Below, one piece after another: positions 1 through 64,000 of a DNA stretch of 64,000 nt. The translations under genes were made by a program, and so were the position numbers. Each line of letters starts with the position of its first letter. Within the stretch, counting starts at the first letter, position 1. The notes under the pieces were generated by a model. It was given only the letters and a program-made list of their open reading frames with translations, made no database searches and was not told where the DNA came from. Source of the DNA: Ruminococcus sp. (lineage in GTDB: Bacteria; Bacillota; Clostridia; Oscillospirales; Ruminococcaceae); contig NZ_JAEFAJ010000011.1 in NCBI RefSeq assembly GCF_016287535.1, forward strand, positions 1 through 64,000, given 5' to 3'.

Positions 1-176
1 GTAATGATGTTGCCGACAGCAATTGCAAGCATTGCGCCTAATATGCCGCTTGTTGCATTAAATCCGTCATTAGCTCTTCCGAATGCTGCAAGCAGAATTA
101 TTCCTGCAACCATGATAACCGCAAGAAGAATGAAAAAATAAATTCTCTTCTTTATTGTAATTCTGAAATTCTCCAT
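1..176 (-). CDS. Small membrane protein, 3' end outside window
   Basis: This open frame enters from the window edge; only the first 58 codons of the protein are present. It starts MENFRITIKKRIYFF and has one clear hydrophobic segment (about residues 12-32), with a second starting at the edge, so it is probably a small multi-pass membrane protein. The start is well set by TAAGGAGG, which overlaps the stop codon of the upstream HTH regulator; only 11 bp separate the genes. A short HTH regulator followed by a small membrane protein is a common Firmicutes pair. I do not recognise the family and assign no function. Confidence 0.6.
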   Translation of the reverse strand, partial: MENFRITIKKRIYFFILLAVIMVAGIILLAAFGRANDGFNATSGILGAMLAIAVGNII

Positions 177-187
177 AATTTTCCTCC

Positions 188-394
188 TTATAAATTCTCC
201 TCGCCCTCGAATATGAACAGATCCTCGATAGCAACACCGAAGAACTGCGCCGCCTTGTGGGCAAGTGTGAGGGATGCATTGTATTTTCCGTTTTCCAGTG
301 ATATTATAGTCTGCCGCGTGACGCTTAGAGCGTCCGCAAGCTCCTGCTGCGTGACCTTTCGGGCTTTTCGCAGCTCCTGTATCTTATTCTTCAA
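188..394 (-). CDS. Small HTH (XRE/Cro-CI, YozG-like) transcriptional regulator
   Basis: This 68-residue protein is almost entirely one helix-turn-helix domain: KARKVTQQELADALSVTRQT is the HTH core, followed by ISLENGKY and a Leu/Ala-rich tail. It starts at TTG after a good GGAAGGTGAT ribosome binding site. Regulators of this size usually bind as dimers to short palindromes in their own promoter. Three such palindromes lie directly upstream (417-478), so autoregulation is likely. It is the first gene of an operon with the membrane protein at 1-176, whose transcription it probably controls. The signal it senses is unknown. Confidence 0.9.
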   Translation of the reverse strand: MKNKIQELRKARKVTQQELADALSVTRQTIISLENGKYNASLTLAHKAAQFFGVAIEDLFIFEGEENL

Positions 395-416
395 ATAATC
401 ACCTTCCTTTGCAAAA

Positions 417-478
417 GTAAAGCTAACTTTACAATATTAGTATAGCACGCTTTACATTTTTTGTCAAGTCGGCTTTAC
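417..478 (-). promoter_or_regulatory. Promoter with three phased operators for the HTH regulator
   Basis: On the minus strand TTGACA (462-467) and TATACT (439-444) are exactly 17 bp apart. Three imperfect palindromes of the form GTAAAG-N4-CTTTAC sit at 463-478, 440-455 and 417-432, repeating every 23 bp (about two helical turns). The first overlaps the -35 box, the second the -10 box and the third lies just downstream. This is what a cooperative repressor site for the adjacent XRE protein should look like. The operator role is inferred; the repeats and promoter boxes are visible. Confidence 0.85.
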
Positions 479-497
479 ATATTTTTATATTTTAACA

Positions 498-534
498 TAA
501 AAAAGCTCCCCGGCATATATCGGGGAGTTTTTTC
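498..534. terminator. Rho-independent terminator, bidirectional
   Basis: CTCCCCG and CGGGGAG form a stem with an 8-nt loop, flanked by A-rich and T-rich runs on both sides. It lies just past the stop of the membrane protein gene at 537-917 and would end its minus-strand transcript. Confidence 0.85.
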
Positions 535-536
535 TA

Positions 537-917
537 TTAGTCGGCAGTTGTTTTCTTCCTGACAAATCTGATAGTTCTGCAAAGTACAAACACTGCAAGA
601 TCAAAGACGAAAACGAATGCTGCTCCATAAATTGAACCTGCAAATATATAAAGGCCTTTCCATGTTCTGCTAAGTGCAAAAGGAAGCAATACAGCCAGTG
701 CGATCGTACTCATCTTCAAACGGATACCCGAATGGGTATGTTCTTTTTCCGAAAGGATATCGAGCAGTACGCCTGTCGCCTTTATACCGCAGAAGATACC
801 GATGTTGTGCAATAAAAGGACAGAATCTATATCATCTCTGAACATACATTTAAAAACAAAGCAGATTAAAGCCATTGCCGTAAAGGCAAAAACTTCGGTG
901 ACCATTAGTTTTTTCAT
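537..917 (-). CDS. Small integral membrane protein, unknown family
   Basis: The protein has 126 residues from an ATG preceded by AAGGATGTGAG. A longer frame reaches 1028 but its extra N-terminus has no ribosome binding site and runs into the upstream gene. Three or four hydrophobic segments are visible (about residues 9-27, 34-52, 68-84 and 90-115) and the protein ends in a basic RKKTTAD tail. It follows another small membrane protein (956-1450) with about 40 bp between, so the two probably share a transcript. No family recognised. Confidence 0.6.
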   Translation of the reverse strand: MKKLMVTEVFAFTAMALICFVFKCMFRDDIDSVLLLHNIGIFCGIKATGVLLDILSEKEHTHSGIRLKMSTIALAVLLPFALSRTWKGLYIFAGSIYGAAFVFVFDLAVFVLCRTIRFVRKKTTAD

Positions 918-955
918 ACACTCACATCCTTGATATAATTTCACTGAGCCGTAAA

Positions 956-1450
956 TCAGTTGCTTTCCTTCATAAGCTTTCTGTATCTTCTCCTCTTGAT
1001 GAGATAAAGTATCTGCCAGAATATACACAGCGGGAATATGGGGATAATTACTCCGAAAGCATACACTCCCATAATAACTATATTGCTCCAGAACGCATCA
1101 AAGCCGTAGCTGGTGGAACCTAAAAACGTAAAACCGCCCACAGCAGATATCAGCGAGCTGATAAAAAGTAACAGAAACGGTATGAATGACGCAAAGAAGC
1201 TTGCTCTGTAAAGCTTTGACACAGGCTTTAATCCCGTATCAGTACGCTTTCTCAGTCTGCAGGATATCAGTATCGCAATCGTACCTAATACCGAAACTAT
1301 AAATATCCATGCCAGAACAGAAGTTACCGTGTCAAACATATAATAATCGAAAGGGATTTCAAGAAAGAAGTGCCTGTAAAGAATTTCAACAGCGAAAATA
1401 CCTGTGCCGATCGCGAATATACACATTAAAACCTTTTCCCATTTTTTCAT
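956..1450 (-). CDS. Four-helix integral membrane protein, unknown family
   Basis: This 164-residue protein starts at ATG after AAAAAGGAGATG. Four hydrophobic segments are visible, near residues 5-27, 44-64, 84-106 and 124-150, separated by a basic loop (CRLRKRTDTG). It ends in a strongly basic segment (IKRRRYRKLMKES), so the C-terminus is probably cytoplasmic. It sits upstream of the membrane protein at 537-917 on the same strand. I cannot name a family. Confidence 0.6.
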   Translation of the reverse strand: MKKWEKVLMCIFAIGTGIFAVEILYRHFFLEIPFDYYMFDTVTSVLAWIFIVSVLGTIAILISCRLRKRTDTGLKPVSKLYRASFFASFIPFLLLFISSLISAVGGFTFLGSTSYGFDAFWSNIVIMGVYAFGVIIPIFPLCIFWQILYLIKRRRYRKLMKESN

Positions 1451-1580
1451 AATAACATCTCCTTTTTGATCCGTGCAGGGGATTATGTTGTATCCCTGCC
1501 ACCTTTACTGTACTTATGATACAGCATATGCGGACTTTTTCAAAGATGTCAGATGTCACTTCCTCAGTTACATTTGTCAT

Positions 1581-1622
1581 AAAAAACGTCCGCACCTGTG
1601 AGATAATCACAAATGCGGACGT
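1581..1622 (-). terminator. Rho-independent terminator after glgP
   Basis: Read on the minus strand, ACGTCCGCA and TGCGGACGT form a perfect 9-bp stem, followed by six T residues. It lies about 45 bp past the glgP stop and ends the malQ-glgP transcript. Confidence 0.85.
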
Positions 1623-1666
1623 ATTGTCTGTATAAAGCGCTATTTCCTGAAAGCCGAGGCTAATGG

Positions 1667-4009
1667 CTATATCCTCCATATATTCTCAGCATAGTCTGCG
1701 ATAGTCCTGTCGGAGCTGAACTTGCCGGCATTGCACATATTCAGCCACTGCTTCCGTGCAAAGGCGAGCCTGTCATTGCTGTAGTCGTAAATGCAGCGCA
1801 GCTTTGTCTCAACGTAGTCCCTCATATCTCCGAGGAGATAATAATGATCGGGAGCGTGCCAGCTCGCGCCGTCAAGGAGAGCCATATAAAGCTCGCGGAA
1901 ATCACCGCTGCCGCCGTCGGAAACAGTTCCGTCGATAAGCGATGACACTACTTTTCGTATCATATCGTCGCCTGCGAATATGCTTCTGCTGTCGTATTCG
2001 GGAACTATCTTTTCAAGCTCTTCAACACGGGCTCCGAAGATGTAATTGTTCTCCTCTCCTGCCTCCTGCACTATCTCAATATTAGCGCCGTCGTAGGTGC
2101 CGAGAGTTACCGCTCCGTTGAGCATGAGCTTCATATTTCCCGTACCGCTTGCCTCAGTGCCTGCGGTGGATATCTGTTCCGAGATATCCGCAGCTGCCAC
2201 AAGCTTTTCCGCATAGGATACGTTGTAGTTCTGCACGAACACAACCTTAATAAGATCACGGGTATCGGGGTCCTCAGAGACTATCCTACCGACTTCATTG
2301 ATATACTTGATTATAGCCTTTGCGCGGCGGTATCCGGGAGCTGATTTAGCTCCGAAGATATAGGTGGTCGGCGGGAAGTTCTGTATACTGCCGTCCTTTA
2401 TGCCGTAGTATATCCACAGGATAGAAAAGGCGTTGAGGAGCTGCCTCTTGTACTCGTGAAGGCGCTTTATCTGTATGTCGAATACAGAATCCGGAGAGAT
2501 ATCCACGCCGTCGCGCAGCCTTATAAACTCCGCAAGCTGACGCTTTTTCCCCTGCTTGATATCAATGAAGCTGCGGAGTATATTCTCATAGTCCGCATAT
2601 TTTGCAAGCTCCTTCAGCTTATCAAGGTCATTTATCCAGTCATCGCTTCCGAGGAGCTTAGTGATAAGAGCCGACAACTCCCTGTTGCAGAGGGCTATCC
2701 AGCGCCTCTGGGTTATTCCGTTTGTCTCGTTGCGGAAGCGCTCCGGATAAAGACTGAACCAGTCCGAAAGGACGGTATCCTTGAGTATCTGTGTGTGTAT
2801 CTCCGCAACGCCGTTGATATGGCTTGAAGCATAGCATGCCATGTCCGCCATGTGGATAAGGTCACCCTTTATTATCTTTATGCGGTCTGTCTTTTTCCTT
2901 TCAACTCCCCCATTGTACATATCCGCGATAAGAGCCTCGTTTATCTGTATGATTATAGCATAGATACGTGGCAGCAGCTCTTCCACAAGGTCTGTGCGCC
3001 ACTTTTCAAGAGCCTCCTGCATTACGGTATGGTTGGTGTAGTTGAATATTTTCTTAGCCATTTCAAGAGCTCTCTCAAAGGTGAAGCCCTCATTGTCCAC
3101 AAGCTGCCTTATGAGCTCCGGGATAGATATAACAGGGTGGGTATCATTGAGCTGAACGGAGATATAATCCGCCAAGTTATCGAGAGTACCGAAACGAGCC
3201 TTGTGCTTCCTTATTATATCAGTAAGGGAAGCGCAGCTGAAGAAATACTGCTGTTTGAGCCTGAGCTTCTTTCCCTCGTCGGTGTCGTCGTTGGGATACA
3301 GCACACGGGATATGTCCTCGGCGTATATCTTCTCCTTTGACGCTTCAAGGTAGTCCTGCTTGTTGAATATATCGAAGTCGAACTCCTTCACAGGCTCAGC
3401 CTGCCAAAGTCTCAGAGTACCCACATTCTCCGTGCGGAAGCCGAATACCGGCATATCGTATGGCACAGCCCTTACAGTCTGACCGCTGTACTCGATAAGG
3501 ACAGTATCCTCCTCGCAGCGCACCGACCACGGGTCGCCGTACCTTGTCCAGTCGTCTATCTCCTCACGCTGAAAGCCGTCAACTATTGACTGCCTGAACA
3601 GTCCGTACTTATAACGTATACCGTAGCCGTCAAGAGGAAGTCCGAGGCTTGCGGCACTGTCAAGGAAGCAGGCAGCAAGTCTGCCGAGACCGCCGTTTCC
3701 GAGAGCTGCGTCCTCTATTTCCTCAAGGTCTGCAAGGTCGAGCCCCAGCTCTTTGAATACCTCGCCCACCTCATCGTAGATACCGAGCACCAGCAGATTA
3801 TTGTATACCGCTCTTCCCACAAGGAACTCCATGGAAAGGTAAGCCGCACGGCGCTTTGAGAGGTGCTTTTGACGGGCACTGCTCCACCGGTCTGCAAACA
3901 TCTCCATGACCGTCTTACCGAGAGCGTCGTGAAGCTGCTGCGGAGTTGCGGCCTTTATATCCTTGGGAAGTCTTCCGGTGAATTTTTCCATAAATTGATT
4001 CTTGTCCAT
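1667..4009 (-). CDS. glgP: Glycogen/starch/maltodextrin phosphorylase
   Basis: A GT35 phosphorylase of 780 residues, typical full length. It releases glucose-1-phosphate from the non-reducing ends of alpha-1,4-glucans using pyridoxal phosphate. The signature EASGTGNMKLMLNG is present with the PLP lysine near residue 627. Other conserved stretches are YLSMEFLVGR near the N-terminus, GNGGLGRLAACFLDS around residue 105, and the IKRLHEYKRQLLN segment. It starts ATG after AAGGGAAT, 78 bp downstream of malQ on the same strand. The pair forms a classical cytoplasmic maltodextrin/glycogen degradation unit: MalQ disproportionates short glucans and GlgP phosphorolyses the longer ones. It could serve stored glycogen or imported cellodextrin-derived glucans. 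Confidence 0.97.
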   Translation of the reverse strand: MDKNQFMEKFTGRLPKDIKAATPQQLHDALGKTVMEMFADRWSSARQKHLSKRRAAYLSMEFLVGRAVYNNLLVLGIYDEVGEVFKELGLDLADLEEIEDAALGNGGLGRLAACFLDSAASLGLPLDGYGIRYKYGLFRQSIVDGFQREEIDDWTRYGDPWSVRCEEDTVLIEYSGQTVRAVPYDMPVFGFRTENVGTLRLWQAEPVKEFDFDIFNKQDYLEASKEKIYAEDISRVLYPNDDTDEGKKLRLKQQYFFSCASLTDIIRKHKARFGTLDNLADYISVQLNDTHPVISIPELIRQLVDNEGFTFERALEMAKKIFNYTNHTVMQEALEKWRTDLVEELLPRIYAIIIQINEALIADMYNGGVERKKTDRIKIIKGDLIHMADMACYASSHINGVAEIHTQILKDTVLSDWFSLYPERFRNETNGITQRRWIALCNRELSALITKLLGSDDWINDLDKLKELAKYADYENILRSFIDIKQGKKRQLAEFIRLRDGVDISPDSVFDIQIKRLHEYKRQLLNAFSILWIYYGIKDGSIQNFPPTTYIFGAKSAPGYRRAKAIIKYINEVGRIVSEDPDTRDLIKVVFVQNYNVSYAEKLVAAADISEQISTAGTEASGTGNMKLMLNGAVTLGTYDGANIEIVQEAGEENNYIFGARVEELEKIVPEYDSRSIFAGDDMIRKVVSSLIDGTVSDGGSGDFRELYMALLDGASWHAPDHYYLLGDMRDYVETKLRCIYDYSNDRLAFARKQWLNMCNAGKFSSDRTIADYAENIWRI

Positions 4010-4028
4010 ATTCCCTTACTCCTTTTCA

Positions 4029-4060
4029 AGAACTAAGATCTCAGATCTAAGAACTTAGAT
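4029..4060. repeat. Short intergenic TAAG/CTTA palindromic repeat
   Basis: The spacer between malQ and glgP is built from overlapping copies of AACTAAGATCT, CAGATCTAAG and AACTTAGAT, which are largely self-complementary. Very similar text (CTTAGTTCTTAGATCTTAG) appears at 8904-8930 and 11137-11170, also just after stop codons of minus-strand genes. It looks like a decayed dispersed repeat rather than a regulatory site. Confidence 0.5.
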
Positions 4061-4087
4061 ATGTCCTTACAGCTTTTATTCTTAGCT

Positions 4088-5563
4088 CTAAGCTCTGTTG
4101 TACATCTTGTTCAGCTTTTTGATCTTCTTCGCAAGCTCCGGCGTAAAATCCGAGGCGTGAGTACGGAACTCCCAGTTGCCGCCGAGAGTTGAGGGCGTAT
4201 TCATCCTTCCCTCCTTAGGGCTGTCAAGGAAGTCCTGTATCTGCGCCGCAGCCACCTCCGCAACACTTCCCCATGCGGCACGTACAACAGCCGCAGGGAT
4301 ATCCTTTTTACGCTTTACGCTGAGGTATTTCAGAGCGAATTTAAGTGACTTCTTATCAAGGGTCTCCACCCAGCCTATAAGAGTCTCATTATCGTGAGTG
4401 CCTGTGTATGCGTAGTAATTTGTACTGCTGTAATTGTGGGGCAGGTACTCGTTCCTGCCGTCGCTGAATCCAAACTGCAGCACCTTCATTCCCGGATAGC
4501 CGCATTTGTCCAGCATTTTTCTCACCTCTGGAGTAATGAAGCCCAGGTCCTCCGCAATGATATCAAGCTTTCCAAGCTTCTTCTCAGCAAGCTTGAACAG
4601 CTCATAGTTCGGCCCCTTCTTCCACTCTCCCACGGTTGCGTCCTCGTTGCCGTAGGGTATGGTATAATAGCTCTCAAAGCCGCGGAAATGGTCTATACGC
4701 ACTATGTCGTAGAGCTTTGACGCGGCGCCGATACGGTCTATCCACCACTCATAGCCGGTCTTTTTATGGTAGTCCCAGTCGTACAGTGGATTTCCCCAGA
4801 GCTGTCCCAGTGGCGAGAAGTCATCAGGCGGACAGCCTGCCACCGCAACAGGCTTGCGCTCCTTGTCAAACCAGAACAGCTTGGGCGAAGCCCATGCCTC
4901 AACGCTGTCAAGGGCGCAGTATATGGGTATATCTCCTATTATCTCAATGCCGCTGTCGTTGGCATACTTTTTAAGCACCTTCCACTGGCGGCTGAACTCG
5001 AACTGTATGAACTTATGGAAGCCTATATCCTTTTTAAGTTCCTTCTTCGCCTGAGCAACGGCTTTAGCCCTGTGCATGGAGATATCCTCCTCCCAGGAGT
5101 ACCATGGCTTTCCATCATAGCGGAATTTCAGCGCCATGAAAAGCGCATACTCATCCAGCCATTTTTTATTCTCGGTGCAGAACTTCCTGTAATCCGGGAA
5201 CTTAGCAGGCTTGAAGCGCTCGTAGGCAATGTGGAGCACGTCGTAGCAGTTGTCGTAAAGGAGACTGTAATCCACCTTGTCAGGCTCATTTTCCCAGTCG
5301 AACATATCGTACTCGTGGCGTTCAAGAAGACCGTCTCCTTCAAGGACCTCAAAGTCTATGAAGTAAGGATTTCCCGCGTGTACAGAGAATGACTGATAAG
5401 GCGAATCACCATAGCTCGTAGGAGAAAGGGGCAGTATCTGCCAGCATTTTACTCCTGCCGACTTCAGGAAGTCAACAAAGTCAAATGCAGCCTTTCCCAT
5501 TTTTCCTATGCCGTAGTTTGACGGCAGGCTCGATATGTGCATAAGTATGCAGCTCTTTCTCAT
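4088..5563 (-). CDS. malQ: 4-alpha-glucanotransferase (amylomaltase)
   Basis: A GH77 disproportionating enzyme of 491 residues that moves alpha-1,4-glucan segments between maltodextrins and releases glucose. The N-terminus (ILMHISSLPSNYGIGKMG) is diagnostic, followed by GDSPYQSFS, the IIGDIPIYCALDS region, the catalytic-loop stretch DIVRIDHFRGF, then IAEDLGFITPEV and YTGTHDNETL. I start at the ATG of MRKSCILM because GGGGAG lies at good spacing; a TTG three codons earlier would overlap it. It is the first gene of a two-gene unit with glgP. The protein is cytoplasmic and lacks any signal peptide or dockerin, so it acts on imported or internal glucans. Confidence 0.96.
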   Translation of the reverse strand: MRKSCILMHISSLPSNYGIGKMGKAAFDFVDFLKSAGVKCWQILPLSPTSYGDSPYQSFSVHAGNPYFIDFEVLEGDGLLERHEYDMFDWENEPDKVDYSLLYDNCYDVLHIAYERFKPAKFPDYRKFCTENKKWLDEYALFMALKFRYDGKPWYSWEEDISMHRAKAVAQAKKELKKDIGFHKFIQFEFSRQWKVLKKYANDSGIEIIGDIPIYCALDSVEAWASPKLFWFDKERKPVAVAGCPPDDFSPLGQLWGNPLYDWDYHKKTGYEWWIDRIGAASKLYDIVRIDHFRGFESYYTIPYGNEDATVGEWKKGPNYELFKLAEKKLGKLDIIAEDLGFITPEVRKMLDKCGYPGMKVLQFGFSDGRNEYLPHNYSSTNYYAYTGTHDNETLIGWVETLDKKSLKFALKYLSVKRKKDIPAAVVRAAWGSVAEVAAAQIQDFLDSPKEGRMNTPSTLGGNWEFRTHASDFTPELAKKIKKLNKMYNRA

Positions 5564-5629
5564 ATATTCCAACTCCCCTTCTGTATATTCATTGTAAAAA
5601 ATGGTGATAATGATTTCTGAGGTGATACT

Positions 5630-6058
5630 ATGAAGCTCTCACAGCTGTTATATTCTTTTCTTATGGGATTTTTCTGTTACAGTCTTATCGAGATAGCCAT
5701 GCGCGGTTACACTCACTGGACCATGTCTCTCACCGGAGGCGCGGTGCTTGCGGCGCTTTACGCACTGAACAGCCGCAGCAAGATGACTCTTATACGCAGC
5801 TGTGTTGCGGGTACTCTTATCATAACCGCCACAGAGTTTGCCGTCGGCATTTTTGACAATATTATTATGCACTGGAACGTATGGGATTACTCTGATATGC
5901 CCTTTAATTTTCTCGGACAGATATGTATCCCCTTTTCCTGCTTCTGGTTCGTACTGTGTATCCCCGCAAGGATACTGTGCAGACGTATAAGCAGGCGCTT
6001 CCGCAATGCCCCTGAGTATAAAAAGGCTGTTCCGATAGTCTCAGAACAGCCCTTATGA
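5630..6058 (+). CDS. Small four-TM membrane protein (putative ABC-transporter type IV, PF06541-like)
   Basis: The 142-residue protein has four hydrophobic segments and the pattern FMGFFCYSLIEIAMRGYTHWTMSLTGG, which resembles the 'putative ABC-transporter type IV' family. The NxWDYSDMPFNFLGQICIPFSxFW stretch is also typical of that family. GAGGTGAT precedes the ATG. The gene is divergent from malQ and its stop codon abuts that of the zinc-ribbon gene on the other strand. The biochemical role of this family is not settled; I infer only a membrane location. Confidence 0.75.
   Translation: MKLSQLLYSFLMGFFCYSLIEIAMRGYTHWTMSLTGGAVLAALYALNSRSKMTLIRSCVAGTLIITATEFAVGIFDNIIMHWNVWDYSDMPFNFLGQICIPFSCFWFVLCIPARILCRRISRRFRNAPEYKKAVPIVSEQPL
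6020..6053 (-). terminator. Terminator embedded in the opposing gene
   Basis: On the minus strand GGCTGTTC and GAACAGCC form an 8-bp stem followed by a T run. The hairpin lies inside the last codons of the plus-strand gene 5630-6058, because the two convergent stop codons leave no spacer. It most likely ends the transcript of the zinc-ribbon gene. Confidence 0.7.
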
Positions 6059-6493
6059 TCAATAGTTCTTGTTTGGATCAGCATTGAAGAAGTTATTGCT
6101 GCTTTCCGTGTAATAATCATTAGGCTCAAGCGACATAAAGTCCTCGTCCTCGATATCAGGAAGTCTCGCGCCGCAGCGTCCGCAGAACTGGAAGCGTTCA
6201 TTGACCTCAGCGTCGCACTTGGGACAAACCTTGTAGCCTCTTATGCCGTTGAGCTCATATCTCATCTTCTTTATTCTTCTGCGTCTTGTATCTATATCGT
6301 CACAGAGAGCCTTGAGACCTTCAATGTCCTCACCGTGATCCTTATAGTACTTCTTTCCGATATCTGTAAAGATCTCTACGATCCTTTCCTCCTCATAGAG
6401 TATCTTTCTTTTAAGATTATTAGCCTCCGAAATGCTTTTAGCCTTCTCCGAAACGCCTCTGCTTGCATCATTGAACTTATCGAGAATACTCAT
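6059..6493 (-). CDS. Zinc-ribbon protein with N-terminal coiled coil
   Basis: The protein has 144 residues. Residues 1-85 are charged and helical (SEKAKSISEANNLKRKILYEEERIVEIF), likely a coiled coil. Residues 89-110 hold CPKCDAEVNERFQFCGRCGA, a CxxC-N10-CxxC zinc ribbon of the type named zinc-ribbon domain 2. The tail is acidic and Asn-rich. No membrane segment is seen. Such proteins are common in Clostridia and mostly uncharacterised. The gene stands alone, converging head-on with the gene at 5630-6058 with no spacer. Confidence 0.75.
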   Translation of the reverse strand: MSILDKFNDASRGVSEKAKSISEANNLKRKILYEEERIVEIFTDIGKKYYKDHGEDIEGLKALCDDIDTRRRRIKKMRYELNGIRGYKVCPKCDAEVNERFQFCGRCGARLPDIEDEDFMSLEPNDYYTESSNNFFNADPNKNY

Positions 6494-6615
6494 AACACAT
6501 CACTCCCGTCGGGGTTTCCCGCTGATTCTTACATAAATATTATACATCATTCCTGGGAATCATGTCAAGTGTTTTCAAAATAATTTTACAAGCAGTTATT
6601 CTTTTTGTGCAATCC

Positions 6616-7050
6616 TTACATTTCAGCGATATCATTTTCGGTAAGCTGAATAATACCCCCGTCAGTAAGAGCTTCGGAAGCGTTTTCGTTATCGTCCACT
6701 CTTATCACAAATGATACTGATTTGTCCGACTTACCGAGAAAAGTATAGAGATACTCGATATTTACGTTCCTGCTTCCGAGGATATCAAGTACGCGGCTGA
6801 GCTGTCCGGGCGAATCAGGAATGGATATGGCAACTATCTCTGTTACTGCAACAGCAAAGGAAGCTGCCTTGAGCTTCTCCACCGCCTTATCGGTATCGTT
6901 GACTATCATACGAAGAATACCGAAATCCTTTGTGTCGGCAACAGTGAGAGCGCGGGCATTTATCCTGCTCTCCTTCATCATTCTCATGACGCCTGCCAGC
7001 TGATTGGGTTTATTGTCTATAAAAACTGAGATCTGTCTTACATTTGACAT
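6616..7050 (-). CDS. Tandem ACT-domain amino-acid-binding protein
   Basis: From the ATG after GGAGGAAGATCAT the protein has 144 residues and two ACT domains: about 1-65 (QISVFIDNKPNQLAGVMRMM) and 70-140 (IVAISIPDSPGQLSRVLDIL). The DxPGQL turn, where ligands bind in ACT domains, is present in both. Stand-alone tandem ACT proteins typically sit beside phenylacetate-CoA ligase and indolepyruvate oxidoreductase genes, as here (paaK at 7406, iorB at 8924). It probably senses an aromatic or branched amino acid and modulates the aryl-acid block; that role is an inference. Confidence 0.85.
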   Translation of the reverse strand: MSNVRQISVFIDNKPNQLAGVMRMMKESRINARALTVADTKDFGILRMIVNDTDKAVEKLKAASFAVAVTEIVAISIPDSPGQLSRVLDILGSRNVNIEYLYTFLGKSDKSVSFVIRVDDNENASEALTDGGIIQLTENDIAEM

Positions 7051-7096
7051 ATGATCTTCCTCCTTCAAGTCAGGATATTTTCAACGCCGTGAAGGA

Positions 7097-7336
7097 TCAC
7101 TTTTTCTTTGCAGCTGTCTTAGGAAGGTCCTCATACATTACGAGAACAGAATGCTCGTCAACGTACTCGTTTACGTGTGTCTGCGCGTCGTGGCAGAGAC
7201 CTGCCGATGTACTGTACTTGATGTCGATAACCTTTACCCCCTGGATGAACTGATTAAGTTCATTCTCAAATGCAGCGAACCTCTGATATTTCTCCTGCTC
7301 CGGCATATAATTTGTGGAAAACAATCTGATTTTCAT
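7097..7336 (-). CDS. Small conserved protein, Cse60-like
   Basis: The 79-residue protein begins MKIRLFSTNYMPEQEKYQRF and contains NQFIQGVKVIDIKYSTSA. The N-terminal strand, a helix and the VIDIKYS strand resemble the sporulation-associated Cse60 family, although here the middle is longer. A strong AAGGAGG precedes the start. It lies between paaK and the ACT gene and is probably in the same transcript. The C-terminus is basic (KTAAKKK). The family match is by eye, so treat it as tentative. Confidence 0.55.
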   Translation of the reverse strand: MKIRLFSTNYMPEQEKYQRFAAFENELNQFIQGVKVIDIKYSTSAGLCHDAQTHVNEYVDEHSVLVMYEDLPKTAAKKK

Positions 7337-7405
7337 AAATGAAACCTCCTTATAATAAGTAGAAAATATTTGAACAGCCGCGCGTTGAGCGCTTCTGTTT
7401 AAACC

Positions 7406-8713
7406 TTAATCATGAAGCTTTCGTCTGTCGACAACTCGTACAGCCTTACCCTCGCTTCGTGTGATCGATTTAGGCGATACAAGATGAACCTTAGGATTTA
7501 TACCCAGCATTGTCTTGATAGCAACGGCAAGATCACGCTCCTGCTTCTGCATATCCTTAACCTTGTCCGAGAACTGCTCTGGGTTCATCTCTACGCTGAT
7601 ATCGAGAGTATCCGTATTGTTCACACGGTCGACCTCAATAAGATAATTCGGAGAATATCCCTGTTCTATGAGAACTGTTTCTATCTGTGACGGGAATACG
7701 TTTACTCCGCGGATTATCAGCATATCGTCGCTTCTGCCCATAGGCTTCGCCATTTTTATGAGTGTACGTCCGCATGAGCACTTTTTTCTGCTCAGTACGC
7801 AGAGATCGCGTGTGCGGTATCTGAGAAGCGGGAAGGCTTCCTTGGTGATGCTTGTGAACACAAGCTCTCCAACCTCGCCCTCAGGGAGAACCTCTCCCGT
7901 ATCGGGATCTATTATCTCAGGGATAAAGTTGTCCTCGTTGATGTGCATACCCGACTGCTCCGAGCACTCGAAGGCGACGCCGGGACCGCTGGACTCTGTA
8001 AGTCCGTAGATATCGAAAGCCTTTATACCAAGGGATTTCTCAATAGAACGGCGCATCTCCTCAGTCCACGGCTCTGCTCCGAAGATACCGGCTTTAAGCT
8101 TGATATCGTCGGGAGAAAGTCCCATATCGTGAAGAGTCTCTCCTATGTAAGCTGCGTAGGAAGGAGTGCAGCAGAGTATCGTCGCGCCGAGATCCTGCAT
8201 GAACTGTATCTGCCTTTCGGTATTTCCCGAACTCATAGGCAGTGTAAGAGAGCCTACCTTGTGGGAGCCGCCGTGCAGTCCCATACCGCCGGTAAACAGT
8301 CCGTAGCCGTAGGCTACCTGAACAACGTCCTCCTTTGTGCCGCCTGCCGCGGTTATAGCTCTCGCGCAGCAGTCGTCCCACATATCAACGTCGTTCTGCG
8401 TATAGAAAGCGACTACTCTCTTGCCTGTGGTGCCGCTTGTGGAATGTATCCTTACACATTCGCTGAGAGGCTTTGCAAGCAAGCCGTATGGATATGCGTC
8501 ACGAAGATCAGCCTTGCTGAGAAACGGCAGCTTGTGAAGATCCTCTGTTCCCTTGATGTCTTCGGGCTTGACGCCCTTTTTGTCCATGAGATCACGGTAG
8601 TACTTCACATTTTCGTATACGTGCTTTACCTGTGCCACGAGACGCTCGTCCTGGAGCTTTTTCATTTTCTCCCGCGACATACATTCGATCTCTTTGTTCC
8701 AATATTTTTCCAT
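7406..8713 (-). CDS. paaK: Phenylacetate-CoA ligase
   Basis: An adenylate-forming ligase of 435 residues that activates phenylacetate (or a related aryl acid) to its CoA thioester with ATP. The phosphate-binding loop is HSTSGTTGKRVVAFYT, followed by the A5-like DIYGLTESSGPG and the RTRDLC motif. The C-terminal MGRSDDMLIIRGVNVFPSQI hinge is typical of PaaK. An AAGGAG site precedes the ATG. It lies downstream of iorB, with the ACT gene following. Together with IorAB it could convert arylacetates to aryl-pyruvates by reductive carboxylation, or run in the opposite direction during aromatic amino acid fermentation. Confidence 0.95.
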   Translation of the reverse strand: MEKYWNKEIECMSREKMKKLQDERLVAQVKHVYENVKYYRDLMDKKGVKPEDIKGTEDLHKLPFLSKADLRDAYPYGLLAKPLSECVRIHSTSGTTGKRVVAFYTQNDVDMWDDCCARAITAAGGTKEDVVQVAYGYGLFTGGMGLHGGSHKVGSLTLPMSSGNTERQIQFMQDLGATILCCTPSYAAYIGETLHDMGLSPDDIKLKAGIFGAEPWTEEMRRSIEKSLGIKAFDIYGLTESSGPGVAFECSEQSGMHINEDNFIPEIIDPDTGEVLPEGEVGELVFTSITKEAFPLLRYRTRDLCVLSRKKCSCGRTLIKMAKPMGRSDDMLIIRGVNVFPSQIETVLIEQGYSPNYLIEVDRVNNTDTLDISVEMNPEQFSDKVKDMQKQERDLAVAIKTMLGINPKVHLVSPKSITRSEGKAVRVVDRRKLHD

Positions 8714-8777
8714 TGGACTTCGACTCCTTATTTGTGGATTTATTATGTAAATTTAATTATGCTTTTACTGTAGAATA

Positions 8778-8870
8778 GGATATTATTCGCCCGAATGCGG
8801 GACGCCGAGGGCGGTGTCCCCTGCAAATGGTAATTTATTATCATTCATCATCTGCGGGCGGATAATATCA
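8778..8870. repeat. MITE-like element with inverted GGGCGGATAATAT ends
   Basis: The 93-bp spacer element has inverted ends: GGATATTATTCGCCCG at 8778-8793 matches the reverse of 8855-8870 at 14 of 16 positions. An inner hairpin (GGGAC...GTCCC) lies at 8799-8820. The same end sequence recurs as a solo palindrome at 15574-15594. It contains no coding sequence. Confidence 0.65.
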
Positions 8871-8923
8871 GCTCCTACTAATTACTACTTTCTACTTTCT
8901 AATTTCTTAGCTCTTAGTTCTAT

Positions 8924-9499
8924 TTACTTAGCTGCTTTGCCAAGCTCGAAAGCCTTCTTGTTGAGTTCGAGGAACTTAGCCGGTACGCACTGCTCCAGTG
9001 CCTTCTGCCAGAGCTCGTCGGGATAGTCCATACGTGAGGCGAGAACGCCCATGAGAACTACGTTTGAAGCCTTTGCCGTACCTGCCTGCTCAGCCAGTGA
9101 GAGAGCGTCCACAGCTACTATCTCAGCACCTGCCGCCCTGAGCTTTTCCACGAGATTATCGGGATACTTTGCAGCTCCTGTGATGACCGGCATGGGGTCT
9201 ATCTGCTGTGTGGAGGTTATGAGCTTTCCGCCCTTCTTCAGATAAGGAAGGCATCTTGCGGCTTCGAGGAGCTCGAAGGATATAACAGCGTCTGCCTCAC
9301 CCTTTTCGATAACAGGTGAATATACCTTATCGCCGTATTTTACATAAGTGACAACGGAGCCGCCTCTCTGTGACATTCCATGTACCTCGCTGACCTTTAC
9401 GTCATAGCCCTGTGCGAGAAGCACATTTCCGAGAAGTCTTGAAGCAAGCAGCGAACCCTGTCCGCCGACTCCGACTATCATTATAGATTTAGTTTCCAT
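8924..9499 (-). CDS. iorB: Indolepyruvate ferredoxin oxidoreductase, beta subunit
   Basis: The 191-residue protein is the gamma/beta-type catalytic partner of IorA. The N-terminus MIVGVGGQGSLLASRLLGN holds the expected GxGGQG loop, followed by EVHGMSQRGGSVVTYVKYG, both hallmarks of the family. The start is set by AAGGAG. With IorA it interconverts aryl-pyruvate plus CoA and aryl-acetyl-CoA plus CO2 using ferredoxin. Normally iorB follows iorA directly; here two unrelated genes (9532-11037) lie between them, all on the same strand. Confidence 0.95.
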   Translation of the reverse strand: METKSIMIVGVGGQGSLLASRLLGNVLLAQGYDVKVSEVHGMSQRGGSVVTYVKYGDKVYSPVIEKGEADAVISFELLEAARCLPYLKKGGKLITSTQQIDPMPVITGAAKYPDNLVEKLRAAGAEIVAVDALSLAEQAGTAKASNVVLMGVLASRMDYPDELWQKALEQCVPAKFLELNKKAFELGKAAK

Positions 9500-9531
9500 T
9501 ATATATTACTCCTTAATATCAATGATCTTTA

Positions 9532-10629
9532 TCAGTCTTTCTTTCCGAACTTGGAGAACAGCCATAATCCTCCCATAGCGCAGAAGAGGTAATTTTCCAG
9601 AACAGAGATCACAAATTTTCCCTTTATGTCATAGTGATCAAGTATCCTGCTGAAATGCGCCGAACAATTTGAATACGTAGGATCCGAAAAACCGAACATA
9701 TAGTATAAAGCATCGTCTACAGTCGATTCTGTAATACCCTCATACTTATCGTTATTGGCTATCTCAGAATTAGCATAGCTTTTCGCGGCGATAAGAGTGT
9801 CTCTCAGCTTGTAAGTCCATGACATACGGACTGCCAGGAATACCGTTATTACCATTACGGATATGCATACGATAAACATTACCTTTGACGCAGTCTTGTC
9901 GTTTCTTGTAGCGATATAGTATCCGAAGAATACTCCGCCGGCAAGTACGGCACCGCACAATGAGGCAATAAAGCCCATTCTTGCGAGACCTGCGATCAGG
10001 AAGAAACCGGGTATCGCACCGATAATTGCGCCAAGAGCGCCCTTTAAAACCGACGTGAACTGAACAGGCTCATCGAAACCGGCATATGAAGCTCCGAAAT
10101 CCGGGGTCGAACTGTAAGAAGTATCACTGTAGCCCGTGGAACGCTGTCCATAACCGTACTGCGAATCACCGTAGCCTGATGACTGCTGTCCGTAGCCGTA
10201 CTGCGAATTACCGTAGCCCGTTGACTGCTGTCCATAACCGTACTGCGAATTACCGTAGCCTGATGACTGCTGTCCATAACCGTACTGCGAATTACCGTAG
10301 CCTGATGACTGCTGTCCGTAACCGCTCTGAGAATTACTGTAGCCCGTTGACTGCTGTCCGTAGCTGCTTTGCGCATTGCTGTAGCCCGTTGACTGCTGTC
10401 CGTAGCCACTCTGAGAATTACTGTAGCCCGTTGACTGCTGTCCGTAGCCGCTCTGCGCATTGCTGTAGCCTGTTGACTGCTGTCCGTAGCCACTCTGTGC
10501 GTTACTGTAGCCTGTTGACTGCATAGCTGCATTTTCAGCTTCCTCAGCTGCCTGCTGCGCAAGCTCTTTCATGCTGTTAAGATCGCCGATACCGTTGGGT
10601 CCTCCTACGCTTTGCATTAAATCGTCCAT
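9532..10629 (-). CDS. Membrane protein with N-terminal YGQQSTGYS low-complexity repeats
   Basis: This 365-residue protein has three parts. Residues 1-36 are a short acidic helix. Residues 37-162 are nine 14-residue repeats of the form QSTGYSNAQSGYGQ, plus a partial tenth. Residues 190-365 carry about four membrane segments (near 197-217, 218-240, 249-267 and 338-358) with a soluble loop between the last two. The repeat half is rich in Gln, Ser, Gly and Tyr, almost free of charge, and therefore probably disordered. In composition it resembles prion-like domains of eukaryotic FUS-type proteins. The function is unknown. It sits between iorA and iorB but has no evident link to their chemistry. 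Confidence 0.75.
   Translation of the reverse strand: MDDLMQSVGGPNGIGDLNSMKELAQQAAEEAENAAMQSTGYSNAQSGYGQQSTGYSNAQSGYGQQSTGYSNSQSGYGQQSTGYSNAQSSYGQQSTGYSNSQSGYGQQSSGYGNSQYGYGQQSSGYGNSQYGYGQQSTGYGNSQYGYGQQSSGYGDSQYGYGQRSTGYSDTSYSSTPDFGASYAGFDEPVQFTSVLKGALGAIIGAIPGFFLIAGLARMGFIASLCGAVLAGGVFFGYYIATRNDKTASKVMFIVCISVMVITVFLAVRMSWTYKLRDTLIAAKSYANSEIANNDKYEGITESTVDDALYYMFGFSDPTYSNCSAHFSRILDHYDIKGKFVISVLENYLFCAMGGLWLFSKFGKKD
10144..10521. repeat. 42-bp coding tandem repeat (nine units)
   Basis: Nine consecutive 42-bp units encode the 14-residue repeat of the protein at 9532-10629, with a degenerate tenth unit following towards lower coordinates. Units differ mainly at three or four third-codon or Ser/Gly/Tyr positions, and the units nearest each other are the most alike. 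That pattern suggests growth by slippage or unequal recombination, so copy number may vary between strains. Confidence 0.9.
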
Positions 10630-10644
10630 TTTTCCATACTCTCC

Positions 10645-11037
10645 CTATATTATTTCAAGATCGCCGTCTACAAATCCTATAGCGGCGCCTCTGCCCCCGC
10701 TTAAAATGTCCTTATATCTTCCGTTGCTGATATATTCCTCAGCCATTTCCTTTATAAGCTCCTGTGCGTGTTCACGACCTGTATCGTCCTCGTCGGAAGT
10801 ATCGACAGTAAAGATATTCTCTTCACAGCTCCATACCTCCTCACACGCCCATTCGCCCTCCTTGTCATCGGGATCAAATTCGCAGGCAGCTACAAGCTGT
10901 ACCGCGTAGATGTGATCTTCTTCAGACTCCTCATAGAGATTGAAACAGAACGCCTTTGTCTCCTCAGGCATATCGTTGTTTTCGAGGATATCGTCCAGCC
11001 AGTGGGCAAATTCCTCATATATGTTCATCTGTAACAT
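10645..11037 (-). CDS. Acidic hypothetical protein
   Basis: From the ATG preceded by AAGGAAAT the protein has 130 residues and is strongly acidic (EESEEDH, DPDDKEGEW, VDTSDEDDTGREH). It has no signal peptide or membrane segment. Trp and Cys residues cluster in the middle (EWACEEVWSCEE). The longer upstream frame reads through an intergenic repeat and is rejected. The gene lies 15 bp upstream of the low-complexity membrane protein and is probably co-transcribed with it. I do not recognise the family. Confidence 0.6.
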   Translation of the reverse strand: MLQMNIYEEFAHWLDDILENNDMPEETKAFCFNLYEESEEDHIYAVQLVAACEFDPDDKEGEWACEEVWSCEENIFTVDTSDEDDTGREHAQELIKEMAEEYISNGRYKDILSGGRGAAIGFVDGDLEII

Positions 11038-11057
11038 GATAATTTCCTTATTTTCAC

Positions 11058-11136
11058 GGGCGGCGGAACTCCCAACAGGAGCCGCGACCCTCTGTCCTTC
11101 GGACATCTCCCTGTACTACAGGAAGTTACCGCCCCT
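11058..11136. repeat. Palindromic GGGCGG...CCGCCCC intergenic element
   Basis: The element begins GGGCGGCGGAACTCC and ends GGAAGTTACCGCCCC, which are imperfect inverted repeats. An inner hairpin GTCC-TTC-GGAC is at the centre. It lies between iorA and the acidic protein gene and is the same general class as the elements at 8778, 15574 and 16083. Confidence 0.55.
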
Positions 11137-11183
11137 ACTTAGTTCTTAGATCTTAGTTCTAAGTTCTACTCACTACTTACTAT

Positions 11184-12914
11184 TCACTCGATTGCGCCGA
11201 CCTTGCACTGCTCCTGGCAGATTCCGCAGCCTACGCAGAGAGTGTGGTCAACAACTGCCTTGCCGTCGCGCATCGATATAGCGGGACATCCCAGCTTCAT
11301 GCACATCTTGCAGCCTACACACTTGTCTGTATTCACCTTTACAGGCGGATTGTGCTTAACGTACTTCAGAAGTGCGCATGGACGGCGTGAGATAATAACA
11401 GAAGCCTCGTCAGCTGCGAGCTCCTCCTTGATAGCTGCCTCTGTCTCGGCAAGCTTGTAGGGGTCTGTAACTCTTACGCGCTTGATGCCGATAGCCTTGC
11501 AGAGCTCTTCAAGGTTTACTGCCGCAGCAGGATCGCCCTTGAGGTTCTTGCCTGTGGTGGGGTTCTGCTGATGACCTGTCATGCCTGTGATAGAGTTATC
11601 GAGTATGATAACTGTTGAATTTGAATTATTGTAAGCGATATTCACAAGACCTGTCATGCCGCTGTGCATGAAGGTGGAATCGCCGATGACCGCAACCGTC
11701 TTGTGCTCTGACTCCGCTCCCCTTGCCTTGTTGAAGCCGTGAAGTCCGGATATGGAAGCTCCCATGCAGATAGTTGTATCTATAGCGTTGAGAGGTGCGG
11801 CAGCTCCGAGAGTGTAGCAGCCGATATCTCCGGATACCGTAACACCCAGCTTTTTCAGGCAGTAGAACAGTCCTCTGTGGGGACATCCCGCACACATAAC
11901 AGGAGGACGTACAGGTATTTCATCATCAAGAGCAACAAAGTCCTTCTTCTCACCGAGAAGCTTCTCTGCGATGACAGACTGGGGAAGCTCTCCGATATAG
12001 CCGAATATCTCCTTGCCCTTCACGTTGTTCACGCCGATGTTGCGGCAGTGCTCCTCGATTATGCCGTCAAGCTCCTCGATAACGTATACCTGCTCATACT
12101 TCTTTGCAAAGTCCTGAATGAGCTTTACCGGGAGAGGATTTACCATACCCAGTTTAAGTACGGAAGCCTTGTCGCCGAGAGCTTCCTTTACGTACTGGTA
12201 AGCGGCTCCGTTGGTGATAACGCCGAACTCAGCCTTGTCTGATATCTCAACTCTGTTGAGGGGGGTAGTCTCGGAATACTCGATGAGCTTCTTTGTACGC
12301 TCCTCAACGAATACGTGTCTGCCCTTTGCGTATGCAGGCATCATAACGAACTTGCTGGGAGTCTTTTCGTAGTCTTTAAGAGGGAGGTCATTGCGCTCCT
12401 CCATTTCAACTATGCTCTGTGAGTGAGCAACTCTCGTGGACATTCTTACTATGAACGGTGCGTCAAACTTCTCCGAAAGCTCGAAGGCAAGCTTGACGAA
12501 CTCCTTACATTCTGTAGAGTCTGATGGTTCAAGCATGGGCACCTTTGAAGCTATAGCGTGGTGGCGGCTGTCCTGCTCGTTCTGGGAGGAATGCATACCC
12601 TGATCGTCGGCAACTGCGATGACCATACCTGCGTTTACTCCTGTATATCCTGCTGTATACAGCGGGTCTGCGGCTACGTTGAGACCAACGTGCTTCATTC
12701 CGCAGAAGCTCCTTGCGCCTGCGATAGAAGCTCCGAGAGCTGTCTCCATAGCGACCTTCTCATTGGGAGCCCATTCTGCGTACACCTCGTCGTACTTTGC
12801 GACCTCTTCGGTTATCTCCGTGGACGGTGTACCGGGGTAGCTCGATACTACGCGGCAGCCCGCTTCATACAAGCCTCTTGCGAAGGCTTCGTTTCCCAGC
12901 ATTAATTTCTTCAT
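11184..12914 (-). CDS. iorA: Indolepyruvate ferredoxin oxidoreductase, alpha subunit
   Basis: The 576-residue alpha subunit carries the TPP-dependent core and two C-terminal 4Fe-4S clusters. It begins MLGNEAFARGLYEAGC and has the YPGTPSTEI loop. CAGCPHRG and the GDIGCY...GASISG region belong to the TPP-binding half, with GDSTFMHSGMTGL near residue 410. The C-terminus has CVGCKMCMKLGCP and CVGCGICQEQCK, two complete ferredoxin motifs. It oxidatively decarboxylates aryl-pyruvates or runs in reverse as a CO2-fixing synthase, exchanging electrons with ferredoxin. The beta subunit is 1.7 kb downstream. Confidence 0.96.
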   Translation of the reverse strand: MKKLMLGNEAFARGLYEAGCRVVSSYPGTPSTEITEEVAKYDEVYAEWAPNEKVAMETALGASIAGARSFCGMKHVGLNVAADPLYTAGYTGVNAGMVIAVADDQGMHSSQNEQDSRHHAIASKVPMLEPSDSTECKEFVKLAFELSEKFDAPFIVRMSTRVAHSQSIVEMEERNDLPLKDYEKTPSKFVMMPAYAKGRHVFVEERTKKLIEYSETTPLNRVEISDKAEFGVITNGAAYQYVKEALGDKASVLKLGMVNPLPVKLIQDFAKKYEQVYVIEELDGIIEEHCRNIGVNNVKGKEIFGYIGELPQSVIAEKLLGEKKDFVALDDEIPVRPPVMCAGCPHRGLFYCLKKLGVTVSGDIGCYTLGAAAPLNAIDTTICMGASISGLHGFNKARGAESEHKTVAVIGDSTFMHSGMTGLVNIAYNNSNSTVIILDNSITGMTGHQQNPTTGKNLKGDPAAAVNLEELCKAIGIKRVRVTDPYKLAETEAAIKEELAADEASVIISRRPCALLKYVKHNPPVKVNTDKCVGCKMCMKLGCPAISMRDGKAVVDHTLCVGCGICQEQCKVGAIE

Positions 12915-12959
12915 TTTATGTATTTTCCTTTCATGTTAAAGATTATCATATCTATGTCA

Positions 12960-13072
12960 GTTGAGAGTGGAGAGTGGAGAGTTGACAGTTATTGCGTTCA
13001 CTGTGCTCATATCATTTAAAATTCGCCGCAGGCGACACCGCAGCTCTAAACTCTCAACTCTCAATTCTCAAC
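12960..13072 (-). repeat. 113-bp dispersed element, copy A
   Basis: Read on the minus strand this spacer begins GTTGAGAATTGAGAGTTGAG and ends CCACTCTCAAC. It aligns along its length with 58892-59002 on the plus strand. Shared internal blocks are GTGT-CGCCTGCGGCGA, TTTAAAT-ATATGAGC and the CAACTCTCC/TAACTCTCC block. The ends are inverted repeats of each other, as in miniature transposable elements. Its first 12 bp supply the final codons and stop of the HAD gene at 13061-13888. Confidence 0.8.
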
Positions 13073-13888
13073 TTTTAATTCATCAGCCAGCCACTTTGCA
13101 ACTCCGTCCTCGGAGTTGGTACCGATGACATAGTCGGCAGCAGCCTTTACCTCGTCTCTTGCGTTGCCTACCGCAACTTTTATATCCGCCTCCGCGAACA
13201 GGGGCAGGTCATTGAGGTTGTCACCAAATGCGATTATCTCATCAAAGCCGTATTTCTCCCGGAGGAAACGCAGTCCGTTGGACTTTGAGGCTTTATGTGA
13301 AAAGAACTCCAGATACCACGAATCATCGTATACGTCAAGGTAAAAAGCATGGTCTATGCCTGATATCTTCTCGGCTTCCAGCTTCACCGGCAGAAGCTCC
13401 TCATAGCGTCCTCTTGTGGTGAAATATACCGTATATCCGTCGGCATAGTCCTCAAGGCGGCACTGCACAAAAGGCTTTTTGTACTCATGCTTCCTGACCT
13501 CGGCAAAGCTCCTCATTACCCTGCTGGTGAGCTTCTCATAATAGCAGGTGAGCGCACCGTCGTCTATGCGGTACATAAAGCATTCCACACCGTGGCGCTT
13601 ATATATGCGAAGCAACTCCGCGGAGACCGCCGGATCAATGAATTCGCTCTTTATGTAGCTCTTGTTTTTTATGTCGTAAATACTCACGCCGTTCATAAGT
13701 ATGCACGGAACATTTATATCCAGCGCCGAGGTTATTGGTATGGCAGAATATATCGATCTTGCAGTAGCAAAGGTAAAGTACATTCCCCCTGCCGTCAGAG
13801 CATTGACGACCTCCGCTGTATGCGCTGTTATTTCAGGCTTAGGGTCCAGCAGTGTACCGTCAAGATCACTTATACAGAGCCTTTTCAA
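13061..13888 (-). CDS. Cof-type HAD phosphatase
   Basis: A HAD superfamily IIB (Cof) hydrolase of 275 residues, probably a sugar-phosphate or other small phosphoester phosphatase. The N-terminus is MKRLCISDLDGTLLDPKP, with the DxDGTLL nucleophile motif. The motif IV region FGDNLNDLPLFAEA and AVGNARDEVKAAADYVIG are typical. I start at TTG because GGAGGTGA lies 8 nt upstream, whereas the ATG at 13930 falls about where transcription should begin. The last three residues and the stop codon come from the repeat element at 12960-13072, so the C-terminus was probably remodelled by that element. Confidence 0.88.
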   Translation of the reverse strand: MKRLCISDLDGTLLDPKPEITAHTAEVVNALTAGGMYFTFATARSIYSAIPITSALDINVPCILMNGVSIYDIKNKSYIKSEFIDPAVSAELLRIYKRHGVECFMYRIDDGALTCYYEKLTSRVMRSFAEVRKHEYKKPFVQCRLEDYADGYTVYFTTRGRYEELLPVKLEAEKISGIDHAFYLDVYDDSWYLEFFSHKASKSNGLRFLREKYGFDEIIAFGDNLNDLPLFAEADIKVAVGNARDEVKAAADYVIGTNSEDGVAKWLADELKVEN

Positions 13889-13936
13889 TTTTTCGGTCAC
13901 CTCCGTGAGCTTGCGTGTATATTTATACATAATAAT

Positions 13937-13965
13937 ATTATATCATATCCGGTCAGAAAAGTGAA
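13937..13965 (-). promoter_or_regulatory. Promoter for the HAD phosphatase gene
   Basis: On the minus strand TTCACT (-35, weak) and TATAAT (-10, perfect) are 17 bp apart. Transcription would begin near 13930, giving a leader of about 40 nt before the TTG start at 13888. Confidence 0.65.
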
Positions 13966-14098
13966 GAAATATTTTTTAACAGGAAAGCGATTTGTACATT
14001 CCGACGGATTTTGCCCGCTCAGAATGTTAATCCTGCATAAACGAGCCGAGCAGCCGCTCCCTTGCCTCGCACGGCGTTTAGTGAGTAGAGCTAAGCAC

Positions 14099-14140
14099 TA
14101 AAAAAGAGCCACGAAGAGATATTGTCTCTTCATGGCTCAA
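14099..14140 (-). terminator. Rho-independent terminator after hsp20
   Basis: On the minus strand GAGCCATGAAGAGA pairs with TCTCTTCGTGGCTC, a long stem with a 5-nt loop, followed by six T residues. It ends the hsp20 transcript. Confidence 0.9.
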
Positions 14141-14174
14141 TACAGGGTGTGTTATTTTTAATGGCAGGCAGCCA

Positions 14175-14600
14175 TTACTTTATTTCAAGGCGCTTGGCAA
14201 CCGGCGCTTCCGGAGCCTTTTTCGGCAGCTCAATGGTGAGGATACCGTTCTTGTACTCCGCGCTGATAGCGTCCGTATTTATATCCCCGATATCGAAGCT
14301 CCGCTTATACGAACCGAAGGTCCTCTCACGGCGGATATAATTGCCCTTGTCGTCCTTTTCGTCATTGTTAGTGCTGTGCTCAGCCGCGATAGTCAGCTGT
14401 GAGCCGTTGATGTCGAGCTTGATGTCCTCCTTCTCGAAGCCCGGAAGCTCGGATTCCATCACGTACTTGTCTCCGTCGTCGCGGATATCGGTACGGCAGT
14501 TGTTCAGCGGCATATTACCGCCGAAGAAGTTTTTGTCAAAGTCATTGAATGCGTTCCACAGATCAAAACCTGTGCCGCCGAAAGGTGTAAGTCCATACAT
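14175..14600 (-). CDS. hsp20: Hsp20/alpha-crystallin small heat shock protein
   Basis: The 141-residue protein has a short N-terminal arm (MYGLTPFGGTGFDLWNAFND), an alpha-crystallin domain from about 35 to 130 (YVMESELPGFEKEDIKLDIN, FGSYKRSFDIGD, AEYKNGILTIELPKK) and the short C-terminal tail RLEIK, an I/L-x-I/L-like oligomerisation motif. It is an ATP-independent holdase in the cytoplasm. A perfect CIRCE element at 14756-14782 upstream indicates control by the HrcA repressor, as for groESL and dnaK. Confidence 0.96.
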   Translation of the reverse strand: MYGLTPFGGTGFDLWNAFNDFDKNFFGGNMPLNNCRTDIRDDGDKYVMESELPGFEKEDIKLDINGSQLTIAAEHSTNNDEKDDKGNYIRRERTFGSYKRSFDIGDINTDAISAEYKNGILTIELPKKAPEAPVAKRLEIK

Positions 14601-14755
14601 AATTCATACCTCCAATAAATTTTTCATATTTATCCTATGCAGTTTTCCTCATAATATGCACTTTCCATCGGTATCGCTCCCTTTCCTTTCATTGTCTATA
14701 TATTACTGCCCTTTTTTGAAAGGAATATCAAGGTTTTGTGACAGTATAATGAAAA

Positions 14756-14782
14756 TTAGCACTCTCAGTGTAAGAGTGCTAA
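14756..14782 (-). promoter_or_regulatory. CIRCE element (HrcA operator)
   Basis: TTAGCACTC-N9-GAGTGCTAA is present without mismatch. It lies 156 bp upstream of hsp20 and downstream of the convergent-side ybaK stop, so hsp20 is the only plausible target. A TATACT hexamer just downstream on the minus strand may be the -10 box. CIRCE control of a small heat shock protein is less usual than control of groESL or dnaK. Confidence 0.92.
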
Positions 14783-14811
14783 TCATAAAAATATCTTATT
14801 GTAAAGCTGGC

Positions 14812-15303
14812 TTACTGTTCAGCCTGCGGAAGTATTATATCCTCGAATTTTCCGCGTATCGCCTTTACAAGAGCCTGCGGCGACAGATGTATCTGCACGC
14901 CTATGCGTCCGCCGCTTATGTAGAAATGCTGCATGGTCTCGGCACTGTTGTGTACCACTGTCATGAACTGCTTTTTCATGCCTATAGGCGTACAGCCCCC
15001 GCGTACATAGCCTGTTACCGCCGTTATGTCCTTTACGTGGAGAAGCTCCACTGACTTCTCGTCAACGCTCTTTGCAGCTTTTTTCAAGTCAAGCTCCAGA
15101 GCAACAGGAAGCAGGAAGCAGTAATAGCTGCCGCTCTTTCCCTTTGCCACAAGGGTCTTGAAGGTCTCTTCAAGGGGCTGCCCCAGCTTTTCGGCTGTGT
15201 GGATACCGTCGATGAACTCCTCGCATTCGTAGGTCTGCACGGTATAATCTATCTTGCTTTTATCAAGAAAACGCATAGCGTTTGTTTTCAGTTCTTTGCC
15301 CAT
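14812..15303 (-). CDS. ybaK: YbaK/EbsC-type aminoacyl-tRNA deacylase
   Basis: The protein has 163 residues from the ATG behind AGGAG; earlier GTG codons overlap that site. It carries the YbaK/ProX editing fold: KTNAMRFLDKSKIDYTVQTY, ETFKTLVAKG with the conserved Lys, FLLPVALELDLKKAAK, and GYVRGGCTPIGMKKQ with the GGxxPxG loop. The usual role is hydrolysis of Cys-tRNA(Pro) or similar misacylated tRNAs in the cytoplasm. It follows a small membrane protein gene on the same strand with 22 bp between. Confidence 0.93.
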   Translation of the reverse strand: MGKELKTNAMRFLDKSKIDYTVQTYECEEFIDGIHTAEKLGQPLEETFKTLVAKGKSGSYYCFLLPVALELDLKKAAKSVDEKSVELLHVKDITAVTGYVRGGCTPIGMKKQFMTVVHNSAETMQHFYISGGRIGVQIHLSPQALVKAIRGKFEDIILPQAEQ

Positions 15304-15325
15304 TAGCACCACTCCTAAAACTATA

Positions 15326-15556
15326 TTAATCCGGTCCGCCCCATTTTACCAGTTCAATACCCAGCCACACAAACAAAGAATGTATTATAAGCCATGAAAC
15401 GATAAAACTAATCCTCAAGCCTTTCAGATCGGGAACTTCATTATTCTTCTCCGCTTTTCTGATATGTGATTTAGCACAAAGGAAGTATATCCCAAACCAT
15501 ATTATTACATCACCAATCCCGCACAGAATAAGCTGAAAAGTAAATTTATCAATCAT
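15326..15556 (-). CDS. Small two-TM membrane protein
   Basis: From ATG after AGAGGTGA the product has 76 residues and two hydrophobic helices (about 7-26 and 46-66) joined by a basic loop (KSHIRKAEKNNEV). No family is recognised. It lies between a GNAT gene and ybaK, all on the minus strand. A short GGGCGGATAATATCCGCC palindrome sits directly before its ribosome binding site. Confidence 0.6.
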   Translation of the reverse strand: MIDKFTFQLILCGIGDVIIWFGIYFLCAKSHIRKAEKNNEVPDLKGLRISFIVSWLIIHSLFVWLGIELVKWGGPD

Positions 15557-15573
15557 TTTATTCACCTCTTATA

Positions 15574-15594
15574 CGGGCGGATAATATCCGCCTC
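15574..15594. repeat. Solo GGGCGGATAATATCCGCC palindrome
   Basis: This 21-bp near-perfect palindrome matches the terminal repeats of the element at 8778-8870. It may be a deletion remnant in which the two ends were fused. It is followed by CTCTACAG, resembling the CCCCTAC that follows related elements. Confidence 0.6.
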
Positions 15595-15600
15595 TACAGA

Positions 15601-16065
15601 TCAGCGTTTTATCTCCTCTTTGCTTTTTATAACAAATCCGTTCTGTGTATAGAGCTTCACTGCACGCTGATTCCATTCAGCCACACGGAGCGTTATCGGC
15701 TCACCGGTATATTCCCTGATATGTTCTGTCGCCCAAAGCAACAGCTGCTTTCCGAACCCTCTGCCCCGATACTTCTTAGCAACTATCAGGTCGTCTATTT
15801 CCGTACCGTAACAACCCACGCTGCCTATGACAGTTTCACCGTCCATGAGCAGGAAGATATTTTCCTTTTTATCCTTTATCTGCCGAATATCCGAAAGGAA
15901 GCTGTAGGGCTCAATATCCAGAGCTTTCCGCATATCAAAGAAGCACTCGTTGTATATTCGCTCATACTGGCTGTAATACCTGTCATGAAAAGGTATCATT
16001 TCAATTCTGGTTTTTTCAGGCACTGCGCCTGTGTATTCCATTTCGTATACGATAAAGCTTTTCAT
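15601..16065 (-). CDS. GNAT family N-acetyltransferase
   Basis: The protein has about 154 residues. The acetyl-CoA binding motif A is visible as VAKKYRGRGFGKQLLLWATE (RGxGxG/A type), followed by ITLRVAEWNQRAVKLYTQNG, the motif B asparagine and tyrosine typical of GNATs. The substrate cannot be told. The start is uncertain: the ATG at 16065 has only a weak ribosome binding site, and the GTG further upstream lies inside a palindromic repeat. Confidence 0.82.
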   Translation of the reverse strand: MKSFIVYEMEYTGAVPEKTRIEMIPFHDRYYSQYERIYNECFFDMRKALDIEPYSFLSDIRQIKDKKENIFLLMDGETVIGSVGCYGTEIDDLIVAKKYRGRGFGKQLLLWATEHIREYTGEPITLRVAEWNQRAVKLYTQNGFVIKSKEEIKR

Positions 16066-16082
16066 AATTACATTTGATATTC

Positions 16083-16101
16083 GGGCGCACACTGTGCGCC
16101 C
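16083..16101. repeat. GGGCGCAC...GTGCGCCC palindrome
   Basis: A perfect 8-bp inverted repeat with a 3-nt loop, followed by CCTACAT, belongs to the same GGGCG...CGCCCCTAC class as elements at 8778, 11058 and 15574. Next to it, 16104-16136 carries permuted GGCTAA/GGCTGA repeats running into the queH stop. Confidence 0.6.
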
Positions 16102-16116
16102 CTACATAGCTAATGG

Positions 16117-16740
16117 CTAACGGCTGACGGCTTTTTTGCTGTAGACGCAGCCGCAGTAGTTCTGTCTGTACAGATTGTACTGCCTTGACAGCTCTATGGA
16201 ATGCTTGTAGCCGTCGTGCTTCTTGAAATCGGAGAAAAGATAGGCAACTCCGCATTCATCCTGCACCTGTTCTCCGCACTCATTTATGAATGTACAGTCC
16301 TTATGGGGACTTATTGTGAGCGTAGTCGTGAAATAGTCACAGCCCAGCTCCCTCGCCTTGTTTCCTGCCATTCGCAAACGATATGCTATGCATTTCCGGC
16401 AGCGCTCTCCCCTTTCGGGCAGGTCTTCAAGTCCCTTTGCCAGCTCATAAAAGGGCGCAGGGTCGTAGGGTTCCTCTATAACGGGAATGTCAAGTCCCAT
16501 TTCTTCCACAAGACGTTTAAGCTCCTGAAAGCGGAAATCGAATTCCTCTTCCGGAGCTATATTGGGATTGCAGAAATACAGCGTTATGCGAAAGTATTTA
16601 TCAAGCACGGTAAGTGTATGGCTGCTGCACGGCGCACAGCAGGCATGAAGCAGCAGCACCGGTCTTTCGCCGCTCTTTTCAAGTTCAACGAGCTTGCTGT
16701 CAAGCAGCAGACCGTAATTCACCTTTGGTCTGTTTTCCAT
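16117..16740 (-). CDS. queH: Epoxyqueuosine reductase QueH
   Basis: The protein has 207 residues and all QueH (DUF208) signatures: LLLHACCAPCSSHTL near residue 30, YFCNPNIAPEEEF, the CRKC motif with RGERCRKCIAYRL, TTTLTISPHKD, and NYCGCVYS near the C-terminus. It reduces epoxyqueuosine to queuosine in tRNA anticodons through Cys-ligated metal and Fe-S chemistry. Its start overlaps the ricT stop by one base (TAATG), so translation is coupled. It is a cytoplasmic enzyme in the chain kinase - holB - ricT - queH. Confidence 0.95.
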   Translation of the reverse strand: MENRPKVNYGLLLDSKLVELEKSGERPVLLLHACCAPCSSHTLTVLDKYFRITLYFCNPNIAPEEEFDFRFQELKRLVEEMGLDIPVIEEPYDPAPFYELAKGLEDLPERGERCRKCIAYRLRMAGNKARELGCDYFTTTLTISPHKDCTFINECGEQVQDECGVAYLFSDFKKHDGYKHSIELSRQYNLYRQNYCGCVYSKKAVSR

Positions 16741-17606
16741 TACTGATCCTCAAGGCTCTTGAGCGCCTTGAGTTCCTCTTTGTTCACTCTTATCTCAGCG
16801 TCTTTAAGAAGCTTTACCTCGCTCCTGTCAAGAGTTACGGGGACTTCTGATTTATCTGTCTTTACACGGAGCTTGCCGGTGATGAGGTTTACGTCCTCAA
16901 CCTTGCCCCTGTCGCCGTCCGGAGTAACTACTATAGCTCCAACCTTGGGAGTGATCTTCAGAAGGGCTTCGTATGCGTTCTGTTCGTTTTTAAGGCAGCA
17001 CATCAGTCTGCCGCAGGTACCTGATATCTTGGTGGGATTCAGTGAAAGCCCCTGCTCCTTTGCCATTTTTATGGACACGGGCTGGAAATCTCCCATATAT
17101 CCCTTACAGCAGAATTCCCTGCCGCATATACCCAGTCCGCCAAGTATCTTTGCCTCGTCCCGGACTCCTATCTGACGCAACTCTATCCTTGTTCTGAATA
17201 CAGCCGCAAGGTCCTTGACCAGCTCGCGGAAGTCCACGCGGTTCTCGGCTGTGAAATAGAAAAGCAGCTTGTTGTTGTCAAAGGTACACTCAACGTCCAC
17301 CAGCTTCATACTGAGCTTGCGGAAGGCTATCTTTTCCTCGCATATCCTGAATGCGTCCTTCTCTCGCTGTTTGTTCTTCTCAACGGTCTTCATGTCGTTC
17401 TCGTCCGCGAGTCTGATTATAGGCTTCAGCGGAGATGTTACCATCTCGTCGTCTATCTGGCGGTTTGCGATCACTACCTCTCCGCACTCCACGCCGCGTA
17501 CAGTCTCAACTATGGCGTGGTCGCCCACCTCAGCCTTTATATCTCCCGGTGAGAAGTAATATATTTTTCCTACGCTCTTGAAGCGTACTCCGACTATTTC
17601 TTTCAT
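16740..17606 (-). CDS. ricT: PSP1-domain protein RicT (YaaT)
   Basis: The 288-residue protein begins MKEIVGVRFKSVGKIYYFSP, the PSP1 domain start. It contains GGLGICGREFCCKGYMGDF and SGTCGRLMCCLKNEQNAY, the conserved Cys clusters through which the RicAFT complex binds 4Fe-4S clusters. In Bacillus the complex stimulates mRNA maturation by RNase Y and affects sporulation and competence. It sits directly after holB, which matches the common Firmicutes order holB - yaaT. Confidence 0.95.
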   Translation of the reverse strand: MKEIVGVRFKSVGKIYYFSPGDIKAEVGDHAIVETVRGVECGEVVIANRQIDDEMVTSPLKPIIRLADENDMKTVEKNKQREKDAFRICEEKIAFRKLSMKLVDVECTFDNNKLLFYFTAENRVDFRELVKDLAAVFRTRIELRQIGVRDEAKILGGLGICGREFCCKGYMGDFQPVSIKMAKEQGLSLNPTKISGTCGRLMCCLKNEQNAYEALLKITPKVGAIVVTPDGDRGKVEDVNLITGKLRVKTDKSEVPVTLDRSEVKLLKDAEIRVNKEELKALKSLEDQ

Positions 17607-17626
17607 AGAAGCTCCTATCTGAAAGT

Positions 17627-18610
17627 CTATCCGACTATCTCCATTATCTCAGCGCCCAGCGCCGTAAGCGCCAGCGGTATGCTCACATTGTTCTCAACAG
17701 CTCTCCATGCGTTTTCTATACACGAATGAATACGCGCAGACTGAAAAGCGGTCACGGACTGTGACAGCGCCGCGGCTCCCTCACGGAAGCAGCCTATTGT
17801 CTGTGCTTTGCTGTCCTTTGCCAGTACAGCCGCGTCACGCACAAGCTTGTCGAGCATCACAAGCTGCTCTCTGACTTCACCGCGCTCGCGGCCAAGTGAG
17901 AAAAGTCCCACAGAGAGAGCATACTCATCTTTTCTTATTATACTATCGGCGAGCGATTTTGTCAAATCCACGCTCTTCCGTACTTTCTCATCGTTTATAT
18001 ATTCCTCGCACATACCGATATTGCCGTGGAAGCAGCTGACGGCAGCTCTTATCTCCTGCTGACCGTATCCGCTCCCGGCAAGGGCTTCGGCGGCTTCCTC
18101 CTCAGTGCACAGAGACGTGCTGAAGCACACGCAGCGGGATATTATAGTCGCAAGGAACTCATTCTTTGAACCGCAGGTAAATATGAAATACGCATACTCC
18201 GGCGGTTCCTCGATAAGCTTCAGCAGAGTGTTCTGCGTTCTTGCGTCAACATTGCGGCAGTCGGCGAAAATATACACCTTGCAGCCGCTTCTGTTGTTTG
18301 GTCTGACATATGCGTCAGCTATAACGTCACGTGCGGTCGCCACGCTGTAATTGCCGAGCTTTCCTGTCTTTTCGGGATATATCACATCAGGGTGGATATC
18401 ATTTTCCACATTGCGGCAGGCATTGCACACACCGCAGGGCTTTCCGTTATCGGGTGACTCGCACATAAGCGCCATAGTATAATACTTTGCGACAAGCTTT
18501 CTGCCGCTGCCCTTTTCGCCGCTTATTATTACCGAATGAGCGGTCCTGCCGCTTGCAGCCATACCCGACAGTACGTCAAGGAGCTGCTTATTTCCGTATA
18601 TCTTTTTCAT
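17627..18610 (-). CDS. holB: DNA polymerase III delta' subunit
   Basis: The protein has 327 residues from an ATG that overlaps the upstream kinase stop (ATGA), proof of coupling; a longer frame has no ribosome binding site. It has the AAA+ clamp-loader fold: IYGNKQLLDVLSGMAASGR, SVIISGEKGSGRKLVAKYY (degenerate Walker A), a CGVCNACRNVENDIHPD zinc module, and TQNTLLKLIEEPPEYAYFIF with the SRC motif. Delta' is a non-ATPase stator of the loader that places the beta clamp on DNA. Confidence 0.93.
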   Translation of the reverse strand: MKKIYGNKQLLDVLSGMAASGRTAHSVIISGEKGSGRKLVAKYYTMALMCESPDNGKPCGVCNACRNVENDIHPDVIYPEKTGKLGNYSVATARDVIADAYVRPNNRSGCKVYIFADCRNVDARTQNTLLKLIEEPPEYAYFIFTCGSKNEFLATIISRCVCFSTSLCTEEEAAEALAGSGYGQQEIRAAVSCFHGNIGMCEEYINDEKVRKSVDLTKSLADSIIRKDEYALSVGLFSLGRERGEVREQLVMLDKLVRDAAVLAKDSKAQTIGCFREGAAALSQSVTAFQSARIHSCIENAWRAVENNVSIPLALTALGAEIMEIVG

Positions 18611-19530
18611 TGCTGATTCACTTCTAATGGGAGCTCTTCCTTTCCGCACACTATAAAAGGCACCGCTCTCCTGTAGCAGTATAAGCGGTTCTCTTTTTCC
18701 ATGCCGCCGTACTCTCCGTCCCTCGTCCACGTGAAGGGCTCTTCGGAAAGGTTTGTGACCGTAACTTCATTGGTGCGGAAGAAAATTATATTTTTGTCGG
18801 AGATATCATTTTTCAGGAGAGCAAGGGCAGTCATTCCGAGGTCGGCAGGATTTTTCGGCTTTCTTACGAGAGTGACTTCAAACAATCCGTCGTCAAGCAG
18901 AAAATCTGTCAGATTTATCATACCCGCCACAGAAGATGTATTCGTGATCATGCCGTATATGAATTCGTCCTCTATCACATTGCCTTCATATTCTATACGC
19001 AGAGGCTTTGCCTTTATGCTGCCGATGTGAGCGGCGCAGTCCGCGATATAGGCTGCGTGTCCGAAAATATTCTTGATCTTCTGGGGCGTTTCGTAGGTGA
19101 TATTCGTAAAAGCTCCGAAGGCTGCGACATAGGAGAAATAGCTGTCGTTGAAGCTGCCCACATCGCAGAGAACAGGTTCTCCGTGCGCTATGGCAGCCGC
19201 AGCTTTCAGCTGGTCAGAGGGTATACCGAGACTCTTTGCAAAATCATTCGTAGAGCCCGAAGGCACATATCCGATGGGTATCCTGTTTTCGCATCTCATG
19301 ACTCCCTGAAGGCACTGGCTCAGCGTACCGTCACCGCCTGCCGCAACAAGCAGGTCATAGCCGTGCCTGCAGGCATATGCAGCCTGCTCCGCAGCGTCAT
19401 CTGCGCTCTGAGTGATGTGTACCGTTACGTTGAAGTCGTCCTTGATGAATTCATCAATAACTGCACCGAGCTTTTTGTTCATGACAGCTTTTCCTGCAAG
19501 AAGATTAACCACGAAATACATTTTTTTCAT
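18607..19530 (-). CDS. Diacylglycerol kinase family lipid kinase
   Basis: The 307-residue protein is of the YegS/DgkB type. MYFVVNLLAGKA is the N-terminal nucleotide-binding strand, VAAGGDGTLSQCLQGV carries the GGDGT motif and IGYVPSGSTNDFAKSLGIP is the substrate/ATP loop. It phosphorylates diacylglycerol or a related lipid at the membrane, recycling it to phosphatidic acid. It is the first gene of the coupled unit kinase - holB - ricT - queH; the start lies behind AAGGAGAAC. Confidence 0.92.
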   Translation of the reverse strand: MKKMYFVVNLLAGKAVMNKKLGAVIDEFIKDDFNVTVHITQSADDAAEQAAYACRHGYDLLVAAGGDGTLSQCLQGVMRCENRIPIGYVPSGSTNDFAKSLGIPSDQLKAAAAIAHGEPVLCDVGSFNDSYFSYVAAFGAFTNITYETPQKIKNIFGHAAYIADCAAHIGSIKAKPLRIEYEGNVIEDEFIYGMITNTSSVAGMINLTDFLLDDGLFEVTLVRKPKNPADLGMTALALLKNDISDKNIIFFRTNEVTVTNLSEEPFTWTRDGEYGGMEKENRLYCYRRAVPFIVCGKEELPLEVNQQ

Positions 19531-19556
19531 TGTCCGTTCTCCTTAATGTATGAAGC

Positions 19557-19581
19557 AGCGGACAGTAGTCAACTGTCCGCT
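19557..19581. other. Stable intergenic hairpin without T tract
   Basis: AGCGGACAGT pairs perfectly with ACTGTCCGCT across a 5-nt loop. It lies between the SGNH esterase stop and the lipid kinase start. There is no T run on either strand, so it is not a classical terminator; it may protect the 3' end of the esterase mRNA or slow readthrough. Confidence 0.55.
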
Positions 19582-19601
19582 GAACAATTATAACGTCCTT
19601 A

Positions 19602-20990
19602 TCATAATGTCTTTATAAATTCTTCTATTGGCTTGACTGAACCGGTACTGGAAGAAAGATATGCATAGTATGCAAGTATCTTTGAAGCGTCAACGGAATC
19701 AACGATACCGTTGACGTCAACGTCAGCAAGCTTTGCCTGTGCGTCCGTGAAGCTGCCTTCGCCTGTGGAACGCTTTGCATACTCTGCAAGAACGCTGGAA
19801 GCGTCTACCGCGTCAACGAAGCCGTCGGAATTTACATCGCCTGACTTTGCGGAAGGCTGCTGTTCACCTGCTACCTTTTTATAAGTCGCAAGCGCGTGCT
19901 CCGGATAGCTGCTCTTGTCGCTGAGGCTCTCAAAGGTACTGCTGAGAAGTCCTGTATCGTCGTGGAGCTTGCCTATCTTTTCAAGAATGGCAGCCGCGAT
20001 AGCAACGTGTCCGCTCTGATTCGGGTGAACGTCGATATCAGAGAGCTTTTCTGCCTGTATGTCCACAAAGTAATGTGTATTGCCTGGATTGTTCGTACTG
20101 AGCATATCATAAGCGGTCTTTCCGCTGCCTATCTCTCCGTTGTATGATGTGAACTGATCCCATACGTCCACTACTTCTATACCGCTTACGTCTGCAAGCT
20201 GGTCGGAATAGGACTTCATGATGTTCTCAAGCTCAAGTCTGACAACGCTGAGCATCAATGAGGCATTTGAGCCCTTTCCGTATTTTGTGCTGACATATGA
20301 CGGCTCAAGCTGTACAGGCTGGAATATAGTCTGAACATATACCTTTGCGTTCGGATTTGTCTTCTTTATGCTGTCAACTGCCTTCTGTACATTGGTTATC
20401 ACATGGTCTCCGATATATCCGCCGCTGTACGTCTTTGCTTTTTTGTCATAACTTCCGCATATATCACTGCTCAGATTTCCTATCTCGGTGCTGAAGCTCA
20501 TGGCTTCGGTATATGAGCCCTGCATACGCTCCTTGACAGCGTTTACATCTATCATTCTTGTCATATCCGCAACATTCGGATGTTCGGGAACATCCTTTGC
20601 GGAATAGCCCTCGTTGAAGAAATCCTTGCGCTCCGCATAATCGAGCATATACTTTGCGATATAGCCCATTATATCGTTGCCGCCTACGGAAATGACAACA
20701 TACTCCGCATCTGAAAGGTTCTTGTTCTGTTCAGCGCTGAATCCTGCGAGCTTTTCGAGCATATCATCGGTCGTATCGCCGACCTTTGCGTAGTTGAATA
20801 CGTCGCAGCCGAGATAGTCGCCGCATATCTCGCCGTAATTATGCTCTACGTCGCCCTTCCTCGTATATCCTGCAGCTATGCTGTCTCCGAGCAGTACCAT
20901 GCTGTCTTTGTCTGCCGCCACTGCTGTGACTGATGAGAGAGCTGTAACTCCAAGAACTGTTGAAATGAATGCTGAGATTATTTTTTTCAT
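19602..20990 (-). CDS. Secreted SGNH/GDSL esterase with C-terminal dockerin
   Basis: The 462-residue protein has a signal peptide (residues 1-26, ending AVAA) and an SGNH hydrolase domain (about 30-360). The MVLLGDSIAAGYT block holds nucleophile Ser37. SVGGNDIMGY is block III and DVHPNQSGHVAIA near residue 335 holds the catalytic Asp/His. A dockerin follows at about 383-452, with two calcium loops: GDVNSDGFVDAVDASSVL and ADVDVNGIVDSVDASKIL. It is therefore a cellulosomal enzyme, likely a carbohydrate esterase that deacetylates xylan or similar polymers. The dockerin resembles that of the adaptor protein at 27335. GAGGAGG precedes the start. Confidence 0.92.
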   Translation of the reverse strand: MKKIISAFISTVLGVTALSSVTAVAADKDSMVLLGDSIAAGYTRKGDVEHNYGEICGDYLGCDVFNYAKVGDTTDDMLEKLAGFSAEQNKNLSDAEYVVISVGGNDIMGYIAKYMLDYAERKDFFNEGYSAKDVPEHPNVADMTRMIDVNAVKERMQGSYTEAMSFSTEIGNLSSDICGSYDKKAKTYSGGYIGDHVITNVQKAVDSIKKTNPNAKVYVQTIFQPVQLEPSYVSTKYGKGSNASLMLSVVRLELENIMKSYSDQLADVSGIEVVDVWDQFTSYNGEIGSGKTAYDMLSTNNPGNTHYFVDIQAEKLSDIDVHPNQSGHVAIAAAILEKIGKLHDDTGLLSSTFESLSDKSSYPEHALATYKKVAGEQQPSAKSGDVNSDGFVDAVDASSVLAEYAKRSTGEGSFTDAQAKLADVDVNGIVDSVDASKILAYYAYLSSSTGSVKPIEEFIKTL

Positions 20991-21095
20991 GTTTTTGACC
21001 TCCTCAGATAAAATCTTATACGCTGATTATATAATATTTTTTGTGCAATGTCAAGCGGAAAGATTTGTTTTCAGCCCGGAACAGCTATTTCACGT

Positions 21096-21125
21096 AAAAA
21101 AATGCGGAGCAAAGCTCCGCATTTT
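21096..21125 (-). terminator. Rho-independent terminator after the GH5 gene
   Basis: On the minus strand ATGCGGAGC and GCTCCGCAT form a stem with a 3-nt loop, followed by seven T residues. It lies just past the GH5 stop. Confidence 0.9.
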
Positions 21126-21133
21126 ATGAAGTA

Positions 21134-23188
21134 TTATTTTGCACCTTCCATAATAGCGCTGAGGACATTTCCCACCCATGAAAGGGCTCCGCGGTTGAAT
21201 ATGCCGAAGCTTGACTCGCCGCTCATCTTGCCGTTGTCCCATACAAAGCACTTTATGCCCTTGGACTTGGCTGCGCTTATGTAATATGTATAATAGCTGC
21301 TTCTTGTAGCCGCGTCGGCAGCGTTTACACAGCCGAACTCGTCAATGATAACAGGTATGCCCTTGTCAATGAACTTCTGCTTCAGCTCCGAGAACTTGGC
21401 TTCAAGCTCGCCCTTGCCGCTCTCGGTGAATACCGTTTCATTTCCCTCGGCAAAGTTCCACGGAGCGTAATAATGAACGCTGAATATGACGTTTTTTACG
21501 CCCGGTACTGACATATCGTTTATAGCCACACTGTCGGCAGAAGCCGCGTATGAAGTAACAATGAGGGATCTGTCGGCGTTCTTTCCGCCGCTTGCCCGGA
21601 CTGTGCTCACAAAATCCCTGGCATACTTGTTGACTATCCTGCGTTCTTCCTTGGTTCCGCCCATCCACTCCATTGATGAACCGACGGTCCTTGGCTCGTT
21701 CATTCCCTCAAAGAGAAGGCGGTCGTCATAGTCTGCGAAGCGCTCTGCTATCTGCTCCCATATCTTTTTGAGACGTGCGCTGTCCTCCTCATATGAAGCC
21801 GCCTGCGGATCGAACCATATATAGTCGTCGTGATGCATATTCAGTATCACGAAAAGGTCCTCGCTGTAGGCGTAGTCAACTACCTCCTGCACACGGTCGA
21901 GCCATTCCTTCCGTATCAAATCTCCGTCCATATGCTCTGCCCACGTTACAGGTATCCTTACAGCATTGAAGCCCGCGCTTTTTACGGACTGTATCATTTC
22001 CTTCGTAGTTTTCATATTGCCCCAGCCCACTTCGGTGCTGAGACCTTTTTTGCCGGTATTGTAGCTGTCAAGGGTATTTCCGAGGTTCCAGCCGACCTTT
22101 ATATCTGATACTATCTCAGCTGCGCTGCGGAATCCGTTCAGACTGTGGGCTGCTGTCTCAGTAGCCACTTCCAGCACAGGTTTGGTCTCCGGAGCAGGAT
22201 AATCGCCTGTTCCGGTGCTGTACTTCACGTTTATGCTCTTTAATGTAACAGACGGCTGTTCGCTCCACCAATATTTGAACAGCAGTTCATTGCCGTCGGC
22301 TATATAGCCCTTTGCCTTGTCCGGTACGAACCACACGAGGTCGAGCGCGGAATCGTCGGTAAACACGGCTGTATCACCGTCAGTATATTCGCCTGCCGAT
22401 GAGTTTATACCGAAAGCGCCGGTGAATTTTCCGAGCCTGCCGTCTGATTCTATACTGAATGTTACGACCTCCGGCACCATGCCTGAGGGGATAAAGTCAA
22501 GGGGGACGCGCACTGTCCTGTCGCCTTCAGAATAATTCACGCTCTCGCCTGATTTTGCTATGCCGGCACCGTCAACAGGCACTTCCCTTGTTCTTTCAAG
22601 AGTACATATCACATTTTCTATCCTCAGGCTCTCACAGTTTCCCCACCAGTAGCCGAACATTACTTCTCCGCTCTCGTGGATATAATCCTTAAGTTCATCC
22701 GGTACGTTCCATGTTATCTCGCCGTATGTGCCCTGTGTGGGCGCTGTGAACTCCTCTGACTGATACCAGCCCTTATGTGTAGCCGCCGCGCACTTATCGT
22801 CAACCGATATTCCGCAGCCGCCCTTGAACTCGCCTATACTGCTTGCTCCGTCGCCTGAATAAACAACGAATGTAAAGGAAATGATCCTGTCCCCTTCGTC
22901 TATCAGGTCTGCAAGCGGGAATTTTGCCGTATTACTTCCCTGAGCTCTTCCGATGGTCCTCCTGTCGGTCATCTGAGAGCCGATAATCGCTGAAACGGTC
23001 TCAACTGGGCTTATATGCTCGGTCGCCATCTCTATAGTTTCCTCCTCGGTAGCGGCAGTCGTTGCCTCCTGCGTTACTGTCTCTTTTTCTTTTTCTGACA
23101 GCGCAGACGATCCGCCTTTCTTTGCGCATGACACGCCAGGCAGCAGCATCGCTGCGGCTGTGAAGAGCGCCATTGCCTTTTTTCCCAT
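21134..23188 (-). CDS. Lipid-anchored GH5 endoglucanase with two N-terminal carbohydrate-binding-like modules
   Basis: The 684-residue protein has a lipobox (LLPGVSC, Cys21) and a Thr/Glu-rich spacer. Two related beta modules follow, at about 75-200 and 215-325, each with a diagnostic double Trp (FGYWWGN and FKYWWSE). The GH5 catalytic domain spans about 350-680. Catalytic residues are visible: the acid/base Glu in EGMNEPR (about 498) and the nucleophile Glu in IIDEFG (about 617), with NLGNTLD, VRIPVTW, LNMHHDD and HYYAPW. It looks like subfamily GH5_4. The double-Trp modules may be CBM80-like, a family described from R. flavefaciens. There is no dockerin, so the enzyme acts on the cell membrane side independently of the cellulosome. 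Confidence 0.9.
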   Translation of the reverse strand: MGKKAMALFTAAAMLLPGVSCAKKGGSSALSEKEKETVTQEATTAATEEETIEMATEHISPVETVSAIIGSQMTDRRTIGRAQGSNTAKFPLADLIDEGDRIISFTFVVYSGDGASSIGEFKGGCGISVDDKCAAATHKGWYQSEEFTAPTQGTYGEITWNVPDELKDYIHESGEVMFGYWWGNCESLRIENVICTLERTREVPVDGAGIAKSGESVNYSEGDRTVRVPLDFIPSGMVPEVVTFSIESDGRLGKFTGAFGINSSAGEYTDGDTAVFTDDSALDLVWFVPDKAKGYIADGNELLFKYWWSEQPSVTLKSINVKYSTGTGDYPAPETKPVLEVATETAAHSLNGFRSAAEIVSDIKVGWNLGNTLDSYNTGKKGLSTEVGWGNMKTTKEMIQSVKSAGFNAVRIPVTWAEHMDGDLIRKEWLDRVQEVVDYAYSEDLFVILNMHHDDYIWFDPQAASYEEDSARLKKIWEQIAERFADYDDRLLFEGMNEPRTVGSSMEWMGGTKEERRIVNKYARDFVSTVRASGGKNADRSLIVTSYAASADSVAINDMSVPGVKNVIFSVHYYAPWNFAEGNETVFTESGKGELEAKFSELKQKFIDKGIPVIIDEFGCVNAADAATRSSYYTYYISAAKSKGIKCFVWDNGKMSGESSFGIFNRGALSWVGNVLSAIMEGAK

Positions 23189-23194
23189 TGTCAA

Positions 23195-23573
23195 ATGTCC
23201 TTTCCCTCAATGCCCCCGATATAACACCGAAAGCAAACTAAAAACACTTACTATAATTATATCACGCTCCGGCGTTCTTTGCAATACGGCATTTCGACTA
23301 ATATACGTTGAAAACCCACGTTTTTATATATTAATCTGCCAATAAACTGACCTGTTTCCATATTTTTTATTTTCATAATTAACGTCTGCCCGGCAAATAA
23401 AAATGACAAAACAGTGAAACAAAAGTGGTGAAACTGTGTCTCTTTGTCAAATAATTGATTACAATTCCGGCTTCGGCTTGACAAACAATTGCAGCGTGTG
23501 TATAATTAATATAAGATGAGCGGTGCATATTTCTCCGCAAAAAAATTCATCCCTTATGAAAGGATAGAAAACT
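23195..23573. other. 380-bp AT-rich intergenic region between divergent genes
   Basis: This spacer separates the minus-strand GH5 gene from the plus-strand lipoprotein gene. Apart from the promoter at 23478-23506 I see only AT-rich sequence with no terminator, repeat or credible small ORF. A second promoter for the GH5 gene must lie here but no good consensus stands out. Confidence 0.5.
23478..23506 (+). promoter_or_regulatory. Consensus promoter for the half-cohesin lipoprotein
   Basis: TTGACA and TATAAT, both perfect, are 17 bp apart. The predicted start of transcription is about 60 nt upstream of the ATG at 23574. A perfect consensus suggests strong constitutive expression. Confidence 0.85.
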
Positions 23574-24482
23574 ATGTTTGATTCAAGAAAAAAAGCGATC
23601 GCACTGGCAGCTGTTCTCTGCGTTGCTCTTACTTCATTTACATCATGTCTCGCTTCAAAGGAGCAGGGCTCAAACAACGGCAGCTCTGACAAGACTACCA
23701 CTACCGCTGCTTCCGATCAGCAGTCCGCAACTCCCGATATCGAGATCGACCAGATAAAGGATGATAAAGGAAATGTTGTCGTTACTCCTTTCCAGTCCGG
23801 TTCTCTCGAAGATTTCGCTGCGACCGGAATGCCCGCAGGCAACGACGGTCTCTCCGGCGAGGATCCCACATCTGCACAGCCCGCTACCGAAATAGTTGAG
23901 GTAACTGAGGCAAACGGAGAGAAGGCTACAGACGCTCAGGGTCAGGTAGTTACAGAGATCATCACAAAGGCTACAGAAGCTTCCGATGAATATGTAAGCA
24001 AGATCGACAAGAGATACTGTCTCTGGATCGATATCTCCGTAGATCCTGACAAGGATACCGAAAAGAACGGCGTAAAGATTACTCAGGACGGTTATGCATT
24101 CAACGACCAGTTCATCAAGGTGACCTTCAAGCTCAAGGACAATATCCCTGAAAAGGATTACGCTGTAAGATTCACCCCTGACTTCTCAAGCCTCCGCGGC
24201 GTTTCACAGAAGCCCAAGGTTATCCAGGGCGACATCAGAGTCGGCGGCTCCATCGACCCTCAGAATGTTTCAGGTGAGTCCGGATTCGTTGCATACGGCG
24301 ACAATGTCTCCGCAAAGGCAGGAGATACAGTTGATTACTACATCAACCTCAAGAACAATCCCGGTCTCGCAGGTATGCTCGTATGGGTATACTATGACTC
24401 AAACGCTATGGATATCGTAAGCCTCAGCGCTGCAGGCGATTACGCCAAGATCGCCAAGGGTACACAGACAGGCTCCAACTGA
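23574..24482 (+). CDS. Lipoprotein ending in a half cohesin-like domain
   Basis: The 302-residue protein has a lipoprotein signal (LTSFTSC, Cys25), then a Ser/Thr/Asp-rich disordered stretch to about 140. A beta-rich module (150-240) follows, and then a segment at 242-292 that reads like the first half of a cohesin: DNVSAKAGDTVDYYINLKNN, then PGLAGMLVWVYYDSNAMDIV. A complete cohesin would need about 80 more residues, but the frame stops and is followed at once by a terminator, with no continuation in another frame. It may be a truncated cohesin or a related short beta module. It has its own perfect promoter and terminator and is monocistronic. Confidence 0.75.
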   Translation: MFDSRKKAIALAAVLCVALTSFTSCLASKEQGSNNGSSDKTTTTAASDQQSATPDIEIDQIKDDKGNVVVTPFQSGSLEDFAATGMPAGNDGLSGEDPTSAQPATEIVEVTEANGEKATDAQGQVVTEIITKATEASDEYVSKIDKRYCLWIDISVDPDKDTEKNGVKITQDGYAFNDQFIKVTFKLKDNIPEKDYAVRFTPDFSSLRGVSQKPKVIQGDIRVGGSIDPQNVSGESGFVAYGDNVSAKAGDTVDYYINLKNNPGLAGMLVWVYYDSNAMDIVSLSAAGDYAKIAKGTQTGSN

Positions 24483-24502
24483 TAGCAGAATAAAAAAATA
24501 CA

Positions 24503-24543
24503 GCCCGGAAGCAGTTCAGCGCGGATTGCTTCCGGGCTTTTTG
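24503..24543 (+). terminator. Rho-independent terminator
   Basis: AGCCCGGAAGCA and TGCTTCCGGGCT form a near-perfect 12-bp stem followed by a T run. It ends the lipoprotein transcript. Confidence 0.92.
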
Positions 24544-24571
24544 CTTTGCAGTGAAAAAATCAAAAAAAGGG

Positions 24572-24600
24572 TTGACAAATGTAAATTCAGCTGTTATAAT
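24572..24600 (+). promoter_or_regulatory. Consensus promoter for the cysK leader and cysK
   Basis: TTGACA (24572-24577) and TATAAT (24595-24600) are perfect hexamers 17 bp apart. The leader transcript would be about 130 nt long and includes the small Cys-rich reading frame at 24653-24706. Confidence 0.88.
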
Positions 24601-24652
24601 ATAATCATATCAAACATATAGGTGATATCAATATTGTTTGGAGGTGTGCTGC

Positions 24653-24706
24653 ATGAAACGCTGTTCAATGCGATGTTGCCGCTTAAAGCACATATATAAA
24701 GACTGA
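24653..24706 (+). CDS. Cys-codon-rich leader peptide upstream of cysK
   Basis: A 17-codon frame starts at ATG behind a strong TTTGGAGGTG site and reads MKRCSMRCCRLKHIYKD. Three of seventeen codons are Cys, two of them adjacent (TGT TGC). It ends 33 nt before cysK. Short Cys-rich leader frames ahead of cysteine biosynthesis genes are known to sense Cys-tRNA charging in several bacteria. I see no clear terminator or antiterminator pair after it, so the mechanism is open. Its length, ribosome binding site and position argue against chance, but it remains a prediction. Confidence 0.6.
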   Translation: MKRCSMRCCRLKHIYKD

Positions 24707-24739
24707 TGAATAAAATAATCATATAAAGGAGATATTATT

Positions 24740-25666
24740 ATGAAAATCTATAAAAAGATCACAGACCTGATCGGCGGCACTCCGCTTCTTGAACTCACAA
24801 ACACAGAAAAAATAAACGAGCTCAGTTCTACTGTACTTGCTAAGCTCGAATACTTCAACCCGGCAGGAAGCGTCAAGGACAGAGTTGCAAAAGCTATGAT
24901 AGACGACGCCGAGGCAAAGGGCATACTCAAAGAAGGCAGCGTTATCATCGAGCCTACCAGCGGTAACACCGGTATCGGTCTTGCTGCCGTAGCCGCTTCA
25001 AGAGGCTACCGCCTTATCATCACTATGCCGGAGACCATGAGCATAGAGCGCCGCAACCTCATGAAAGCTTACGGTGCAGAGCTGGTGCTCACGGACGGTT
25101 CAAAGGGCATGAAGGGCGCTATCGCCAAGGCTGAGGAGCTCGCTCAGGAAATAAAGGGCAGCTTTATCCCTTCACAGTTCACTAATCCCGCAAATCCGGC
25201 TATACACGAAAAGACAACAGGCGTTGAGATATGGGACGATACCGACGGAAAAGTCGATATCTTCGTTTCAGGCGTAGGCACAGGCGGTACTGTCAGCGGT
25301 ACAGGCGCTTACCTCAAATCAAAGAATCCAGATGTCAAGATCGTTGCTGTTGAGCCCAAAAGCTCTCCTGTGCTCTCCGAGGGCAAGGCAGGTCCCCACA
25401 AGATACAGGGTATCGGCGCAGGCTTTGTGCCGGAAACTCTCAATACAAAGATATACGACGAGGTGATCACGGTTTCAAATGAGGACGCATTTGAGACAGG
25501 CAAGGCTATCGTAAGAAATGAGGGCGTACTGGTGGGTATCTCATCGGGTGCGGCAGTATGGGCTGCTATACAGCTTGCAAAGCGTCCCGAAAACAAGGGC
25601 AAGACCATAGTTGCTCTGCTTCCCGATACAGGTGAGCGTTATCTCTCAACTCCTATGTTTGAATAA
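24740..25666 (+). CDS. cysK: Cysteine synthase (O-acetylserine sulfhydrylase)
   Basis: A fold-type II PLP enzyme of 308 residues. It makes L-cysteine from O-acetylserine and sulfide in the cytoplasm. [14 protein letters not shown] is the family start, PAGSVKDR holds the PLP lysine (Lys46), and [12 protein letters not shown] is the phosphate/substrate loop. [16 protein letters not shown] binds the PLP phosphate. AAAGGAGAT precedes the ATG. The Rrf2 regulator gene at 26022 is close by on the other strand; in Bacillus the Rrf2 protein CymR controls cysteine genes together with CysK. Confidence 0.97.
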
Positions 25667-25689
25667 TATCAAGAAATAATATATGCCGA

Positions 25690-25724
25690 AAGGGAGTGAT
25701 AAAAACATTATCACTCCCTTTTTT
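25690..25724. terminator. Bidirectional terminator between cysK and 25724-26017
   Basis: GGGAGTGATAA and TTATCACTCCC form a perfect 11-bp stem with a 5-nt loop, followed by six T residues on the plus strand. It serves the convergent cysK and minus-strand gene. Confidence 0.92.
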
Positions 25725-26017
25725 CATGCGTATTTAACTGTTATGCTGTCTCCCGAATTGAGTTCAAGGAGCATAGTCTCTCTGCCGCCCTCCGACGTAA
25801 GCTCCGATGAGACTATATAGCTGCCCTTGCCCCACGGCTCGTCATGTGTGATGTTAAGCTCCGAAAACGGACAGACAACAAGCTCGGCATCGCCGCCCTT
25901 TAAGTCTTTCAGCATAATAACAAGCTTTGAAGCCGTATAATCAATACTTATCAAGTCTATTTTATAGTCATGCAAGCCCGAATCGGCTATCATGCCCTTT
26001 GTGACCGCATCTGCCAT
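25724..26017 (-). CDS. Hypothetical beta-rich protein
   Basis: This 97-residue protein has alternating strands (YKIDLISIDYTASKLVIMLK, DAELVVCPFSELNIT, SYIVSSELTSEG, TMLLELNSGDSITVKYA) and no signal or membrane segment. The pattern resembles a small C2-like or PH-like barrel but I cannot name it. It starts 4 bp after the stop of the Rrf2 gene without a strong ribosome binding site, so translation is probably coupled. An alternative start at the ninth codon (ATG after AAAGGGC) is possible. Confidence 0.55.
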   Translation of the reverse strand: MADAVTKGMIADSGLHDYKIDLISIDYTASKLVIMLKDLKGGDAELVVCPFSELNITHDEPWGKGSYIVSSELTSEGGRETMLLELNSGDSITVKYA

Positions 26018-26021
26018 GGCT

Positions 26022-26456
26022 TTATATGCAGTAATCGCCTGAAATGCTTACGCCGCGGTCGATTATATCCCTGAGTGTCACGCTGTCAAGATATTCGTTC
26101 ACTGCCTTGTACAGCCCTTCCCATACGTACAGGGTCGCGCACTCGCTCACTCTCGGACATTCATTCGGTTCAAATTCAAGGCAGGCTACAGGTGCGAGAC
26201 TTCCCTCTGTAGCTCTGAGGATATCGCCGACAGTCACTTCTTCCGCTTTGCCTGCCAGCATATATCCGCCCTTGTTTCCTCGGTTGGTCCTGAGGAGACC
26301 CGTCTTGTTGAGCAGCGGAACTATCTGTTCAAGGTACTTCTTGGATATTCCCTGTCTGTCAGCTATATCTTTAAGGGAAACATAACCCTCTTCACAGTGC
26401 AGAGCAAGGTCATAAAGCATTCTCAGTGCATATCTTCCTTTGGTAGATATCTTCAT
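26022..26456 (-). CDS. Rrf2-family transcriptional regulator (IscR/CymR type)
   Basis: The 144-residue protein has the Rrf2 winged helix: MKISTKGRYALRMLYDLALH, LKDIADRQGISKKYLEQIVP, LLRTNRGNKGGYMLA. Three cysteines at 92, 100 and 106 match the triad that binds a 2Fe-2S cluster in IscR-like proteins; B. subtilis CymR lacks this triad. It could therefore sense Fe-S or redox status. Its place beside cysK points to sulfur or Fe-S control. A CATAG-N5-CTATG palindrome in its own promoter suggests autoregulation. Confidence 0.92.
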   Translation of the reverse strand: MKISTKGRYALRMLYDLALHCEEGYVSLKDIADRQGISKKYLEQIVPLLNKTGLLRTNRGNKGGYMLAGKAEEVTVGDILRATEGSLAPVACLEFEPNECPRVSECATLYVWEGLYKAVNEYLDSVTLRDIIDRGVSISGDYCI

Positions 26457-26492
26457 AAAGTGTTACACGTCCTTTCCGGGAATCTGTATTCT

Positions 26493-26521
26493 ATTATACC
26501 ATAGGTTTACTATGTTTTCAA
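26493..26521 (-). promoter_or_regulatory. Rrf2 gene promoter with palindromic operator
   Basis: On the minus strand TTGAAA and TATAAT are 17 bp apart. A perfect CATAG-N5-CTATG palindrome (26500-26514) fills the spacer between them, where a bound Rrf2 dimer would block RNA polymerase. The operator role is inferred from position. Confidence 0.7.
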
Positions 26522-26567
26522 GTAGGCATTCAAATTTTTTCGGTTTTCAGCAATAAATAATCATCAC

Positions 26568-26597
26568 TTGACATTCAATGCACAGTTGTGATATACT
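26568..26597 (+). promoter_or_regulatory. Promoter for the lipoprotein at 26659
   Basis: TTGACA and TATACT are 18 bp apart, about 60 nt before the ATG at 26659. The promoter diverges from that of the Rrf2 gene. Confidence 0.75.
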
Positions 26598-26658
26598 ATA
26601 TGTGCCAAAAATAAATATATACCGTTATACGGTCCATGATACAACGGAGGAGAAAACA

Positions 26659-27270
26659 ATGAAAATAAAAAAAGCTGCCGCGCTCATTCTTGCAGCCTTC
26701 ATCACAGCTGCTGTTTCAGCAGGATGTATGGATAACAGCAAAAACAATACAACAGATTCTTTAGAGGATATCATACCCACAAAAAACACAACTCCGGTTG
26801 ACCCCATCGGTTCACATGAGATAAAGGGCGTCATCGGAAGCGAGATAACAGAGAATGATACATCCTTCACTCTTAAATCCGTAATAGTTCCCGATTCTGA
26901 TGACAGCGAAAAATTCGTTTACTTTGATATCGACCTCAGGAACAATACTGATACCGCTTATACTCTCAGTACACTCAACAACTTCTATATACAGCTTGCA
27001 GACGGCACCGACGTATATTCTGACGTGCGCAGCCAGCTCTACGCAGGAGAGATCTTCAAAAAGGACAAATACTTCCTCGATCCCTTCGATATCCCGTCAA
27101 ACGGTCAGTTCAGCGGTATCGTGGGCGGATTCGTTCTCCGGAAGGACGTGAACGATTTCACCGTCTGCTTCTTCCCGACAGGAAGCAACCCCAACGACAA
27201 GGGCACGGTCATCAAGTTTGCCGTGACGGCTGAAAATATCAGCGCTCCCGATCCGTCGGTAATCAAATAA
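26659..27270 (+). CDS. Lipoprotein with DUF4352-like Ig domain
   Basis: From the ATG behind GGAGGAG the protein has 203 residues. It has a lipobox (VSAGC) near residue 22, an Asn/Thr/Asp-rich linker, and a beta-sandwich from about 55 to 195: GSEITENDTSFTLKSVIVPD, FVYFDIDLRNNTDTAYTLST, FYIQLADG and GIVGGFVLRKDVNDFTVCF. This layout is typical of DUF4352-type extracytoplasmic proteins. The role is unknown; it may bind a ligand or assist surface proteins. It is monocistronic with its own promoter and terminator. Confidence 0.75.
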   Translation: MKIKKAAALILAAFITAAVSAGCMDNSKNNTTDSLEDIIPTKNTTPVDPIGSHEIKGVIGSEITENDTSFTLKSVIVPDSDDSEKFVYFDIDLRNNTDTAYTLSTLNNFYIQLADGTDVYSDVRSQLYAGEIFKKDKYFLDPFDIPSNGQFSGIVGGFVLRKDVNDFTVCFFPTGSNPNDKGTVIKFAVTAENISAPDPSVIK

Positions 27271-27277
27271 GCATCAA

Positions 27278-27306
27278 GAAAGCCCGCTTGCGCGGGCTTT
27301 CTTTTT
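27278..27306. terminator. Bidirectional terminator
   Basis: AAAGCCCGC and GCGGGCTTT pair across a 4-nt loop, with a T run on the plus strand and a shorter one on the minus strand. It serves the lipoprotein at 26659 and probably the convergent cohesin-dockerin gene. Confidence 0.88.
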
Positions 27307-27334
27307 ATCTGTCTATGGCTTGTCACAGAAGAAA

Positions 27335-28252
27335 TCATAATACAGCGAACTCATCAAAGCTGAGTTCTCCTCCTGCTGACACATATGCATAGTACGCAAG
27401 AACTATAGAAGCGTCCACTGCGTCTATCATGCCGTCCTTATTAACGTCGCAGGTATACATTTCCTCTTCCGTCGGTTCATAGCCGACAGTTGAGATCTTT
27501 GCATAATTCGCCATCATATATGAAGCGTCTACCGCGTCTATGATCCCGTCACCTGTAGGATCTCCGTTCTTCAGGTTTATTTCAGGCTCAGGAACAGTTG
27601 TAGGCTCTTCAGCGGTTATTTTTATATAACCCTGCTCGATTCCGCGGGTAAATACCCATGCGTCCATGAGTCTGCCCTGCTTGTCCTGCGAAAGATTCGT
27701 GAACATATCGCTGGAATTCTTGGCCTTCTGATAGTATATCTCTATGGGATATACATCGCCTTCCTTTACATCTTCAGGCAGGCATACATTGAATATCCAC
27801 ATGACGCCGTCCTTGCCCTTGTTTGAAGAAGCGCCTGTCATTACGAACACGCCGTGGGGCACGTCGTTCTCATCTATCCAGTCGGCTGAATTCTCTATCA
27901 TGCCTATCCTTGACAGCGCAGGACCGCTCTCGGCATAATCGCCGTCGTCGTCCAGTATTATCAGTCTGTCATCAAACTTGACGTGTATACCCGTGGAAGA
28001 ATACTTACCCTCTGCACCGTTAACTGTCATTTCTATCTTCTGTTCGGGCTCTTCCTTCGCCTTGTTCAGCGGGAGCTCTATCTGACTCAATGACAGTGTA
28101 GGTCTGATCTTTGAATTATCCGGATCAATTCCTTCATCAAACTGGTACGGATCTCCGGCTGCAGGTCCTGCATACACCCTTGACACTGAGGGCGCAAGTA
28201 TCAGTGATAATGCCGCTGCGGCTGCTATAACTCTTATTATTGTTCCTTTCAT
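27335..28252 (-). CDS. Secreted cohesin-dockerin adaptor with ScaE-like cohesin
   Basis: The 305-residue protein has a signal peptide (1-28), one cohesin (about 33-213) and a dockerin (about 227-294). The cohesin matches the ScaE cohesin of this same window along its length: RPTLSLSQ with KPTVSLSQ, AEGKYSSTGIHV with AEGKYAPTGFHV, KDGVMWIF with RDGVLWEF, and DAWVFTRGIEQGYI with QAWVFTNGIEQGYI. The dockerin loops GDPTGDGIIDAVDASYMM and CDVNKDGMIDAVDASIVL resemble those of the SGNH esterase. Unlike ScaE it has no sorting signal, so it is free unless docked. It could attach X-dockerin proteins (ScaB, CttA) to an enzyme-type cohesin. GGGGAGG precedes the ATG. Confidence 0.92.
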   Translation of the reverse strand: MKGTIIRVIAAAAALSLILAPSVSRVYAGPAAGDPYQFDEGIDPDNSKIRPTLSLSQIELPLNKAKEEPEQKIEMTVNGAEGKYSSTGIHVKFDDRLIILDDDGDYAESGPALSRIGMIENSADWIDENDVPHGVFVMTGASSNKGKDGVMWIFNVCLPEDVKEGDVYPIEIYYQKAKNSSDMFTNLSQDKQGRLMDAWVFTRGIEQGYIKITAEEPTTVPEPEINLKNGDPTGDGIIDAVDASYMMANYAKISTVGYEPTEEEMYTCDVNKDGMIDAVDASIVLAYYAYVSAGGELSFDEFAVL

Positions 28253-28429
28253 TTTACTAACCTCCCCTGTCCCCTTAACAGGTTCTTTTCATATTATTAT
28301 TGTAGCACTTTTCACACATTTTTGCAATATACTCACTGTATTTTCAGAGATTATAACAATCAGCATACAGTTTTTTGACGCTTTTAAACATAAAAAAGCA
28401 TATATTACAGCTACGTCAACAAAATTCCA

Positions 28430-30079
28430 CTAACCGCGTCCGGAACAGCTTTCCGGAAGCACGGAAAGCACTCTCAGAAGCACTATATACACGGTCCCGC
28501 CGACAGCCGCAGACGCTCCTATAACCGCAAATACGGGTGCTCCAAAGCGTTCAGCCGCACAGGCCGCAAGGTATGCCGAACCGCCGCACATAGCTCCCGA
28601 ATACATCACTCTTCCGAAGGGTGAAAACCTCAGCCTTACTCCCGAAGCCCTGATATATGTCCACAGCGAAGCTGCAAGAATGAGCACATAGCATACAGAA
28701 GTGGAGAGCGCCGCTCCGTCAACGCCCATAAAGGGTATGAAAAGAAGATTGCAGATAAGCTTCACCGCAGTCCCGGCAAGCATTATTTTCAGCGGCGCAG
28801 CAGGCTTCCCCACTGCCTGAAGCATACTGAAAAGCGGATAGGACACGCACAGACATACCATACCTGCCATGAGATACCTGAGGGGAGACGTACACAGTGC
28901 GGCTTCGTCAGACTGGCGTGGATAGAGAAAAGCCAGTATCTGAGGCGCAAGCACGAATATCCCTGCCGCAGCGGGAACAGATATGACCGAAGAAGTCAGA
29001 AGCGCCTGCATTGTGCCTTGCTCAAGAGCTCCTTTGTCACCGCTGCCGCGGGCGGAGGCTATGCAGGTAAGAGCTCCCTTGCCGAGCATATTCGTCACCG
29101 ACGGCACAAGACTGAATACAGTAAGCGCTATGCCCGCAAACGAACCGTATATAAACTGCGGCAGCTCTCCTTCGGATATTCCTGTCGGAGCTGCCGCAGG
29201 GCTGCCGAAACGGGATATGCACCATATCACAGTCCACATATCAACAAGAGCTGTGAGATTGGTCACAAGTGCGCTTACTCCGATGGGAAGAGCCGTCGAG
29301 AAAAGCTCACCTGCGATAGCTTTTCTGCTCATGGTAAAGGTCTCGCCGCCCTGCGGAGCATGAATAAAAAGCCGCATCACAGCAAAAAAAAGCACCGCTC
29401 CTGCCGTGGAAAGCGTGACGCCGAGTATTCCTGCCGCCGCGGCTGCCCCGCGTATATCCGTGACTCCCGGAAAAAAACTCATTACCATGACCGGATGTGC
29501 GGTAACGTAGCTGCACAGGAACAGTCCCGCAGCCGCCTTTACAACGCTCTCCGCCGCCTGTGACAGAGCAGTGGGGTACATATTGCTCATGCCCTCATAG
29601 TAGCCGCGCTCCACCGCGGTTATACATCCGAAAAATACAGCCGGAGCTATCATGGCTACCGCCGCCGACGCCTCAGTGCTGCCGGTAAAATAAAGACTGA
29701 ACGGCTTGGCAAGAAGAAGTATCAGCAGGCTCCCTGCGAGTCCTGCAGCCGAAAAGATCATAAGAGCTTCACGGCGTACCTTACGGGCGTTGGCGTACAT
29801 ACCGAGGGCTGTGCTCTGAGCCGTCATACGCGCCACTGCTGAACTCAGTCCGGTAACGGTCAGAGCATACACCGGCATGAACAGACTGTACGCGCAGCTG
29901 AAATAGCTCATTCCTATACCGCCAAGTATATTGGTGAGCGGTATCCTGAACACCGCACCGAGTATTTTCGCTGCCGCTGCCGATATCATCAGTATTATCG
30001 AGCCCTTGATGAAATTCTGCTTTTTCAGTCCGAAACGCCTCCCTTTTGACTTTTTGCATACCAAAAATCCCTTTTTCAC
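28430..30079 (-). CDS. SpoVB/YabM-like polysaccharide flippase (MVF/MATE fold)
   Basis: The protein has up to 549 residues with about 14 membrane helices. The N-terminus FIKGSIILMISAAAAKILGA and FRIPLTNILGGIGMSYFSCA is typical of SpoVB and related lipid-linked oligosaccharide flippases, as is MFFAC-like patterning through SVTNMLGKG and LYPRQSDEAALCTSPLRYLM. It probably moves peptidoglycan or polysaccharide precursors. The start is unclear: the GTG at 30079 has no ribosome binding site, whereas GGGAGG lies well placed before a CTG at 30028. In Bacillus yabM sits with mazG (yabN) and rqcP (yabO), which here are 3.3 kb away. Confidence 0.88.
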   Translation of the reverse strand: MKKGFLVCKKSKGRRFGLKKQNFIKGSIILMISAAAAKILGAVFRIPLTNILGGIGMSYFSCAYSLFMPVYALTVTGLSSAVARMTAQSTALGMYANARKVRREALMIFSAAGLAGSLLILLLAKPFSLYFTGSTEASAAVAMIAPAVFFGCITAVERGYYEGMSNMYPTALSQAAESVVKAAAGLFLCSYVTAHPVMVMSFFPGVTDIRGAAAAAGILGVTLSTAGAVLFFAVMRLFIHAPQGGETFTMSRKAIAGELFSTALPIGVSALVTNLTALVDMWTVIWCISRFGSPAAAPTGISEGELPQFIYGSFAGIALTVFSLVPSVTNMLGKGALTCIASARGSGDKGALEQGTMQALLTSSVISVPAAAGIFVLAPQILAFLYPRQSDEAALCTSPLRYLMAGMVCLCVSYPLFSMLQAVGKPAAPLKIMLAGTAVKLICNLLFIPFMGVDGAALSTSVCYVLILAASLWTYIRASGVRLRFSPFGRVMYSGAMCGGSAYLAACAAERFGAPVFAVIGASAAVGGTVYIVLLRVLSVLPESCSGRG

Positions 30080-30090
30080 AAAAATATATG

Positions 30091-30119
30091 TTGCAGAATT
30101 CTGAATTATGTGATATAAT
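30091..30119 (+). promoter_or_regulatory. Promoter for the aminotransferase gene
   Basis: TTGCAG and a perfect TATAAT are 17 bp apart, giving a leader of about 90 nt. No structured element is evident in the leader. Confidence 0.75.
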
Positions 30120-30216
30120 ATAAAATGGACTGATTTTATATACTGTATCGTTCCACATACAATGATAACTATTTCAACTATATATCATTCAGAAATATGA
30201 AAGGCTGGTTTTTATC

Positions 30217-31410
30217 ATGGAATATAAATTCTCAGACAAGGTAAGCAAGCTTCAGGCTTCAGCCATCAGAGAAATACTGAAATTCACGTCAGATCCGGAA
30301 GTAATATCCTTCGCGGCAGGAAATCCTGCTCCAGAGGCTTTCCCCAAGGAGCGCATCGCTGAGATCTCCGCAGAGCTTCTCAGAGACGACCCTATACTCG
30401 CTCTCCAGTACAGCGTGACCGAGGGCTATACTCCTCTCCGTGACCTTCTCAAGAGCTGGATGACCGAAAAAGGCTGCTTCCATAAGGAATTCGACGATCT
30501 CATCATAACATCGGGCGGTCAGCAGGCTAACGAGCTTGCCTGCAAGGTGCTCCTCAACGAAGGCGACACTCTGCTCGTTGAGTCTCCGAGCTTCATCGGC
30601 TCCCTCAACGCTTTCCGCTCATATAACGTCCACCTCAAAGGCATTGAGATGGAGGACGACGGCATCGATCTCGGAAAGCTGGAAAACGCTCTCAAAACAG
30701 AGAAGAACGTCAAGCTCCTCTACGTTATACCCAACTTCCAGAATCCTACTGGCAAAACCATGTCACTTGCAAAGAGAAAGGCTGTATACGACCTTGCCTG
30801 CAAGTACGACTTCATCATACTTGAGGACGACCCCTACGGCGAGCTCCGCTTCGCAGGCGAGAATGTTCCATGCATAAAGAGCTTCGACACCGAGGGTAGA
30901 GTAATATACTCCAGCACATTCTCAAAGATCATATCCTCAGGCTTCAGAACAGGCTACTGCTCCGCTCCGGCACCGGTAATACAGAAAATGGTAGTCTGCA
31001 AGCAGGTCGCTGACGTACACTCGAATATGTGGGCTCAGGTAGTATCCTACAGGTTCATGTCCACAGTTGACAGAGAAGCTCATTTCAAAAAGCTCCGCGC
31101 TATCTACAAGGAAAAGTGCGACCTCATGTGCGGCTACATAGACAATGAGTTCTCAAAGAAGATAAACTATATCAAGCCTCAGGGCGGTCTCTTCGTATGG
31201 TGCGACCTCCCGGAGAACTGCGATATGAACGAATTCTGCAAAAAGGCTGTTCAGGAATACAAGATAGCAGTCGTTCCCGGAAATTCGTTCAGCATAGAGC
31301 AGGACGAGGTAAGCCACTCGTTCAGACTCAATTATTCCACACCTACAAACGAGCAGATAAAGAAGGGCATGGAAATACTCGCCCGGATGACAAAGGAAAT
31401 GCTCGATTGA
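30217..31410 (+). CDS. PLP-dependent aminotransferase (class I/II, 2-aminoadipate type)
   Basis: The 397-residue protein is a fold-type I aminotransferase of the LysN/MocR-AAT group. VISFAAGNPAPEAFP opens the domain, SGGQQANELACKVL is the PLP-phosphate loop, and IPNFQNPTGKTMSL and LEDDPYGELRF bind PLP. YSSTFSKIISSGFRTGY holds the Schiff-base lysine (about Lys237), and RLNYSTP the substrate-binding arginine. It transfers amino groups between 2-oxo acids; aromatic, branched or aminoadipate substrates are all possible. It could aminate aryl-pyruvates made by IorAB, but nothing in the sequence proves that. Confidence 0.92.
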   Translation: MEYKFSDKVSKLQASAIREILKFTSDPEVISFAAGNPAPEAFPKERIAEISAELLRDDPILALQYSVTEGYTPLRDLLKSWMTEKGCFHKEFDDLIITSGGQQANELACKVLLNEGDTLLVESPSFIGSLNAFRSYNVHLKGIEMEDDGIDLGKLENALKTEKNVKLLYVIPNFQNPTGKTMSLAKRKAVYDLACKYDFIILEDDPYGELRFAGENVPCIKSFDTEGRVIYSSTFSKIISSGFRTGYCSAPAPVIQKMVVCKQVADVHSNMWAQVVSYRFMSTVDREAHFKKLRAIYKEKCDLMCGYIDNEFSKKINYIKPQGGLFVWCDLPENCDMNEFCKKAVQEYKIAVVPGNSFSIEQDEVSHSFRLNYSTPTNEQIKKGMEILARMTKEMLD

Positions 31411-31531
31411 AAAAAAAGAAATGGGTAAATAACTTTTTGGGTGGTCGGAGACTGCCGGGCGTTTGCGTAATTGTCCGGAACCACAAATACAAATCCTGTC
31501 AGGGCCGCCATTCATGGCGCTTGTCTTGATC

Positions 31532-31559
31532 TTGACCGAATTTGGATTTGTGGTATAAT
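31532..31559 (+). promoter_or_regulatory. Promoter for 31643-trpS
   Basis: TTGACC and TATAAT are 16 bp apart. GGATTTGTGG inside it mirrors CCACAAATACAAATCC at about 31482-31497, a possible operator or chance. Confidence 0.65.
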
Positions 31560-31642
31560 AAGCAATTGCGAACGCCGTATACACAGTAAACCGCCAAAAT
31601 ATTTATATACCCCAAGAAATTACACTGAAAGGATAATCCACT

Positions 31643-32173
31643 ATGCCAAACAGAATGACAGACAGATATAATGTCACACAGAAATATCTCATGACAAGAG
31701 GTCAGGCGATAAATTTCCCTGCCGAGTATTTCAATGATATCATCAAGCTGAAGAGGGACGATGTTTTCGGAGTCGTTATCGATATCCCCATGTCCTCAGA
31801 GGTGCTTACCACTATGGTATGTTTCATCAACGGAGCCGCTAATATCTACTTCAACAACGGCGGCGAGTACACCGGAGCTTCACAGAGATACAGAAATCTC
31901 GTTCAGGCTGCTCACGCCCTCGTTGCAAACGCAGGTCAGCTCATGCCAAAGGCTGAAAAGACAAAGGCTTACGACCTTCCCAAAGGCAAGACAAACAATA
32001 TATTCCTCCTCACAAAAGGCGGAGTATACAAGACTCAGATAGCTGAAGGCCTTATCCCCGAAGAGGAGAAGGAGCTTCGCTCATTCTACGTTCTCTATCA
32101 GCGCGTTCTCAATGAGATCAGAAACTGTCAGCTCAAGGACGACGCTCTCAGAAGAGAAGAAGCAAATCAGTAA
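31643..32173 (+). CDS. Conserved hypothetical protein upstream of trpS
   Basis: The 176-residue protein has no signal or membrane segment. Recognisable blocks are AINFPAEYFNDIIKLKRDDV, VIDIPMSSEVLTTMVCFING, YRNLVQAAHALVAN and GKTNNIFLLTKGGVYKTQIA. The pattern suggests a compact alpha/beta protein. It lies 12 bp upstream of trpS and is probably co-transcribed. I do not recognise a named family. Confidence 0.65.
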   Translation: MPNRMTDRYNVTQKYLMTRGQAINFPAEYFNDIIKLKRDDVFGVVIDIPMSSEVLTTMVCFINGAANIYFNNGGEYTGASQRYRNLVQAAHALVANAGQLMPKAEKTKAYDLPKGKTNNIFLLTKGGVYKTQIAEGLIPEEEKELRSFYVLYQRVLNEIRNCQLKDDALRREEANQ

Positions 32174-32185
32174 GGAGAACCTCTA

Positions 32186-33181
32186 ATGGACGATAAAAAG
32201 CTGATATTCAGCGGTATCCAGCCTACAGGCACCTTCACTCTCGGCAACTATATCGGCGCCGTAAGAAACTGGGGCGCTCTGCAGGAACAGTACAACTGCA
32301 TATACTGCGTTGTTGATATGCACGCTATAACCGTAAGACAGGAGCCTGCAAAGCTCCGTCAGAATACTCTCAATTCATATGCTCTGCTCATGGCCTGCGG
32401 CGTTGACCCGCAGAGGTCGATACTCTTTATACAGAGCCACGCTCCCACTCACGCAGAGCTCAACTGGATACTCGGATGCAATACACAGTTCGGCGAGCTC
32501 TCACGTATGACACAGTTCAAGGACAAGAGCCAGAAACACCCGGACGATATAAACGCAGGTCTGTTCACATACCCTACCCTCATGGCTGCGGATATCCTCG
32601 CCTACAACGCGGATCTCGTACCGGTAGGCGTTGACCAGAAACAGCATCTTGAGCTGGCAAGAAATATCGCTCAGCGCTTCAACCAGCGCTACGGCGACTT
32701 CTTTACCCTCCCGGAGCCTTATATCCCGGAGGTAGGCGCAAAGATAATGTCACTGCAGGAGCCCACAAAGAAGATGTCAAAATCCGACGAGAACCCCAAT
32801 GCCTGCATACTTATCCTCGACGATAAGGACACTATCGTGCGCAAATTCAAGAGAGCCGTCACCGACAGCGAGGCTGAGATATGCTACCGTGAGGGCAAGG
32901 ACGGCATAAATAACCTTATGACTATATACTCCTGCGTTACCGGCAAGGACTTCAAGGCTATAGAGTCTGAATTCGCAGGAAAGGGCTACGGCGACTTCAA
33001 GCTCGCCGTTGGCGAAGCTGTTGCAGACCACCTTGAACCTGTCCGTACTGAGTTCGCAAAGCTCAGCGCCGATAAGGCTTACCTGAAGGAGTGTTATTCA
33101 GAGGGTGCGCAGAAGGCTCTGAGGTACTCCGGAAGGATAGTTTCAAAAGCTTTCCATAAGGTCGGATTTGTAGACAGGTAG
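32186..33181 (+). CDS. trpS: Tryptophanyl-tRNA synthetase
   Basis: The 331-residue class Ic synthetase charges tRNA(Trp). The HIGH-like motif is TGTFTLGNYIGA near residue 15 and the KMSKS motif is EPTKKMSKSDENP near residue 193. GVDQKQHLELARNIAQRFN is the Trp/ATP pocket region and MAADILAYNADLVPVG precedes it. The length is usual for bacterial TrpRS. TAAGGAGAA precedes the ATG, 12 bp after the upstream gene. Confidence 0.98.
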   Translation: MDDKKLIFSGIQPTGTFTLGNYIGAVRNWGALQEQYNCIYCVVDMHAITVRQEPAKLRQNTLNSYALLMACGVDPQRSILFIQSHAPTHAELNWILGCNTQFGELSRMTQFKDKSQKHPDDINAGLFTYPTLMAADILAYNADLVPVGVDQKQHLELARNIAQRFNQRYGDFFTLPEPYIPEVGAKIMSLQEPTKKMSKSDENPNACILILDDKDTIVRKFKRAVTDSEAEICYREGKDGINNLMTIYSCVTGKDFKAIESEFAGKGYGDFKLAVGEAVADHLEPVRTEFAKLSADKAYLKECYSEGAQKALRYSGRIVSKAFHKVGFVDR

Positions 33182-33305
33182 GAAAATAATCAGGTTTTTA
33201 TATTTACTTATATATAACCGAGAGTAATTATATGGCAAAAATATACAAACCACAACTAAGTAAAACCTTTTATTCTACAAAATTGACGAAATTGTAAAAA
33301 ATAGG

Positions 33306-33334
33306 TTGCAATTTGACAAATTTTAGGGTATTAT
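33306..33334 (+). promoter_or_regulatory. Promoter for mazG-hup
   Basis: TTGCAA and TATTAT are 17 bp apart, about 30 nt before the mazG ribosome binding site. Confidence 0.65.
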
Positions 33335-33368
33335 ATTACATAGCCCGTCATTAAGGAAGTGTTTTCCT

Positions 33369-34199
33369 ATGGTTGATTATCAGCAGAAAGATCATTACTC
33401 GATCAGCGATCTGCTCGATATAGTCAGGCTTTTGAGAGGCGAGGGCGGCTGCCCCTGGGACAGAGAGCAGACCCACAAGTCTATCAAAAGTGACTTCATA
33501 GAAGAGACCTGCGAGGTCATAGAAGCTATCGACCTTGACGACAAGGCGCTTCTTCGTGAAGAGCTGGGCGACGTTCTGCTTCAGGTAGTTTTCCATTGCA
33601 GGATCGAGGAAGAAACAAGTACGTTTACTTTCGACGATGTGTGCGACGAAGTCTGCAAGAAGCTAATCATCCGCCACCCCCACGTTTTCGGTGACGTTAC
33701 GGCAAATACCACCGACCAGGTGCTGAAGAACTGGGACGCCATAAAAATGGAAACAAAGGGACAGGAACGATATACTGATACGCTAACAAGCGTTGCCAAG
33801 TCACTTCCGGCTCTTATGAGAGCTCAGAAGGTAGGCAAAAGAGCAATGCGCGCAGGTATGGATTTTCGCTGCGCTGAGGATGCAGTAGCTTGTATCGGAA
33901 ATGAAAAGGCAGAACTGGACGCTGCTATCGCCAACGGCGATAAGGCTAATATCGAAGAAGAGATCGGCGATCTGCTTTTCTCGTGCGTAAATGCAGCTCG
34001 TCACCTCGGTGTTGACGCCGAGTTAGCACTTAAATCCGCTACGGAAAAGTTTATCAAGCGCTTTTCCGTCACAGAAGATCTTACTTCTGCGGAAAAACTC
34101 GATATGAAGGATCTTCCTATTGAAGAGCTTGACGTTTTTTGGGACAAGGCAAAATCAATTATCAGTAAAATGGAGGAACGTAAAAATGACAAAGACTGA
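33369..34199 (+). CDS. mazG: Nucleoside triphosphate pyrophosphohydrolase MazG
   Basis: The 276-residue protein has two MazG domains. The N-terminal one reads LRGEGGCPWDREQTHKSIKS, FIEETCEVIEAID and REELGDVLLQVVFH, with the EExxE-N12-ExxD metal motif. The C-terminal one carries GNEKAELDAAI and EEEIGDLLFSCVNAAR. It hydrolyses NTPs or dNTPs, including damaged ones, to monophosphate and pyrophosphate. Its 3' end overlaps hup by 14 bp. The mazG - hup - rqcP order is common in Clostridia. Confidence 0.95.
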   Translation: MVDYQQKDHYSISDLLDIVRLLRGEGGCPWDREQTHKSIKSDFIEETCEVIEAIDLDDKALLREELGDVLLQVVFHCRIEEETSTFTFDDVCDEVCKKLIIRHPHVFGDVTANTTDQVLKNWDAIKMETKGQERYTDTLTSVAKSLPALMRAQKVGKRAMRAGMDFRCAEDAVACIGNEKAELDAAIANGDKANIEEEIGDLLFSCVNAARHLGVDAELALKSATEKFIKRFSVTEDLTSAEKLDMKDLPIEELDVFWDKAKSIISKMEERKNDKD

Positions 34200-34488
34200 A
34201 CTCATCAACTCTATCGCAGAGAAGGCAAGCTGCACAAAGAAGGACGCTGCAGCAGCACTTGAGGCTACACTTTCATCTATCCAGGAAGCTCTCGTAAAGG
34301 GCGACAAGGTTTCCATCACAGGCTTCGGTACTTTCGAGGTTCGTGAGAGAGGCGAAAAGACCTGCATCAACCCCAAGACAAAGGCTAAGATGGTTTGCCC
34401 TCCTTGCAAGGCTCCCGCTTTCAAGGCTGGCAGAGGTCTCAAGGAAGCTGTTAACACTGTAAAGAACAGCAAGAAGAAGAAAAAGTAA
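34186..34488 (+). CDS. hup: HU-family DNA-binding protein
   Basis: The 100-residue protein starts at the ATG behind GGAGGAACG. MTKTELINSIAEKASCTKKD is the HU helical body and VSITGFGTFEVRERGEKTCI leads into the DNA-binding arm. The usual RNPxT of the arm tip is INPKTKAK here, and a Cys pair (CPPC) follows, which is unusual. The C-terminus is a short Lys tail (KKKKK). HU bends DNA and compacts the nucleoid. Confidence 0.95.
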   Translation: MTKTELINSIAEKASCTKKDAAAALEATLSSIQEALVKGDKVSITGFGTFEVRERGEKTCINPKTKAKMVCPPCKAPAFKAGRGLKEAVNTVKNSKKKKK

Positions 34489-34496
34489 TGAATATA

Positions 34497-34528
34497 ACGG
34501 GGACAGTCTTCTGTCCCCGTTTGTTTTC
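34497..34528 (+). terminator. Rho-independent terminator after hup
   Basis: ACGGGGACAG and CTGTCCCCGT form a perfect 10-bp stem with a TCTT loop and a T-rich tail. It probably lowers transcription into rqcP relative to the abundant HU message. Confidence 0.85.
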
Positions 34529-34553
34529 CATATTCTGTATAAGGAAGGAATAT

Positions 34554-34796
34554 ATGAGACTGGATAAATACCTCAAGGTCACCCGCCTTATCAAGCGCCG
34601 CACAGTTGCAAACGAAGCCTGCGACGCTGAAAAGGTAGTCGTGAACGGCAAAGCCGCAAGGGCTTCCTACGACGTAAAGGTGGGCGATATCATCGAGATA
34701 AATATGGGTACACGCCCGCTTAAAGTAAAGGTCCTGAGCGTTGCTGAACACGCTACAAAGGAGAACGCTGCTGACAATTACACGATAATAGAATAA
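34554..34796 (+). CDS. rqcP: S4-domain ribosome-quality-control protein RqcP
   Basis: The 80-residue protein starts MRLDKYLKVTRLIKRRTVAN, a single S4 RNA-binding domain, with VVVNGKAARASYDVKVGDI completing it. RqcP (YabO) works with RqcH on obstructed 50S subunits during Ala-tailing. AAGGAAGG precedes the ATG. The position after mazG and hup matches its usual neighbourhood. Confidence 0.94.
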   Translation: MRLDKYLKVTRLIKRRTVANEACDAEKVVVNGKAARASYDVKVGDIIEINMGTRPLKVKVLSVAEHATKENAADNYTIIE

Positions 34797-34803
34797 ATAA
34801 GCA

Positions 34804-34840
34804 TAAAAAGCCCCTTGTGTCTTTTGACACAAGGGGCTTG
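34804..34840. terminator. Terminator between rqcP and the epimerase gene
   Basis: AGCCCCTTGTGTC pairs with GACACAAGGGGCT across a 4-nt loop. A T run follows on the minus strand, so it mainly ends the epimerase transcript; on the plus strand the tail is weaker. Confidence 0.88.
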
Positions 34841-34846
34841 CATATT

Positions 34847-35809
34847 TTACTTGGTGTTATGTATATCCCACCTGAACGTAACGAACTTTGACGCACGTGT
34901 GCAGTCGAGCATATTGTTGTTTTCATGCTTGCTCAGATCAAGATAGCGGTAATTCTGCTTCTCCTCCTTGCTCGCTCCGAATATGCCTTTTATCTTCGAT
35001 GATACCGCTCCGGAAGAGGATTTCTGCATTACAGCTCCGAGGCGGTGATGCTCACGCATGAAAGTAATGATATCGGCAGCGGTAGTGAGGAGCTTGTCGC
35101 TCACGTTATATACTCCCGAATATCTTGTTGAATCGGCATTCTTGATAAAGCAGAGAATGAAATCAACAAGGTTATGTACGCAACAGAACTGGAAGCCGTA
35201 CTGTCCCTCGCCATACACGAAAAGAGAGCCGTCCTTAGGGTCTGTTAACTTCACCATGAGGTTATCGGTGAAGTTTAAGGTATACACCGGTGCATACCTT
35301 ATGATACAGCCGATGATATCCTCACCCTTATGATGCTGCATTTCGGAAGACATTGCCTTCTCGGAAGCATACTTCATACTCGCATAATTGGTAACAGGCT
35401 TCAGGTCGCTGTCCTCGCGTATAGGTTCACGTGTTTTCGGGAACTGGTAAACCTGAGAGGTGCTGAGCATAACGACCTTCTTAACAGTTGACGTAGTGGC
35501 ATAATGATAAATGAACTTATCCGCTGTGGCAGATTCCTTCATCTCCTTATCGGTCACCAAAGGTCCGTAGTCGTTGTCAACTGTAAATGCAGCGTGTACA
35601 ACAGCATAGAAATTGTATTTTTCAAATAATTCTGCAATGGTATTCTTGTCAGTAGGATCGCATTCAACAAAGGTATAGTTGTCCTTTCCCTCGTTGTATC
35701 CGGTCTCCGCTCTGTCAATAGCTATGACCTCATATCCCTTTTTAAGCAGTCCTGAACAAATATGCTGACCTATTAGTCCGCATCCCCCTGTAACAAGCAC
35801 TTTCTCCAT
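34847..35809 (-). CDS. NAD-dependent epimerase/dehydratase (extended SDR)
   Basis: From the ATG behind GGAGG the protein has 320 residues. KVLVTGGCGLIGQHICSGLL is the Rossmann GxxGxxG motif, followed by AIDRAETG, VVHAAFT and the catalytic LSTSQVYQF...YASMKYASEK (Ser, Tyr-x3-Lys). It acts on a nucleotide sugar or related metabolite in the cytoplasm; the exact substrate is not readable. It lies alone, with a terminator after it and a 145-bp spacer between it and the solute-binding gene. Confidence 0.88.
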   Translation of the reverse strand: MEKVLVTGGCGLIGQHICSGLLKKGYEVIAIDRAETGYNEGKDNYTFVECDPTDKNTIAELFEKYNFYAVVHAAFTVDNDYGPLVTDKEMKESATADKFIYHYATTSTVKKVVMLSTSQVYQFPKTREPIREDSDLKPVTNYASMKYASEKAMSSEMQHHKGEDIIGCIIRYAPVYTLNFTDNLMVKLTDPKDGSLFVYGEGQYGFQFCCVHNLVDFILCFIKNADSTRYSGVYNVSDKLLTTAADIITFMREHHRLGAVMQKSSSGAVSSKIKGIFGASKEEKQNYRYLDLSKHENNNMLDCTRASKFVTFRWDIHNTK

Positions 35810-35953
35810 GATCACAGCCTCCTTTCCAAGATTTTTATAACAAGATCATACCCATTCACGATCTATTACAGAATTTATTGTGTATTGTCTAAAAGCTGAA
35901 TATATACCGATGTACTTAATAATGGTCTATGAGATTCATTCGGTATCCGCAGA

Positions 35954-37342
35954 TCAGATCTCTGCGTTTACCTTTTCAAGATACTTATCGACAGTTGAAT
36001 ATATTGCTTCATAAGTTTCGTTCCACGGTGTACCTCTTGCTGACTTTCTGAGGCTGTCGTCAAGAAGTTCGCCGCAGTCGTCCGAGATTCCTCTTGAGAT
36101 GTCGATAACCGGGTTTGCTTCGGCAAGCTCCTGCATACTATTCTTCATGTCGAGCATATCCTGGGACCAGCCGTAGTCTTCGGTGAACTGTTTATCGGCG
36201 AGAGCTTTTGTATCCTCGTCAAGATGAGTGAATCTCTTGCAGTCGAGATATTTTGCCACGCCCTCCGGATTTGAACCGCCGCTGACGAACATATAGGCTT
36301 CAAAGCCTGTGGGGATATAATATTCATCTGCCTTCGGGTCCTTAGGCATAGGAACGAAGAACGCGTCATTTCCGAAGGTAGCGCTCCACTGTGACTTCTC
36401 CTTGTAGAACTCATACAAGCCCGCAGGATAGAACAGCGTCTTGCCCTCTCCGATGTATGCGGGTCTGGCTTCCCAGCCGAGATCCTCGCTTCCTATGGCA
36501 ATATACCCCTTCTGACTGAGCTCATACATCCAGTTCTGGACGCGCTCCATTGAGGGATCGCCGATATTGCTTATGAGTCTGCCTTCTTCAAGGCTTACAG
36601 GCGGGATACCGATAGTATTCATAAGACCAAACTCGAACCACCAGCCGTCGATACCGTATCTCTGCTTGGAGGGGTCAACGTACTGTTCGAGCATATTCTC
36701 GAATGCGTCCCAGTCCCACTTTCCCTTTGCATAGAGGTCTGCGGGATCCTCGAGACCTGCTTCTGCAACGGTTTTCTTATTGTAGATAACTCCGACCTTA
36801 TCGCCTGTTGCCTGGACACCAGCCATATAATGCTTTCCATTCAGGATAAAGCTGTCGTTCAGGTCCTTAACGTCCTCCCAGAGAGGTGAATCGAAGTCGA
36901 TATAGTCATCGACCGGGGCAAATATCTTCTTAATCGCTCCGTTTGGAAAGGCGTCAAGATTTCCTCCATAGAAAAAGTCTATGCCTTCGTCAGAGTTTAT
37001 ATACTCCGCCAGCTTATCGTAGCGGTTTTCATATGTACATTTATAATATTTTACAGTGCCGCCGTAGCGTTCCTGAAATACTGCAAGATCCGTAGGCACG
37101 TTCTTACCTGTAGAGTCCGGGTTGATATCCCAGTCTGACAGCCACTTTATCTCGCCGTTTTCCAGCTTGTCACCTGTAAGAAGATCAGATTCAGCGGCAT
37201 TCTTATGTATCTCTTCTCTTACAGAGGTATCGAGCTGCTTGCTGTACTTAGGCTGCTCGTCCTTTTTACTGCATGAAAGAAGAGATGCGGGCATTGCAGC
37301 TATCAGCAATGCAGAAATGAAATACCTTGCTTTTCTCATCAT
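35954..37342 (-). CDS. Extracellular solute-binding lipoprotein (family 1)
   Basis: The 462-residue protein has a lipobox (SLLSCSKK, Cys near residue 24) and the family 1 substrate-binding fold: AVFQERYGGTVKYYKCTYEN, YAKGKWDWDAFENMLEQYVD, GVIYNKKTVAEAG and FVPMPKDPKADEYYIPTGFE. Such proteins deliver oligosaccharides to ABC importers at the membrane. No permease or ATPase gene is near, so it either serves a remote transporter or acts as a surface binding protein. The start could be either of two adjacent ATG codons behind GGAGTTAG. Confidence 0.9.
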   Translation of the reverse strand: MMRKARYFISALLIAAMPASLLSCSKKDEQPKYSKQLDTSVREEIHKNAAESDLLTGDKLENGEIKWLSDWDINPDSTGKNVPTDLAVFQERYGGTVKYYKCTYENRYDKLAEYINSDEGIDFFYGGNLDAFPNGAIKKIFAPVDDYIDFDSPLWEDVKDLNDSFILNGKHYMAGVQATGDKVGVIYNKKTVAEAGLEDPADLYAKGKWDWDAFENMLEQYVDPSKQRYGIDGWWFEFGLMNTIGIPPVSLEEGRLISNIGDPSMERVQNWMYELSQKGYIAIGSEDLGWEARPAYIGEGKTLFYPAGLYEFYKEKSQWSATFGNDAFFVPMPKDPKADEYYIPTGFEAYMFVSGGSNPEGVAKYLDCKRFTHLDEDTKALADKQFTEDYGWSQDMLDMKNSMQELAEANPVIDISRGISDDCGELLDDSLRKSARGTPWNETYEAIYSTVDKYLEKVNAEI

Positions 37343-37422
37343 CTAACTCCTTTTTTAGTTAGCACTTTCCAAATTTGAACATATCTTTAATTGCGCATTT
37401 ATCAATTATTGCGTTTTTCTTA

Positions 37423-37452
37423 ATTATATCACTTTGTTACTATTTATGTCAA
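37423..37452 (-). promoter_or_regulatory. Promoter for the solute-binding protein gene
   Basis: On the minus strand TTGACA and TATAAT, both perfect, are 18 bp apart. The leader is about 75 nt and AT-rich. Confidence 0.8.
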
Positions 37453-37543
37453 TATCTATTTTTCATATATTTTGAAGCGTTTTATAGTGATAATATCACA
37501 TATTCCTGATTAAATCAGTATTAAAAAGTGCCTGTATTACGTA

Positions 37544-38212
37544 CTAATTTTTACAAATTCTGCCTGAAAGCCGGTATGCGCAGCTGTCCTTCATCGTGCA
37601 TACTGCACAACCCTTACCGCCTTTCTCAACAGGTCGTTCTGAAATGCCTATGAGTGCTGTTACAGATTTGGAAGGTATCAGCAGTGAACTGTCAGTAACT
37701 GTCAGTCCTATCCGTCTCTGCGCGTTCAGTGCCAGCAGGAAACTGCGCTGCAGCGTTATCGGCAGGTCGCCGTATCCCGGACTGAATCGCCATGTTCTGT
37801 AAGCAGCGGGGTGCTCTGAGAATATTTCTTCCTCGGCGCGGTCACAGACCTGCTCTATAGCTGCGCTGCATATACAGTCCAGAGCGAGGGAATACGCCAT
37901 ATCCGTCACAGCCGCCTGACGTATGAGCTTATCGGCTTCCTGAGAGAGCGTAGCGGCAAGAAGTACGGCTTTGCTGCAGCCCTTCAGGTGCCGTGTTATA
38001 TCTTTACCTGTAAGCGGCTCAGTCATAGCACCGAGGATAACTCCCCTGTCTGTAAAGCTTACATCGGTCTCAAGATAAACATACTTTGGACGTACCTTCT
38101 CACGCACCTGCTTTTCGGCACGGTCAAGCAGCCCGGAAACAGCGCTGTCCGGCTCTCCCTTTACTCCCATATACCGTGCGGCTTCCGCCTTTGATACCGG
38201 CAGCAGCTCCAT
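37544..38212 (-). CDS. Methionine synthase (B12-dependent) activation-domain protein
   Basis: The 222-residue protein matches the AdoMet-binding reactivation domain of MetH as a separate polypeptide: WRFSPGYGDLPITLQRSFLL, then RRIGLTVTDSSLLIPSKSVT and a Cys-rich tail CAVCTMKDSCAYR. In MetH this domain reductively remethylates cobalamin when it is oxidised. Its start overlaps the metF stop (TGATG), so the two are translated together, linking folate one-carbon supply to methionine synthase repair. metH itself is not in the window. Confidence 0.9.
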   Translation of the reverse strand: MELLPVSKAEAARYMGVKGEPDSAVSGLLDRAEKQVREKVRPKYVYLETDVSFTDRGVILGAMTEPLTGKDITRHLKGCSKAVLLAATLSQEADKLIRQAAVTDMAYSLALDCICSAAIEQVCDRAEEEIFSEHPAAYRTWRFSPGYGDLPITLQRSFLLALNAQRRIGLTVTDSSLLIPSKSVTALIGISERPVEKGGKGCAVCTMKDSCAYRLSGRICKN

Positions 38213-39072
38213 CACGCACCTATTATGCCCGATACCGCCTCGCTTATCTTGCGGGCAACATAGGGCTTGTTCATAGTATAAAGGTGTATTCCGTCAACAC
38301 CGCTCGCCACAAGGTCAACTATCTGGTCTACCGCATAGGCTATGCCGGCGTCCTGAAGAGCCTCTGGACTGTGCTCGTATTTTGTCATTATACGCACGAA
38401 CTTCTTTGGCAGACTTGCGCCGCAGGTAGTTACCATGCGCTCTATCTGGTTTTTATTTACAACAGGCATGATACCTGCCTCGATGGGCACGTTTATTCCT
38501 GCTATGGCAGCCTTTTCTCGGAATTCGTAAAAGCTGTCGTTATCGAAGAAAAGCTGTGTGATAAGGTGATCTGCGCCTGCGTCCACCTTTTTGCGGAGAT
38601 TGGTTATATCCTCTATCAGATTCTCGGCGTCGGGGTGGCACTCAGGGTAACAGGCTCCCGCTATATCAAAGCTGCCCTTGTTCTTTATGTAGTTTATAAG
38701 GTCGCTGGCATAGCTGAACTCATTTACAGGCGGGATATCAGGGTTTATATCGCCTCTGAGGGCAAGTATGTTCTCTATGCCACGTTCCTGTGCTTCTTCA
38801 AGCGCTGCGTCTATCTCTGCCCTTGTGAAGTTTATACATGGCAGGTGGAGCATCGGCGTAATACCGCTCTCCTTTATCCTTGAAGCGATCTCAAGAGCGT
38901 ACCTGCTGTTTCCGCTTCCGCCCGCACCGAAGGTAACGCTTATGAAGTCGGGTCTGAGTCCGTTGAGCTCGTCAAGAGTATCGTATATCACCTCTACGGG
39001 ACTTGTTTTCTTCGGTGGAAAGACCTCGAATGAAAAAACGGTCTTTTTGCCGAAAAGCTCTTTTATATGCAT
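38212..39072 (-). CDS. metF: 5,10-methylenetetrahydrofolate reductase
   Basis: The 286-residue FAD enzyme makes 5-methyl-tetrahydrofolate for methionine synthesis. VFSFEVFPPKKTSPVEVIY is the family start with the catalytic Glu, followed by FISVTFGAGGSG, LPCINFTRAEIDAAL, ILALRGDIN and GADHLITQLFFDN. The C-terminus YAVDQIVDLVASGVDGIHLYTMN is typical. It lies between ung and the MetH-activation gene on the minus strand. Confidence 0.97.
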   Translation of the reverse strand: MHIKELFGKKTVFSFEVFPPKKTSPVEVIYDTLDELNGLRPDFISVTFGAGGSGNSRYALEIASRIKESGITPMLHLPCINFTRAEIDAALEEAQERGIENILALRGDINPDIPPVNEFSYASDLINYIKNKGSFDIAGACYPECHPDAENLIEDITNLRKKVDAGADHLITQLFFDNDSFYEFREKAAIAGINVPIEAGIMPVVNKNQIERMVTTCGASLPKKFVRIMTKYEHSPEALQDAGIAYAVDQIVDLVASGVDGIHLYTMNKPYVARKISEAVSGIIGA

Positions 39073-39085
39073 ACCTTTCCTCCGT

Positions 39086-39757
39086 TTAGTCTATCGACCA
39101 GTCTATCTCTCCCAGCCCCTTTGCACGGAGAAATGCGTTTGCCTTTGAAAAATGCCTGCAGCCGAAAAATCCGTTGTACGCTGAAAGCGGGCTCGGATGT
39201 GCGGCTCTGAGTATAAGATGGGCAGGATTGGTTATGAACTGCTGCTTCGCCTTTGCGTCGCCGCCCCACAGCATGAACACCATCGGCTTCTCACGCTTGT
39301 TGAGGAGCTGTATAACGTCTGTGGTGAAGTTCTCCCAGCCTATACCACGGTGGCTCCTTGCCTGATCCGCACGTACTGTAAGGACGGAATTCAGCAGCAG
39401 CACTCCCTGCTGCGCCCATTTTGTAAGCTCACCGTGCTTGCCGAGATTGTCTATACCCACATCGTCACGTATCTCCTTGAATATATTTATCAGTGACGGC
39501 GGAGGCGCTACGCCCTTCCTTACGGAAAAGCTCAGCCCGTGAGCCTGTCCCTCGCCGTGATAGGGATCCTGACCTATTATGACGCACCTCACGTCGTTAT
39601 ATGAGGTGTATTTCATCGCGTTGAAGATGTCATACATACCCGGATATATTCGCTGCGTTCTGTATTCTGTTATCAACGTCTGTCTGAGCTTCAGATAGTA
39701 GTCCTTGTCGAACTCACCCTTCAGCAGCTCGTCCCATTCGTTATTGAAATTGACCAT
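39086..39757 (-). CDS. ung: Uracil-DNA glycosylase
   Basis: The 223-residue family 1 UDG removes uracil from DNA. The catalytic motif CVIIGQDPYHGEGQAHGLSF (water-activating Asp in GQDPYH) and the DNA-intercalating HPSPLSAYNGFFGCRHFS are intact, as is LLLNSVLTVRADQARSH. It is a cytoplasmic repair enzyme of normal length. It sits 13 bp upstream of metF, so they may share a transcript. Confidence 0.98.
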   Translation of the reverse strand: MVNFNNEWDELLKGEFDKDYYLKLRQTLITEYRTQRIYPGMYDIFNAMKYTSYNDVRCVIIGQDPYHGEGQAHGLSFSVRKGVAPPPSLINIFKEIRDDVGIDNLGKHGELTKWAQQGVLLLNSVLTVRADQARSHRGIGWENFTTDVIQLLNKREKPMVFMLWGGDAKAKQQFITNPAHLILRAAHPSPLSAYNGFFGCRHFSKANAFLRAKGLGEIDWSID

Positions 39758-39814
39758 TTTTCCACGTCCGTTTCTGTATACAAATAAGGGACGACTAAAG
39801 CCGCCCCCTCTTTA

Positions 39815-40339
39815 TCAGTTGTAAACCGTATCCTCATAATACTTGAACTTTACAAGCATATTCCTTCTGTATGTAAGCGAACCGGGCTGATTGAAGGGGA
39901 CCTTGTCATATGCCTCCGCAGAACACTCTATCTTCAGCTTCTGTCCCTTCCTCGTAACAAATATCAGCTCGTAATACTCATCGACCATTCTCACCTGTCC
40001 CGAACTTTCTATTATTCTCAGGCGGTCGTCGCTCTTTCTTACAAGTGTAGCCATTTCAACTATCGGCTCTGAGGTACGTTTCTGATTTGCGAATTCCTCC
40101 TCAGGCTGCTGCCTTTTCTGAACGGGAGCACGTTCAGCAGGCTCGCTCCTGCGAGGTATTTCGCCGCCCATTTCCGGCTGCTCTTCAAGGAAAAGCGAAA
40201 GCAGTCGTCTGAATTTGCTTTTGCCGCTGAAAAGAAGAATTATCAGTATTAATATTACTATAATCGCCGCCAGCAAAATGAGCAGATTTTTCAGTTGCTG
40301 TGTTATAAGTGCAAGCATGATAGGCTTAAATAATATCAT
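39815..40339 (-). CDS. Membrane-anchored DUF2500-like protein
   Basis: The protein has about 174 residues. One strong transmembrane helix (LLILLAAIIVILILIILLF) is followed by a Pro/Glu/Arg-rich linker (about 60-105) and a C-terminal beta domain (MATLVRKSDDRLRIIESSGQ...YYELIFVTRKGQKLKIECSA...GSLTYRRNMLVKF). That domain follows the DUF2500 pattern. The start is uncertain: AGAAAGGAG lies upstream with no ATG at the right spacing, and the first ATG (40339) has only a weak site. Function unknown. Confidence 0.65.
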   Translation of the reverse strand: MILFKPIMLALITQQLKNLLILLAAIIVILILIILLFSGKSKFRRLLSLFLEEQPEMGGEIPRRSEPAERAPVQKRQQPEEEFANQKRTSEPIVEMATLVRKSDDRLRIIESSGQVRMVDEYYELIFVTRKGQKLKIECSAEAYDKVPFNQPGSLTYRRNMLVKFKYYEDTVYN

Positions 40340-40590
40340 TGCAGTATCCGCGCTATATGCGCAGCTCCTTTCTGTTTCCAAATGAATATAGTATCATACA
40401 ATATATTATAATATATTTTTTTCGCTATTGCAAGTTTAAATTGCAAATTTTTTGAAAATATACATCAAAATATTGCTTAGCAGGGGCATAAAGCGGTTGC
40501 TTTTTACTCATTAATATGATATAAGCGCGAAGCTCGCGCCGCCTTTTTCGCGTCAGAGAAATGAAAAACGGTAATTTATCGCCGCGAGTG

Positions 40591-40619
40591 TTGCAATTTC
40601 AGCTGAACTGTGTTATAAT
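40591..40619 (+). promoter_or_regulatory. Promoter for the TtcA-like gene
   Basis: TTGCAA and a perfect TATAAT are 17 bp apart. Transcription would begin about 20 nt before the ribosome binding site. Confidence 0.78.
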
Positions 40620-40648
40620 CAGGGGAAATCACTTTTTTGGAGGTCATC

Positions 40649-41395
40649 ATGCAGAAGATACTCGGTTATATGCGGAAGGCGATTCAGGAGTACGGACTCA
40701 TCAGCGACGGCGACCGTATCCTCGTAGGCGTATCGGGCGGAAAGGACAGTCTTGTGCTCCTGCAGGGGCTGATACTTCTCAGACGCTTTATAGGCATTGA
40801 ATACGACGTTGTGGGAGCTACTCTCGATATGGGATTCAAGGACTCGCAAAGCGACTTTACAGCCGTTTCTGAGCTCTGTGAGAGGTATTGCACGGAATAC
40901 CACGTTATCCCTACCCAGATAGGCGAGATAGTTTTCGATGTGCGCAAGGAGCCAAGTCCCTGCAGTCTCTGTGCGCGAATGAGGCGGGGCGCTCTCCACG
41001 ACGCCGCAAATGACCTCGGCTGTAACAAGGTCGCTCTCGGTCACAACTACGACGACGCTGTGGAGACCTTTGTTATGAATCTTTTCACTGAGGGGCGCAT
41101 CGGCTGTTTTTCGCCAAGCACCTACCTCACTCACAAGAAGGTCACTGTTATACGTCCTCTTGTACTTGCTCCGGAAAAGGAGATACGCAGGGCAGCAAAA
41201 AGGAATGAGCTCCCAATTGTGAAATCTGTATGTCCGGCAGACGGTCACACCAACCGGCAGAAAACAAAGGATTTCCTTGCCGAAATGGAAAGAAACGACC
41301 ACGGCTTCAAGGACAGGCTCTTCGGAGCCATGAAACGTGCTAATGTTGACGGCTGGGGCGGTATAAACTGGGCTCCGCCGGTAAAAAAGGATTAA
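40649..41395 (+). CDS. TtcA-family tRNA thiolation PP-loop protein
   Basis: From the ATG behind GGAGGTC the protein has 248 residues. It contains the PP-loop ATP motif VGVSGGKDSLVLLQGL, a CSLCARMRRGALHDAA motif with CxxC for Fe-S binding, and VALGHNYDDAVETFVMNLF. TtcA-type enzymes thiolate tRNA, for example C32. The pattern also fits the close TtcA/TtuA-like paralogues in Clostridia, so the exact base is unsure. The gene is monocistronic. Confidence 0.88.
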   Translation: MQKILGYMRKAIQEYGLISDGDRILVGVSGGKDSLVLLQGLILLRRFIGIEYDVVGATLDMGFKDSQSDFTAVSELCERYCTEYHVIPTQIGEIVFDVRKEPSPCSLCARMRRGALHDAANDLGCNKVALGHNYDDAVETFVMNLFTEGRIGCFSPSTYLTHKKVTVIRPLVLAPEKEIRRAAKRNELPIVKSVCPADGHTNRQKTKDFLAEMERNDHGFKDRLFGAMKRANVDGWGGINWAPPVKKD

Positions 41396-41424
41396 AAAAA
41401 GGCTCTCCATCCGGAGAGCCTTTT
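41396..41424. terminator. Bidirectional terminator between the TtcA-like gene and scaE
   Basis: AAGGCTCTCC and GGAGAGCCTT form a 10-bp stem with a 4-nt loop, and T or A runs flank both sides. It ends both the plus-strand gene and the sca cluster on the minus strand. Confidence 0.9.
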
Positions 41425-41450
41425 GATTATACATTAAGATGACTAATTAA

Positions 41451-42380
41451 TTAGTCTTCCTTCTTTCTGAGAACAAATGCTGTACCTACAGCTACTGCGA
41501 GGCCTGCTACTGCGAGACCTACGCCCTTTTCGCCTGTCTTAGTTGCGTTGTTCTTATTTGTAGTAGTTGTTGTAACCTTCTTAGTTGTTGTAGTTACCTT
41601 CTTAGTTGTTGTAGTTGTAGGAGGTGTTGTTGTAGTTGTTGTAGGAGGTGTTGTTGTAGTTGATGTAGGAGGTGTTGTTGTAGTTGTTGAAGTTGTTGTT
41701 GTTGTAGGAGGTGTTGTAGTTGTTGTTGTAGGAGGTGTTGTAGTTGTTGTTGTAGGTCCAACTACCTCGATGTAGCCCTGCTCGATACCGTTTGTGAATA
41801 CCCAAGCCTGCATGAGCTGACCTTCGTCGTTCTGTGCTACGTTTGTGAAGAGGTCCTTAGCTGTCTCTGTGCTCTTGTACATGATATTTACTTCATACTT
41901 GTCGCCAACCTTAGCGTCTGAAGGAAGCTTTAAATCAAATTCCCAGAGAACGCCGTCTCTACCTGTGTTCTCAGGTGAGCCAGTTGTTACAAAGAAACCG
42001 TGATCGCCGTTCTTTGTCATATCCTTGCTCTTGAGCTTCTTACCAGCATCGCCGAGCTCAGCGATATCGCCGTCTCTCTCAACGAGAGTGAGCTTTGAGT
42101 CATAATCTACATGGAAACCTGTAGGAGCGTATTTGCCCTCAGCATCCTTAACGGTAAGCTGCATAGTAACAGGTGTAGCGATGTCGCTAATGTTAACCTG
42201 CTTCTGTGAAAGTGATACTGTAGGCTTGATCTCTGACTTAGTTGGGTCATACTTTGATGTATCATACTTATCGCCTGTTGCTGAACCAGCAAAAGCAGTC
42301 ATAGCTGAGCCTGTAAGAGCTACAGCAGATACAGCGAGTGCTGCGATAGCACTCTTAAATGCATTCTTCTTCATTGTCAT
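41451..42380 (-). CDS. scaE: Cell-wall anchoring scaffoldin ScaE (single cohesin)
   Basis: The 309-residue protein has a signal peptide (1-31), one cohesin (about 34-207), a long Thr/Pro linker (208-274) and a C-terminal sorting region: ATKTGEKG (279-286), a hydrophobic helix and the RKKED tail. In R. flavefaciens ScaE is attached to the wall by sortase and its cohesin binds the X-dockerins of ScaB and CttA. The sorting motif here is ATKTG, not LPxTG. It is the last gene of the cluster, after cttA, with a hairpin in the gap. GAAAGG precedes two possible ATG starts. Confidence 0.93.
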   Translation of the reverse strand: MTMKKNAFKSAIAALAVSAVALTGSAMTAFAGSATGDKYDTSKYDPTKSEIKPTVSLSQKQVNISDIATPVTMQLTVKDAEGKYAPTGFHVDYDSKLTLVERDGDIAELGDAGKKLKSKDMTKNGDHGFFVTTGSPENTGRDGVLWEFDLKLPSDAKVGDKYEVNIMYKSTETAKDLFTNVAQNDEGQLMQAWVFTNGIEQGYIEVVGPTTTTTTPPTTTTTTPPTTTTTSTTTTTPPTSTTTTPPTTTTTTPPTTTTTKKVTTTTKKVTTTTTNKNNATKTGEKGVGLAVAGLAVAVGTAFVLRKKED

Positions 42381-42415
42381 TATTTCCTTTCAGATATAAT
42401 ATATTATATATGTTC

Positions 42416-42440
42416 TCTGCCGCCGCAAATCGGCGGCAGA
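42416..42440. other. Hairpin in the cttA-scaE spacer
   Basis: TCTGCCGCC and GGCGGCAGA form a perfect 9-bp GC-rich stem with a 7-nt loop, and no T run follows on the minus strand. It lies about 40 bp after the cttA stop. It may stabilise the cttA 3' end or set the ratio between CttA and ScaE messages. Confidence 0.7.
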
Positions 42441-42476
42441 TTAAACATTCTCAGTGTTGACCGATATTATCAGTCA

Positions 42477-44717
42477 TTAGTTCTTGGCTGTTGCAGTAGC
42501 CCAGAGCTCCTTGTTTGACTTGGAAGCGTTATCCTCTGAAGATCTTAATGTGTAGAATCTCATGATCTGTGATGAATCAACTGCGTCAATAACTCTTGCA
42601 TTCTTTCTTGCAAGTCTTGTTACAGGAGGATCAGCATCAGGATTTACATCGCAGAGGAATGCAGCGAACTCTTCATACTCGCTTGTTGTACTTGTTACGA
42701 GCGGGCTTGATGAGAGATTAACTTCGCTTGACTTCTTGCCGCCTGAAAGCTCTGTGTAGTATCTGAGTACCTGTGAAGCGTCAACTGCGTCTGCATAACC
42801 GTCGAGGTTTGCGTCGCCCTTAACACCGATGAGTACATCGATAGATGCGCTGAGACCAACATTGTCCTTAGCAGGCTTGCCGTCTACATAGATCTGTACG
42901 CTGTACTTGAACTTGTCATTGCCAGCCTTGTATGTATTGGCGGGTGTAGCTGTACCGAAGCTGATTCTGTCAGCTGAGACATCCTCTACCTTATCAGTCT
43001 CTGCCTTGTTTACCTTATTGCCTTCAGCGTCTGTGTAGCCTTCAACATAGATTGTGTGGAGCTTAGCGTTCTGAACCTGCTCCTTATCGAAGCTCTCTTC
43101 GATATTGCTGTAGTAAGCTGTATCTGTATCGTAATCGAGATACTGCTTAACAACAGAAGTTGTAACAGTTGTTGTTACGGGTGTAGTTGTAACTGATGTA
43201 GTTGTTGTATTTGTTACAAGAACTCTTTCGATCTGAAGGTCAACGTCGCCGATCTCCTTGGTCTTGAGACCTGAAAGATCTGCAGCAGCTGTGATCTTCT
43301 TGTAAGAATTAACAAGAACGTAGCCCTGCTTAGCAAGGTATTCTGTTAACTCCTTGATCTCCTTGTCGCTTTCGGGAACTGTAAATGTAACTGTGCCCTT
43401 AGCGCCTTCTGTTTCAGCCTTGATGTTCATGAGGCTGTCTGCAAACTTACCTGCATCAGCAGCGGAGATATTGATTCTGTTGCCTGTAGCCTCCATAGCC
43501 TTTGCATAGATCTTGAGAACATTCTCATCAGCAGCGATATCAGTTGCTTTTACGGGGATCTGCTGAGCAACTCCCCTAGCAGCCAGATACTGATTTACTC
43601 TTGCGATCATCTCAGAAACATTTGCGAAAGTCTTAACGCGCTTATGAGAGTTGAGGAAGTATGTAACCATTCTGTCTCCCTCACCTGCAGCCTTGATGAA
43701 CTTATCGATCTTCTCATCGTACTTCTTCTGAAGCGTATCAGCAAGTGACTTCTGGAACTTCTTCTGGATGCCCTTGTCGCCTGCTGCCTTGATAGCCTTT
43801 AAGCTGTCCTGGAAGAACTTGGGAAGCTGACCAAGGTAATATGTCTTGCCGTCGTTGCACTTGTACTCGAACTCAGCAGAAACTGTTGTACCCTTGTTTA
43901 TGTCAGAACCGTTGATTGTAAGTGTGAAAGTACCGCCAACCTTTGTAGGCTCTTCCTCTTCCTCTGTCTCAGTGAAGTCGATATCTGAAAGCTCGATAGC
44001 AACATAGTCCTGAGCGATATTCTTGATGGTCTCGTTGTCAAGCTCTTTTTCCTTGAGGCTTGTGAGATCACTGATTGTCTTTACGTCGTCGCTTGCAAGT
44101 TCGGGAATATCGTACTTGTCAGCGAGATCCTGACGAACCTCTTTATCGATAGTTGAAAGGTCGATATTCTTGAGTTCCTCAATATCTATGCCTTCGGGAA
44201 TGATAGACATATCAAATCCCTCAGGAATTTCATACTTTGGAGCCATTGCGCGTCCAGGAGCCTTCTTGGGAGCCTTTGACGCATTATTCATTTCATTCCT
44301 GATTACTTCATTGAAATCAGGCTCAGCGATCTTACCTGTGATAACAACGTCAAGGTTTGACTTTACGTTGTACTCGATATCGCTTACGAGACTTAATGCA
44401 TACTCTGCAACGTCCTTGTAATCGCCTGCCTTGCTGATAATGTCAGCAGCATAGTCATTGATGTCGATTTTACCGCTCTTACCCTCAAATGAAGCAAAAT
44501 GATGAGCCAGATTCTTGTTCCACCTGGATACTGTCTGGTCAGCGGGGATATAAAGCAGATCCTCTATAGTTACTCCGCTCTTCTCCTCTGCCTGAACTTT
44601 TACGGTACCTGCAACATCGTTTGTTGATACAGCGTTTGCGTAAGTAAGACACTGTGTGAGAGCCAGCGGAACAGCTGCTGCTGCTGCGATTGCCCTCTTG
44701 AATAATGAATTCTTCAT
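42477..44717 (-). CDS. cttA: CttA-type surface protein with X-dockerin module
   Basis: From the ATG after AGAGAGG the protein has 746 residues. It has a signal peptide (about 1-29) and a large N-terminal region (30-500). A Thr/Val linker (501-523), an X module (about 524-632) and a dockerin (633-735, loops GDANLDGYADAVDASQVL and IDAVDSSQIMRFY) follow. In R. flavefaciens CttA carries two cellulose-binding modules and docks on ScaE, fixing cells to cellulose. Gene position and the X-dockerin identify it. The N-terminal half is charged and helix-rich with few aromatic residues, so cellulose binding cannot be confirmed by eye. Confidence 0.85.
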   Translation of the reverse strand: MKNSLFKRAIAAAAAVPLALTQCLTYANAVSTNDVAGTVKVQAEEKSGVTIEDLLYIPADQTVSRWNKNLAHHFASFEGKSGKIDINDYAADIISKAGDYKDVAEYALSLVSDIEYNVKSNLDVVITGKIAEPDFNEVIRNEMNNASKAPKKAPGRAMAPKYEIPEGFDMSIIPEGIDIEELKNIDLSTIDKEVRQDLADKYDIPELASDDVKTISDLTSLKEKELDNETIKNIAQDYVAIELSDIDFTETEEEEEPTKVGGTFTLTINGSDINKGTTVSAEFEYKCNDGKTYYLGQLPKFFQDSLKAIKAAGDKGIQKKFQKSLADTLQKKYDEKIDKFIKAAGEGDRMVTYFLNSHKRVKTFANVSEMIARVNQYLAARGVAQQIPVKATDIAADENVLKIYAKAMEATGNRINISAADAGKFADSLMNIKAETEGAKGTVTFTVPESDKEIKELTEYLAKQGYVLVNSYKKITAAADLSGLKTKEIGDVDLQIERVLVTNTTTTSVTTTPVTTTVTTSVVKQYLDYDTDTAYYSNIEESFDKEQVQNAKLHTIYVEGYTDAEGNKVNKAETDKVEDVSADRISFGTATPANTYKAGNDKFKYSVQIYVDGKPAKDNVGLSASIDVLIGVKGDANLDGYADAVDASQVLRYYTELSGGKKSSEVNLSSSPLVTSTTSEYEEFAAFLCDVNPDADPPVTRLARKNARVIDAVDSSQIMRFYTLRSSEDNASKSNKELWATATAKN

Positions 44718-44850
44718 CGTTCTATACCTCTCTAACATGTTTATTCCCCTTTTGCCCGAGACACGTCTTGGTCACAAGTGGCCCCGTGCATTAGGCTAAA
44801 TTTCGGGGGGGTGCAATCTGCGTAAGAGTACAATTCGCCCCAAAATTCAT
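44718..44850 (-). promoter_or_regulatory. Structured 5' leader of cttA
   Basis: Between the proximal promoter and the cttA start lie about 130 nt with unusual GC-rich text in an AT-rich setting. On the minus strand AATTTTGGGG can pair with CCCCGAAATT (one G-T wobble). A second GC-rich block (GCACGGGGCCACTTGTGACC) follows before the ribosome binding site. It resembles no riboswitch class I can name. It may be a translational control element. Confidence 0.5.
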
Positions 44851-44856
44851 AACTAC

Positions 44857-44885
44857 ATTTTATCACACAAACAACAATAAGTCAA
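44857..44885 (-). promoter_or_regulatory. Proximal promoter of cttA
   Basis: On the minus strand TTGACT and TAAAAT are 17 bp apart, placing transcription start near 44850. Confidence 0.65.
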
Positions 44886-45048
44886 GCAGAAGTACGCATT
44901 TTTTTCAAAAATAATTGACGATTAATATTCCGCATTTTTGTGCTTATTTCACAATATGCACCATAATTGAGCGTAATATTTTCGGTTAAATGAACTTTTA
45001 GTATTATTTATCGCGTTTTCGGTTCATTATTTTAGCTTCAGCATACCT

Positions 45049-45078
45049 ATTATAGCACTTATTCTCATATTATGTCAA
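45049..45078 (-). promoter_or_regulatory. Distal promoter of cttA
   Basis: On the minus strand TTGACA and TATAAT, both perfect, are 18 bp apart, just past the scaB terminator. A transcript from here would have a leader of about 325 nt. Confidence 0.78.
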
Positions 45079-45091
45079 TCGGTAATAATTG

Positions 45092-45123
45092 TAAAAAAAA
45101 GCAGGCCTTTCGGCCTGCTTTTT
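45092..45123 (-). terminator. Rho-independent terminator after scaB
   Basis: On the minus strand AAGCAGGCC and GGCCTGCTT pair across a 4-nt loop, with a run of eight T. It separates the scaC-scaA-scaB transcript from cttA-scaE. Confidence 0.92.
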
Positions 45124-45130
45124 ATTCAGA

Positions 45131-48100
45131 TTATGAACCTTCTTCCTCGGTTTCTGTGCTCTTGACCAAATCCTTCCATATCTGACCATTTGAATACTCA
45201 GAATATGCAGATGATGATCTTCTTGCGTAGAATCCAAGGATCTGTGAAGAGTCAACTGAGCTTATCTCTCTGTTATTCTTCTTTGTTGACCAGTTGCCTG
45301 CATCCCATTCATTCTCGGTTACATCGCCGAGGAATGCTGCAAAGTCTTCAAATAACGAAGCGCTGCTCTCCGGAACTTTAAGTCCGTTAGCGTTTGCATC
45401 ACAAATACTGAAGCCTGAAGGAACATTTCCGTTAACTGACAAGAACGCATAGTAAGAAAGCGCAATTGAGCAGTCTGTTGCATCTACCATGTTGCTGAGA
45501 GTGATATCACCCTTAACACCGATAAGTGCAGTGATGCTGAGTGCAGCACCGGTTGAATCTACCAGCGGCAGATCACCGTAGTATGCCTGAACATCGTACT
45601 TGAATTCCTCCATTGTTACATCCTTGTCTGTGTGATGCTCAACAGAATTGTATACGCTCTCAGGTGTTGCGCCGTGGAAGTTGATCAATGAATAATCAAG
45701 ATTCTTTCTAACGACTGACTGACCGTTATCGTAAACGTCTACGATACTGATAGCCTTTACCTGACCAGCCTGGAATCCACCGTTTTCACCATTGTCATGG
45801 CTGAAGTAGAAACCAACTTCGGTATCAATTGTTGCATAAGCTCTTACCCAGCCTGCAGAAGTTGAGGTTGTAGGATAAAGAGTTGATGTAACTGTGCTTG
45901 TTGTAGTATTTGTTGATGTGCTCGAAGTTGAAGAAGTGGTCGATGTTGTCGGACCGCTTGTCGAACTTGTTGTCGAGCTTGTTGACGATGTTGTCGTCTT
46001 GCTTGAAGTCGAAGAAGTGGTCGATGTTGTCGGACCGCTTGTTGAACTTGTTGTCGAGCTTGTTGACGATGTTGTCGTCTTGCTTGAAGTCGAAGAAGTG
46101 GTCGATGTTGTCGGACCGCTTGTCGAACTTGTTGTCGAGCTTGTTGACGATGTTGTCGTCTTGCTCGTTGTTGTAGTTGTGGTTGTTGACGTTGTAGTTG
46201 TAGTAGGTGTAAGAACCTTTATCTCGCCGCCTACAACAAAGATCTTGTCTGCAATATTTACAGCCTTATCGCCTGAAGCTGAAAGATTCTTGATATCCAC
46301 AGGGATAGAACCAGCCTTAGCGTCGTCATTGATCTTGTAAGTAAGCTCAACTACTGTCGAACCGTTAGCAGCAGAGTGTCTTTCACCCTTGCCGTCAAAG
46401 AACATAAGTCTTATCTGGTCTTCGCTCTTTAAAATATCAGCGCCGTAAGCGGACTTGTCGCTTACACCTGTGAGCTTGACACCGTCGCCTGCTACCATAT
46501 CAAACATAGCGCCGCTGATAGCGAGTGCATTGTTTGAAGGATCGTAAACCTTAACCTTGATCTTGACCTCATCACCGGGGTAGCCTTCTGCGCTGCCTAC
46601 CAGCCAAGCAATATCCTTATCCTGAGGAATGGTTATTGTTGTTGATGTGCTTGTAGAAGGATCTACGCTGCTGATTGTGGTTGTAGTAGGCTTAGTTTCT
46701 CCGGACGATGTTGTAACTGTAGTTACGGTAGAAGTTGTAACTTTTCCGATTGTGATGGAACCGTCCTCAAACTTCACCTTTGAAGTTACGTTAACGCCCT
46801 TTTCAGCGCTTACAGTTGTATCCTTCCACTGTACTGCATAAGTACCAGCAGCAGTATCTTCAGGAATAGCAAAAGTAAGTGTCATGATAACTGTACCGTC
46901 AGCCTCAGCCTTACCTGTTCTCTTAGCGAAGAGGTAAACATTCTGCTCAGCGTTCTTTGAGAGCTCTGCGCCGTAAGGAGTACCCTTGATCTCACTCAGA
47001 GTGATAGGAGTCTTAGCTGAGATACCGAACTGACCGCCTGCGATAGCGAGGTCAGAAGTTCCCTTAACGGTAACCTTGAGGTCAACGCTCTTTGTGCCGG
47101 GCTCAACAGTAACATCATCGATGTCCCATGTGATACCGTCAGTAGTAACGTCTGAACCTACCTTGATAGTACCGTCAACGAACTGTACCTTTGAAGTGAT
47201 ATTCTGTGATAATGCGTTGCTGACGCTCTGATCAGCCCACTTTATCTTGTATGTGCCTTCTTTACACTTTTCGTCAACCTTGAATGAGAGCTTGACAACA
47301 GTCTTGCCGTCTGCTGCTGCTACAGCTGCTGAACCCGGCTTGCCGAACATAAGGATGCCCTTGTCGATGTTAGCGCTTATAGCTGCATCATAAGCCTCTG
47401 ATTTCTCAGAAGATGCTGTGAGCTTGATATCGTCAGTCTCTGAAACGATTGCGAACTGTGCGCCTGCGATAGCAACTGCTGCGTCTGCTGAATCAACAAC
47501 AGCGCTGAGCTGTACTGTATCGCCGGGCTTAGCGTTCTCTGTACCGAGAACCCACTTGATCTTGCCATCAGCTGATGGCTTCTTAACTGTAATGGAACCG
47601 TCCTTGAATGTTACCTTTGAAGTAATATTCTGAGCCTTTCCGTTACTTACAGTCTGATCTGACCACTTGATGTTATATTTGCCCTCAGCGCAATCTGTAG
47701 GAACAACATAAGTAAGTGTCATGATCTCAGCCTTATCGGCTGCAACTACGCCGTCCTTAGCGAACTTTGAGAAGAGGAACGCAGGATTGGCACCTGTGTT
47801 GTTGACCTCGATCGTAGCGTCGTAAGCTCCGCCGTCCTTTACGGAATCGAACTTGACAGGTGAATCAGCGCTTATAACGAACTGACCGCCTGCAACTCCT
47901 ATTGCGGAACCTTCTGTATTGTTGACATAAGCCTTGAGAGTAACCTTCTCGCCTGGCTCAGCTGTAACATTGTCAAGTACCCACTCAACAGAACCGTCCT
48001 CAGCGTCTTTCTTGACATTGATTGCACCATCTGTGAATTTTACCTTGTCTGTTACATTTACGCCCTGGGGAGCACTTACTGTACCCTCAGACCACTTTAT

Positions 48101-48568
48101 GTCATATTTGCCCTCCGCACAATCTGCGGGGATAGTGAATTTAAGAGTACCAACTACAGAATTCTCTGCAGCTACCTTACCCTTTACACCACTAAAAAGA
48201 AATGTATTTTCGTCTGCATTGGAAGCAATATTGTAACCGTATGCATTACCTGTTACGATTGAATCGAACTTAATCGGCGAGCCAGCTTTGATTGTAAACT
48301 GTCCGCCTGAAACCTCAAGGCTTGAACCCAGTGCAACAATTGGCATTGTGACCGTCTGGCCGGGTGCTGCTGTTACTGTCGGGATCTTCCATTCAACTGT
48401 TCCGTCTGCAGCGAATGTCTTAGCAGAAACATCCAGTACTTCGCCCATACTAATGTTAGGCTGCTCGGCAGTTAAACTACCGGCAGCACTAACTGACGAA
48501 GCAAATGCACCTGCCATGAGCGATACGCTCATGGCAACGGATGTAACTGCAGAAAGCAGTTTCTTCAT
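45131..48568 (-). CDS. scaB: Scaffoldin ScaB with five cohesins and X-dockerin
   Basis: The 1145-residue protein has a signal peptide (1-29). Four cohesins lie in close tandem (about 56-187, 191-331, 333-472 and 475-610). After a Thr/Ser linker comes a fifth, more divergent cohesin (652-788), then a 117-residue Thr/Ser linker with three 27-residue repeats, an X module (906-1015) and a dockerin (1018-1120). ScaB is the central scaffoldin: its cohesins take ScaA or enzymes and its X-dockerin binds ScaE on the wall. Well-studied strains are reported with seven or nine cohesins, so this copy is short. The first calcium loop (GDITLSNMVDATD) lacks the usual acidic residues at positions 3 and 5. Confidence 0.93.
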   Translation of the reverse strand: MKKLLSAVTSVAMSVSLMAGAFASSVSAAGSLTAEQPNISMGEVLDVSAKTFAADGTVEWKIPTVTAAPGQTVTMPIVALGSSLEVSGGQFTIKAGSPIKFDSIVTGNAYGYNIASNADENTFLFSGVKGKVAAENSVVGTLKFTIPADCAEGKYDIKWSEGTVSAPQGVNVTDKVKFTDGAINVKKDAEDGSVEWVLDNVTAEPGEKVTLKAYVNNTEGSAIGVAGGQFVISADSPVKFDSVKDGGAYDATIEVNNTGANPAFLFSKFAKDGVVAADKAEIMTLTYVVPTDCAEGKYNIKWSDQTVSNGKAQNITSKVTFKDGSITVKKPSADGKIKWVLGTENAKPGDTVQLSAVVDSADAAVAIAGAQFAIVSETDDIKLTASSEKSEAYDAAISANIDKGILMFGKPGSAAVAAADGKTVVKLSFKVDEKCKEGTYKIKWADQSVSNALSQNITSKVQFVDGTIKVGSDVTTDGITWDIDDVTVEPGTKSVDLKVTVKGTSDLAIAGGQFGISAKTPITLSEIKGTPYGAELSKNAEQNVYLFAKRTGKAEADGTVIMTLTFAIPEDTAAGTYAVQWKDTTVSAEKGVNVTSKVKFEDGSITIGKVTTSTVTTVTTSSGETKPTTTTISSVDPSTSTSTTITIPQDKDIAWLVGSAEGYPGDEVKIKVKVYDPSNNALAISGAMFDMVAGDGVKLTGVSDKSAYGADILKSEDQIRLMFFDGKGERHSAANGSTVVELTYKINDDAKAGSIPVDIKNLSASGDKAVNIADKIFVVGGEIKVLTPTTTTTSTTTTTTTSKTTTSSTSSTTSSTSGPTTSTTSSTSSKTTTSSTSSTTSSTSGPTTSTTSSTSSKTTTSSTSSTTSSTSGPTTSTTSSTSSTSTNTTTSTVTSTLYPTTSTSAGWVRAYATIDTEVGFYFSHDNGENGGFQAGQVKAISIVDVYDNGQSVVRKNLDYSLINFHGATPESVYNSVEHHTDKDVTMEEFKYDVQAYYGDLPLVDSTGAALSITALIGVKGDITLSNMVDATDCSIALSYYAFLSVNGNVPSGFSICDANANGLKVPESSASLFEDFAAFLGDVTENEWDAGNWSTKKNNREISSVDSSQILGFYARRSSSAYSEYSNGQIWKDLVKSTETEEEGS
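45920..46162. repeat. 81-bp coding tandem repeat in the ScaB linker
   Basis: Three nearly identical 81-bp units encode the 27-residue Thr/Ser repeat (each with SGPTTST) at residues 803-883 of ScaB. The near-identity of units at DNA level implies recent duplication or homogenisation; linker length may vary between strains. Confidence 0.9.
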
Positions 48569-48628
48569 CAGTGCATTTCCTTTCCGAGCATTACGCTCTT
48601 ATTAAATTAGTACGTTCTTATACTGTTC

Positions 48629-50293
48629 TCAAACGGGAAGCTTGTCGATGTACTTGAGGCAGAACTTTGTGAGTGTCTCCTGGTCGTCAGCATCGATCTT
48701 AACGCCCTTAGGATCTACTGCACCTTCCTTAGCCTGAGGAGCGTTAACGTCAGCGTTAACCTTACCCTGAGCTGTGAAGTAATCGATTGTGTTGTCGTTG
48801 AGGTATGTGAGTACGAGAACAACGTCACAAACGTCTACAGCGCCGTCGCAGTTAGCATCGCCCCATACAGGAGTGAGCTTGTCGCCAGGTGTTGTAGTTG
48901 TTGTAGTTGTACCTGTAGGAGGTGTAGTTGTTGTAGTTGTAGTAGTAGTTGTTGTTGTCTTGTCAGATGTAACTGTAGTAGTTGTAGTTGTTGTTGTTGT
49001 AGTTGTTGTGATTTCCTTTTCACCAACTGTGATCTCGAAAGGAACAAATGATGTCTCGTAATTGAACTTTGTGCTGTCCTTGAATACCTTGCACTGGCTG
49101 TCGAAACCTACTGTGTAAGTTCCGTCTGCTGTACCTGCAGGGATTGAAACAACGAGTGTGAATGCAGCCTTGCCGTCTGTAGGAACGAGAGGCTCACCGT
49201 CTGTACCTGTTGATGTGAAGTTTGCACGGTACTCGTCGAGGTTTGTAGAAACCTTCTTGTTGCCGAGAGCAGCTGTCTTGCCGCCGATAGCAGTGATCTT
49301 GATCTGCTCGGAAGCCTTGAACTGAACGTCCATAGCTGATACAGGCTTGCCGCCAGCTGTTACGTTAGCGAATACTGTGATCTCGTCGCCAGCCTTAGCT
49401 GAAACTGTAGATTTACCGTTCTCATCAACGAAAGCGAAGCTGATGTCAGCGTTTGTTGTCTGACCGCCGCCTGTTGTAACTGTTGTAGATGTTGTTGTAG
49501 GCTGAGTAGCAGTTGTTGTTGTAGTTGTAGGTGTTTCGCCGCCGTCCTCAACAACCTTGATTGTCATTGTCTCAAGCTTGAGGTTCTTGCCCTCTGTGGT
49601 GAATCTTGTCTTTTCGCCTTCAACCATAGGTGAGGGGTTGTTGTTCTTGCCTGAAGCATCTGTGTTGTACTCACAGTACTTGAGTGTGTAAGTACCAGCT
49701 GCGATGTTCTGGGGAATAACTGTATCGAATACATAGAAAGGATATGAATCGGACTTATCGCCAGCCCAAGCATAATCCTCACCGTTACTCATCCATGAGC
49801 ATCCAATGTAGTAATTGTCGGTACCAGCTGCGGTCTGGGATGAATCTACACCGAATACATAGAGACCAGCTGCTGAATAACCGTCAAGCTTATTGTAATT
49901 ACCTGCAAATGAGATATAGTTATCGCACTTGAAAGTTGAACCCTTGATTGAATATTCCTTCTCATCGTCTGTATAGGACTCTGTAGGATCGTGAAGCTGG
50001 AACTTGATATCCTTTGAGTCTGTTGTTATAGAAACGAGAAGTGAATCAGTTGAATTATCAACGCCTTCTGAATAGTAAACTGCCGAAGGAAGAACATAAC
50101 CGCCAGCAGGGATATCCTTCTTATTGATTGTTACGGAGGACTGAGCATCAGCTGAAGCTGGCTTGCTGATGTCATATGTTTTAATAGCAAAGCCCTTGGA
50201 AGCATCAGCAGCGCCTACTGTTGCAGGTACTACTGCACTTACCAGTGATGCAGCCATACACAGTGATGTGACTGCAGAAATTAACTTTTTCAT
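48629..50293 (-). CDS. scaA: Scaffoldin ScaA with one clear cohesin and dockerin
   Basis: The 554-residue protein has a signal peptide (1-28), an N-terminal beta module (about 33-250) and a short Thr linker. A cohesin (about 283-425, opening ADISFAFVDENGKSTVSAKA) follows, then a long Thr/Pro linker (429-470) and a dockerin (474-553, GDANCDGAVDVCDVVLVLTY and NADVN...IDADDQETLTKF). In R. flavefaciens ScaA docks on ScaB and carries enzymes on its cohesins. Other strains have two or three cohesins. The N-terminal module ends in IPQNIAAGTYTLKY, like a cohesin strand, and may be a divergent cohesin. Genes scaC, scaA and scaB follow each other with gaps of about 60-100 bp and no terminator. Confidence 0.9.
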   Translation of the reverse strand: MKKLISAVTSLCMAASLVSAVVPATVGAADASKGFAIKTYDISKPASADAQSSVTINKKDIPAGGYVLPSAVYYSEGVDNSTDSLLVSITTDSKDIKFQLHDPTESYTDDEKEYSIKGSTFKCDNYISFAGNYNKLDGYSAAGLYVFGVDSSQTAAGTDNYYIGCSWMSNGEDYAWAGDKSDSYPFYVFDTVIPQNIAAGTYTLKYCEYNTDASGKNNNPSPMVEGEKTRFTTEGKNLKLETMTIKVVEDGGETPTTTTTTATQPTTTSTTVTTGGGQTTNADISFAFVDENGKSTVSAKAGDEITVFANVTAGGKPVSAMDVQFKASEQIKITAIGGKTAALGNKKVSTNLDEYRANFTSTGTDGEPLVPTDGKAAFTLVVSIPAGTADGTYTVGFDSQCKVFKDSTKFNYETSFVPFEITVGEKEITTTTTTTTTTTTVTSDKTTTTTTTTTTTTPPTGTTTTTTTPGDKLTPVWGDANCDGAVDVCDVVLVLTYLNDNTIDYFTAQGKVNADVNAPQAKEGAVDPKGVKIDADDQETLTKFCLKYIDKLPV

Positions 50294-50390
50294 TTGTAAT
50301 AATTCCTTTCTTTAGGTTTTTACGCCTATTAATAAAACATAAATTGGGTTTGTATTCCTTTGTAAGGGGGACAAATCAGATAATCTCGGA

Positions 50391-51260
50391 TCAGAGCTCA
50401 GTTATGAGCTTGAGCAGGAACTTCTGGATCTTGAGAGCATCATTTGATGTAAGACCCGCAACGTCTTCATCAACATCGCCGTTGAGCTGACCCTGTGAAG
50501 TGATATGCTTGGAGTCTGTACCATCCAAACCATACTTATTCGGGTTAGCGAGGCTCTGCATGATGAGAACCGCATCTCCCATATCGATCGTACCGTCACA
50601 GTTTGCGTCACCGCGAACGATCTTGCTCGTAGGCGGCTGAGTTGTTGTAGTTGTAACGATTGAGCCTACTGTTACGCTGCCGTTAGAAACCGCTGTTGCG
50701 ATCTTGACAGGCTTTCCGTCCTTCTCATAGCCACAGCCGATGTCTCCGTTTGAGGAGCCTGAACCCGCGTATGTCTCACGACTGATAGGAACAATCTTGA
50801 GAGCTGATTCTGTACCGTTTGCTGCACCGCTTACGACAGTACCCTTGATAGTACAGAACACGCCGTCGCCCTTGAGCCAGTACGAAGCGTCATCAGTAGA
50901 AGTGGACCAGATCATGCTCACATAACCCTCTGATTTGTTGATTGAGCTTTCAAAGAGAGGTGAGAGTGATGCTGACTTATCAGCTGTCTCTGCGCTCTTG
51001 TTTATGAGAGCTCCCTGTTCAACGGATTCGATTGTGAGCACCTTGCTGTCATAAGTTACAGCAAAGTCGAGTGCCTGGATACCGGAAGATGGGATATCAG
51101 CCAGTGATACATCCACCGAGAAAGCTGCACCTGCCTCTGCGCTTGTTTTGCCAACGGATATCTGCACTGTTTCGCCAGCAGCTGCAACAGGTGCAAGTGA
51201 GCAGACTGAAAGTGAAAGCATCGCAGCCAATGCTCCGACGACTACCTTTTTTGTCTTCAT
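50391..51260 (-). CDS. scaC: Adaptor scaffoldin ScaC (cohesin-dockerin)
   Basis: From the ATG behind AAGGAGGAAAA the protein has 289 residues. It has a signal peptide (1-28), one cohesin (about 32-198: VQISVGKTSAEAGAAFSVDV, FAVTYDSKVLTIESV), a short Thr linker and a dockerin (214-289, GDANCDGTIDMGDAVLIMQS and NGDVDEDVAGLTSNDALKIQ). In R. flavefaciens ScaC docks on ScaA and its cohesin takes a different set of enzymes, changing the composition of the complex. It is the first gene of the sca operon, behind a promoter with a 390-nt leader. The longer upstream frame reads through that leader and is not coding. Confidence 0.93.
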   Translation of the reverse strand: MKTKKVVVGALAAMLSLSVCSLAPVAAAGETVQISVGKTSAEAGAAFSVDVSLADIPSSGIQALDFAVTYDSKVLTIESVEQGALINKSAETADKSASLSPLFESSINKSEGYVSMIWSTSTDDASYWLKGDGVFCTIKGTVVSGAANGTESALKIVPISRETYAGSGSSNGDIGCGYEKDGKPVKIATAVSNGSVTVGSIVTTTTTQPPTSKIVRGDANCDGTIDMGDAVLIMQSLANPNKYGLDGTDSKHITSQGQLNGDVDEDVAGLTSNDALKIQKFLLKLITEL

Positions 51261-51651
51261 TATTTTTTCCTCCTTCTTCAATAATGTTATATAACAAAGG
51301 AACGGGTATGCCCCTTTTATTATATCTTGTCTTTTAGCAGCGGATCTGTCTTTCCGCCCTCTCTGCAAAACCATGTTCACTAATATACGAATGAAATGTT
51401 CACCGATATACGAATGAAATCGTGCCAAGCGGACGGCTGAAAGCCGCTGCCAGTCATACAGACGAGACTAAAGCTTTCAAGGCTGCGGTTACGGCGGACC
51501 CTGTACAGATCCGGCGTTTGTCCACGCCGCTCTGAAGCTCCCCTCTGCCGTCAGTCCGTGACTGAAACATGCTCTGCACGCAGTGATTTTGTCATAAGAC
51601 GCACCACACTGCCGTGATGAGATACTTAATCCCAAATCTATATTTATTCAT
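51261..51651 (-). promoter_or_regulatory. Long structured 5' leader of the sca operon
   Basis: About 390 nt lie between the predicted transcription start and the scaC start. The promoter-distal half is GC-rich, unlike the surrounding spacer, and can form several stems: CAGCGGCTTTCAGCCG, GTCACGGACTGAC, and GGCGTGGACAAACGCC. The promoter-proximal-to-gene half carries two 23-bp tandem repeats (51375-51420) and is AT-rich. No known riboswitch class is recognisable to me. It is a candidate regulatory RNA controlling the whole operon. Confidence 0.55.
51375..51420. repeat. 23-bp tandem repeat in the scaC leader
   Basis: Two adjacent units, 51375-51397 and 51398-51420, share 21 of 23 positions and contain ATATACGAATGAAAT. 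At two helical turns plus, they could form a tandem protein-binding site, on DNA or on RNA. Confidence 0.8.
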
Positions 51652-51657
51652 GATTTC

Positions 51658-51686
51658 ATTATATATCAGGTCTAAAAAAAAGTAAA
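51658..51686 (-). promoter_or_regulatory. Promoter of the sca operon
   Basis: On the minus strand TTTACT and a perfect TATAAT are 17 bp apart. It is the only good promoter in the 550-bp spacer between scaC and the CapA-like gene. Confidence 0.72.
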
Positions 51687-51814
51687 TAGGTTCATATCGT
51701 TTTTGGTATTTTACATAAACAGTAAAAGTAATTTTTGCACGGTTTGCACAATGAGTTTTTTTCTCAAAAAAGCCATTTTAAAGCTGCTTTTGAACGAGAA
51801 ATGAATTTATCAAA

Positions 51815-53077
51815 TTATTTGTTCAGCTTGCGGAATTCCGGCGGAATCGCCTCATCTATTATGCGGTTTATGACGTCCCAGCCGAAGTCCGTATAAGTGC
51901 CCTGAGGCACCGCATAAGGCAGACCGTGACGCTCTGCAAGCTCCGGTGAATATTTGCTGTATGGATAGACCTTCATATTGGAGAAACCACCCTCGTAATG
52001 GACGACCGTCGGAATGCATCCAACGTCCTCAAGACTCAGTTTGCCGGTCTCTCCGTCAATAACTATATCAAAGTCTGCAAGCTCTCCGACAACATTGAAG
52101 TTATCCGTCTGAGCGCAGATGAAATTTCCCATTGAGTAGTAAACGAAGCCTTTTGTGCCGTCCTCACGCTCGATCCATTCCATTGTCTGAGCTGTGTGGG
52201 TATGGCAGCCGAGTATAACATCGGCGCCCCAGTTCACCATTTTATTTGCAAGCTCGATCCTGTCCTCGCTGACCACGTTCGTATCTTCAGCGCCCCAGTG
52301 AGCAGAGACTATTACCACGTCAGCCAGCTCTCTTGCTTCCTTGATCTGTCTTTCGATGACGTCCTCCTCTTCGTTCTTTATCACACGGAGAGGCACATCG
52401 TCGAGCAGCGCATCGAAGCCGTTTATATGGGCTGCATAGGCAAGAAAAGCAATCTTTACGCCGTTCACCTCGCGTATGCGTATACGGTTCGCGTCATCTT
52501 CATTTAAGTAGGCTCCGAGGACTGTGAGGTCATTTGTCGCCGCCTTCCTGTTCCAGAAGTTTATGGACTCCTCAAGACCGTCGGTCCCCATATCGAGCAG
52601 ATGATTGTTTGCCATTGTGAAAACGTCAAAGCCGAGGTCGATAACTGCGTCAGCGACCTCCGGCGGCGAATTGAATATAAGGACTCCGCCTTCAGCGCCT
52701 CTTACCTCGTTGCTTTCGGAAATTACCGTTTCCTGATTAAGAATAGCAAGATCAGCGTCCTGAATGAGATACTTGACCTCGGAATACAGGGGCTTGAAGT
52801 CGTAACCGCTGCCGCCTGCCAGCTCACGGGCATTTACCATGACTGAATGATGTATAAGATTGTCGCCTGCAGCCGTTACGTGAACGACCTTATCCGGCGG
52901 AAGCGTTGTAGGCTCCTCGGTAGTTTCCTCCGGAACCGTAGTAGTTGTTGTTGTTTCGGATACAGACTGCTTATTTCCGTCAAGTTTTCCGACTATATTT
53001 CCACAGCCTATACCGCCTGCGACCAGTGCGATAAGAACCACCAATGCACCGGCAGCACGTCCTTTTCTAAGTTTCAT
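51815..53077 (-). CDS. CapA-family metallophosphatase-like lipoprotein or membrane-anchored protein
   Basis: From the ATG behind AAAGGAG the protein has 420 residues. A basic N-terminus (MKLRKGRAAG) and a hydrophobic segment with GGIGCGN may be a signal anchor or lipobox. A Thr/Glu linker follows, then a CapA/PgsA domain: VHVTAAGDNLIHHSVMVN, AILNQETVIS, FDVFTMANNHLLDMGTDGLE, VIVSAHWGAEDTNV and VILGCHTHTAQTMEWI, ending YYSMGNF. These His/Asp/Asn residues are the metal site of calcineurin-like CapA. The family is linked to poly-gamma-glutamate capsule, but the true substrate here is unknown. Confidence 0.87.
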   Translation of the reverse strand: MKLRKGRAAGALVVLIALVAGGIGCGNIVGKLDGNKQSVSETTTTTTVPEETTEEPTTLPPDKVVHVTAAGDNLIHHSVMVNARELAGGSGYDFKPLYSEVKYLIQDADLAILNQETVISESNEVRGAEGGVLIFNSPPEVADAVIDLGFDVFTMANNHLLDMGTDGLEESINFWNRKAATNDLTVLGAYLNEDDANRIRIREVNGVKIAFLAYAAHINGFDALLDDVPLRVIKNEEEDVIERQIKEARELADVVIVSAHWGAEDTNVVSEDRIELANKMVNWGADVILGCHTHTAQTMEWIEREDGTKGFVYYSMGNFICAQTDNFNVVGELADFDIVIDGETGKLSLEDVGCIPTVVHYEGGFSNMKVYPYSKYSPELAERHGLPYAVPQGTYTDFGWDVINRIIDEAIPPEFRKLNK

Positions 53078-53137
53078 AAAGGTCTCCTTTGCAAAAGCAG
53101 TATAAAAACGCCACAAATATACCACTTTTCAAATCAT

Positions 53138-53166
53138 ATTATATCACATATTTTTCGATTTGGCAA
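53138..53166 (-). promoter_or_regulatory. Promoter of the CapA-like gene
   Basis: On the minus strand TTGCCA and a perfect TATAAT are 17 bp apart, about 60 nt before the ATG. The remaining spacer to 53373 is AT-rich and empty except for a weak hairpin (GACAAAAA/TTTTTGTC) at 53333-53354. Confidence 0.72.
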
Positions 53167-53373
53167 TTACAAATTGTATCAAACTTAAATGAGTTTACAA
53201 GCTGTTTTATTCAGCAAAAGATTAAATCTTATTTGAGAACGTCGATTCTACGCCAAATTTCAGCTTCCAGCTTTATTATCGACTAAAATTTGTTCATTCA
53301 TACGAAATTTTTGTTCACAATTTGTGCACACCGACAAAAAGCACTATTTTTGTCCTTTATGTATATGAAATAT

Positions 53374-54378
53374 TTACACTTTGTTGATTTCTCTGTTTCT
53401 CTGAAGCTCAGTAAATTCAGCTGCAAGCTCTTCCGCTTCCTTGTATGATGAAAGCTGATAGCAGCGTCCGCGGAACTTCGCTGAGCCGTAGTACCCGTTC
53501 ATGTACCATGCAGCGTGCTTTCTCGCCTCGTGCATAGCCAGCTCCTCACACTTTTCGCTAAGTTCAAGAATAAGTCTTATATGCTCAAGCATGACCCGCA
53601 TTTTTTCTTCAAGGCACGGCGGCTCGTAAGTCTCTCCGTGCAGCTTTGCCGCTATTTCGCGGAATATGAAAGGGTTGCCGTAGCTTCCCCGTCCTATCAT
53701 AACAAGGTCGCAGCCAGTGCGGTCATACATTTCCGAACAGGAGCGGAAGTCCGTGATGTCACCGTTCCCGATGACCGGGATATTTACCGCTTCCTTAACG
53801 GCTTTTACCACGTTCATATCCGATTCGCCGCTGTAAAACATATCCCTTGTACGCCCGTGTACCGCTATTGCCGCAACGCCTGCCGCTTCAAGAGCTTTTG
53901 CCATTTCGGGAGCGTTGATACTGTCCTTGCTCCATCCGCTGCGTATCTTCACGGTAACAGGAGTTTCGCCTGCAGCTTTTACAGCGGCTTCCGCGACAGC
54001 TGCCGCCAGCTTTGTGTCCTTCATAAGCGCGGAACCGGCTCCCGTACCGACCACCTTCGGCACAGGGCAGCCCATATTTATATCTATTATATCAGGCTTG
54101 TAGTCAAGGACTATCTTTACTGCCTCAGCCATAAAATCGGGTTCATTGCCGAAGAGCTGCACCGCCATCGGGCGCTCTCCGTCCGTGACCGTACACAGCT
54201 CCGCCGTCTTGCGGTCGCTGTAGCATATGCCCTTTGCGGACACCATTTCGCTCACAACATAGGCGGCTCCGTACTTCTTGCACATAAGCCTGTAGGCGCG
54301 GTCGGCAACTCCCGCCATTGGTGCAAGGGCGGCAGTCCGCTCTATGGCGACATTCCCTATTTTCAGAGTATCAGTCAT
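53374..54378 (-). CDS. dusB: tRNA-dihydrouridine synthase (DusB type)
   Basis: From the ATG of MTDTLKIGNV, overlapping the gtrA stop by 8 bp, the protein has 334 residues. It is an FMN TIM-barrel: ALAPMAGVADRAYRLMC, AVQLFGNEPDFMAEA, IIDINMGCPVPKVVGTGAGS with the catalytic Cys, and VTVKIRSGW. IAVHGRTRDMFYSGESD and LVMIGRGSYGNPFIF complete the barrel. It reduces uridines in the tRNA D-loop. A longer upstream frame overlaps gtrA and is rejected. Confidence 0.95.
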   Translation of the reverse strand: MTDTLKIGNVAIERTAALAPMAGVADRAYRLMCKKYGAAYVVSEMVSAKGICYSDRKTAELCTVTDGERPMAVQLFGNEPDFMAEAVKIVLDYKPDIIDINMGCPVPKVVGTGAGSALMKDTKLAAAVAEAAVKAAGETPVTVKIRSGWSKDSINAPEMAKALEAAGVAAIAVHGRTRDMFYSGESDMNVVKAVKEAVNIPVIGNGDITDFRSCSEMYDRTGCDLVMIGRGSYGNPFIFREIAAKLHGETYEPPCLEEKMRVMLEHIRLILELSEKCEELAMHEARKHAAWYMNGYYGSAKFRGRCYQLSSYKEAEELAAEFTELQRNREINKV

Positions 54379-54862
54379 TGTTCTGCTCCACAGAAGCTTT
54401 TTCCTTGTTTTTGAACACAAAGATCTTGCTGAGGATATAATTCGCAATGAAAATAATGACCTGACTCGCCAAAGTGATGAATGTCTTGTTTACGCCGAGC
54501 CAGTCGCAGAATATGAGGAATATGACCTCCTCCATAGCGAGGGTGGCAAATCTTGCACCGTAAAACGAAGCGAAGACCTTCCAGAACTCCTTTGCGTTCT
54601 TGGTCTCATTCCTGAAAACATACTTCTTATTCGTGAAGAAAGCAAAGGTCACCGAGCATATCCACGAAAATACCACTCCTGCTGTGCTTTCCCACTTGGG
54701 GTTACCGGGTACGAGCCAGAAAAGCAGTAATTTGGTCACAATAGAGACTACGGTGGTAAGTCCTCCAAAAACGAGGTAAAGCCATTTTTCTTCATATTTA
54801 TAGTATATTTTTTGCAGCCGCTCCGGAAGTTTCGAAACGAACCACTTGATGAACTTCTCCAT
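54371..54862 (-). CDS. GtrA-family membrane protein
   Basis: The 163-residue protein starts at the ATG after AAAGGAAAG. It has four membrane segments (YLVFGGLTTVVSIVTKLLLF, TAGVVFSWICSVTFAFFTNK, and two more near 100-145) and the FTNKKYVF motif of GtrA proteins. These proteins move lipid-linked sugars such as undecaprenyl-phosphate glucose, or partner with glycosyltransferases in wall or teichoic acid decoration. The gene overlaps dusB by 8 bp. Confidence 0.9.
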   Translation of the reverse strand: MEKFIKWFVSKLPERLQKIYYKYEEKWLYLVFGGLTTVVSIVTKLLLFWLVPGNPKWESTAGVVFSWICSVTFAFFTNKKYVFRNETKNAKEFWKVFASFYGARFATLAMEEVIFLIFCDWLGVNKTFITLASQVIIFIANYILSKIFVFKNKEKASVEQNND

Positions 54863-55152
54863 TTTCTCTTTCCTTTCAAAAAACAATGCTTTATAATAAT
54901 AGCAGTTTACGGAAGGAAATGCAAGCCCTTTTCTGTGATTTCCTGTTATTTGTCCACTTTTTCGTGAAATTTGTCTTAATCACCTCCTCATGTAACAAAC
55001 GGATCACCGTTGATAACTCAGACGCTTCATAGCGAATAATATTCCGTAAGGTATATTATCACATTTATATTACAATTCGTCAAGTGGTGCCTTTGTTGAA
55101 ATTGTATATCTACAGGTTGGCTTTTATTTCCAACCTGTGCAGTCTTACAATA
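54863..55152. other. 290-bp AT-rich spacer between divergent genes
   Basis: The spacer upstream of gtrA and the DUF2975 operon is AT-rich. It includes CACCTCCTCATG-like text near 54982 without a reading frame behind it. I see no promoter consensus for gtrA, repeat or RNA gene here. Confidence 0.4.
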
Positions 55153-55255
55153 TTTAAAGTAATACTTTAAAAACTTATTGACTTGCTTTAATTTACGTGC
55201 TATAATGCATACATCAGCTGATAAAAACTTTAAAAGCTTAAAGTGATACTTTAAA
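55153..55255 (+). promoter_or_regulatory. Promoter with two palindromic operators for the DUF2975-HTH operon
   Basis: TTGACT (55178-55183) and TATAAT (55201-55206) are 17 bp apart. TTTAAAGTAATACTTTAAA (55153-55171) is a perfect 9-1-9 palindrome upstream. A near copy, CTTAAAGTGATACTTTAAA (55237-55255), lies just before the ribosome binding site. Their centres are 84 bp apart, eight helical turns, which would suit repression by looping. The small HTH protein at 55744 is the obvious ligand. Confidence 0.82.
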
Positions 55256-55269
55256 AAGGAGATGTTGTT

Positions 55270-55731
55270 ATGAACAAAATGATATCCGAAAAACTGAAAA
55301 AACGTACCTTTATCGACACCGTGCTGAGCTGTATTCTCTGCTTTGCAGCTCTCGGAGCAGCTGTATGGCAGTTCATTCGCTTTGCAGGCAATACGCTCCT
55401 CAAGGAGTACCTGACCAACAGCCTGTACTCTCTCATAATATTCGCCGAGCTGGGACTTCTTGCGCTGATACTCCTTGAAATACGCAAAACAGGCAAGCCG
55501 TTCTCAAAGAAGATAATAACAAAGCTCCGCATTATGGCAGTTGTCCTGTTTGCAGGCGGCCTTATACCGTCCTGTTCGACTATACCTTTAGACGACAGCC
55601 ATTTCGCAGTGTCCTTATCCTTTGATATGCAGAATATCCTTCTGATCGCATTAGGCGTCATAATCGGCATTATATCCGAGGTTTTCGTATACGGTCTCAG
55701 TCTTCAGGAAGACAACGACCTGATAGCGTAA
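55270..55731 (+). CDS. DUF2975 four-TM membrane protein
   Basis: The 153-residue protein has four hydrophobic segments (about 17-40, 50-70, 86-106 and 122-146) and the pattern typical of DUF2975: FGELGLLALILLEIRKTGKPF-like sequence reads AELGLLALILLEI then KTGKPFSKK. DUF2975 genes nearly always precede a small YozG-like HTH gene, as here (55744). The pair is thought to form a membrane-linked regulatory unit. An AAGGAG precedes the ATG, just after the second operator. Confidence 0.88.
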   Translation: MNKMISEKLKKRTFIDTVLSCILCFAALGAAVWQFIRFAGNTLLKEYLTNSLYSLIIFAELGLLALILLEIRKTGKPFSKKIITKLRIMAVVLFAGGLIPSCSTIPLDDSHFAVSLSFDMQNILLIALGVIIGIISEVFVYGLSLQEDNDLIA

Positions 55732-55743
55732 AGGCGGTGCGGC

Positions 55744-55950
55744 ATGGCAATAATAATCAGACTTGACAAGATGATGGCTGACCGAAAAATGTCGCTGAAC
55801 GAGCTCGCCGAAAGGGTGGGTATGACCAACGTCAACCTTTCCAACCTGAAAACCGGCAAGATGAAGGGCATACGCTTCGAGACCATGAACGCTATATGCG
55901 AGGCTCTCGACTGTCAGCCCGGCGACCTTTTTGAACATACCAAGGACTGA
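55744..55950 (+). CDS. Small HTH regulator (YozG type)
   Basis: The 68-residue protein is a single HTH domain: IRLDKMMADRKMSLNELAER, VGMTNVNLSNLKTGKMKGIR, then FETMNAICEALDCQPGDLFE. That is the standard YozG-like layout with the CQPGDL motif. It starts 12 bp after the DUF2975 stop behind AAGGCGG. It probably binds the two palindromes at 55153-55255 and represses its own operon, perhaps released by the membrane partner. Confidence 0.93.
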   Translation: MAIIIRLDKMMADRKMSLNELAERVGMTNVNLSNLKTGKMKGIRFETMNAICEALDCQPGDLFEHTKD

Positions 55951-55976
55951 AAAAGCTCCCCGAATGGGGAGCTTTT
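55950..55976. terminator. Bidirectional terminator
   Basis: AAAAGCTCCCC and GGGGAGCTTTT pair across a 4-nt loop, so T runs are present on both strands. It ends the HTH operon and the convergent gene at 55984. Confidence 0.9.
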
Positions 55977-55983
55977 CATGCCC

Positions 55984-56634
55984 TTACTTCTTTATCAGCA
56001 TTTCGATTATATCCCATATCAGATCAAATCCGGTTTTGCCTATAATTAATATAAATGCTCCCAGTTCTTTCCTTGCTGATATGCCGTTCTCACGCTTCTT
56101 TTTATATTCCTTTGTTCGAGAATAAACGATGAGTCCTATTATAGCAAACAAAAAGAAAAATATGTGCATGACAAAATTGAATCGTTCTTTCTGCGTTCTC
56201 GAAAATCCAAGTGTTAACGGCATGGTCATTACAAGAACTATCACACATAACGCAAAGAGTATTACAGAGACGATCATATAATTCCGCCAAACAAGCTGAG
56301 GCTCTTTATCGCCTTTAACATATGAATGTCGCGGCTTGTTTTTATCGTACATAACAGTCACCGACTGTCCTTCCTGATAGCTTCCCCCTTCTTCGATTGT
56401 GCGCATAGAAGTTTTATATTGCCTGCCGCCAACAGAATAAACAACTTTCAGAGTATAAACAGTCTTTTTCTCTTCGCTGTCAGGCTCTTTATAATCCTGC
56501 TTCGTGACTTTTACTATCTCCCCGTCCGCCTCAGATGTAAGTGACGATATATCCTTTTTCTGTATATACCAGTGTATCATATACAACATAAAAAGTGCAG
56601 AAACTATAGTTATACACAAGTATAAAATAAACAC
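55984..56634 (-). CDS. DUF3592-like membrane protein
   Basis: The 216-residue protein starts at GTG behind GGGGGGATTTT. A first membrane helix (5-24) is followed by a soluble domain (about 30-110: DGEIVKVTKQDY, VYTLKVVYSVGGRQYKTSMR, GQSVTVMYDKNKPRHSYV) typical of DUF3592, then two or three further membrane helices (118-140, 153-170, 188-208). Function unknown. It converges with the HTH operon. Confidence 0.75.
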   Translation of the reverse strand: MFILYLCITIVSALFMLYMIHWYIQKKDISSLTSEADGEIVKVTKQDYKEPDSEEKKTVYTLKVVYSVGGRQYKTSMRTIEEGGSYQEGQSVTVMYDKNKPRHSYVKGDKEPQLVWRNYMIVSVILFALCVIVLVMTMPLTLGFSRTQKERFNFVMHIFFFLFAIIGLIVYSRTKEYKKKRENGISARKELGAFILIIGKTGFDLIWDIIEMLIKK

Positions 56635-56665
56635 AAAATCCCCCCTATATTCCCTGTTTGTACGA

Positions 56666-56692
56666 TAAAAGGCTGCCGCAAAGCGACAGCCC
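56666..56692 (-). terminator. Terminator after pckG
   Basis: On the minus strand GGCTGTCGC pairs with GCGGCAGCC (one G-T wobble) across a 3-nt loop, followed by TTTTAT. It lies about 30 bp past the pckG stop. Confidence 0.8.
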
Positions 56693-56721
56693 TTATATTT
56701 GCAAGTTGCTTATATCAAAAA

Positions 56722-58539
56722 TTACTTGTTAAGATTTGCTTCGATCATGTCGAGCTCATCATAGAGTGCCTGCGGGATATTGCCGCCCTTCGCCTTGATG
56801 TCCTCGTCATAGTATCTTCTCATCTCAGCGATCTCCTTCTTCCACTCGTCCTTATTGACTGTGAGGAGCTGCTTGAGAGCAGAAGGTGTTACCTCGTCCT
56901 CGATGCCCTTGAGGTTGATATCCTCAGGCTTGGGGAGGTATCCGATAGGAGTCTCAACAGCGTCAACTTCGCCGTCAACTCTCTTGATGATCCAGTCAAG
57001 AACTCTCATGTTCTCGCCGTAGCCGGGCCAGAGGAAGTTGCCCTGGTCGTCAGTTCTGAACCAGTTTACATTGAAGATCTTAGGAGCCTTGCTGCCGAGT
57101 CTTGCGCCCATTTCGAGCCAGTGTGCCCAGTAGTCGCCTACATTGTAGCCGATGAAGGGCTTCATAGCCATAGGATCGTGACGGAGCACGCCTACTGCGC
57201 CTGTTGCAGCAGCTGTTGTCTCTGAAGATACAGCTGATCCGATGTATGTACCGTGTGTCCAGTCGAATGACTGATATACGAGAGGAGCTGTCGATGCACG
57301 TCTGCCGCCGAAGATGATAGCAGATACAGGAACACCCTCAGGATTGTTGAACTCAGGAGAGATGCAGGGGCAGTTCTGAGCGGGAGCTGTGAATCTTGAG
57401 TTGGGGTGAGCAAGCTTCTTGCCCTCAGCTACCCAGGCCTCACCGTCGCACTTGATACCTGTCCACTCTGTAGCGTCCTTAGGCGGATTCTCGTTGAGCT
57501 TCTCCCACCATACAGTGTTGTCGCTGTTGTCGAGAGCAACGTTTGTGAAGATAGCACCGTTCTTTGTACAAGCAAGAGCATTGTAGTTGGACTTTGCGTT
57601 TGTTCCGGGAGCAACGCCGAAGAAGCCGTTCTCAGGGTTGATAGCGTAAAGTCTGCCGTCCTTGCCGGGCTTCATCCATGCGATATCATCGCCGACTGTG
57701 AATACCTCATAGCCGTCCTTCTTGTATCCCTCGGGCGGAATGAGCATTGCAAGGTTGGTCTTTCCGCAGGCTGACGGGAAAGCTGCTGTGATATACTTAA
57801 CCTCTCCGTTGGGCTTCTTGAGACCGAGGATAAGCATGTGCTCAGCCATCCATGCCTCGTTCTTGCCCTGGAAGGAAGCGATACGGAGTGCGAAGCACTT
57901 CTTGCCGAGGAGAACGTTTCCGCCGTAGGCAGAGTTGATAGACCAGATGGTATTCTCCTCAGGGAACTGAACGATGTATCTCTTCTCAGGATCAACGTCA
58001 GCCTTTGAGTGGAGACCTCTTACGAAATCATCGGAGGTATCGCCGAGGTTCTCGAAAGCCTGCTTGCCCATACGTGTCATGATGTTCATATTGAGAACAA
58101 CGTAGATGGAATCAGTTACCTCAACGCCGACCTTAGCAAGAGGAGAACCAATAGGACCCATTGAGTAAGGGATAACATACATTGTTCTGCCCTTCATAAC
58201 GCCCTTGTACATAGGTGTGAGGAGAGCCTTCATCTCGTCGGGAGCCATCCAGTTGTTTGTAGGACCTGCGCCTTTCTTTTCCTTTGAGCATATAAATGTT
58301 CTGTCCTCAACACGGGCAACGTCGTTGGCGCGTGTTCTGTGATACAGACAATTCGGATACTTCTCGGGATTGAGCTTATACATTTTGTCCCAGCTGTCGT
58401 CGGGGAGTGAAGTAACTTCCTCGATAAGTGAGTCGATCTGCTCCTTTGAGCCGTCGATCCATACTACCTTATCAGGCTGGCAGAGAGCGATCATCTCGTC
58501 AACCCACTTTAATACGTTGGGATTTTTTGTCAATGACAT
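56722..58539 (-). CDS. pckG: Phosphoenolpyruvate carboxykinase (GTP)
   Basis: The 605-residue enzyme is the GTP-dependent form. FPSACGKTNLAMLIPP is the GTP-type kinase-1a loop with the hyper-reactive Cys, GDDIAWMKPG is kinase-2, and SAIIFGGRR with NWFRTDDQGNFLWPGYGENM are family-specific. It interconverts oxaloacetate and PEP; in rumen Ruminococcus it usually works in the carboxylating direction towards succinate, yielding GTP. AGGAGGTATTATAAA precedes the ATG, and a perfect promoter lies about 100 bp upstream. Confidence 0.97.
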   Translation of the reverse strand: MSLTKNPNVLKWVDEMIALCQPDKVVWIDGSKEQIDSLIEEVTSLPDDSWDKMYKLNPEKYPNCLYHRTRANDVARVEDRTFICSKEKKGAGPTNNWMAPDEMKALLTPMYKGVMKGRTMYVIPYSMGPIGSPLAKVGVEVTDSIYVVLNMNIMTRMGKQAFENLGDTSDDFVRGLHSKADVDPEKRYIVQFPEENTIWSINSAYGGNVLLGKKCFALRIASFQGKNEAWMAEHMLILGLKKPNGEVKYITAAFPSACGKTNLAMLIPPEGYKKDGYEVFTVGDDIAWMKPGKDGRLYAINPENGFFGVAPGTNAKSNYNALACTKNGAIFTNVALDNSDNTVWWEKLNENPPKDATEWTGIKCDGEAWVAEGKKLAHPNSRFTAPAQNCPCISPEFNNPEGVPVSAIIFGGRRASTAPLVYQSFDWTHGTYIGSAVSSETTAAATGAVGVLRHDPMAMKPFIGYNVGDYWAHWLEMGARLGSKAPKIFNVNWFRTDDQGNFLWPGYGENMRVLDWIIKRVDGEVDAVETPIGYLPKPEDINLKGIEDEVTPSALKQLLTVNKDEWKKEIAEMRRYYDEDIKAKGGNIPQALYDELDMIEANLNK

Positions 58540-58635
58540 TTTATAATACCTCCTAAAAAGATTATCGGATAATTATGCGAAAAAAAATCGCAAAAAACAG
58601 AGCGTCAGGCAAAAGCCAAACGTTCCTCTGATACT

Positions 58636-58664
58636 ATTATATCTGTTTTTTGTCAATGTGTCAA
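58636..58664 (-). promoter_or_regulatory. Consensus promoter of pckG
   Basis: On the minus strand TTGACA and TATAAT, both perfect, are 17 bp apart. A second TTGACA overlaps the spacer at 58651-58656. This fits strong expression of a central fermentation enzyme. Confidence 0.88.
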
Positions 58665-58821
58665 TAGTCATTTACGGTATTTTTTAGGAATAGCAATATT
58701 ACCTAAAGTTATTGCATTTATTGCTCTGTGCCCTTTAAAATGTACAAGAAGAAGCGGTAAACCGTTATGATGATATATAAAAAAGCGCACGTTGTTATAT
58801 TTTTGTCAATAACCCGCACGA

Positions 58822-58850
58822 TTGATATTTCCCATAATATATGCTATAAT
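58822..58850 (+). promoter_or_regulatory. Promoter for the small Cys-rich protein at 59052
   Basis: TTGATA and a perfect TATAAT are 17 bp apart. The composite repeat starts at the next base, so the whole repeat would be transcribed as the 5' leader of the gene at 59052. Confidence 0.75.
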
Positions 58851-59036
58851 AGATCATAATTTTGCTTCGCAAAATTATGATCTAGTTTAGAGTTGAGAAT
58901 TGAGAGTTGACAGTTGTGGTGTATCGCCTGCGGCGATATAATTTAAATAATATGAGCGCAGCGAACTCATTAACTCTTAACTCTCCACTCTCAATTCTCA
59001 ACTAAATCAAAATTTAGCAAAGCTAAATTTTGATTT
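58851..59036. repeat. Composite palindromic element (copy B of the 111-bp repeat between two 33-bp palindromes)
   Basis: Three parts are visible. A perfect 15-3-15 palindrome (58851-58883, stem AGATCATAATTTTGC) comes first. Then a 111-bp element (58892-59002) with inverted GTTGAGAATTGAGAG ends, homologous to 12960-13072 in reverse. Last is a second perfect 15-3-15 palindrome (59004-59036, stem AAATCAAAATTTAGC). The two outer palindromes agree at 12 of 15 stem positions. It has no coding potential and lies between the promoter and the ribosome binding site of the next gene. Confidence 0.85.
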
Positions 59037-59051
59037 ACGGAAGGAGATAAT

Positions 59052-59240
59052 ATGGAAAAGAAAAAAGCTACAAACTGCGAGACCTGCACTAACTATGTCT
59101 ACGATGAGGACTACGAATGCTACGTCTGCATGGTCAATCTCGACGAGGACGAGATGTACCGTTTCCTGCAGGGCACCAACTATGCCTGTCCCTACTACCG
59201 CCTCGACGACGAATACGGCGTTGTCCGCCACCAGAACTAA
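59052..59240 (+). CDS. Small Cys-rich DUF6472-like protein
   Basis: The 62-residue protein reads CETCTNYVYDEDYECYVCMV, then NLDEDEMYRFLQ and CPYYRLDDEYGVVR. Five cysteines in CxxC, CxxC and CP settings suggest a zinc or Fe-S site. The sequence matches the DUF6472 pattern of small clostridial proteins with no known role. GGAAGGAGAT precedes the ATG. Its stop overlaps the stop of the convergent gene at 59237. Its predicted leader is the composite repeat. Confidence 0.82.
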   Translation: MEKKKATNCETCTNYVYDEDYECYVCMVNLDEDEMYRFLQGTNYACPYYRLDDEYGVVRHQN

Positions 59241-59770
59241 CTAATAATGTGTCTGCCGGCAGTGCCGTCCGGGTAAAGCTCTGCCGCCTCCGCAGCACCA
59301 TATTCACACAGCTCGCCAAGGACTGTTATTATATCACATTCCGGAGCTATCCCCTGCTTTACCGCCTGTCCGGCAATGCCTAATAGCTTTTCCGTGTCAT
59401 TCTCTTCAAGGAGCTTCCTGCCTTCGTTGCAGTATACCACCCTGCACGACGGCGACACCTTCCATTCTCTGAGCATTTCACCAAGTATACTGCGGCTTTC
59501 CTTCCCGTCAACGATAATGAGTTCGGTATAGCCAGTGAATATATCCCTGCCGTTTTTAAGTCCGGCATTTTCTTTTGCAGAACCGATATCATTTCCGGTG
59601 GCAGTGACAGTGCCGTCCTCAGCGAAAAACGCGAAGGTAAGCTCCTTTTCAGCACCTCCGTTTACTGCAAACGCACGAAGGTAACTTCTCTCGTGTATCC
59701 TCCCGGCGGAACAGCCTGTCATCAGAGCCGTTAAAAGCGGTAACACTGCGGCAAATATCTTTTTTTTCAT
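59237..59770 (-). CDS. Short GerC-like lipoprotein
   Basis: The 177-residue protein has a lipobox (LMTGCSAG, Cys20), then IHERSYLRAFAVNGGAEKEL, GLKNGRDIFTGYTELIIVDG and LREWKVSPSCRVVYCNEGRK. This follows the N-terminal domain of Ger(x)C germinant-receptor lipoproteins (ERAxVxAIGID, GHxxxIIxGExLA-like). Full GerC proteins have 350-400 residues; this one ends after the first domain. GerA- and GerB-like genes lie 2-4 kb away on the same strand, so it probably belongs to that receptor. Confidence 0.7.
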   Translation of the reverse strand: MKKKIFAAVLPLLTALMTGCSAGRIHERSYLRAFAVNGGAEKELTFAFFAEDGTVTATGNDIGSAKENAGLKNGRDIFTGYTELIIVDGKESRSILGEMLREWKVSPSCRVVYCNEGRKLLEENDTEKLLGIAGQAVKQGIAPECDIITVLGELCEYGAAEAAELYPDGTAGRHIIS

Positions 59771-59896
59771 AGCTCCTCCATAGATAATTGTTTTATCGGA
59801 TTAACTGTTTGTTCATATAAATACACTAAAAAATCTACATTGTTTCCCCTGAAATATGATATTATATAAATTGAGATATTGTAGGGAGGTGAGCCA

Positions 59897-61060
59897 ATGA
59901 AAGTCTCAGACACCTCAGAAGATACTGTAATAGATGTTGTCGAGCAATTCGACTATTCTACACAGAATGAAGCATATAATGAAAACTATATCACATGGCG
60001 GAGAAAAATAGATATCCCCTATGCCTTCAACTTCACACGCAACCGCAAGGAAAGTGTTTTCGTGGAAGGAAAAGGCTTTGAAAATAAATCCTTTCCCGTT
60101 GCCGAAGAGGAATGTATCGGAAAGATAATGAATATTGCCGGAATAGCAATGTTCATATGGATAGTTGTTGACAACCTGATAAGCCGCATTGGTGTTGCTG
60201 TCTTTGACGTCATCGGCTTCGATATACACACTTCCTTTGTAAGTACAGCTATATCAGGCGGCAGCACCGAGATAGTCACCGCCCTTATCCTTATTTCACT
60301 GTTCAGGATGCTGATACCTGCACATTACCTGCGCCGCAAGCTGAAAATGCCGAAGCGCGTGGAATTCATGACTACGCTGAACCATGCCTCGGATATGTTC
60401 GGAGCTATATTCATGGCTCTTGCGGTAAGCGCGATAACAAGTCTTCCGAGCATTTATACCAACAGAACAAGGGACGTTTTCAATTACTTCCGCGATATAA
60501 ACGCAGACGCATCCGTATGGGATCAGGAACAGTTCGTTATCTATACGATATTTGATATCATAATCATATCCGTATTGTCAGAGCTGTTTTTCAGAGGAGC
60601 TATATTCGGAGCACTCAGGCAGTTCGGCGATACATTTGCGATAATAGTCACATCAGTAATGTCGGGACTTCTCGTTCAGGATTTCCGTGAAATGCCGGCT
60701 GCACTTATGATATCCGCCGTCGCTTCAATAGGTATGCTGCGGAGCGGCTCCATATTCACAGCCATATTCGTGCAGGTGATATTCAAGATGTACCGCCTCG
60801 CACTGATACTTGTAGAGGCAGATACCACGGATTCGCTTCACCTTATGCGAAACGGATTCATACTTATCGTATTTGTTATCGGCGCTGCCGGAGCAGTTCT
60901 TCTGTACCTTTTCAGAAGAGGCAACGACGTCCACAGGATAGCGGACTTCACCTCGGAACTGTCCCTGAAGGAACGTCTCCTGACGGCTTTCAGAACTTTC
61001 CCCGTTTCAGCTGATATATGCCTCTGTATACTTGCAGCTGCAATAAAGATAATCGTTTAG
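59897..61060 (+). CDS. CPBP-family membrane protein with degenerate catalytic motifs
   Basis: The 387-residue protein has a soluble N-terminal arm (1-72) and about eight membrane helices. The CPBP core is recognisable but altered: motif 1, normally EExxxR, reads SELFFRGAIFG. The region of the motif 2 His reads SGLLVQDFREMP, with no His. Motif 3, usually ending in His, reads SIFTAIFVQVIFK with Gln. It is therefore probably not a protease, rather a pseudoenzyme or chaperone-like paralogue. GGGAGGTGAG precedes the ATG; tadA follows after 8 bp. Confidence 0.82.
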   Translation: MKVSDTSEDTVIDVVEQFDYSTQNEAYNENYITWRRKIDIPYAFNFTRNRKESVFVEGKGFENKSFPVAEEECIGKIMNIAGIAMFIWIVVDNLISRIGVAVFDVIGFDIHTSFVSTAISGGSTEIVTALILISLFRMLIPAHYLRRKLKMPKRVEFMTTLNHASDMFGAIFMALAVSAITSLPSIYTNRTRDVFNYFRDINADASVWDQEQFVIYTIFDIIIISVLSELFFRGAIFGALRQFGDTFAIIVTSVMSGLLVQDFREMPAALMISAVASIGMLRSGSIFTAIFVQVIFKMYRLALILVEADTTDSLHLMRNGFILIVFVIGAAGAVLLYLFRRGNDVHRIADFTSELSLKERLLTAFRTFPVSADICLCILAAAIKIIV

Positions 61061-61068
61061 GAGTATAA

Positions 61069-61521
61069 ATGGAAAAATATATGCGGCGTGCCCTTGAGCT
61101 TGCTAAGGAAGCCTTTGACGAGGGCGAGGTCCCTGTGGGAGCTGTTGTTGTAAAAAAGACCACCGGCGAGATAGTCGGCGAGGGAAGAAATATGCGTGAG
61201 GGAGCAAAGAACGCCCTTGCTCACGCAGAGCTCATAGCTATCGACAGCGCCTGCCGCAGACTCGGCGGCTGGAGACTTCCGGAATGTGCGATATACGTCA
61301 CCCTTGAACCCTGCCCCATGTGCTGCGGCGCCATAATCAACTCACGTATAGACGACGTTTTCTTCGGCGCTTATGATCTCAAAAGCGGCTCCGCGGTATC
61401 GGTGCAGAAAATGTTCGAGCTGCCATACAATTACCGCCCTGAAGTCACAGGCGGGATAATGGAAAAGGAATGTGCAGATATACTGTCGGATTTTTTCAGG
61501 CAGCTCAGGCAGAAAAAATAA
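61069..61521 (+). CDS. tadA: tRNA-specific adenosine deaminase
   Basis: The 150-residue zinc enzyme deaminates A34 to inosine in tRNA(Arg)ACG. The motifs NALAHAELIAIDSA (HAE with His ligand and catalytic Glu) and VTLEPCPMCCGAIINSRI (PCxxC zinc ligands) are complete. It follows the CPBP gene by 8 bp and converges with gerB, whose stop lies 6 bp beyond. Confidence 0.97.
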   Translation: MEKYMRRALELAKEAFDEGEVPVGAVVVKKTTGEIVGEGRNMREGAKNALAHAELIAIDSACRRLGGWRLPECAIYVTLEPCPMCCGAIINSRIDDVFFGAYDLKSGSAVSVQKMFELPYNYRPEVTGGIMEKECADILSDFFRQLRQKK

Positions 61522-61526
61522 ATACA

Positions 61527-62516
61527 TCATCTATCCGCTTGCTTCGGCAGCGGATTTTTTATTGTCCTAAGAACTGTCAGCAGCATTACCGCAGCCAAAG
61601 CTGCCGCACGCAGAAGTATGAGTTCCCGTCCCGATATCAGCAGAGCGGCTCCGATAATAAGGACTGTCACCGCACTGCTCCGCCAGCGCCGGAATTTCGG
61701 GAACAGCTCTTTCAGGAGACAGGAAGCCGTCATTACCTGCACAGTTACCGCGAACACCGCGAATGATACAAATACCACAAGGAAAACAGAGTCTATGCGC
61801 TGCGCTTCAAACGGCTGCGAGAGCTGGGCGGCTGTTATCACGGGGAAATCAGTTATATCCGCTATCCCTCCCGAAACAGGCAGGGCAGTCAGCAGCACTG
61901 CCGCTGTAAGCGCCGCCTTTGCCCCGAAATATACTGCCGCTGCACTGCTGCGGCTCCCTCTGACCTTTCCGGTCAGCACAAAAAAGCTTCCAAGCCCGCC
62001 GCTGAGCGCGAAGCCTCTCATGAATTCATAGATATAACTGTGTGTTTCAGGGCGGCTGATATTGTTCCAGTCAGCATTGAACACCGCGCTGCCGAAGTCG
62101 ATGACAATACACAGCAGCCCTGCCGCAGCAGCTATAACAGCCGCACGTGACACCGCTCTTATCCCCGTAGAAGAACTGTAAAGACATACCAGCGCTATAA
62201 GTCCGGCTGTGAGCAGTCTGCCCCACAGTCCGAGCCTTTCCTCATAGGGGATATATATGGCACTGCCGGTCCGCCACAGCGACGAAAAAAGCGTACCGCC
62301 GAAAAACAGCAGGTATACAAGAAACAACATCTTCTGTCCCTTTGTATCAATACCGCCGTACTGCGTGAACGAAAGCGCCATAAGGAACTGCACCCCTGCT
62401 GCCGAAAGGATACCGCCAAGTGTAACAAGGGATATGCTCCCTCCGGTACAGAAGAGGCAGAATGCGTCTGTTATGAGCAGCATAGCCGCAAGCTGATACT
62501 TAGATATGCTATTCAT
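61527..62516 (-). CDS. Spore germination protein, GerAB family (GerB subunit)
   Basis: The 329-residue protein has about ten membrane helices and belongs to the amino-acid-permease-like B subunit of GerA-type germinant receptors. Recognisable features are ISKYQLAAMLLITDAFCLFC at the start and a YEFMRGFALSGGLGSFFVLT segment. It starts behind GGAGG, overlapping the GerA stop by 8 bp, so the two are translated together. It presumably forms the germinant-binding part of a spore inner-membrane receptor. Confidence 0.82.
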   Translation of the reverse strand: MNSISKYQLAAMLLITDAFCLFCTGGSISLVTLGGILSAAGVQFLMALSFTQYGGIDTKGQKMLFLVYLLFFGGTLFSSLWRTGSAIYIPYEERLGLWGRLLTAGLIALVCLYSSSTGIRAVSRAAVIAAAAGLLCIVIDFGSAVFNADWNNISRPETHSYIYEFMRGFALSGGLGSFFVLTGKVRGSRSSAAAVYFGAKAALTAAVLLTALPVSGGIADITDFPVITAAQLSQPFEAQRIDSVFLVVFVSFAVFAVTVQVMTASCLLKELFPKFRRWRSSAVTVLIIGAALLISGRELILLRAAALAAVMLLTVLRTIKNPLPKQADR

Positions 62517-63951
62517 GGTATTCCTCCACAGTGAAGCCCCGGTCCTGCATTTTCTTTATATCGCTGCGCACAGCCGTATCCCCCATGCCTGAGCTTTTGA
62601 ACGGTGACAGCGGCGTAGTATAAGGGAAACCGTAATCCTCGGTAGCGCATATATTCACAAGGACCGCACAGGCAAGCAGGCTTATGCCGAAAAGTCCGAG
62701 CGTACCGCCTGCTATGATGAAAGCAAAACGCAGTACGGTTATCTGCGGATCCAGCTCAGGTACTACAAGTCCGCCAAGTACAGCAAGAGCGGTCATAGTG
62801 AGCAGCGGAGTGCTGACAAGTCCGGAGTTTACCGCAGCGTCGCCTATGATAAGACCGCTTATTATACTCACCGCCCCGCCGGCAGGCTTCGGAAGCCGCA
62901 CACCTGCTTCCCTTACCATTTCATACATCAGCAGCACAAAAAGCGATTCCGTTACTATGGACAGCGGAGCTTTTTTCTCCGCTTCCACAAGGAGCATGAA
63001 CAGCGTACTGTTGAGCAGCTCCGGGTGATACATGACTATCGCCACATAGAAAGAAGGCAAAAGCACAGCCGCAAGGAAGGCAAGATATTTCAGCCAGCGT
63101 ATGAATGTACTGTAATAGGGCTTGAAGGCGTAATCGTCAAGTGTCTGGAAGCTCTCGCAGAAAAGCCGGGGTATCACTACCGCATACGGAACGCCGTCAA
63201 CGAATATCGCAGCCCGTCCCTCAATAAGCTTCGAGCATAGAACGTCGGGACGCTCAGTAGTGCCTGCGGAATCAAAAAGCTCAAAGCTGCCGTTCTCTAC
63301 AAAGGGGCGGATATATCCTGTTGTGAGAACCGCTTCGGTATCCATCTCTCCAAGTGAGCTTTTTATCTTGTCTATGAGCTCCTGCGGGACACGGTCCTTC
63401 ATATAGCACAGGCACAGGTCGGTGCAGCTCATGCTGCCCTTTGTGAAAATCTCCATGACCAGCTCCGGACTTTTCAGTCGCCTGCGTATCTGTGACATAT
63501 TCACACGGATCGTTTCCGTAAAGCCCTCATGGGCTCCCATGATGTTGCCCTCACCTGAGGGCTCCTGCACTCCTCTTGAAGCATAGCCCTGCACTCCGAA
63601 CGCAAGACCGCTTTCCATGCCCTCTGCCAGCAGTACGGCAAAGCCTGAGTTCATAAGCCTGAACAGAGTATCGTAGTCATTCACCTCAGGTCGGTCCGTG
63701 GATAAAAGCAGCTCCTCGGATATATAATGGAAAAGCTCTCCGGGGCTGTTCTTTTTTTCAATACCCGTTATGGGCTCGAATATGAGCTCGGTTATTACCG
63801 ACGCCGAGACCATACCCTCGCAGCAGAGCAGAGCGCAGTGTATACCTCCTGTGACAAAACGGTTTATCAGCACATCGGAGGAACCCCCGGAAACACGGCG
63901 TATTTCGGCTATACTGTCATCAAGAGACGGCAGCAGTCCCCTTTCCTTCAT
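62509..63951 (-). CDS. Spore germination protein, GerAA family
   Basis: The 480-residue protein starts at the ATG after GAGGTG. The soluble N-terminal domain (1-270) shows DVLINRFVTGGIHCALLCCE, NMSQIRRRLKSPELVMEIFTKGS and VPQELIDKIKS. The end of that domain (EGRAAIFVDGVPYAVVIPRLF) and the membrane part (about 280-430) with FYVAIVMYHPELLN, LLMYEMVREAGVRLPKPAGG and AVSIISGLIIGDAAVNSGLV are classical GerAA/SpoVAF text. It is the A subunit of a germinant receptor. The gene starts the gerA-gerB unit close to the window edge. Confidence 0.93.
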   Translation of the reverse strand: MKERGLLPSLDDSIAEIRRVSGGSSDVLINRFVTGGIHCALLCCEGMVSASVITELIFEPITGIEKKNSPGELFHYISEELLLSTDRPEVNDYDTLFRLMNSGFAVLLAEGMESGLAFGVQGYASRGVQEPSGEGNIMGAHEGFTETIRVNMSQIRRRLKSPELVMEIFTKGSMSCTDLCLCYMKDRVPQELIDKIKSSLGEMDTEAVLTTGYIRPFVENGSFELFDSAGTTERPDVLCSKLIEGRAAIFVDGVPYAVVIPRLFCESFQTLDDYAFKPYYSTFIRWLKYLAFLAAVLLPSFYVAIVMYHPELLNSTLFMLLVEAEKKAPLSIVTESLFVLLMYEMVREAGVRLPKPAGGAVSIISGLIIGDAAVNSGLVSTPLLTMTALAVLGGLVVPELDPQITVLRFAFIIAGGTLGLFGISLLACAVLVNICATEDYGFPYTTPLSPFKSSGMGDTAVRSDIKKMQDRGFTVEEYHE

Positions 63952-64000
63952 ACGTTTCACCTCAGTGCTATTATGTCCGGGAAGAACCGCATATATACAA

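Follow-up and report, generated by a model that had tools for sequence, protein, structure and literature searches.

Closest described systems

Among the dockerin groups described for FD-1, group 1 carries the motifs VxIMQxxxNP and ALxIQKxxL and binds ScaA-type cohesins, and group 4 is internally symmetrical, with subgroup 4a resembling the dockerins of ScaB and CttA and with peptidases and transglutaminase-like proteins among the proteins that bear it; the ScaE-like protein of this strain has a group-1b dockerin (excerpts of PMC2930009). Excerpts of PMC5301203 report that group-4 dockerins bind ScaE, that the ScaH dockerin binds its own cohesin, that group-2 dockerins recognise both ScaE and ScaH, and that the ScaH cohesin accepts dockerins of groups 2 and 4, as ScaE does. 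Binding of X-dockerins to cohesin H is given there as very weak on microarrays but supported by ELISA, which backed cohesins G and H as partners of the ScaB X-dockerin. The structure PDB 8ajy pairs a ScaE cohesin with a ScaH dockerin, and an excerpt of PMC12484212 credits Duarte 2023 with the ScaE-ScaH structure, which shows dual binding, and with the view of ScaH as a variable-length spacer. Each strain has 5–11 bi-modular cohesin-dockerin proteins (PMC4081043, in part).

The protein considered here, termed the adaptor, is encoded in a 64,000-nucleotide stretch, referred to as the window, of the genome of a Ruminococcus sp., a fibre degrader of the rumen type. The features of the window that are needed below are as follows.

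27335..28252, minus strand: adaptor gene (P0001), 305 aa, with signal peptide, ScaE-type cohesin, short linker and class-C (group-4-like) dockerin
28169..28252, minus strand: signal peptide, residues 1–28, identified by eye
27614..28105, minus strand: ScaE-type (type III) cohesin, residues ~50–213, from sequence and structure-database matches
27566..27613, minus strand: linker between cohesin and dockerin, ~17 residues
27374..27565, minus strand: dockerin, residues ~230–293, two symmetrical repeats IIDAVDAS / MIDAVDAS, from Pfam and class HMMs
28261..28267, minus strand: ribosome-binding site GGGGAGG, 8 nt 5' of the adaptor ATG, identified by eye
27276..27303, no strand assigned: two-way terminator-like hairpin in the gap that separates the adaptor from the lipoprotein gene convergent with it
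28430..30079, minus strand: MviN/MATE-like gene, upstream border of the slot
26578..27270, plus strand: lipoprotein gene, second border of the slot
41451..42380, minus strand: scaE, single cohesin anchored to the wall, which presumably receives the adaptor dockerin
42477..44738, minus strand: cttA, with a C-terminal X-dockerin (ADAVDAS / IDAVDSS), presumably cargo for the adaptor cohesin
45131..48568, minus strand: scaB, with an X-dockerin (VDATDCS / ISSVDSS) and five cohesins by Pfam, presumably also cargo
19602..20990, minus strand: SGNH esterase whose dockerin is of class C, like that of the adaptor

Compared with these systems, the adaptor is most like FD-1 ScaH (L126, identified as ScaH because it matches the 8ajy dockerin; listed as ZP_06142361 in an excerpt of PMC5301203), which also has a ScaE-type cohesin, a symmetrical group-4 dockerin (class C) and no visible anchor. 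The two cohesins are, however, only 34% identical, the linker of ScaH is Thr-rich and 65 residues long against 17 in the adaptor, the recognition dyads are GR in ScaH and AV in the adaptor, and the slot occupied by the adaptor is empty in FD-1. The FD-1 ScaE-like scaffoldin, taken to be L123 (ZP_06142991 in an excerpt of PMC5301203), shares with the adaptor its length of 305 aa, a ScaE-type cohesin (44% identical) and a short linker, but has an enzyme-class dockerin (A 108.7 bits, C 11.1 bits), the wiring that had earlier been proposed for the adaptor. ScaE itself has the same cohesin type (44% identity) and lies in the same chromosomal region, yet it ends in a Thr linker and sorting signal where the adaptor has a dockerin, and the two form separate clades among near relatives. 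The standalone ScaG (4wkz, 4n2o) likewise has no sortase signal and may take X-dockerins (PMC5301203, in part), but it has no dockerin and its cohesin is remote (structure match E 0.007). ScaC is also an adaptor with a single cohesin and a dockerin, but its cohesin is recognised by Pfam and does not match, and its dockerin is of the enzyme class (A 128.7 bits).

The gene and its genomic slot

The original prediction of a secreted cohesin-dockerin protein held for the gene itself: the open reading frame lies on the minus strand at exactly 27335–28252, encodes 305 aa, and shows the architecture claimed, with a signal peptide, one ScaE-type cohesin, a linker and a dockerin. The protein appears to be of a secreted type with no wall anchor, as judged from the signal peptide and from the C-terminus, which reads FDEFAVL and has no sorting motif, in agreement with the claimed absence of a sorting signal; NCBIfam gave no match on the adaptor, wall-anchoring signals included. 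ScaE, 13 kb away, scores 23.2 bits with the NCBIfam model Rumino_NPXTG, for which the cut-off is 23.5. The adaptor is a real gene: it has a syntenic orthologue in a yak MAG (L014, 77% identical) with a dN/dS of 0.16, a ribosome-binding site and the hairpin; over three pairs the dN/dS values were 0.16, 0.20 and 0.155. AlphaFold2 modelling of the adaptor with one orthologue gave a mean pLDDT of 50.7 and a pTM of 0.43, too poor to judge docking in cis.

The slot is the interval between the MviN-like gene and the lipoprotein gene. A match to the ScaE-type cohesin is present in 122 of the 125 genomes of the genus, and 30 loci, from 115 genomes with the MviN gene, were examined at the slot. Orthologues, which the original prediction had suggested seeking in other genomes, were found there, the yak MAG copy being one: nine loci hold a ScaE-type cohesin gene (G000, G075, G067, G105, G069, G014, G020, G001 and G058), and G011 has a weaker cohesin-like gene with a class-C dockerin, seen by tblastn only. 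G088 has a pair immediately past the lipoprotein gene, and at the same position G050 and G004 have a dockerin-type match alone. At the remaining 17 of the 30 loci none was found at the slot, although the border gene was not found in G008 and G072 and ~1 kb is unread in G009, G010 and G021. The FD-1 slot is empty, with 5 bp between the border genes; G002 was taken as FD-1, since over the printed stretches the PDB chains agree with its ScaE and its ScaH dockerin, except for one dyad of the 8ajy dockerin.

The slot orthologues retain both cohesin and dockerin, and their linkers vary in length. The five close orthologues have linkers of 17, 17, 7, 7 and 7 residues. In the slots of G001, G014 and G020 two adaptors stand in tandem; in one the linker is long and Thr-rich, in the other it has 11 residues. 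The long-linker copies are the following.

L160 14708–17635: long-linker adaptor at the slot of G020
L161 15022–16919: long-linker adaptor at the slot of G001
L166 1010–3618: long-linker adaptor at the slot of G014

The long linker of G020 has 677 residues, 88 of them unread, and those of G001 and G014 pass through unread stretches. The slot, which is empty in FD-1 and others and elsewhere holds one adaptor copy or two, with linker lengths of 7 to ~677 residues, offers a natural series for studying the function of monovalent adaptors. ScaE-type cohesins were also seen in big open frames of ~1450–2300 aa (L153, L104, L113, L223, L224 and L225, from genomes G075, G013, G009, G008, G088 and G099).

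Type and specificity of the cohesin

The cohesin is of the ScaE type, as had been claimed from the blocks SLSQ, AEGKY.STGIHV, KDGVMWIF and WVFTRGIEQGYI, all of which are found in the adaptor. It is identical to the ScaE of the window at 72 of 162 positions (44%; E 4e-45), whereas ScaA, ScaB and ScaC, with CttA also searched, gave only noise (best E 47), and its best matches among solved structures were the ScaE cohesins 2zf9 (E 4e-40), 8ajy and 4iu2. The Pfam cohesin model matched neither the adaptor cohesin nor ScaE at E 0.01.

In the cohesin tree, built from 82 of 83 rows after one weak row was dropped, the adaptor joins L014 at 100/99, then the other slot orthologues at 87/64, and next the cohesin-dockerin proteins of other species at 85/84. 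A group supported at 99/98 contains 14 of the 18 ScaE anchors, with the adaptor outside it; the positions of FD-1 ScaE and ScaH are unsettled, ScaH being a long branch. Forcing the five slot cohesins and 11 near-relative anchors into one clade cost 39.7 log units (AU p 0.025). This test used 72 rows, after removal of ten that were long or odd, and the group was named after the first tree had been seen. The original prediction had staked the ScaE assignment on the cohesin not grouping away from ScaE cohesins. It does fall outside the clade of near-relative anchors, and to that extent the prediction failed, but it lies in a related group of adaptor cohesins. A copy of ScaE that simply lost its anchor was rejected on the tree and the AU test. 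As for FD-1 ScaH, the best reading is that the adaptor would work like it, but orthology to ScaH was rejected, the FD-1 slot being empty and the ScaH row falling outside the adaptor clade, although on a long branch of unsure placement.

As the cohesin is of the ScaE type, binding of the X-dockerins of ScaB and CttA is a fair inference by analogy. In FD-1, ScaH and ScaE have partners in common although their cohesins share 35% identity, so that at 44% identity between the adaptor and its own ScaE a shared specificity would be reasonable. The specificity may nevertheless have drifted from that of ScaE, given that the adaptor cohesin lies outside the near-relative ScaE clade and has about six residues more than ScaE. 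No usable list of ScaE interface residues was found in excerpts of PMC4266597 or PMC7456326.

Class of the dockerin

A Pfam search of the genome gave 113 dockerin matches from 150 scored of 188 candidates, of which 112 were used (one with internal stops was left out) and 106 distinct frames were read. The dockerins are of three sequence kinds, in agreement with the published FD-1 definitions: A, with the pattern 'DANCDG.VDMSDAVLIMQALANP', which includes the ScaC dockerin; B, with 'DVFDL..RK / DLVLLQK.LLG'; and the symmetrical C, with 'DAVDAS.VLAEYA / DAVDAS.ILAYYAY'. By description, C was equated with group 4 and A with group 1, bound by ScaA and ScaB. Sorting the 106 frames by regular expression (A 40, B 33, C 30, unsorted 3) misplaced some of them, and class HMMs were used instead, trained on 35 (A), 33 (B) and 24 (C) dockerins; 90 of these 92 scored best in their own class, without being left out of training. 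Ten frames with no recognisable loop pattern were excluded from class scoring, save the adaptor, which was cut by hand.

The adaptor dockerin (Pfam E 7e-9), which was not in the training set, scored A 13.9, B 24.3 and C 85.4 bits. Its two repeats are identical to each other at 14 of 26 positions, and the published group-1 signature (IMQxxxNP, IQKxxL) is absent. FD-1 ScaH scored C 82.6 bits, the X-dockerins were also best in C (CttA 56.3, ScaB 41.4), and the ScaA dockerin scored poorly everywhere (A 32.7, B 32.2). The likeness that had been noted to the dockerin of the SGNH esterase at 19602 was confirmed, with both best in class C at 85.4 and 102.1 bits, but the further claim that this is an enzyme-type plug was not, and an enzyme-type dockerin for the adaptor is ruled out by the class scores. 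Calcium loop 1 of the adaptor dockerin (27548–27562, minus strand) reads DPTGD, and in L014 DPNGD; as DPTG is also found in the C12-type adaptors of G105, G067, G069 and G015, it need not be a defect.

Class-C and cohesin-bearing proteins of the genome

The class-C heptad occurs in 30 frames, one of which (C42_73554) was a misfit by HMM, leaving 29 proteins, and all 29 were scanned with Pfam, two of them incomplete at an edge (L037:1-4191 and L048:1-1299). At E 1e-4, Pfam found no glycoside hydrolase domain in any of the 29. LRR_5 was found in six, a transglutaminase core in two and CAP in two, with single cases of a papain-like peptidase, a putative esterase, a GDSL esterase, Big_2, SpaA and a heparinase-like domain; this set of domains resembles that of published FD-1 group 4. 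One 213-aa protein (C18, L071 590-1228) has two Pfam dockerin stretches in tandem and otherwise only EF hands.

Five ScaE-type cohesins were matched in the same genome: the adaptor, ScaE, C12, C13 and a remote lipoprotein cohesin with no dockerin (L013). C12 and C13 (L011 1042-2112 and L012 508-2220) combine a ScaE-type cohesin with a class-C dockerin; one has a Thr-rich linker, and the other has LRR_5 on its N-terminal side and a ComF-like neighbour that is present in FD-1 too.

Proposed working and alternative explanations

Taken together with what is published for FD-1, the domain composition suggests that the adaptor is probably a monovalent adaptor scaffoldin of the ScaH kind, a type of part already known, serving as a surface extension or spacer rather than as a bridge into the enzyme sockets of ScaA and ScaB. 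The retention of both modules in the slot orthologues and the dyad agreement described below speak for this reading as well. Its dockerin would plug into the cohesin of wall-bound ScaE, or into that of a second adaptor copy, and its cohesin would offer the ScaE-type site again, either to the ScaB and CttA X-dockerins or to further proteins with a class-C dockerin. Overall, the adaptor would extend or space out the assembly at the cell surface, and adaptors might form a short chain on ScaE, joined head to tail. In FD-1, group-4 dockerins bind ScaE and the ScaH dockerin binds its own cohesin, and plug and socket would thus belong to one specificity set; this is also the reason for proposing chaining. 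The wiring is thereby corrected, in that the adaptor would belong to the surface-docking circuit and not to the enzyme circuit.

In the original prediction, the dockerin enters a ScaA or ScaB cohesin of the enzyme type and a further ScaB is loaded by the adaptor cohesin, giving branched or self-extending cellulosomes away from the wall. The cohesin half of that scheme is plausible, and the combination of a ScaE-type cohesin with a group-1-like dockerin does exist, in L123 (FD-1), L112 (G028) and L114 (G054). The adaptor dockerin, however, scores 13.9 bits in class A and 85.4 in class C, where that of L123 scores 108.7 in A; given its class, ScaB is probably not plugged into ScaA or ScaB through the adaptor, and as the likely socket is ScaE or the adaptor's own cohesin, the assembly would stay at the wall. 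Such a bridge now seems barely credible. A soluble shuttle, in which the adaptor would hold X-dockerin proteins during their exit and pass them to ScaE, agrees with an unanchored protein carrying a ScaE-type cohesin, and such a handing-over to ScaE has reportedly been proposed for the standalone cohesin ScaG. A shuttle would make the dockerin superfluous, though, when the genome already has the dockerin-less lipoprotein cohesin, and the orthologues keep cohesin and dockerin together, so that this role is very unlikely.

Greater weight, although it is still unlikely, can be given to an adaptor that docks on ScaE but whose cohesin, after drifting, accepts nothing but the small dockerin proteins of class C (LRR, transglutaminase, CAP, peptidase and esterases), ScaB and CttA being excluded; this would broaden the display of the small proteins at the surface. 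There are 29 class-C proteins against five ScaE-type cohesins (three in cohesin-dockerin proteins, ScaE and the remote lipoprotein), the adaptor cohesin is outside the ScaE anchor clade, and the microarray signal of the FD-1 X-dockerin with cohesin H was very weak (PMC5301203, in part). The ELISA support for the ScaB X-dockerin with cohesins G and H, from the same excerpts, points the other way, as does the identity of the adaptor to its own ScaE (44%), which exceeds that of FD-1 ScaH to FD-1 ScaE (35%).

Within the preferred reading of a ScaH-like surface adaptor, a homotypic chain is put forward tentatively, as possible but rather doubtful: starting from each ScaE on the wall, adaptor copies would link up head to tail, provided that the short linker prevents self-docking, and each species would have its private docking code. 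If this were true, adaptor dose and linker length would set the reach and the number of ScaB and CttA complexes off the cell.

Recognition dyads

The dyad, here the pair of residues that precedes the conserved D-A-S in the second repeat of the dockerin, varies among species and tends to agree between X-dockerins and the dockerins of non-LRR adaptors, with AV in this genome, GR in FD-1 (CttA, ScaB and ScaH) and AK/SK in G007/G012. An exact permutation test gave p 0.005 over 7 clades, and p 0.0006 over 9 clades (p 0.005 without FD-1) once rows had been added for G011, G041 and the second adaptors of G067, G069 and G105; the test was made post hoc with manually entered clades and dyads, and common descent contributes to the agreement. 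LRR adaptors, which have AV in most species regardless of the X-dockerin, were excluded. There is no dyad match whatsoever in G088 and G058, and the FD-1 adaptor L127 has a dockerin with AV beside X-dockerins with GR. The ScaC dockerin, intended as a control, has MG, MS, MA, LA or VA and never GR, AK or AV, but controls little because its dyads differ between genomes too. The dyads of X-dockerins and adaptor dockerins thus appear to drift together, and a species-private docking code is proposed as a testable idea. Searches of the open-licence PMC literature, which were not aimed at these points alone, found no mention of the slot or of dyad co-drift.

Neighbouring genes in the window

Two further genes near the adaptor may be mentioned. 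The one at 21134–23194 (minus strand) encodes a GH5 cellulase that starts like a lipoprotein and contains two DUF5620 stretches; it has no dockerin. At 23574–24482 (plus strand), a lipoprotein-like open reading frame has a C-terminus that matches positions 6–55 of the 139 of the Pfam cohesin model and then stops; its orthologue in the yak MAG (L014) has a near-equal length of 303 aa, which points to a long-standing truncation or to a minimal domain, not to a recent break.
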